Shown here: one piece after another, positions 1 through 20,341 of the stretch
How positions within the stretch are numbered: position 1 is the first letter of the stretch
Layout: each line of letters begins with the position of its first letter
IMG/VR virus record: IMGVR_UViG_3300030102_000787
Coordinates: 1 to 20,341 of that record
Origin: a virus
Reading direction: 5' to 3' (one strand)
Length of the DNA: 20,341 bases
The notes under the pieces: generated by a model
What the model saw: only the letters and a program-made list of their open reading frames with translations
Told to the model about the DNA's origin: nothing
The model's database searches: none
Made by a program: the position numbers and the translations under genes

Positions 1-1
1 G

Positions 2-163
2 AAAGCTACAGGTGAAAGATATATGCCATCATCAGCTATAAAATCTTTAACTGCCGCTGAGTATGCTGCAACGAGTAGAAAGAAAAGAAAAGATACTAAA
101 GCTGGTAAGCAACACTCTAAACAACCAAAGAAGATTGCAAAGAAAGTAGCGAGGCATAGATGA
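2..163 (+). CDS. Small basic conserved phage protein, 5'-truncated
   Basis: The reading frame is open from the left edge to TGA at 161-163 and gives 53 residues; the true start may lie outside the window, or be the in-frame ATG at 23. The product is strongly basic: a short helix-prone part (around AIKSLTAAEYAATSR) is followed by a Lys/Arg-rich tail (KKRKDTKAGK, then KQPKKIAKKVARHR). I recognise this pattern from small hypothetical proteins near the structural genes of marine phages, but no function is known to me. A nucleic-acid-binding role would fit the charge and is only a guess. The stop overlaps the next start by ATGA, which suggests translational coupling. Confidence 0.6.
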   Translation, partial: KATGERYMPSSAIKSLTAAEYAATSRKKRKDTKAGKQHSKQPKKIAKKVARHR

Positions 164-285
164 TATTTTTATTTCAACAGATGCTATGGTTAATAGGAAA
201 CAGAAATAAAATATTATTAGATAAGTTACTTGATAAAAGTAAACATAGAATATACTCAACAAAGTTTGATGATCTATGTAAATAA
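160..285 (+). CDS. Small hypothetical protein, 41 aa
   Basis: ATG at 160 overlaps the previous stop (ATGA), and GAGG at 151-154 is a suitable ribosome site. The 41 residues begin with a short hydrophobic stretch (MIFLFQQMLWLIG) and continue as a Lys-rich, probably helical tail ending in DDLCK. It could be a single-span or membrane-associated peptide. I do not recognise a family. It is accepted because it fills the gap between two genes in a genome with almost no non-coding space. The stop at 283-285 is followed at once by the ribosome site of the next gene. Confidence 0.45.
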   Translation: MIFLFQQMLWLIGNRNKILLDKLLDKSKHRIYSTKFDDLCK

Positions 286-300
286 TAAGGAGATGAGGAC

Positions 301-555
301 ATGTTTGAAGCATTCATAATGGTATGCTCAGTTTATAATTTTAGCGATTGTCGTACATTTAAAGATCTAAATGGTCCATATGTAGAAATGGAAAAATGCG
401 AAGTAAGAATAGAAGAAATGAAGTTTGATATAATAAATAATCAATTACCATTTGTAGTTATTAAACAAAAATGTACGGATCAATTTACAAACCCGGGAAA
501 GTACAATGGTAATGAAAGCAATACAGAAGAACCTGGAGAAGAACTCAAGATTTAA
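301..555 (+). CDS. Hypothetical protein, 84 aa, conserved marine-phage type
   Basis: A strong ribosome site (AAGGAG, 287-292) precedes ATG 301. The N-terminal half has a hydrophobic start (MFEAFIMVCSVYNF) followed by a pattern C-R-x-F-x-D-x-x-G-P-Y and then x-C-x-x-R-I-E-E-M. The spaced cysteines (C9, C17, a third near residue 33 and one near residue 58) suggest a small disulfide-stabilised or exported domain. I know similar short proteins with the 'DCR-F-D--GPY---CE-R' pattern from marine phage genomes, always without function. The last 50 bases overlap the next gene in another frame. The Asn/Glu-rich C-terminal tail is probably flexible. Confidence 0.65.
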   Translation: MFEAFIMVCSVYNFSDCRTFKDLNGPYVEMEKCEVRIEEMKFDIINNQLPFVVIKQKCTDQFTNPGKYNGNESNTEEPGEELKI

Positions 556-841
556 TGAGTATGATGAAGACGGTGATGGCGTAGTATCTGATGAAGAACT
601 ATTGCATTTAAAAGAAATAAAAGAAACAGAAGCTGCACTGCGTAAGCAGTTGGGCCAACTTAGAATGGCTAGATGGACTCTAATAGGTATGGGTGTGTTT
701 ACTACAGCTATGTTTTTACCGTGGGTACCATTAGAAAGAGTAGAAGCTCTATCAGATGTAAGTAACTTATTTTATATATCAGGTGCTGGTATAGTAGGTG
801 CATACATGGGTACATCAGCATGGATGAGTAAAAGAGGATGA
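506..841 (+). CDS. EF-hand, two-span membrane protein
   Basis: This 111-aa protein has a canonical 12-residue EF-hand calcium loop at D20-E31. Asp lies at loop positions 1, 3 and 5, Gly at 6, a hydrophobic residue at 8 and Glu at 12. Helical segments flank the loop (A5-Y19 and E30-A44). A charged helix (E37-R56) then leads into two hydrophobic segments, about W57-P75 and L88-M107, so a small membrane protein with a soluble Ca-binding head is likely. The second segment is Gly-rich (GAGIVGAYMG). Marine phages carry similar unassigned proteins. It overlaps the previous gene by 50 bases and has no strong ribosome site, so the start could also be ATG 512. Possible roles include a holin-like or calcium-gated envelope function, but this is unproven. 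Confidence 0.75.
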   Translation: MVMKAIQKNLEKNSRFNEYDEDGDGVVSDEELLHLKEIKETEAALRKQLGQLRMARWTLIGMGVFTTAMFLPWVPLERVEALSDVSNLFYISGAGIVGAYMGTSAWMSKRG

Positions 842-842
842 T

Positions 843-1043
843 ATGGTTATCAATGGACAAGGATGGCAAAATCATGAGGAAAGTTTTGAAGAAACATTAA
901 GAAGAGAAATGTTATCTGCAAGACAAGCTTTATGGTTAACTAAAATGGATTTGAAAGAATTACAAAAAGCACATTACAAATTGCTACAAAGAAATAAAGA
1001 ATTATTAGCAGAGCTAGCAAACAAAAAAGAATGTACATGTTAA
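843..1043 (+). CDS. Small coiled-coil protein, 66 aa
   Basis: The ribosome site AGAGGATGAT directly precedes ATG 843, two bases after the previous stop. After a short polar N-terminus (about residues 1-14) the rest reads as one long amphipathic helix, from about E15 to A59, with leucines spaced as in a coiled coil (ALWLTKMDLKELQ, then YKLLQRNKELLAEL). It ends in KKECTC with two cysteines that could cross-link a dimer or bind metal. I recognise no enzyme motif. Its place between the EF-hand membrane protein and the portal suggests a structural or assembly accessory role, but nothing shows it directly. Confidence 0.65.
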   Translation: MVINGQGWQNHEESFEETLRREMLSARQALWLTKMDLKELQKAHYKLLQRNKELLAELANKKECTC

Positions 1044-1061
1044 AAATCCCAGGAGCGGAAT

Positions 1062-1226
1062 ATGTTTGAAAGATATATACAAAATGGTAATGAGCCTAAA
1101 TATTTATCAGGTAAAGGAAAGAAAGATAAAAAACCTAGAGTACTTCCTAAACCTGGTTCATATGCAGTTTCAGATTTACAGGACTTAAAGAAGAAAGTTC
1201 TTATGCATCAGGGAGGTAAGAGATGA
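1062..1226 (+). CDS. Small basic protein upstream of portal, 54 aa
   Basis: ATG 1062 follows the ribosome site AGGAGCGG (1051-1058). The 54-residue product is basic (GKGKKDKKPR) with a Pro-rich centre (RVLPKPGSYAV) and a short C-terminal helix (SDLQDLKKKVLMHQ). Its TGA overlaps the portal start as ATGA, and its last codons (GGGAGGTAAG) supply the portal ribosome site, so the two are very probably co-translated. Small proteins of this kind just before the portal are usual in marine podovirus genomes. Function is unknown to me. Confidence 0.6.
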   Translation: MFERYIQNGNEPKYLSGKGKKDKKPRVLPKPGSYAVSDLQDLKKKVLMHQGGKR

Positions 1227-3373
1227 CCGAACCTTATGGATATAAAGAACCTGTAACTGATGATGAATTAGTTGAGCTTATTGATAGAGGTATAATGAAT
1301 TCTAGCGGTGATTGGCTGGATTCAGCTGATTTATCAAGAGAAAGATTAAAAGCTACATACGAATATGCGGGTGTACCTGAAAGTCATTTAACACCACAGG
1401 GCGTAAGTACCATTGTTGATACATCTACAACAGAAGTTGTTGAAGCATATACTGCAATTATATCAGATTTATTTTTAAGTAATAATAAACTAGCACGCTT
1501 TGTACCTTATGATGACTCACCAGGCAGCTTTGCTGCGGCCAAAGACGCTTCAGCTATAGTAAATTATTGTTTGTTTAAAAAGAATAACGGCTGGGAGCTT
1601 ATGTCTCAGTGGATTAAAGCTGCGTTATTATGGAAAAATTCTGTATGTCGTTGGACATATATAGAAGATAAGAAGCATGAGTTTGAAGAATACGAAAGAA
1701 TTTCACAAGCTAAGCTAGATGAATTACTTTCAGATGAAAATACAGAAATTGTTGGCGAATTACAGTTTGAAAATGACTTTGCACCTGCAGATCCACTAAC
1801 AAGTATGCAGCCACAAGCAGAATTAATGTACATAAACGTACGATTAAAGAAAACAATTGACAGATCTCGTGTAAAATTAGACTTGGTTCCACCAGAAAAC
1901 TTTAGAATATCGCGTGAATCTACGTCAATCGAAGAAGCATCTTTTGTTGGTATACAAACAGAGATGACAAGATCAGAATTACGTAAGCATTATCCCGAAG
2001 AAACTGCAAATATTACAGAATGGGACGAATTAGGTGATACAGCTTACGCAGGTAGTCTAAGATATTCGCAAGAAGTTGCTGCAAGAAAAGAAATTACAGG
2101 ACAAGAGTACATATCAGGCAGCATGGTAGAAAATGATGCGCCATTAGAAGCTAATAAACCGGTAACAGTTACAGAATCGTGGCTAAATGTGGACAGAGAT
2201 GGCGATGGTATTGCAGAGTTAAAGCATATAATAACTGTTGGCGACTATATAATGTATGAAGAAGACATTGATAGCATACCATTAGCGTCTATTACACCTA
2301 TAGACATACCATTTGAGTTTTATGGTTTGTCAATGGCAGACTTTACTAGATCATCTACACTAGCATCTACTGCTATACTACGTGGATTTGTAGAGAATAC
2401 TTACTTAACTAACTATTCACCTAAACTTGCAGACCCTAATGTAGTTGACTTTAGTGCATTACAGAATATGAAGCCTAAACAGATTATACCAACTAACGGT
2501 AGTCCGGTAAATGCAGTACAACAGATGCAACCTGAAACAATATCTACAGGTACTGTACCATTATTAGAATACTTACAGCTAATAAAGGAGCAAGCAACGG
2601 GCATGTCGAAGGCCGCACAGGGCCTTAATGATACTTTGTATATATCAGGTAACTCAGAACAAAAGCTAGCTGCTGTGCAGTCCGCAGCGCAAAAGAGAAT
2701 ACAACATATTGCACGTAGGTTTGCTGAGACTGGATTTAAAAAGCTAGTTGCTGGTATATATGAAACTATGCGTAAGAATGTAAAAGGTAAAATGATGTAT
2801 AACCTAGAAGGTGTATACGGTACTGTTAATATGGATAGCTTACCTTCTAATATGGATGTAGAAATTTTATTAGATATTGGTGAAAACTCTAATGCTAATC
2901 AAATTCAAAAGCTATCTAAGATAGGTGGAGAGATATTACCTACATTAAATAAGCAGGGTGTAGGAATGGTTATTAAACCTGAAGCACCTGCTATATTAGC
3001 TACTAAGTTAATTGAAGCAATGAACTTAGATAGTAATGATTTCTTAGAGGACTATACTACTGATGAGTTTAAGCAGAAAGCTGCTCAAACAATTCAAAAG
3101 CAATCGCAAGATGCTGAACAAATGAAAGAGCTTGAAAAGAATAAAGCTGCTGCAGATTCCGCTTTAGCGGAGGCTAATGTAAGTTTTACTAATGCTCAAA
3201 CTAAAAATACTGAAGATGATAATGCAAAACAATTAGCTGTAGCTATAGATAAACATTATCAAGAATGGGCTGACCTTACTATTAAAGCAACTAAGGAAGG
3301 CGCACCAATAGCTGAGCATCCTAATTATGCTCAGATAATAATGATGGCCAAACAAATCTTAAAGGGAGAATAA
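1223..3373 (+). CDS. Portal protein, P22-like family
   Basis: The product is the 716-aa head-tail connector. Twelve copies are expected to form the ring at one capsid vertex through which DNA is packaged and ejected. The length and residue pattern fit the P22-type portal family. An N-terminal helical part (about 35-150) contains G-V-S-T-I-V-D and W-I-K-A-A-L-L-W-K, followed by the wing/stem part. A family hallmark D-R-D-G-D-G-I-A-E-L lies at 324-333 and a long helical barrel follows. The C-terminal region (about 605-665) is Gln/Ala/Lys-rich and reads as a coiled coil. The start is fixed by the GGGAGG site and the ATGA overlap. Position ahead of scaffold and capsid genes supports the call. The D-x-D-G-D-G stretch resembles a Ca-binding loop, but it is common in this family. 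Confidence 0.9.
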   Translation: MTEPYGYKEPVTDDELVELIDRGIMNSSGDWLDSADLSRERLKATYEYAGVPESHLTPQGVSTIVDTSTTEVVEAYTAIISDLFLSNNKLARFVPYDDSPGSFAAAKDASAIVNYCLFKKNNGWELMSQWIKAALLWKNSVCRWTYIEDKKHEFEEYERISQAKLDELLSDENTEIVGELQFENDFAPADPLTSMQPQAELMYINVRLKKTIDRSRVKLDLVPPENFRISRESTSIEEASFVGIQTEMTRSELRKHYPEETANITEWDELGDTAYAGSLRYSQEVAARKEITGQEYISGSMVENDAPLEANKPVTVTESWLNVDRDGDGIAELKHIITVGDYIMYEEDIDSIPLASITPIDIPFEFYGLSMADFTRSSTLASTAILRGFVENTYLTNYSPKLADPNVVDFSALQNMKPKQIIPTNGSPVNAVQQMQPETISTGTVPLLEYLQLIKEQATGMSKAAQGLNDTLYISGNSEQKLAAVQSAAQKRIQHIARRFAETGFKKLVAGIYETMRKNVKGKMMYNLEGVYGTVNMDSLPSNMDVEILLDIGENSNANQIQKLSKIGGEILPTLNKQGVGMVIKPEAPAILATKLIEAMNLDSNDFLEDYTTDEFKQKAAQTIQKQSQDAEQMKELEKNKAAADSALAEANVSFTNAQTKNTEDDNAKQLAVAIDKHYQEWADLTIKATKEGAPIAEHPNYAQIIMMAKQILKGE

Positions 3374-3375
3374 TT

Positions 3376-3660
3376 ATGGCAACAGTTACAATTAATGCAT
3401 CAGGTGTTGGTGCAGCACAATCAGGCGGAGCCGTATCAGGAACTAGCATATTAATTGTTAATGATACTGATGCTGCTGTTACATTTGACGTAACAACTGG
3501 AGGATCAACAGTAGAGCAATCTGGTATAACTATACAGAAAAAAGATTTTACAATATTATCAGGTCTTGCTAATGCTGCTAAAACATTAACAAGCGTTAGA
3601 ACTGCTCACGGAACAGTTGCGCAAAAAGATGAAAAATTATATATTCATTTAGCATCTTAA
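3376..3660 (+). CDS. Small beta-rich protein, possible virion decoration
   Basis: The 94-aa product starts two bases after the portal stop, using the AAAGGGAGAA site. It is dominated by Thr, Ser, Val, Ala and Gly in alternating patterns typical of a beta sandwich (MATVTINASGVGAAQSGG, then SILIVNDTDAAVTFDV). There are no cysteines, no membrane segment and no charged low-complexity. The composition and size fit a capsid decoration protein or small virion Ig-like or jelly-roll protein, and the portal-scaffold interval is a plausible place for one. No specific family is recognised, so a minor tail component is equally possible. Confidence 0.6.
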   Translation: MATVTINASGVGAAQSGGAVSGTSILIVNDTDAAVTFDVTTGGSTVEQSGITIQKKDFTILSGLANAAKTLTSVRTAHGTVAQKDEKLYIHLAS

Positions 3661-3661
3661 T

Positions 3662-3721
3662 ATGAGTACGGAATTACTTCAAAAATATATTGAATGGTTA
3701 CGTAAAATAATTAACAAATAG
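3662..3721 (+). CDS. Possible 19-aa micro-ORF
   Basis: ATG 3662 one base after the previous stop opens a 19-codon frame (MSTELLQKYIEWLRKIINK) ending at TAG 3719-3721. The peptide is a good amphipathic helix, which is why it is listed. No separate ribosome site is seen apart from coupling to the preceding stop, and a frame this short can arise by chance. The stop codon lies in the left arm of a small inverted repeat. Confidence 0.25.
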   Translation: MSTELLQKYIEWLRKIINK

Positions 3722-3741
3722 TAACGCCTAATGGGTTACTA
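3719..3741 (+). other. Inverted repeat upstream of Hsp20 gene
   Basis: TAGTAAC (3719-3725) and GTTACTA (3735-3741) are perfect 7-base arms around a 9-base loop (GCCTAATGG). No T-run follows, so it is not a standard terminator. It lies in the longest gap of the head block, 28 bases before the Hsp20 start, and could be an RNA processing or stability element. It is AT-rich and weak, and may be chance. Confidence 0.3.
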
Positions 3742-3769
3742 ATAATCTTGCTTACAAAGGAGAAAACTT

Positions 3770-4192
3770 ATGAATCAAACATTAACTTTATTTGATCACT
3801 TTAATACATTAACACCTTATGCTGTTGGCTTTGATCGTTTATTCGATCAGCTTGCACATAGCTCAAGGGTAACTAAAACATATCCTCCATATGATATTAT
3901 GAAGGACGATGAATATAACTTTAGAATTGAAATGGCACTTGCAGGTTTCGGTAAAAAAGATATTGAAGTTGAAGTTGCAGATAATGTATTAAAAATAAAA
4001 TCTGTAAAAGAAAACGAACATGATGCAAAAAACGTTTACAAAGGTATATCATATAGAAAGTTTACCCGTGAGTTTACAATTGCAGATGACATTGAAGTTA
4101 AAGATGCAAAGTTAGAAGATGGTCTTTTAACTATATTACTGGAAAGAATTATTCCAGAAGAAAAGAAACCCAAATTAATTAAAATTAAATAG
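3770..4192 (+). CDS. hsp20: Small heat-shock protein, Hsp20/alpha-crystallin
   Basis: The 140-aa ATP-independent holdase chaperone binds unfolding proteins and forms oligomers. An N-terminal arm (1-40) contains FDRLFDQLAHSS, as in bacterial Hsp20. The alpha-crystallin domain spans about 41-128, with MALAGFGKKDIEVEV, S-Y-R-K-F-T-R-E-F-T-I and the family signature A113-x4-G118-x-L120. The C-terminal extension ends with the I137-K-I139 (I-x-I) motif that docks between dimers. All key elements are intact, so the protein should work. A strong site (AAAGGAG, 3756-3762) precedes ATG 3770. It sits between portal and scaffold genes. Phage-borne Hsp20 is known in cyanophages and other marine phages; a role in capsid folding is inference from position. 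Confidence 0.95.
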   Translation: MNQTLTLFDHFNTLTPYAVGFDRLFDQLAHSSRVTKTYPPYDIMKDDEYNFRIEMALAGFGKKDIEVEVADNVLKIKSVKENEHDAKNVYKGISYRKFTREFTIADDIEVKDAKLEDGLLTILLERIIPEEKKPKLIKIK

Positions 4193-4201
4193 GAGGACAT
4201 T

Positions 4202-4315
4202 ATGGATCCAATTACATTTTCAGGCGTAGTTAGTTTTGGCATCAAAGCTGTACTAGCTATTGGTTTAGCAAAGGAAGTAATTACACCAACACTAGTCATG
4301 ATATTCGGCGGCTAG
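4202..4315 (+). CDS. Single-span micro-protein, 37 aa
   Basis: AGGAGGACAT ends directly before ATG 4202, an excellent ribosome site. The 37 residues (start MDPITFSGVVSF, end VMIFGG) contain one hydrophobic, Gly/Ala-containing stretch with a central Lys-Glu pair, so a short membrane or amphipathic helix is likely. The stop TAG at 4313-4315 is one base before the next ATG. I do not recognise a family. The start MDP-T resembles that of the 158-aa protein at 19390, but that is too short to prove kinship. Confidence 0.55.
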   Translation: MDPITFSGVVSFGIKAVLAIGLAKEVITPTLVMIFGG

Positions 4316-4316
4316 T

Positions 4317-4649
4317 ATGGATAAGTACCGTGAGACAGCTGAGAAGAAGCTGGGTAATGCAAAGTCATACGGTAAACACAAAATACATCCGGAAGAATTA
4401 GCGCGGCGTGCCCATGTTAAAGGGCACTTCGCATCTAAAGAACGAGATGAATTTTTTGATGAAGTATATGGCGAAGTCTTAATTGACTTATTTATAGAGT
4501 GGTTAAAAACCGAACCACATGAAACTAAATCTCGAGAGTTCCTCTACTCTTCAGCTATGGCACTTGGTAGTGTTAAAGAAAGAATGATAAACTTCGAGAC
4601 ATATGGAAAAAATATTCCATACCTAAAGGAGGGCAATGATGGTCAATAG
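4317..4649 (+). CDS. Hypothetical helical protein, 110 aa
   Basis: The charged, mainly helical 110-aa protein begins with a Lys-rich helix (MDKYRETAEKKLGNAKSYGK). A His/Arg part follows (HPEELARRAHVKGHF), then an acidic hydrophobic helix (DEVYGEVLIDLFIEWL) and a C-terminal part with LGSVKERMINFETYGKN. No membrane segment or catalytic motif is seen. Its position between Hsp20 and scaffold genes suggests an assembly or packaging accessory. A small-terminase-like DNA-binding role is conceivable but not supported by any motif I can point to. Start ATG 4317 follows the previous stop by one base, so coupling is likely. Its 3' end overlaps the next gene. Confidence 0.65.
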   Translation: MDKYRETAEKKLGNAKSYGKHKIHPEELARRAHVKGHFASKERDEFFDEVYGEVLIDLFIEWLKTEPHETKSREFLYSSAMALGSVKERMINFETYGKNIPYLKEGNDGQ

Positions 4650-4830
4650 AGAAATTGATTATGATAAGCTATTACAGAATATCGAGGAAATGATTAATAC
4701 ATTAGAATATGATTCAAGCAGAAGTGGTGGTAAAACTAAACTTAACTGTGATAAATTATATTATTTGTATTCATTACAACAAAGATACCATTCACTATTA
4801 AAACCTAAAAAAGAGGTAATTAAGAAATGA
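4636..4830 (+). CDS. Small hypothetical protein before scaffold, 64 aa
   Basis: AAGGAGGG (4626-4633) sits just upstream of two adjacent ATGs, 4636 and 4639. The first gives 64 residues, and the second has the more usual spacing. The protein is a charged, probably two-helix polypeptide (REIDYDKLLQNIEEMINTLE, then KLYYLYSLQQRYHSLLKPKK) separated by a polar SRSGGKTK turn. The Tyr-rich second helix is distinctive. It overlaps the previous gene by 14 bases and the scaffold start by 4 (ATGA). No family is recognised; an assembly partner of the scaffold is a guess from position. Confidence 0.6.
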   Translation: MMVNREIDYDKLLQNIEEMINTLEYDSSRSGGKTKLNCDKLYYLYSLQQRYHSLLKPKKEVIKK

Positions 4831-5948
4831 GTGAACAAATAACCGAAGCAGAAGTAGCCTCTACCCCACCTGCGGATGACGCTATTGCAAAGGATGGTCG
4901 AACACAAGAACAATTGCTGGCTGACATTATTTCTAATTCGGACTTCGTACCGAAAGAAGAATCTCTACCCGAAGAGCAAGTACCTGAAGTAGACCCAGGC
5001 GAATCAGAAGAAATAGAAGACCCAAAAGAAACTGATGAACCTGTAAAAGAAGAAGTTGAAGAAGAAGCTGAGACTGAAGAAGTTGAAGAAGTGGTTGAGG
5101 ATGCCGATGAAGAATCCGCTACCCAAGACACTACATTATTTACTCCTGAAGAATTAGACTTAGAAGCAAAAGTATCTATTAAGATCGATGGGCAAGATGC
5201 TGAAGTTTCTTTTAATGACCTTATTAAAGGTTATTCTACTGAACAATCTCTATCTAAAAAGGGTCGTGAACTTGGTGACGCAAGGAAAGACTTTGAAAAA
5301 GAGTATCAAGATAAGTTAGCTGAAGTAAAAGAAATGTCAGATACTTCAATTGCTATCTTATATAAATCTGAACAAGAGCATGCTAAAGAGTTTCATGCTG
5401 TTGAAGAAAAGATTGATAAAGCTCGAAGTGAAAATAACTCTTTTGATTTAGGAGAACTTAAAGATCAGAGAGAACAAATTCAAAAGAAATATTGGACAGC
5501 AAGAAGAGAGCGAGAAGGTTTACAAAAAACCGTTGCTGAAAAATCTAAGGAACAAATGCAAAAAGTATGGGATGAACAGTTAAAAGTATTTGACGAAACT
5601 ATTCCAACTTTAATTCCTGGGTTTAATGAAACTGTTGCTAAAGATATTCGTGAATTTGCAATCAAAGAAGGAATCGATGAAAAAGTATTAGATACTATTA
5701 TTGATCCTAATATAGTTAAGTTTGTTAATGATTATAGAGTTTTAAAACAAGGATTGAATAAAGGTGCGGCTAAACGTAAAGTTACGCCAACTAAATCAGT
5801 TCCTGTTAAAAAGTCTAAACCTGTAAAGCAAAAGAAACAAGATGCTGCACAGGCTTTAAGACAAAGAGCTTTGAGTAAAGATTCATCTAAAGAAGATCAA
5901 GATGCATTTTTAAGAAGTTTAGCTGAGCGGTCACTATCTAATATTTAA
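4827..5948 (+). CDS. Capsid assembly scaffolding protein
   Basis: The 373-aa internal scaffold should guide coat subunits into a procapsid and then leave or be degraded. The sequence has the usual layout. A long acidic, disordered N-terminal region (about 43-100, Glu/Asp-rich) is followed by a small ordered motif VSIKIDGQDAEVSFNDLIKG (115-134), common in scaffolds of marine P22-like phages. Extended charged coiled coils follow (about 135-260). The tail is basic (KRKVTPTKSVPVKKSKPVKQKK, about 317-338) and then helical, suited to binding the inner coat surface. It lies immediately before the capsid gene with an 18-base gap, the standard order. No protease domain is seen. Confidence 0.88.
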   Translation: MSEQITEAEVASTPPADDAIAKDGRTQEQLLADIISNSDFVPKEESLPEEQVPEVDPGESEEIEDPKETDEPVKEEVEEEAETEEVEEVVEDADEESATQDTTLFTPEELDLEAKVSIKIDGQDAEVSFNDLIKGYSTEQSLSKKGRELGDARKDFEKEYQDKLAEVKEMSDTSIAILYKSEQEHAKEFHAVEEKIDKARSENNSFDLGELKDQREQIQKKYWTARREREGLQKTVAEKSKEQMQKVWDEQLKVFDETIPTLIPGFNETVAKDIREFAIKEGIDEKVLDTIIDPNIVKFVNDYRVLKQGLNKGAAKRKVTPTKSVPVKKSKPVKQKKQDAAQALRQRALSKDSSKEDQDAFLRSLAERSLSNI

Positions 5949-5966
5949 TCTTAGGAGAATTAAGAT

Positions 5967-7136
5967 ATGACTAATTTATTAGCTGTTCGCGCTACCGGAG
6001 GCCCAGGCGGTCCAACACGTGGCACAGGTGCTAATGTCTCGCAAAGAGAAGACCTAGCGAACTTTATAACAATGATTACTAGAGATGAGACTCCGTTCAC
6101 ATCAGACATTGGTAAATCATCCGCCACTGCTATTTATCACGAATGGCAAACAGATACACTTGAAGCTCCAGGTGATTCAAGAATCCCTGAAGGTCAAGAC
6201 TTCTTAGCTCCAGCTGCTGGTGGTGCTTCTGCAACTCCTACTGTTGGTAGTAAGTTTGCAGAGTCAGGTCCTCAGAGAACTAGACTAGGTAACTACACAC
6301 AGATCAATGGTAAAACTATTGCTGTGTCAGGAACAAGACGTGCAGTTGACCAAGCAGGTGTTGCAGACGAATATGCATACCAGCTTAAGAAGCGTGGTAC
6401 AGAACTACGAAGAGACGTTGAATTTGATATGATTCACGGCTATAACGTATCTGCTGCTATTAGTGCACAGAACGGTGACGCAAGATCAGCCGGTGGTTAT
6501 CAATCATTTATTAACAGCACAGATACATGTACTTATGTAGGTGAGTTTACACAGCCTGCTACAGGTACAGGTTCAAAGCCTAATAATGACGGAACTGAAA
6601 TTCCAAGAGCAACTATTGCTCCTTCAAGTTCTGCTGCTCCAGCAAGAGGAAGTTTAGCTCTTACTGATATTGATTCTGTTATGCAGAAGATTTATGAGCA
6701 AGGTGGTAAAGCTACAAAGATTATGGTATCACCAAAGATCCGAAGAGACTTCTCTGACCTTATGGTTAGTGATACAGGCGTAGTTAGAAACATTGATGCA
6801 GGTGGTCAGCTAAGACAATCTGTTGATGTGTATATGTCAGACTTCGGTGAGATTATGGTTATGCCTAACTATATTATGGGTCTATCTAACGTAATCGATA
6901 ATATGCTTGGATCTAACCATGCTTCTACAAAGTTTACCTCATCAGGTAGACCAGACATGGCTAACTTCTCAGCATTGATTTATGATCCAATGTGGTTTGC
7001 TACAGCTTACCTAAGACCTCTACAAGAGGTTGACGTAGGTCAGCAGGGTGACTCAACCAAAGGTATGATGGTTGAAGAATGTACTCTTGAAGTACGTAAC
7101 CCATTAGGTTGTGGAGCAATCTACGGACTTAACTAA
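5967..7136 (+). CDS. Major capsid protein, SU10/DUF5309 type
   Basis: This 389-aa coat protein should form the icosahedral or prolate shell. The pattern matches DUF5309-type capsid proteins as in phage SU10: an early I-T-R-D-E-T-P-F block (about residues 36-43), then H-E-W-Q-T-D-T-L-E and P-E-G-Q-D-F. Further matches are the N-Y-T-Q-I-N-G-K-T-I-A-V-S-G-T-R-R-A-V block near 110-128, E-L-R-R-D-V-E-F-D-M and F-G-E-I-M-V-M-P-N. The end V-E-E-C-T-L-E-V-R-N-P fits too. The HK97-type fold is family knowledge. The ribosome site AGGAG (5953-5957) is strong. Codon use here looks less A/T-ending than in the neighbours, as expected for a highly expressed gene. A strong terminator follows 10 bases after the stop. 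Confidence 0.92.
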   Translation: MTNLLAVRATGGPGGPTRGTGANVSQREDLANFITMITRDETPFTSDIGKSSATAIYHEWQTDTLEAPGDSRIPEGQDFLAPAAGGASATPTVGSKFAESGPQRTRLGNYTQINGKTIAVSGTRRAVDQAGVADEYAYQLKKRGTELRRDVEFDMIHGYNVSAAISAQNGDARSAGGYQSFINSTDTCTYVGEFTQPATGTGSKPNNDGTEIPRATIAPSSSAAPARGSLALTDIDSVMQKIYEQGGKATKIMVSPKIRRDFSDLMVSDTGVVRNIDAGGQLRQSVDVYMSDFGEIMVMPNYIMGLSNVIDNMLGSNHASTKFTSSGRPDMANFSALIYDPMWFATAYLRPLQEVDVGQQGDSTKGMMVEECTLEVRNPLGCGAIYGLN

Positions 7137-7146
7137 AATACTATTA

Positions 7147-7175
7147 GGAGAGGCTTTAATTAGTCTCTCCTTTTT
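7147..7175 (+). terminator. Rho-independent terminator after capsid gene
   Basis: GGAGAGGCT (7147-7155) pairs with AGTCTCTCC (7162-7170) through nine base pairs including one G-T, around a 6-base loop (TTAATT). A run of five T follows directly (7171-7175). This is a textbook intrinsic terminator. It ends or reduces the capsid transcript before the small-protein genes. Confidence 0.9.
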
Positions 7176-7189
7176 ATTGGGAGATAAAT

Positions 7190-7393
7190 ATGCCTAAAGA
7201 TAAAAAAGTATCAGCAGTAGGTATTGGTAAAAGTATCTATGATGATTGGAAATTAGGTGCTGAAACTATAACTAGTGATATATCAAGAACTGTTAAAAAT
7301 ATGATGAAAAAGAAAAAGAAAGAAAAGTCACCTTATAATAAATCTTCAAAGTATTACAAAGATGGTGGCATGGTTATAACAGGGAGAGACTAA
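7190..7393 (+). CDS. Lys-rich small protein with KYYKDGG-TGR motif
   Basis: ATG 7190 is preceded by GGGAGAT (7179-7185). The 67-aa protein has a mixed N-terminal part (SAVGIGKSIYDDWKLGAETITSD) and a Lys block (MMKKKKKEK, about residues 39-47). It ends with K-Y-Y-K-D-G-G-M-V-I-T-G-R-D. The terminal motif occurs again in the next protein as K-Y-Y-K-D-G-G-E-V-M-T-G-R-E. Gly-Gly/Lys/Tyr motifs of this kind are familiar from unassigned small marine-phage proteins. The charge suggests DNA contact, perhaps inside the virion, but this is unproven. The stop overlaps the next start (TAATG). Confidence 0.7.
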   Translation: MPKDKKVSAVGIGKSIYDDWKLGAETITSDISRTVKNMMKKKKKEKSPYNKSSKYYKDGGMVITGRD

Positions 7394-7725
7394 TGGTATT
7401 ACCAGATTTTTATAAAGGATATCATAAAGAAGGCGCAGCAATGCGTAAGAAAACTAAAGTTAAAAGTACTAAACAGGGTCAAAAAGAAAAACTTTCAAAT
7501 ATACCTACACCAACTCCTAAACCTAAATTTAAAGGTAACACAGATGCTAAAGGTAATCGTACTAACTTAAAAACTAAAGCTAGCTATAAAGCAATGGGTG
7601 GTATGGCTAAATATTATAAAGATGGCGGCGAGGTAATGACAGGCAGAGAAGGTTTAACAGCTGCTCAAAAAACATTACCAGACTTTTTACAAAAGAAAAT
7701 ATTACAAGCTAAGAAAAAGAAGTAA
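7393..7725 (+). CDS. Basic small protein, paralogous C-terminal motif
   Basis: The 110-aa, very basic protein starts at the TAATG overlap. An internal ATG at 7441 (MRKKTKVKST) with upstream GAAGGCG is a possible alternative start. The middle is Pro/Lys-rich (IPTPTPKPKFKG). The C-terminal third carries GGMAKYYKDGG-V-TGRE and then TLPDFLQKK, followed by a Lys tail. The N-terminal MVLPDFYKG resembles TLPDFLQKK, so the junction of the two genes looks like a copy of this gene's own C-terminal part. Function is unknown; nucleic-acid binding is plausible from charge. The stop again overlaps the next start as TAATG. Confidence 0.7.
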   Translation: MVLPDFYKGYHKEGAAMRKKTKVKSTKQGQKEKLSNIPTPTPKPKFKGNTDAKGNRTNLKTKASYKAMGGMAKYYKDGGEVMTGREGLTAAQKTLPDFLQKKILQAKKKK

Positions 7726-7868
7726 TGCCTTATAGTAAATATTCGGCTAAACAAAAAAGATTAGCTGCAGTAGCACCACCTCGTAAGAAAATAACTGCAG
7801 CTGATATAAATAAACTTGAGAGAAATAAAAATGGCAGATCCAAAAAAAGGAACCGGAAAAAAACCTAA
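7725..7868 (+). CDS. Small basic protein, PYSKYSAKQKRLAAVA type, 47 aa
   Basis: ATG 7725 overlaps the previous stop (TAATG) and the frame runs to TAA 7866-7868. The sequence PYSKYSAKQKRLAAVAPPRKK followed by ITAADINKL is a pattern I recognise as a recurring unassigned small protein of marine phages. It is basic throughout and ends in a Lys/Arg tail (SKKRNRKKT). The last 38 bases overlap the next gene in another frame, so the tail may be partly a by-product of that overlap. Function is unknown. Confidence 0.6.
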   Translation: MPYSKYSAKQKRLAAVAPPRKKITAADINKLERNKNGRSKKRNRKKT

Positions 7869-8115
7869 AGGTTCTGGGAGGCGTCTTTATACAGATGAAA
7901 ATCCTAAGGACACGGTTAGAATCAAATTCGCAACTCCATCTGACGCCAGAGCAACGGTTGCTAAGGTTAAAAGGATCAATAAACCGTATGCAAGAAAAAT
8001 TCAAATCCTTACCGTTGGAGAACAGCGAGCTAAAGTAATGAAGAAAAATCAAGTGGCTAGTATATTTAAAAAAGGTAAGGAAGCTATAAGAAGGGAAAAT
8101 AAAAATGGCAAATAA
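7831..8115 (+). CDS. Basic conserved protein, 94 aa
   Basis: ATG 7831 is chosen over the upstream TTG 7816 because GAGAG (7818-7822) is well placed for it and the start MADPKKGTGKKPKG is typical. The protein begins with a Gly/Lys-rich flexible part and continues G-S-G-R-R-L-Y-T-D-E-N-P-K-D-T-V. A folded core follows with F-A-T-P-S-D-A-R-A-T-V-A-K-V and Y-A-R-K-I-Q-I-L-T-V-G-E-Q-R-A-K-V-M. I have seen this pattern in marine phages near capsid genes, always without function. The last part is Lys-rich. It overlaps the previous gene by 38 bases and the next by 11. Confidence 0.7.
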   Translation: MADPKKGTGKKPKGSGRRLYTDENPKDTVRIKFATPSDARATVAKVKRINKPYARKIQILTVGEQRAKVMKKNQVASIFKKGKEAIRRENKNGK

Positions 8116-8260
8116 ATCGGTAGAGGCACCTAAAGGCTTTCATTGGATGAAAGATAAAAAAGGTTATAAGCTAATGAAAAATCCACCTGGTGGTTATAAA
8201 GCACATCCAGGTGCAAGTTTAAAAGCAAGTTTTCCAATTCAAAAATTACATAAAAAATAA
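8105..8260 (+). CDS. Small conserved protein, GFHWMKD type, 51 aa
   Basis: ATG 8105 lies inside the end of the previous gene, and AAGAAGGGAA upstream serves as its ribosome site. The sequence is A-P-K-G-F-H-W-M-K-D-K-K-G-Y-K-L-M-K-N-P-P-G-G-Y, then H-P-G-A-S-L-K-A-S-F. I recognise this as a widespread small marine-phage protein found with head genes. It is basic with conserved aromatic and Gly-Gly turns, so it is probably a small folded domain rather than disordered. No function is known to me; a virion or DNA-associated role is inference from charge and position. Confidence 0.7.
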   Translation: MANKSVEAPKGFHWMKDKKGYKLMKNPPGGYKAHPGASLKASFPIQKLHKK

Positions 8261-8271
8261 CGGAGGGAACT

Positions 8272-8505
8272 ATGTACGTTATTAAAACAAATGCAGGAAA
8301 TATATACCCAGTAGAAAAGTGTGTATACAGAATAGGCGCAGCTACAGGTGGAGGATATAAGTTAACACATTTAGATCTTATAAATGTAAGTAGTGCACCA
8401 GCACCAGCTTTACAAGCATCGCTTACAGCAGCAACAGCTGGAGATTTATTAGGTTACATTGGTAAGTCAGGTAGGTTTATAGCTATTACAGAACCGGCTA
8501 CTTAA
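8272..8505 (+). CDS. Small hypothetical protein, 77 aa
   Basis: GGAGGG (8262-8267) gives an excellent start at ATG 8272. The N-terminal half alternates hydrophobic and polar residues (MYVIKTNAGNIYPVEKCVYRI). The rest is Ala/Gly/Leu-rich (APAPALQASLTAATAGDLLGYIGKSGRF). It reads as a small beta-rich domain with one cysteine and no signal peptide. Its place between capsid and adaptor genes makes a virion decoration or small structural protein plausible, but no family is recognised. Confidence 0.6.
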   Translation: MYVIKTNAGNIYPVEKCVYRIGAATGGGYKLTHLDLINVSSAPAPALQASLTAATAGDLLGYIGKSGRFIAITEPAT

Positions 8506-8517
8506 TAGGAGAAGAGG

Positions 8518-8862
8518 ATGGCAAAAGAAAACGAATTCACATTTGGTAGTGCTACAGTAAATCCAAAGCAAGGTATTAGAGCAGGCTTTGATTTATCTTC
8601 TGGAGATTGGGAAGCTAAGCAAGATATTAGTCAATACTTAAATAATGCTAAGCTTGATAGAGATAGAGAAGCTTATTTCGGAAAACAAAATAAAAGTGGT
8701 TTTAGAAAGATGGCCACTATACCAGATATTGTAGCTATTAAAATCAATGAAGATCATGGAATAAATTTACACGATGGTACGTTTATGCGTGATAAAGATA
8801 AAATGAAAAAGCTAAAGTATATATTACAAACGGAATATAAACATTTGCTTGTAAATACTTAG
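8518..8862 (+). CDS. Conserved hypothetical phage protein, 114 aa
   Basis: TAGGAGAAGAGG precedes ATG 8518. The soluble 114-aa protein has an N-terminal part with F-D-L-S-S-G-D-W-E-A-K-Q-D-I-S-Q-Y-L, a basic linker (FGKQNKSGFRKM) and a C-terminal helical domain. That domain carries A-T-I-P-D-I-V-A-I-K-I-N-E-D-H-G-I-N-L-H and ends L-K-Y-I-L-Q-T-E-Y-K-H-L-L-V-N-T. The C-terminal pattern (TIPDIVA-I followed by a final Y--L----T) is a recurring domain in marine podovirus proteins next to the adaptor. A role in head completion is possible from position, not shown by motif. Confidence 0.7.
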   Translation: MAKENEFTFGSATVNPKQGIRAGFDLSSGDWEAKQDISQYLNNAKLDRDREAYFGKQNKSGFRKMATIPDIVAIKINEDHGINLHDGTFMRDKDKMKKLKYILQTEYKHLLVNT

Positions 8863-8871
8863 GAGATAATT

Positions 8872-9744
8872 ATGCCGACTTATGCAAACTTTACAGCATT
8901 AGTTAGAGATTGGTCTAACAAAGATTCATCTGTATTATCTGATACCAGGATTCAAGATTGTTTAAGATATGCTGCGGATAAGTGTTACAGAAATCTTAGA
9001 GTAGCGGCATTAGAAAATACTATAACATATAACTCTACAGCTTTAGAAGCTGCTACTACAGCGGCTAATACTTTTTTACCAAGTCAAACAGATTTAACTT
9101 TACCAACTGATTTAATAGAGTTTATACAAATAAGAGAAATTGATTCAGCTGGTAGAACATGTAGAGTGTTTAATGAAAAAACTGATTTAAGAACATTTAA
9201 TGATTGGTCAGCACTTAAGACTAGTTATATAGGTTATTTTTCAAGACAGGGTAATACATTGTTATTAGCACCAGGATTTGGTCAAGCAAATAGTTTAAGC
9301 ACTGCAGATAAAATAGAATTACATTATTATAGAAGGCTACCTGCATTAAATGCACAGTATGATGTAACACCAGCTAACTATGCTGCAGGATTTTTAACAC
9401 AAGATAATGCAGCAGCTGTAAGTCTTTTCTTTGTTAATGGTGATAATAATACAGCTTATGCTACACAATCAGAAGCAACAGCAGCAGATACAGGAAATGC
9501 AGGAACGAATAATGCTAAATATAAAGGTAATGAAGCAGCTAATTGGTTAAGAGATGAAAATGAAAGAGTATTATTAATGGGTGCACTTGCAGAAGTATTT
9601 TATTATTTGCAAGATGACGATCAAGGCGTTAAGTATAAAAAGTTATTCGATCAAGAAATATTTGAATTGAATGACGAAGATTCTAAACGTAATGCAGCAG
9701 GAGGAAATGTACAAGTAAACTTTAGCGGAAGAGGGTTAATCTAA
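8872..9744 (+). CDS. Head-tail adaptor protein, SU10-like
   Basis: The 290-aa protein fits the phage adaptor family that docks under the portal and joins it to the tail. The pattern is an N-terminal helical part (A-L-V-R-D-W-S-N, then L-S-D-T-R-I-Q-D-C-L-R-Y-A-A-D-K-C-Y-R-N-L-R), L-P-T-D-L-I-E-F-I-Q-I-R-E-I (about 77-90) and beta strands with Y-F-S-R-Q-G-N-T-L-L-L-A-P. C-L-R-Y-A-A and a late helix E-N-E-R-V-L-L-M-G-A-L-A-E-V-F-Y-Y-L are usual for these proteins. A Thr/Asn/Ala-rich insert lies near 190-220. The partner portal and SU10-type capsid in the same window support the call. The ribosome site is AGGAG. The stop overlaps the first fibre gene (TAATG). Confidence 0.82.
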   Translation: MPTYANFTALVRDWSNKDSSVLSDTRIQDCLRYAADKCYRNLRVAALENTITYNSTALEAATTAANTFLPSQTDLTLPTDLIEFIQIREIDSAGRTCRVFNEKTDLRTFNDWSALKTSYIGYFSRQGNTLLLAPGFGQANSLSTADKIELHYYRRLPALNAQYDVTPANYAAGFLTQDNAAAVSLFFVNGDNNTAYATQSEATAADTGNAGTNNAKYKGNEAANWLRDENERVLLMGALAEVFYYLQDDDQGVKYKKLFDQEIFELNDEDSKRNAAGGNVQVNFSGRGLI

Positions 9745-12011
9745 TGACAACACCAGCAGCACCAGATACAGTCAATTCTATTGGCGCAACAGAAGACGCT
9801 TCTAAAGGTGGATTATTTAATAGATTGAATAATACTACTCTTTCAACACTTGAACAAGCAATAGCAACTAAAGCTACTAATGCAGCAACTTCTGCTACTA
9901 ATGCAAAGACTAGTGAAACTAATGCAGCAACTTCAGCAACTAACGCAGCAACTAGCGCAACTAATGCGGGAACTTCAGAAACTAATGCAAGTAATAGTGC
10001 AAGTGCTGCAGCAACTTCAGCTACTAATGCGGCTAATACTTTAGATGCTTTTGATGATAGATATTTAGGAAATAAAACTAGTGATCCTACTGTTGATAAT
10101 GATGGTAATGCATTACTAACAGGCGCATTGTATTTTAAAACTACAGATAATATAATGCGAGTTTATACTGGATCCTCTTGGGTTACAGTTAAACCAACAT
10201 CTTCAGATCAAACTGCAATTAACGCAGTAAACGCTAATGCTACTAATATTAATGCTGTAAATAGTAACTCAAGTAATATTAATGCAGTAGCAGGCAATGC
10301 TACCAATATTAATGCGGTAAATAGTAACTCTAGTAATATTAATGCTGTTGTAGGAAATGCTACAAATATTAACACAGTAGCAGGAGATACTTCAGAAATT
10401 AATACAGTAGCAGGTATTGCAAGTAATATAACTACAGTTGCTAATAATAATACTAACGTAACTACAGTTGCTAATAATAATACAAATATTACTACTGTTG
10501 CAGGTATTAGTTCTAATGTTACAAGTGTAGCTACTAACATATCAAACGTAAATACAGTGGCAGCAATCTTTGAAGGTACTGCTACATATACTGTTACTGT
10601 TCAAGGTGGTGTATTTTATATTAATACAGGAAGTGGTGCCACGAGTAAACCAGCACTCACACTTGTAAAAGGTTTTACTTATACATTTGATGTTAGTGAT
10701 AATACTAATAGTGGACATCCACTTGCATTTAAAGATGCATCAGGAAATGCTTATACTACAGGAGTAACTGTAACTGGTACAGCTGGTCAAGCAGGAGCTA
10801 AAGTAGTTTTTGCAGTACCAAGTACAGGAACACAACCAGCTAGATATTATTGTACACAGCATGGTAATGGTATGGGTAATACTATTACTACTGAAAATAA
10901 TGATATTGCAGAAGTACTAACTATTTCAAATGAGATTACAACAGTAGCTGGTATTTCAAGTAATGTTACAACTGTTGCAGGTATAAGTGCTAACGTAACT
11001 ACAGTAGCTGGTATAAGCGCCAATGTAACTACTGTAGCCGGTATAAGTGCTAATGTTACAACAGTTGCTGGAATACATGCTAACGTAACTACAGTAGCTG
11101 GAGATACTACAGAAATTAATGCAGTTGCAGGTAATGCTACTAATATTAATACAGTAGCTGGAATATCTAGTAATGTAACTACTGTGGCTGGAATACAGGC
11201 TAATGTAACTACAGTCGCAAACAATAATAGTAATGTAACTAGCGTAGCAAATAATGCAAGTAATATAAATACAGTAGCTGGTGCCGCAACTAATATTAAT
11301 ACAGTAGCATCAAATATATCTCACGTTAGTACAGTAAGCGGTGCAATAGCTAATGTTAATACAGTTGCTACAAATATAACTAATGTAAACGCTTTTGCTA
11401 ATACTTATTTTATAGGAAGCTCAGCACCTTCAGGTGGAACGATTGGTAGTGGTGATTTATGGTACGATACTAATACATCACAAATGAAAGTATATAACGG
11501 TTCGGCATGGGTAACATTTGTTTCAACATATGATACAGATGATTTATCTGAAGGTAGTTCAAACTTATACTATACTAATACAAGAGCTGATGCTAGAATT
11601 ACAAATGCTTTTAGTAATGCTGTAAGTTTAGGTAATAACTTAACTGTTGCTGGCGAACTTCGTGGTCCAGCTACATTTGTTATTGATCCAGCAGTAGTAG
11701 GTAATAATACAGGTTTAGTTCAGATTAAAGGAAGTCTACAAGTAGATGGTACAACAACTACAGTAAACTCTCAGACATTAGATGTTACTGATAAAAATAT
11801 TACAATTGCAAATGGTTCTGCAAATGCAGCTGCCGCTAATGGTGGTGGTTTAACAATTGATTGTGGAAGTGATACAGATGCAACATTTACTTATGCAAAT
11901 GCAGATGATTCGCTTAGTGTAAATAAAACTTTTAAAGCACCTGCAGTTAAGATAAATGGAGCTGATGCAGCATCACAAGGTTTTGCGGTAGCAATGGCAA
12001 TAGCATTATAG
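9744..12011 (+). CDS. Long repeat tail fibre with cupredoxin-like insert
   Basis: This 755-aa fibre begins with an N-terminal attachment region (1-43). Eight heptapeptide units of the ATNAATS type follow (44-99). A short domain with R-Y-L-G-N-K-T-S-D-P and L-Y-F-K-T-T-D-N (106-150) precedes eleven decapeptides of the NxTNINTVAG type (165-274). An inserted domain (276-385) has the cupredoxin pattern with H325, C370, H373 and M377. Sixteen more decapeptides fill 394-553. The C-terminal region carries D-L-W-Y-D-T-N-T-S-Q-M, L-Y-Y-T-N-T-R-A-D-A-R-I and V-N-S-Q-T-L-D-V-T-D, modules shared with other marine phage fibres. It lies directly after the adaptor. It could attach the whole fibre set to the tail. 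No S74 end is present. Confidence 0.88.
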   Translation: MTTPAAPDTVNSIGATEDASKGGLFNRLNNTTLSTLEQAIATKATNAATSATNAKTSETNAATSATNAATSATNAGTSETNASNSASAAATSATNAANTLDAFDDRYLGNKTSDPTVDNDGNALLTGALYFKTTDNIMRVYTGSSWVTVKPTSSDQTAINAVNANATNINAVNSNSSNINAVAGNATNINAVNSNSSNINAVVGNATNINTVAGDTSEINTVAGIASNITTVANNNTNVTTVANNNTNITTVAGISSNVTSVATNISNVNTVAAIFEGTATYTVTVQGGVFYINTGSGATSKPALTLVKGFTYTFDVSDNTNSGHPLAFKDASGNAYTTGVTVTGTAGQAGAKVVFAVPSTGTQPARYYCTQHGNGMGNTITTENNDIAEVLTISNEITTVAGISSNVTTVAGISANVTTVAGISANVTTVAGISANVTTVAGIHANVTTVAGDTTEINAVAGNATNINTVAGISSNVTTVAGIQANVTTVANNNSNVTSVANNASNINTVAGAATNINTVASNISHVSTVSGAIANVNTVATNITNVNAFANTYFIGSSAPSGGTIGSGDLWYDTNTSQMKVYNGSAWVTFVSTYDTDDLSEGSSNLYYTNTRADARITNAFSNAVSLGNNLTVAGELRGPATFVIDPAVVGNNTGLVQIKGSLQVDGTTTTVNSQTLDVTDKNITIANGSANAAAANGGGLTIDCGSDTDATFTYANADDSLSVNKTFKAPAVKINGADAASQGFAVAMAIAL
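9873..10040 (+). repeat. Heptapeptide-coding repeat array (8 units)
   Basis: Eight 21-base units code for ATNAATS, ATNAKTS, ETNAATS, ATNAATS, ATNAGTS, ETNASNS, ASAAATS and ATNAANT. A seven-residue period rich in Ala, Thr and Asn suggests a trimeric coiled stalk typical of fibres. The DNA copies differ by many silent changes, so selection acts on the protein. Confidence 0.8.
10236..10565 (+). repeat. Decapeptide-coding repeat block 1 (11 units)
   Basis: Eleven 30-base units code for ten-residue repeats such as NATNINAVNS, NSSNINAVAG, IASNITTVAN and NNTNITTVAG. The consensus is x-x-(T/S)-N-(I/V)-(N/T)-(T/A)-V-(A/N)-(G/N/S). The reading frame and period are unbroken up to the cupredoxin-like insert. 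Confidence 0.85.
10569..10898 (+). other. Region coding cupredoxin-like domain in fibre
   Basis: Residues 276-385 of the fibre have strand-rich sequence with the pattern Y-T-F-D-V-S-D-N-T-N-S-G-H-P-L-A-F, T-G-V-T-V-T-G-T-A-G-Q-A-G-A and Y-Y-C-T-Q-H-G-N-G-M-G. H325, C370, H373 and M377 match the order of type 1 copper ligands in plastocyanin-like proteins. The Cys-x2-His spacing is as in plastocyanin, but His-x3-Met is one residue shorter. The fold is inferred from this pattern. Copper binding is untested. Confidence 0.7.
10923..11402 (+). repeat. Decapeptide-coding repeat block 2 (16 units)
   Basis: Sixteen 30-base units code for ten-residue repeats, most regular in the first half (ISSNVTTVAG, three ISANVTTVAG, IHANVTTVAG) and drifting at the end (NISHVSTVSG, AIANVNTVAT, NITNVNAFAN). 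Together with block 1 it gives 27 units of the same period on both sides of the insert. Codon differences between identical peptides show the array is not a recent copy. Confidence 0.85.
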
Positions 12012-12021
12012 GGAGAAAATA

Positions 12022-12357
12022 ATGGCACAGAATTTTAGACAATACAAAGAAAGAAATATAGGAACGTCTGCTGTAGATTTTCCTAATGGTTCTAACTTTG
12101 ATAGCTTTGATTGTATTGTAGGAATACGATTAGCAAACACACATACGCAATCAGTTACAGTAGAAGCTTATATACAAAATGGAGGTAATAACTTTTACCT
12201 TATTAAAAATGCACCTATTCCAAGTGGATCATCACTTGAGCTTATAGATGGTGGTGCTAAGATAGTTGCAGTAAGTGGGGATAGATTATATATTAAATCA
12301 AATGTAGCAAGTTCAGTAGACGCAATAGTATCTGTTGTAGATGCAATTAGTACATAG
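12022..12357 (+). CDS. Small beta-rich virion/tail protein, 111 aa
   Basis: GGGAGAA precedes ATG 12022. The 111-aa product begins MAQNFRQYKERNIGTSAVDF and continues as a predicted beta sandwich (CIVGIRLANTHTQSVTVEAY). It then has P-S-G-S-S-L-E-L-I-D-G-G-A-K-I-V and S-G-D-R-L-Y-I-K-S-N-V-A-S-S-V-D-A-I-V-S-V-V. This arrangement, ending in a hydrophobic 'SS-D-IVS-V' strand, is known to me from small unassigned proteins between fibre genes in marine phages. It may be a fibre accessory, baseplate-like or decoration protein. It has no repeats, no signal peptide and no cysteine cluster. Confidence 0.7.
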   Translation: MAQNFRQYKERNIGTSAVDFPNGSNFDSFDCIVGIRLANTHTQSVTVEAYIQNGGNNFYLIKNAPIPSGSSLELIDGGAKIVAVSGDRLYIKSNVASSVDAIVSVVDAIST

Positions 12358-12365
12358 GAGGTTAT

Positions 12366-14030
12366 ATGTCATACGTAGGAAACCCTTTAGCAAATGCATT
12401 TTCATCTAGGGAAAAACAAGATCTTACAGGACAAAGTGGTACTAGCTTTACTTTGACTCACGCAGTATCTCATGCAAATGATTTATCAGTTTATATAAAC
12501 CATGTACGACAAGAACCAACAACAGCTTATTCAGTTAATGGAACTACATTAACAACTACGGGTAGTGTTGCAGGAACAGATGACTTTTATATTATATATG
12601 ATGAGTTAGCAGTACAAAGTATTTCGCATCCAACTGATCAAGCTTTAACTGCTACATCTGGTACGTTTACTAGTGGGCTAGTAGGCACTACTGCTACATT
12701 TAGTGGTGCTATAAGTGGTACACTAGGAACTGCTGCTCAACCAAATATAACAAGTACTGGTACATTAACTGGATTAACTGTTGATGGTGATGCAACACTA
12801 ACTGGTGCTAACTATAACGTAACATGGGATAAATCTGACAATGCATTAGAGTTTGGTGACAATGCTAAATTAACTTTTGGTGCTGGAAATGATTTACAAA
12901 TATATCATACTCCTGGCACTGGCTCATTTATAGACGAAGCTGATGATGGTTCTTTATTTATAAGAAGTAGCCGAATAACCATGCACAAGTACACTGGCGA
13001 AACTATGATAAACGCTGCGGCAGATAGTGCAGTTAGTCTTTATTATGATGATAGCAAAAAATTAAGTACAGCTACTAATGGTGTAGAAATATATAATGGT
13101 TCTACTGGTAATACTCCTACAATAATATTTAAAGATATGAATAGTGGTGTAGTTGGTGGAGATGAGGGTGGAGGAATTTACTGGTACACAAATGACGGTA
13201 ATGGACAAGGTAATAATGCTTCTATACGTTCTATATACCAAAATGCTGCAGGAGGAACAGCCTTACTTTTTGGAACTGGTACTGGTAGTACAAGATATGA
13301 TAGAATAGTTATTAGAGAAGGTGGTAAAGTATCTATAGGCGATCAAACAGGAGGTGCAGGATTATACGTAACAAACACATATGATTATGGTTATGGTTTA
13401 ACTAGTAATGCAAATACTCAACAATTAAAAGGTGGAGTAGCTTTTGTTAATCCAGATACTGGTGATTCAAGTGTTAATACAAATATATTTCATCAGCCTA
13501 ATAGATTTGGTTGGTCTATGTTTTATTGTAATAAAATTGTAGATGCCGCTCCTTCTAATGATAATCGTTATTTTGATTTTTATTGGAATACAACAAGTGC
13601 TAGTACAAAAGGAACTATTAAATATAATTATAGTTCTGGTGTTATGGAGTATAATACTACTTCTGATTATAGATTAAAAGATAATATACAAGATGCAAAT
13701 ATTTCTACACTTTATGAAGATATGAAAAAAGTTAAAGTTAGAACATTTCATATGAAAAAAGATCATGATCCTGGAGCATCAGATACAATAGGTTTAATAG
13801 CACATGAAGCTCAAGAAGTTTGGTCACAAGTATGTGATAAACCTAAAGATGCAGTTAAAGATGATATTGAAGGTGGCACTAAAGATTCTGACGGAAATCC
13901 AGCAAAAGTTCCAGATTATCAAGAGTTAGATTATGGAAAATTTACTCCTATGATTATGGGTGCATTGCAAAAGGCTATGGAAAAAATAGAAGCATTAGAA
14001 GCTAAAGTAAAAGTATTGGAGAGTAAATAA
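12366..14030 (+). CDS. Tail fibre with C-terminal S74 chaperone
   Basis: The 554-aa fibre has an N-terminal module (1-85) with S-F-T-L-T-H-A-V and V-Y-I-N-H-V-R-Q-E-P, found in other marine-phage fibre genes. Stalk modules follow (A-T-F-S-G-A-I-S-G-T; A-L-E-F-G-D-N-A-K-L), then a variable shaft and tip region (about 160-430). The Peptidase S74 intramolecular chaperone domain spans 433-554. It shows S-D-Y-R-L-K-D-N-I with S433 and K438 as the expected dyad, I-G-L-I-A-H-E-A-Q-E-V, D-Y-G-K-F-T-P and a C-terminal coiled coil (EALEAKVKVLE). Self-cleavage before S433 would release about 122 residues after trimer folding. AGGAGG (12357-12362) precedes the start. Confidence 0.92.
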   Translation: MSYVGNPLANAFSSREKQDLTGQSGTSFTLTHAVSHANDLSVYINHVRQEPTTAYSVNGTTLTTTGSVAGTDDFYIIYDELAVQSISHPTDQALTATSGTFTSGLVGTTATFSGAISGTLGTAAQPNITSTGTLTGLTVDGDATLTGANYNVTWDKSDNALEFGDNAKLTFGAGNDLQIYHTPGTGSFIDEADDGSLFIRSSRITMHKYTGETMINAAADSAVSLYYDDSKKLSTATNGVEIYNGSTGNTPTIIFKDMNSGVVGGDEGGGIYWYTNDGNGQGNNASIRSIYQNAAGGTALLFGTGTGSTRYDRIVIREGGKVSIGDQTGGAGLYVTNTYDYGYGLTSNANTQQLKGGVAFVNPDTGDSSVNTNIFHQPNRFGWSMFYCNKIVDAAPSNDNRYFDFYWNTTSASTKGTIKYNYSSGVMEYNTTSDYRLKDNIQDANISTLYEDMKKVKVRTFHMKKDHDPGASDTIGLIAHEAQEVWSQVCDKPKDAVKDDIEGGTKDSDGNPAKVPDYQELDYGKFTPMIMGALQKAMEKIEALEAKVKVLESK

Positions 14031-14893
14031 TGGCATTATCAAAAATAACAGCTGCAAGTTTAGCCACGACTGTTCTTACTCCTATAGCTACTGGTGGTAC
14101 AGAACAGGAATATGAAGATAATGGAACTAATTATAGATCACATAGTTTTTTAACTCCAGGAACACATAGATTTAGTACAAGTACTACATTAACAGTAGAC
14201 TTTCTTATAGTAGCTGGGGGTGGTGGTGGAGCTATGGCTTCAAGTAATACTGGTACAACTGGCGGTGCAGGTGCTGGTGGTTTAGTTGAAGGAACCTCAC
14301 AAACTTTAGCTCCAGGAAATTATACAGTAGTTGTTGGTGATGGTGGTGCAAGATCAACAGGCACAACAACAAGTGGAAGTAATGGTGGTAATAGTACGTT
14401 TAACGGTTTTACTGCAACTGGTGGAGGAGGAAGTCCAACATATAATGGCACATCTGCAACTGGTGGTTCTGGGGCTGGTGGTTCTGAACCTAATAAAGCA
14501 GGAGCAGCTTCAACACAAGATGCTTATTCAGGAACTACTAATGTAACTGGTTATGGTAATGCTGGTGGAAATGGTGGATCGTATGATAACGGTTCTGCTC
14601 CTTTTGGTTCTGGTAGTGGAGGAGGAGCTGGTGGTGCTGGAGGTAATGCAAATCAAAATAGTGCAGGTACTTCATCAACAGTTACTGGTGGAGCAGGAAG
14701 AGCAAATAGCTTTAGATCAGGAAGTAATGTAACTTATTCTACTGGTGGGCAAGGTGTAAATGGTGAAATTCATGGTTTAGCTGGAACACCTAATACTGGA
14801 GATGGAGCTGGTGGAACTTCATCTGGTGGTGGTGGAAATACAGCTGCATCTAAAGGTGGTTCTGGAATCGTAGTAATACGATATGCAATATAG
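14030..14893 (+). CDS. Glycine-rich tail adhesin
   Basis: The 287-aa product starts at a TAATG overlap with the S74 fibre. The N-terminal 55 residues form a small attachment part (S-H-S-F-L-T-P-G-T-H-R-F). D-F-L-I-V-A-G-G-G-G-G-A then opens a domain rich in Gly, Ser, Thr, Asn and Ala to the end, with G-G-A-G-A-G-G, G-N-G-G-S and many further GG runs. The C-terminus G-G-S-G-I-V-V-I-R-Y-A-I is the usual last strand of this family. Gly-rich receptor-binding domains of phage adhesins can pack as polyglycine-II sandwiches, with short variable loops that touch the receptor. That model is family knowledge and not visible here. It probably decides host specificity. Confidence 0.8.
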   Translation: MALSKITAASLATTVLTPIATGGTEQEYEDNGTNYRSHSFLTPGTHRFSTSTTLTVDFLIVAGGGGGAMASSNTGTTGGAGAGGLVEGTSQTLAPGNYTVVVGDGGARSTGTTTSGSNGGNSTFNGFTATGGGGSPTYNGTSATGGSGAGGSEPNKAGAASTQDAYSGTTNVTGYGNAGGNGGSYDNGSAPFGSGSGGGAGGAGGNANQNSAGTSSTVTGGAGRANSFRSGSNVTYSTGGQGVNGEIHGLAGTPNTGDGAGGTSSGGGGNTAASKGGSGIVVIRYAI

Positions 14894-14902
14894 GAGATTT
14901 AA

Positions 14903-15406
14903 ATGGTAGGAATATTAACAGATAATTTATATCCTAGTGGCTCAATAGTTCAAGTTAAACAAGCTTTTACAGCAACAACTGCTATCTATACTAGTTCAAA
15001 TACATGGACTAATTTAGGTGGTTTACAAGTAGATATAACACCTAAAATTCCTAATAGCCAAATGCTTTTATCTGGACAATTAGGTTGTGTAGATCATGAG
15101 CAAAATACTTATATAGTTGCTTTTAGATATGTAAGTTACAGAGGTAATAGAACAGTTATGATTGGACAAGGTGCTCAGACTGGTAGAGTTGGTTCAACTG
15201 CAATTAGAGGAACTGCTACTGGTGATGTTAATGGTATTGTAAGTTCAGTGTTACCTCAATTTATAGATAGTCCAGGTGAATCAAATCAAATATCTTATTT
15301 TGTACAATTTAATAATTATAATGGTGGTAACTTTTATTATAACAGAGATAAAGGAAATAATGAAAATTTTCCATCAAGTTTAACAGTTATGGAAATTGCA
15401 CCATAA
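14903..15406 (+). CDS. Small tail-tip / receptor-binding-like protein, 167 aa
   Basis: TAGGAGATTTA precedes ATG 14903. The N-terminus is an attachment segment (P-S-G-S-I-V-Q-V-K-Q). A beta-sandwich pattern follows with T-N-L-G-G-L-Q-V-D-I-T-P-K-I-P-N-S-Q-M-L-L, then R-G-N-R-T-V-M-I-G-Q-G and S-Y-F-V-Q-F-N-N. The last strand is S-S-L-T-V-M-E-I-A-P. That ending and the ITPK...S-M-L pattern recur in small fibre-tip proteins across marine phages. It stands alone as a short protein, so it is probably a distal tip piece assembled on a fibre, or an attachable RBP cassette. I cannot name its receptor. Confidence 0.75.
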   Translation: MVGILTDNLYPSGSIVQVKQAFTATTAIYTSSNTWTNLGGLQVDITPKIPNSQMLLSGQLGCVDHEQNTYIVAFRYVSYRGNRTVMIGQGAQTGRVGSTAIRGTATGDVNGIVSSVLPQFIDSPGESNQISYFVQFNNYNGGNFYYNRDKGNNENFPSSLTVMEIAP

Positions 15407-15420
15407 TAAAGGAGAATAAT

Positions 15421-15891
15421 ATGCCATATATAGGTAAGCAATTAATACAAGGGGAGTTTATAAAGCTAGACAGTATTACTACGTCAGCTACAGCAACTTT
15501 TGCCTTGCAACGTGCAGGTGTAGCTTATACTCCAGCTAGTGCTGAATCAATGATTGTAAGTTTAAATGGGGTAACACAAGCACCTATTGATGCTTATACT
15601 TTAAGTGGTAGTAACATTGTATTTGCTTCTGCACTTACAAGTAATGATGTAATAGATTATATAATAATACTAGGTGAAACAGGATCTTTAACTACACCAG
15701 CTGATGGTACAGTTACAGCAGCTAAGTTAAGTTCACAGTTAGCTAGAGGTGCTACACCAATTAGAATAAATACTAATACACTAGCAACTAGCCAGACAAT
15801 AGCTTCAGGTGAAAATGGCAGTGTAATAGGACCAGTAACAATTAATAATGGAGTGACCATAACTGTTAATGGTACATTTACGGTGATATAA
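15421..15891 (+). CDS. Short fibre module protein, 156 aa
   Basis: AAAGGAGAATA precedes ATG 15421. The N-terminal half carries T-F-A-L-Q-R-A-G-V-A-Y-T-P, S-M-I-V-S-L-N-G-V-T-Q-A-P and F-A-S-A-L-T-S-N-D-V-I-D-Y-I-I-I-L-G. It is a compact beta module that occurs as a domain in many marine-phage fibres, including a related type at the start of the S74 fibre here (SFTLTHAVS...INHVRQEP). The C-terminal part has A-A-K-L-S-S-Q-L and I-A-S-G-E-N-G-S-V-I-G-P-V-T-I-N-N-G-V-T-I-T-V-N-G, a beta-strand end known from fibre tips. The whole protein is thus one attachment module plus one cap. The stop overlaps the next start (TAATG). Confidence 0.75.
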   Translation: MPYIGKQLIQGEFIKLDSITTSATATFALQRAGVAYTPASAESMIVSLNGVTQAPIDAYTLSGSNIVFASALTSNDVIDYIIILGETGSLTTPADGTVTAAKLSSQLARGATPIRINTNTLATSQTIASGENGSVIGPVTINNGVTITVNGTFTVI

Positions 15892-16436
15892 TGAGTAAAT
15901 TATTTGTAGATACAATAGAAGGTAATACTGGAAATACTATTGCTATTAGCGATTCTGTTTCAGCTTTAAAAACAGGAACTATTCAAAGTGCTGGTGGTAC
16001 TACTGCTATGACCATAGATAGTAATGGTCGTATTTTAAAACCTGCTATTCCAAGATTTAGTGCTAGAATGCAAGGGAGTGGTGCATCTAGTAATAGTGAA
16101 AGTTGGACTACAATGATTTTTGATAATACACTAGTAAATAATGGTAATTGTTACAATACTAGTACTGGAGCATTTACTGCTCCTATTGCAGGTGATTATT
16201 GGTTTAGTACTCATGTAGTACAAGGTAGCTCAAGTCCTGCTTATGGTGTATTAAAATGGTTAAAGAATGGTTCTACTAACTATACTGGTAATAAAGCTTA
16301 CTCATCTGGTTATGATACTTTTATGAGCTTATCTATTATACTTACTTTAGCAGCTAATGATACTTTAGTAGTTCAGTGTTATAACAGATTTAGAAAAGAT
16401 GATTACGGATCTTTTCAAGGATACTTATTAGGGTAG
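15891..16436 (+). CDS. C1q-like tail tip protein 1, 181 aa
   Basis: The start is at a TAATG overlap. The N-terminal attachment segment (1-35) has L-F-V-D-T-I-E-G. A linker A-G-G-T-T-A-M-T-I-D-S-N-G-R-I (about 35-49) leads to P-R-F-S-A-R. A C1q/TNF-like jelly-roll follows (about 52-181): Y-N-T-S-T-G-A-F-T-A-P-I-A-G-D-Y-W-F-S, then L-T-L-A-A-N-D-T-L-V-V-Q and the end S-F-Q-G-Y-L-L-G. This matches the C1q order G-x-F-x-A-P-x-x-G-x-Y, L-x-x-x-D and F-x-G-x-L. A trimeric, receptor-binding tip is the expected role. It is followed by two related genes, so the region is a set of paralogous tips. Confidence 0.8.
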   Translation: MSKLFVDTIEGNTGNTIAISDSVSALKTGTIQSAGGTTAMTIDSNGRILKPAIPRFSARMQGSGASSNSESWTTMIFDNTLVNNGNCYNTSTGAFTAPIAGDYWFSTHVVQGSSSPAYGVLKWLKNGSTNYTGNKAYSSGYDTFMSLSIILTLAANDTLVVQCYNRFRKDDYGSFQGYLLG

Positions 16437-16445
16437 GGAAATAAT

Positions 16446-17147
16446 ATGACAAGTACAATACACGCAGATAAAATAATGAATTCAAGTGGAGATCAAGACT
16501 CTGGAGTTGATCTCTTAGTAAACGATCAGGTTAAATTAAAGACTGCTAATACCGATAGGGTAACAGTAACTGATGCTACAACTACTGTAGCTAATGCTTT
16601 AGCTGTTACAGGTGAATCTACTCTTACTGGTGGTGCTAAAGTAAATACTATCAAGCATACTGGTGGTACTACTGGTATAACTATTAATACCAATGGCATT
16701 GTAACAAAAGCAGCTCACCCAGCTTTTCAAGCATACTATAACAGTGATAATTATTGTTGGACGGATACTACTGATGGTAATTTTGATTTACAAACACTTT
16801 CCAGTGTACGATTTAATAGAGGTAATCATTATAACACTACAAACCATCGGTTTATTGCACCAGTAGCTGGTATATATCAATTTTATGGTCAATTTTTTAC
16901 AAACTATACTAGTAACTATGCTAGAGGAGGAGTACAAATTCGTGTAAACGGATCAGCAAAAACAGAAACTTGGATTGGAAATTATGATACTGCAACTAGT
17001 GCAGTTTCATCAGTTACTATTGAATTAGCTGCAAATGATTATGTACAATTATATACAGCTCTTTATGATGGGAATGCAACAAGCAATAACTATAGTGTAT
17101 ATTGTGGTGCTACACTTACATATTTAAGCGGGCATTTGGTAGGATAG
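16446..17147 (+). CDS. C1q-like tail tip protein 2, 233 aa
   Basis: The gene starts 9 bases after the previous stop, with AGGGAAATA as ribosome site. The N-terminus has T-I-H-A-D-K-I-M-N-S-S-G-D and then a beta stalk module (L-L-V-N-D-Q-V-K-L-K, A-L-A-V-T-G-E-S-T-L). The linker T-G-G-T-T-G-I-T-I-N-T-N-G-I-V-T-K-A matches that of the previous protein. The C1q-like domain (about 95-233) has H-R-F-I-A-P-V-A-G-I-Y-Q-F-Y, V-Q-I-R-V-N-G, I-E-L-A-A-N-D-Y-V-Q-L and the ending L-S-G-H-L-V-G. The aromatic residues around 96-115 (YYNSDNYCWT) are a likely variable surface. Confidence 0.82.
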   Translation: MTSTIHADKIMNSSGDQDSGVDLLVNDQVKLKTANTDRVTVTDATTTVANALAVTGESTLTGGAKVNTIKHTGGTTGITINTNGIVTKAAHPAFQAYYNSDNYCWTDTTDGNFDLQTLSSVRFNRGNHYNTTNHRFIAPVAGIYQFYGQFFTNYTSNYARGGVQIRVNGSAKTETWIGNYDTATSAVSSVTIELAANDYVQLYTALYDGNATSNNYSVYCGATLTYLSGHLVG

Positions 17148-17156
17148 GAGAACAGA

Positions 17157-18065
17157 ATGACATCAATTATAAAAGTACAAAATATACAATACACAGATGG
17201 AGATGCTGCTCTTACTATTGCTGATGGTGGTGGAGTAACTGCTGCTTCTAATTTAGCTGTAACAGGAACTTCAACATTAAGTAATACTCTAAATGTATCT
17301 CATGGAACATCAGGAGCTAATGTAGCAACATTTGTAAATACATCGGCTAATGGTAGTAGTAATGGTGTTGTTCATGTAAAACAAACTGGTGCAACTAATC
17401 AACCTACAATGGTTTTAGAACAAACTGGTGGTGGTGGTAATCCAAGTGATACTCAAGGATTGCATATAAAAATGGCTGGTCAAAACCAAGGAACTGGTAA
17501 AGCTATAAGAATAACAACAGAAAATTCAAGTCTCAATAGTGGTAATGCTTATGATCCATTTACAGTTACTAATGGTGGTGGTTTAACTATTAAAAATACT
17601 TCTAATATAACTACTTTAGATTTGACTACAGCTGGTGTATTAAGTGCAGCAAAACAACCTATGTGTGCTGGCTTTAGAACTGGAACTAGATTAAATACTT
17701 CTAATGGTTATGCAATTAATACGTATCATAAAGTTCCTTTTACAGAATATCTTGATACAACTAATAGTTATAATACAAGTACTCATCAATATACTTTTCC
17801 AGTAGCGGGAAAATATTTGTATAGTACTAAACAATTGGTTTATAGTTCTAGTGGTGGATATATTTCTTTTGAGTTTACATATAATTCTTCTAAACAAGCT
17901 TATATTTATCAGGATATGGAAAATCGTTGGGAATCAATAGGTGGTTCATTTTTAATTAATGCAGCAGCTAATGATACTTGTCATTTAGATGTTTATTACA
18001 CTAGTGCTGGAGCAAAGGTACATGAGGGTGCTCATGGATTTTTTAATATAATTAAAATAGCATAA
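17157..18065 (+). CDS. C1q-like tail tip protein 3, 302 aa
   Basis: TAGGAGAACAG precedes ATG 17157. It is the longest of the set. The N-terminal part has S-I-I-K-V-Q-N-I-Q-Y-T-D-G and N-L-A-V-T-G-T-S-T-L-S-N. A stalk follows with M-V-L-E-Q-T-G-G-G-G-N-P and L-H-I-K-M-A-G. A degenerate linker (LTIKNTSNITTLDLTTAG) leads into the C1q-like end (about 170-302). That end contains Y-N-T-S-T-H-Q-Y-T-F-P-V-A-G-K-Y-L-Y, G-G-S-F-L-I-N-A-A-A-N-D-T-C-H-L-D-V-Y and G-F-F-N-I-I-K. The terminal strand differs from the FxGxL ending of the two neighbours. It is probably the third member of an array from duplication and divergence. Confidence 0.8.
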   Translation: MTSIIKVQNIQYTDGDAALTIADGGGVTAASNLAVTGTSTLSNTLNVSHGTSGANVATFVNTSANGSSNGVVHVKQTGATNQPTMVLEQTGGGGNPSDTQGLHIKMAGQNQGTGKAIRITTENSSLNSGNAYDPFTVTNGGGLTIKNTSNITTLDLTTAGVLSAAKQPMCAGFRTGTRLNTSNGYAINTYHKVPFTEYLDTTNSYNTSTHQYTFPVAGKYLYSTKQLVYSSSGGYISFEFTYNSSKQAYIYQDMENRWESIGGSFLINAAANDTCHLDVYYTSAGAKVHEGAHGFFNIIKIA

Positions 18066-18079
18066 AAAGGAGAAAAATT

Positions 18080-18355
18080 ATGGCAGATTATACTGTTAAA
18101 CTTACAGACACAGAAGATAAAGCAATGACTTATTGTGCTGTATCAACACAAGAATGGGTAGATAATGCCCTTAAAAATAGAGCAAGGATTGCTAAAGATG
18201 AAATAATTGCAGCTAACATGGCACACTGTAATGCTAATGGAATAGCAATAGCAACAGGGGAAGACAAACAAGTTGAACAAGCGTTTACTTTAAAAGTAGT
18301 TAAAACAGCTAAAGAGGTAAATGAAGAAGCAGAAAAAAATACACCATTTAAATAG
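18080..18355 (+). CDS. Small conserved protein among fibre genes, 91 aa
   Basis: AAAAGGAGAAAAATT gives a strong start at ATG 18080. The 91-aa product is not fibre-like. It opens with a beta piece (MADYTVKLTDTEDKAM), then helical segments with Q-E-W-V-D-N-A-L-K-N-R-A-R-I-A-K-D-E-I-I-A-A-N-M and E-Q-A-F-T-L-K-V-V-K-T-A-K-E-V. It ends in a charged tail (ENTPFK after NEEAEK). I know similar 'MADYT..LTD......NA..NRARIA..EII' proteins in tail-fibre regions of marine phages. A chaperone or connector for fibre assembly is a reasonable guess from location, not proven. Confidence 0.72.
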   Translation: MADYTVKLTDTEDKAMTYCAVSTQEWVDNALKNRARIAKDEIIAANMAHCNANGIAIATGEDKQVEQAFTLKVVKTAKEVNEEAEKNTPFK

Positions 18356-18365
18356 GGAGAACTAA

Positions 18366-18968
18366 ATGGCTATCACAAAACTAAAAGCTCTCGGAGTTAC
18401 CGATGGTACTCTAACTAATACACAAATAAATGCAAGTGCTGCGATAGCTAAAACTAAACTTGCTGCTTTAGACATTGTTAATGCAGACGTTAATGCTAGT
18501 GCTGCTATAGCTTCAAGTAAAGTATCAGGATTACCTATTGTATTTGCTTATAGCACAACTTCACAAACTATATCACCAACTACATGGACTTATGTAAATA
18601 TACCTACTCAAGTTATTGATACACATAACGTATTTGATCCAACAACTGTTTCTTATTGGCAACTACCAGCAGGAAAATATTTTATGTCTGCTACAGTTGA
18701 CTTAGAGTGTAGTGTTCATAACAATATGACTGCACAGTATGTAAGGTTTACACAAGATGGATCATCTATTAATGGATCCGAAGTCGATCAATATATGAAT
18801 CATACTGGTGGAGATCATTTTACTTCTACAAGTAAACATACAGCAATTATACATAATTGTCAACAAGGAAATAGTAATGTTATGAGATTACAAACTTGGG
18901 CAAATTCTGGAGCAGGAACAATAGCAATTAAAAGAGTTCAACTTTCTGTGCAAGGATTAATAGCATAG
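18366..18968 (+). CDS. Tail tip protein with C1q-like end, 200 aa
   Basis: AGGGAGAACTA precedes ATG 18366. Residues 1-55 are two copies of a stalk unit: N-T-Q-I-N-A-S-A-A-I-A-K-T-K-L-A-A-L and N-A-D-V-N-A-S-A-A-I-A-S-S-K-V-S-G-L. The rest (about 58-200) is a jelly-roll-like tip with Y-W-Q-L-P-A-G-K-Y-F-M-S-A-T-V-D-L-E, V-R-F-T-Q-D-G-S-S-I-N-G and I-A-I-K-R-V-Q-L-S-V-Q-G-L. This keeps the G-x-Y-x-F/M core of C1q-like domains but is more divergent than the three upstream tips. The His-rich middle (MNHTGGDHFTSTSKHTAIIH) is unusual and could coordinate a metal in a trimer. It is the last fibre-type gene of the block. Confidence 0.75.
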   Translation: MAITKLKALGVTDGTLTNTQINASAAIAKTKLAALDIVNADVNASAAIASSKVSGLPIVFAYSTTSQTISPTTWTYVNIPTQVIDTHNVFDPTTVSYWQLPAGKYFMSATVDLECSVHNNMTAQYVRFTQDGSSINGSEVDQYMNHTGGDHFTSTSKHTAIIHNCQQGNSNVMRLQTWANSGAGTIAIKRVQLSVQGLIA

Positions 18969-18983
18969 AATGAAACTTTCAAC

Positions 18984-18988
18984 GGAGA
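18984..18988 (+). promoter_or_regulatory. Ribosome site fixing the start of the holin-like gene
   Basis: GGAGA lies five bases before ATG 18994. The upstream in-frame ATG 18970 has no such site and would add eight residues inside the gap after the fibre stop. The downstream start is therefore preferred. Confidence 0.6.
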
Positions 18989-18993
18989 CTAAG

Positions 18994-19200
18994 ATGTCAC
19001 AAGAACAAAAATTAGAAATTGCTTTAGCTAGACTAGAAGAAAGAGTTGAAGCTATGCAAGAAGACATGAAAGAAATGCGGGACAGTGTTAAAGATTTAAA
19101 AGCTACCGCTAACCGTTGGAGAGGCGCCTTCTGGTTAATGATGGGATTAGGAGGTTCAATAGGAGTACTAAGTAATTTAGCTTCAGGCTGGATGAAGTAA
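18994..19200 (+). CDS. Holin-like coiled-coil membrane protein, 68 aa
   Basis: The product has an N-terminal amphipathic coiled coil (about 6-40), with L-E-I-A-L-A-R-L-E-E-R-V-E-A-M and acidic/basic heptads. A short basic segment (N-R-W-R-G) leads into one hydrophobic Gly-rich segment (A-F-W-L-M-M-G-L-G-G-S-I-G-V-L, about 45-63) and a short C-terminal end (GWMK). This coil-then-span layout resembles XhlA-type and similar small phage holin or lysis accessory proteins. No sequence identity to a named holin is claimed. It stands at the junction of fibre block and the presumed lysis block and overlaps the next gene by TAATG. Confidence 0.65.
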   Translation: MSQEQKLEIALARLEERVEAMQEDMKEMRDSVKDLKATANRWRGAFWLMMGLGGSIGVLSNLASGWMK

Positions 19201-19376
19201 TGTTATGGGTGCTGATTGTATTCTTAGCGGGTAAAGAACAAGAGCCCGTTTACTTTAACGACTTAGATGTTTGTTTAGAGTACTCAGCAAAAGTAGCATA
19301 TCAAAATCATAATCAAAGAGTAGCAGGGGACAAAATATATGTGAAAGCATACTGTATACCGAGGAAGAAAGACTAG
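19200..19376 (+). CDS. Small N-terminally anchored protein, 58 aa
   Basis: ATG 19200 overlaps the holin-like stop (TAATG). Residues 1-11 (MLWVLIVFLAG) form a short hydrophobic segment like an N-terminal anchor or cleavable signal. The rest is Q-E-P-V-Y-F-N-D-L-D-V-C-L-E-Y and then G-D-K-I-Y-V-K-A-Y-C-I-P. Two cysteines (C25, C52) could pair outside the inner membrane. I recognise the 'YFN-LD-CL-YA-KV---N' pattern from small marine-phage proteins near lysis-type genes. The role is not known to me. A periplasmic helper of lysis or superinfection control is speculation. Confidence 0.65.
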   Translation: MLWVLIVFLAGKEQEPVYFNDLDVCLEYSAKVAYQNHNQRVAGDKIYVKAYCIPRKKD

Positions 19377-19389
19377 AGAGGTATAATAT

Positions 19390-19866
19390 ATGGATCCTGT
19401 AACAGCTCTCGCGACGGCCTCAACCGCCTTCTCGTTAATTAAGAAGGGCTTTTCGATGGGAAAAGATGTCGAGTCAATGTACGGCGACATAGGACGATGG
19501 ATGGGTGCAGTTTCTGATGTAAATCAATCAGTTAAGATGGCAAACAATCCACCGGTATTTAAAAAATTATTTGCAGGTAGTAGTGTGGAACAAGAAGCTA
19601 TGGACGCTTTTGCTGCTAAAAAGAAAGCAGAAGCTATGGAAGAAGAATTACGTAATTGGATTAACTTAACACATGGTCCAAACGCATGGCAAGATCTTTT
19701 AAAGATGCAAGTTAAAATACGAAAGCAAAGACAAGAAACCTTATATAAACAAGCTGAGCTGCGTAGAAACCTTCTTCAAGTAGTAGGAATCGTTTTACTT
19801 GCAATCGTATTTGTAGGGTCCATCGTAGGGACTTTATGGATGCTAGTTCAGCGAGATATACTTTGA
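19390..19866 (+). CDS. Conserved tail-anchored phage protein, 158 aa
   Basis: ATG 19390 follows GAGAGG (19375-19380). The N-terminal segment M-D-P-V-T-A-L-A-T-A-S-T-A-F is followed by a Gly/Lys part and D-I-G-R-W-M-G-A-V-S-D-V. Then comes N-N-P-P-V-F-K-K-L-F-A-G-S-S-V-E-Q-E-A-M-D-A-F-A-A-K-K-K-A, a conserved block I know from many marine phages. A long charged helix (about 80-127) with K-M-Q-V-K-I-R-K-Q-R-Q-E-T leads into one clear membrane span (about 128-152) and a short end. The layout suggests a protein anchored by its C-terminus, with the helix facing the cytoplasm or the virion interior. Function is unknown. It may belong to lysis or to virion entry. Confidence 0.8.
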   Translation: MDPVTALATASTAFSLIKKGFSMGKDVESMYGDIGRWMGAVSDVNQSVKMANNPPVFKKLFAGSSVEQEAMDAFAAKKKAEAMEEELRNWINLTHGPNAWQDLLKMQVKIRKQRQETLYKQAELRRNLLQVVGIVLLAIVFVGSIVGTLWMLVQRDIL

Positions 19867-20090
19867 GATATGCACATAAACAATATAAATTAGAAATAAA
19901 TAAAGATCGAGGAAAATTTTATAATAATAATAAATTAATATTCCAAGGATTTGCGTTTAAAGCATTGATGATGTTTATAGATAATTGTGATGATGATAAT
20001 GTAAGATGGAAGTTTCAACCGCAGTTAACTATGAGAGAGCAATGTAAATTTAAAGAGAGGAGAAAAGATGATAAGGAGAAAACTTTATGA
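19836..20090 (+). CDS. Small basic hypothetical protein, 84 aa
   Basis: ATG 19836 lies inside the 3' end of the previous gene (31-base overlap), with GTAGGGAC as a modest ribosome site. TTG 19863 in the same frame is an alternative start. The protein is soluble and basic: Y-A-H-K-Q-Y-K-L-E-I-N-K-D-R-G-K, then F-Q-G-F-A-F-K-A-L-M-M-F-I-D-N, W-K-F-Q-P and a Lys/Arg/Glu tail. One acidic run (DNCDDDN) stands out. I do not recognise it. The TGA at 20088-20090 overlaps the start of the lipoprotein gene (ATGA). Confidence 0.55.
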   Translation: MDASSARYTLRYAHKQYKLEINKDRGKFYNNNKLIFQGFAFKALMMFIDNCDDDNVRWKFQPQLTMREQCKFKERRKDDKEKTL

Positions 20091-20341
20091 GGTACTTAAT
20101 ACTGCCTATATTATTATTAGCGGGTTGCCGAACAGATTTTTCAGATATTGTTACGGGTGCTGGCGCTTCTGGCGCTGCGGCTGTTGCAAGTCTGATGACG
20201 TCAAGTCCTGCGATAGTTGCAGGTGTGACTGCGGGTGGTGCACTGGCTGGAAGCATAGCAGTGGATGACGCACCTTTAAGTGCTGCCGATTACGGTGGTG
20301 AAGATGGACAGATAAATTCGTTTTACGAACTAATGTCTTTT
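20087..20341 (+). CDS. Lipoprotein with Gly/Ala-rich segment, 3'-truncated
   Basis: AAGGAGAAAAC gives a strong start at ATG 20087, overlapping the previous stop. The first 13 residues are a lipoprotein signal: M-R-Y-L-I-L-P-I-L-L-L-A-G-C, with lipobox L-A-G-C and the lipidated Cys at 14. A Gly/Ala/Ser-rich hydrophobic stretch follows (about 23-57), including V-A-G-V-T-A-G-G-A-L-A-G, of the glycine-zipper kind. A polar part (D-D-A-P-L-S-A-A-D-Y-G) then runs off the right edge after 85 codons. An outer-membrane spanin-like part or a membrane-perturbing lysis protein is possible from its place after the holin-like gene. The missing C-terminus prevents a firm call. Confidence 0.7.
   Translation, partial: MRYLILPILLLAGCRTDFSDIVTGAGASGAAAVASLMTSSPAIVAGVTAGGALAGSIAVDDAPLSAADYGGEDGQINSFYELMSF

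Follow-up and report, generated by a model that had tools for sequence, protein, structure and literature searches.

We found that a long tail fibre of a marine virus of bacteria carries an exchangeable domain with the predicted fold and the complete set of four proposed metal ligands (His, Cys, His and Met) of blue-copper proteins, and that related domains occur on the fibres of many ocean phages and in predicted surface proteins of marine microbes, some of them stalked. Copper binding by the domain is likely, although it rests on sequence and structure prediction alone. Cupredoxins and phage-borne plastocyanin genes are already known and metal sites in fibres have been proposed for iron, but searches for cupredoxins in phage tails or virions found nothing relevant in the literature we could search, which does not cover most subscription journals. 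If the site holds copper, the tail fibres of many marine phages are metalloproteins with a type 1 centre, which to that extent is unreported.

The window, the whole 20,341-nt stretch of the virus record analysed here, encodes portal, capsid and adaptor proteins of the SU10 type in order, and the nearest isolate by capsid protein is Roseobacter phage CRP-7 at 52%. Directly after the adaptor gene lies a 755-aa fibre gene, which has PHROG tail fiber hits and is the positional counterpart of the gene for the proximal long-tail-fibre protein gp12 of SU10, of which six trimers per virion are docked on the adaptor gp11 (PMC9509320). The fibre consists of an N-terminal part, two arrays of a 10-residue unit encoded by 30-bp tandem repeats, a C-terminal part and, between the arrays, a segment of about 107 residues with no repeat. 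The domain starts after '...NISNVNTVAAIFEG' and the next unit begins 'NDIAEVLTISNEITTVAGIS', so it lies at a unit boundary. The earlier note had described a cupredoxin-like domain inserted as a unit into the repeat array, with an ordered set H325, C370, H373 and M377 in the spacing C-x2-H-x3-M, and its residue numbers and spacing were confirmed.

Table 1 Features of the fibre gene, its surroundings in the window and related loci.
Sequence	Coordinates	Strand	Feature	Basis
Window	1223-3373	+	SU10-type portal protein	PF23899, E 6e-130
Window	3770-4192	+	Small heat shock protein (Hsp20) encoded between the portal and capsid genes	PF00011, E 1.4e-19
Window	5967-7136	+	SU10-type major capsid protein	PF17236, E 2.2e-70
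Window	8872-9744	+	SU10-type adaptor protein	PF24175, E 3.3e-14
Window	9744-12011	+	Long tail fibre, 755 aa	PHROG hits; gene order adaptor-fibre compared with SU10 gp11-gp12
Window	10215-10565	+	N-terminal decapeptide repeat array (residues ~158-274), predicted alpha-helical with low confidence	30-bp tandem repeats; helix 2-54 of the segment model
Window	10578-10898	+	Predicted cupredoxin-fold domain (residues ~279-385)	AlphaFold2; Foldseek
Window	10716-10718	+	His325, proposed metal ligand 1	Conservation
Window	10851-10853	+	Cys370, proposed metal ligand 2 (thiolate), end of strand 91-96 of the model	Conservation; position in fold
Window	10860-10862	+	His373, proposed metal ligand 3	Conservation
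Window	10872-10874	+	Met377, proposed axial ligand 4	Conservation
Window	10899-11402	+	C-terminal decapeptide repeat array (residues ~386-553)	30-bp tandem repeats; helix 173-227 of the segment model, low confidence
Window	11403-12011	+	C-terminal part of the fibre, shared with the domain-less fibre L302	blastp
Window	12366-14030	+	Second fibre-like protein with a C-terminal S74 endosialidase-type chaperone domain	PF13884
Window	14030-14893	+	Glycine-rich protein, possibly an adhesin of the T4 gp38 kind	PF21722, E 1.2e-18
Window	15891-18968	+	Several consecutive short ORFs that share an N-terminal stub and end in similar jelly-roll-like stretches ('...YNTSTGAFTAPIAGDYWF...'), like a set of exchangeable fibre tips as separate genes
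L166 (genome contig)	2065-3324		Predicted Marine Group II surface lipoprotein with a collagen-like stalk and a C-terminal cupredoxin-like domain with all four ligands (as in L165-L176); L166 also has DUF7151
L359 (KU594606)	91950-92700		Ligand-dead copy of the domain (N/S/A/A), interrupted by an insert, in the same S-RIM32 protein as an intact copy

To determine whether the segment forms a domain of its own, we modelled it with AlphaFold2 from an alignment of 44 relatives (A1) and obtained a beta sandwich of about ten strands with a pLDDT of 95.8 and a pTM of 0.89. Foldseek comparison with the PDB returned mostly cupredoxins, namely small laccases, plastocyanins, rusticyanin and nitrite reductases, with probabilities mostly of 0.9-1.0 (1.00 for the best), TM of about 0.45-0.55 on the query and E-values of 2e-3 to 2e-2, although no hit passed 1e-3 (best 1.9e-3) and the Shewanella peptidase SO1698 scored nearly as high as the cupredoxins. 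A search of BFVD gave 55 viral hits at E<=1e-3, the named ones mostly fibres, baseplate proteins and other structural proteins. A model of the domain together with its flanking arrays reached a mean pLDDT of only 41, and we took from it only the helical tendency of the arrays. These results indicated that the fold class is most likely a cupredoxin, distant from every solved one.

Sequence searches alone did not reach this assignment. No Pfam or NCBIfam model scored above its cut-off, including PF13473 (Cupredoxin_1); PF00127 (Copper-bind) was found below cut-off in 5 of the 44 relatives with a best E of 0.004 and not in the window member, and TIGR03102 was found in one cellular relative at E 0.008, again below cut-off. 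Profile comparison with genuine cupredoxins from the same archaeal and SAR86 genomes aligned only the Cys-His-Met loop, with Cys and His in register but weakly, and PDB sequence searches with the domain and with profiles A1 and A3 gave only weak, mostly chance hits such as antibodies and SUMO. The Pfam matches to Fve and At5g54830 were weak, although that to At5g54830 (12 of 44 members, best 1.3e-4) may reflect a real distant relation in plants.

We next evaluated the conservation of the four proposed ligands. In the model, H51 (H325) precedes a strand, C96 (C370) ends a strand, and H99 (H373) and M103 (M377) follow in the loop before the last strand, which is the order of a type 1 copper site. 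After setting aside rows truncated at contig ends, all four residues were kept in 218 of 219 distinct domains spanning the site and in 18 of 18 clusters at 60% identity, at a mean pairwise identity of about 45%. This was not an effect of the search, since loci fetched with patterns that do not touch the ligands gave 72/72 (viral) and 21/21 (genome contigs). The isolates P-HM1, Baldr, S-TIM66, S-RIM32, S-H9-2, ACG-2014h, P-TIM68, MED4-213, C48C1 and AG-345-A17 keep all four. The exceptions provided the strongest evidence: the one domain of the 219 that deviates, L074, has N, S, N and Y in the four places while being 81% identical to the intact L186, and in cyanophage S-RIM32 one structural protein has an intact copy beside a second copy, read by eye, with N, S, A and A. 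No partial loss was seen, an apparent loss of Met in cellular members (HCHT/HCHA) being an alignment shift by one column. Residues far apart in sequence that vanish only together point to one shared function, which is the pattern that a single metal site predicts, and the dead copies also suggest that the fold survives without the metal. Both tests proposed in the earlier note, of the predicted fold and of free variation at the four positions, were thus run, and neither refuted its reading.

Its description requires two adjustments. The spacing C-x2-H-x3-M, found in the window and in most of this phage group, is one of two loop lengths, the other being C-x2-H-x2-M in cellular relatives and other phages, which has the spacing of amicyanin (Cys92, His95, Met98; PMC12723479); on a tree of 50 domains most long-loop forms fell in one large phage group with a nested short-loop group, although many branches were weakly supported. 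In addition, the domain is not peculiar to shafts, as it occurs in tandem pairs in 15 of 239 ORFs and in many other virion proteins. All PHROG families with a stated function that match are tail or virion families, and the BFVD fold matches include baseplate wedge-fibre connectors, proximal tail fibres and the S-TIM5 structural protein.

Insertion as a unit was supported by relatives of the same fibre gene with and without the domain. Among fibre genes next to the adaptor, all eleven close relatives examined carry it, whereas L302, a locus whose adaptor is 77% identical, has a 608-aa fibre with a related N-terminal part (41%), a related C-terminal part (residues 388-755 of the fibre in the window versus 167-608 of that in L302, 54% identity) and repeats of a different type (NVTNMNNLNGTNVITHM) in the shaft, but no domain. 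The locus L288 likewise has arrays and no domain, and the CRP-7 fibre has neither.

Genome contigs gave homologues of the domain (hhalign 99.9%, E 9e-35) with the same four ligands, mostly in predicted extracytoplasmic proteins. Proteins of Marine Group II archaea start with a lipobox signal (e.g. MKSNRSNAIAILLALTMTASALAGC), have collagen-like repeats (PF01391, 1.2e-17) and end with the domain, SAR86 proteins have a lipobox, a Pro-rich stretch and the domain, and a flavobacterial one is a lipoprotein with CHRD domains, the signal and lipobox calls being our reading of the sequence. In L166 the neighbours are, again by our reading, ordinary chromosomal genes such as one for a ParA-like protein, and in the archaeal family 14 of 60 genomes have a match. 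The genome hits L160-L164 look like phage contigs in bins and were not counted as cellular; among them (L161-L164), two contigs of 62,825 and 55,371 b are listed under the same contig numbers and lengths in two unrelated MAGs (Flavobacteriales TMED123 and Neomarinimicrobiota MED589) and were probably binned twice. In cells the domain is thus predicted to sit on stalks outside the membrane, much as it sits on fibres of phages.

Considering these results together, we propose that the segment is a cupredoxin-fold domain with a complete type 1 copper ligand set, mounted as an exchangeable module in the shaft of the long tail fibre of an SU10-like marine podovirus. We infer that the fibre assembles in the reducing cytosol with an empty but pre-formed site and takes up copper from seawater or the host periplasm after lysis, and that the copper-closed face then serves as a surface-contact module adding weak, reversible binding of the virion to host cells or particles, as the related domains probably do at the ends of stalked surface lipoproteins of marine archaea and bacteria. 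By analogy with SU10 (six trimeric fibres) there would be about 18 copies per virion. We give this reading as a whole a probability of about 0.5: the fold is close to certain, a single functional metal site is held with high confidence and copper as its metal is likely, whereas the surface-contact role is tentative, since nothing directly shows a role in adhesion and the shaft is not the usual place for a receptor-binding tip. A broader reading, which we regard as unlikely, is that ocean phages across several lineages carry true type 1 copper sites on their adsorption organelles, loaded outside the cell and used to recognise hosts or sense the host surface, with the module shared with stalked copper proteins on marine archaea and bacteria, so that phage particles would be a pool of bound copper in seawater.

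Other explanations appeared less probable, although a copper lure, a structural rivet and a redox role remain open. The metal might act only as a structural rivet stiffening a joint or spacer between two coiled-coil-like stretches, as the position between two arrays predicted helical at low confidence and the similar domains in baseplate-fibre connectors would allow, but the persistence of ligand-less copies suggests that the fold does not need the metal, the domain-less L302 fibre shows that the joint is dispensable, and tandem pairs are not what a simple joint needs; we consider this unlikely. Somewhat less likely still is a copper lure recognised by a host copper-uptake or copper-handling surface protein, a copper version of the iron Trojan-horse idea for tail fibres. 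A conserved metal site on the fibres of many phages fits the pattern proposed for iron and HxH motifs (PMC11705849), yet no receptor is known, this fibre has no HxH motif, the domain is in the shaft rather than the tip, and the breadth of hosts (cyanobacteria, SAR11) argues against a single copper receptor.

A redox role, in which the site exchanges electrons or scavenges reactive oxygen at the host surface, would suit a ligand set that is typically that of electron carriers and a fibre that would touch the host envelope. It is nevertheless doubtful, because no redox partner was recognised nearby, the Marine Group II and SAR86 relatives have no recognisable enzyme domain in the same protein, and the virion has no obvious use for electron transfer. 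Binding of another metal such as zinc or iron in the sea is similarly improbable: cupredoxin sites can take up zinc in place of copper, but the ligand set and loop spacing are those of type 1 copper sites, with two to four residues between Cys and His as in blue and red cupredoxins (PMC4059628). Least likely is a metal-free decoration domain with ligands kept for structural reasons. The scattered, modular distribution in virion proteins resembles that of Ig-like decoration domains, and BFVD labels one relative as an immunoglobulin-domain protein, but the four residues are among the least variable positions over the 18 clusters and are lost only together, which is hard to explain without a shared ligand, and the single Cys cannot form a disulfide within the domain.

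Compared with type 1 copper cupredoxins (plastocyanin, azurin, amicyanin; PF00127), the domain shares the predicted beta-sandwich fold and the ligand order His...Cys-x2-His-x2/3-Met, with the first His before a strand, Cys at the end of the penultimate strand and Met before the last strand, but it has no significant sequence match, is part of a virion fibre, has in the window a spacing between those of amicyanin (x2,x2) and plastocyanin (x2,x4), and has His followed by Pro instead of Asn. Cyanophage plastocyanin (petE) is also a phage-borne cupredoxin fold (PMC5083919), but it is a free metabolic protein acquired from hosts and belongs to another sequence family. The HxH motifs of T4 gp37 and alterophage R22Y are likewise proposed metal sites in a phage fibre, but they are His-only motifs of a trimeric fibre proposed to bind iron, whereas here one chain supplies H, C, H and M within a separate folded domain. 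SU10 gp12 has the same gene position and a similar length (786 aa), with no metal domain noted in the parts of its published description consulted, and the Ig-like decoration domains of tailed phages are also modular beta sandwiches inserted in assorted virion proteins. The collagen-like surface lipoproteins of Marine Group II (L165-L176) carry a homologous domain with the same four ligands, but they are cellular, and their domain is C-terminal on a collagen-like stalk with the loop C-x2-H-x2-M.
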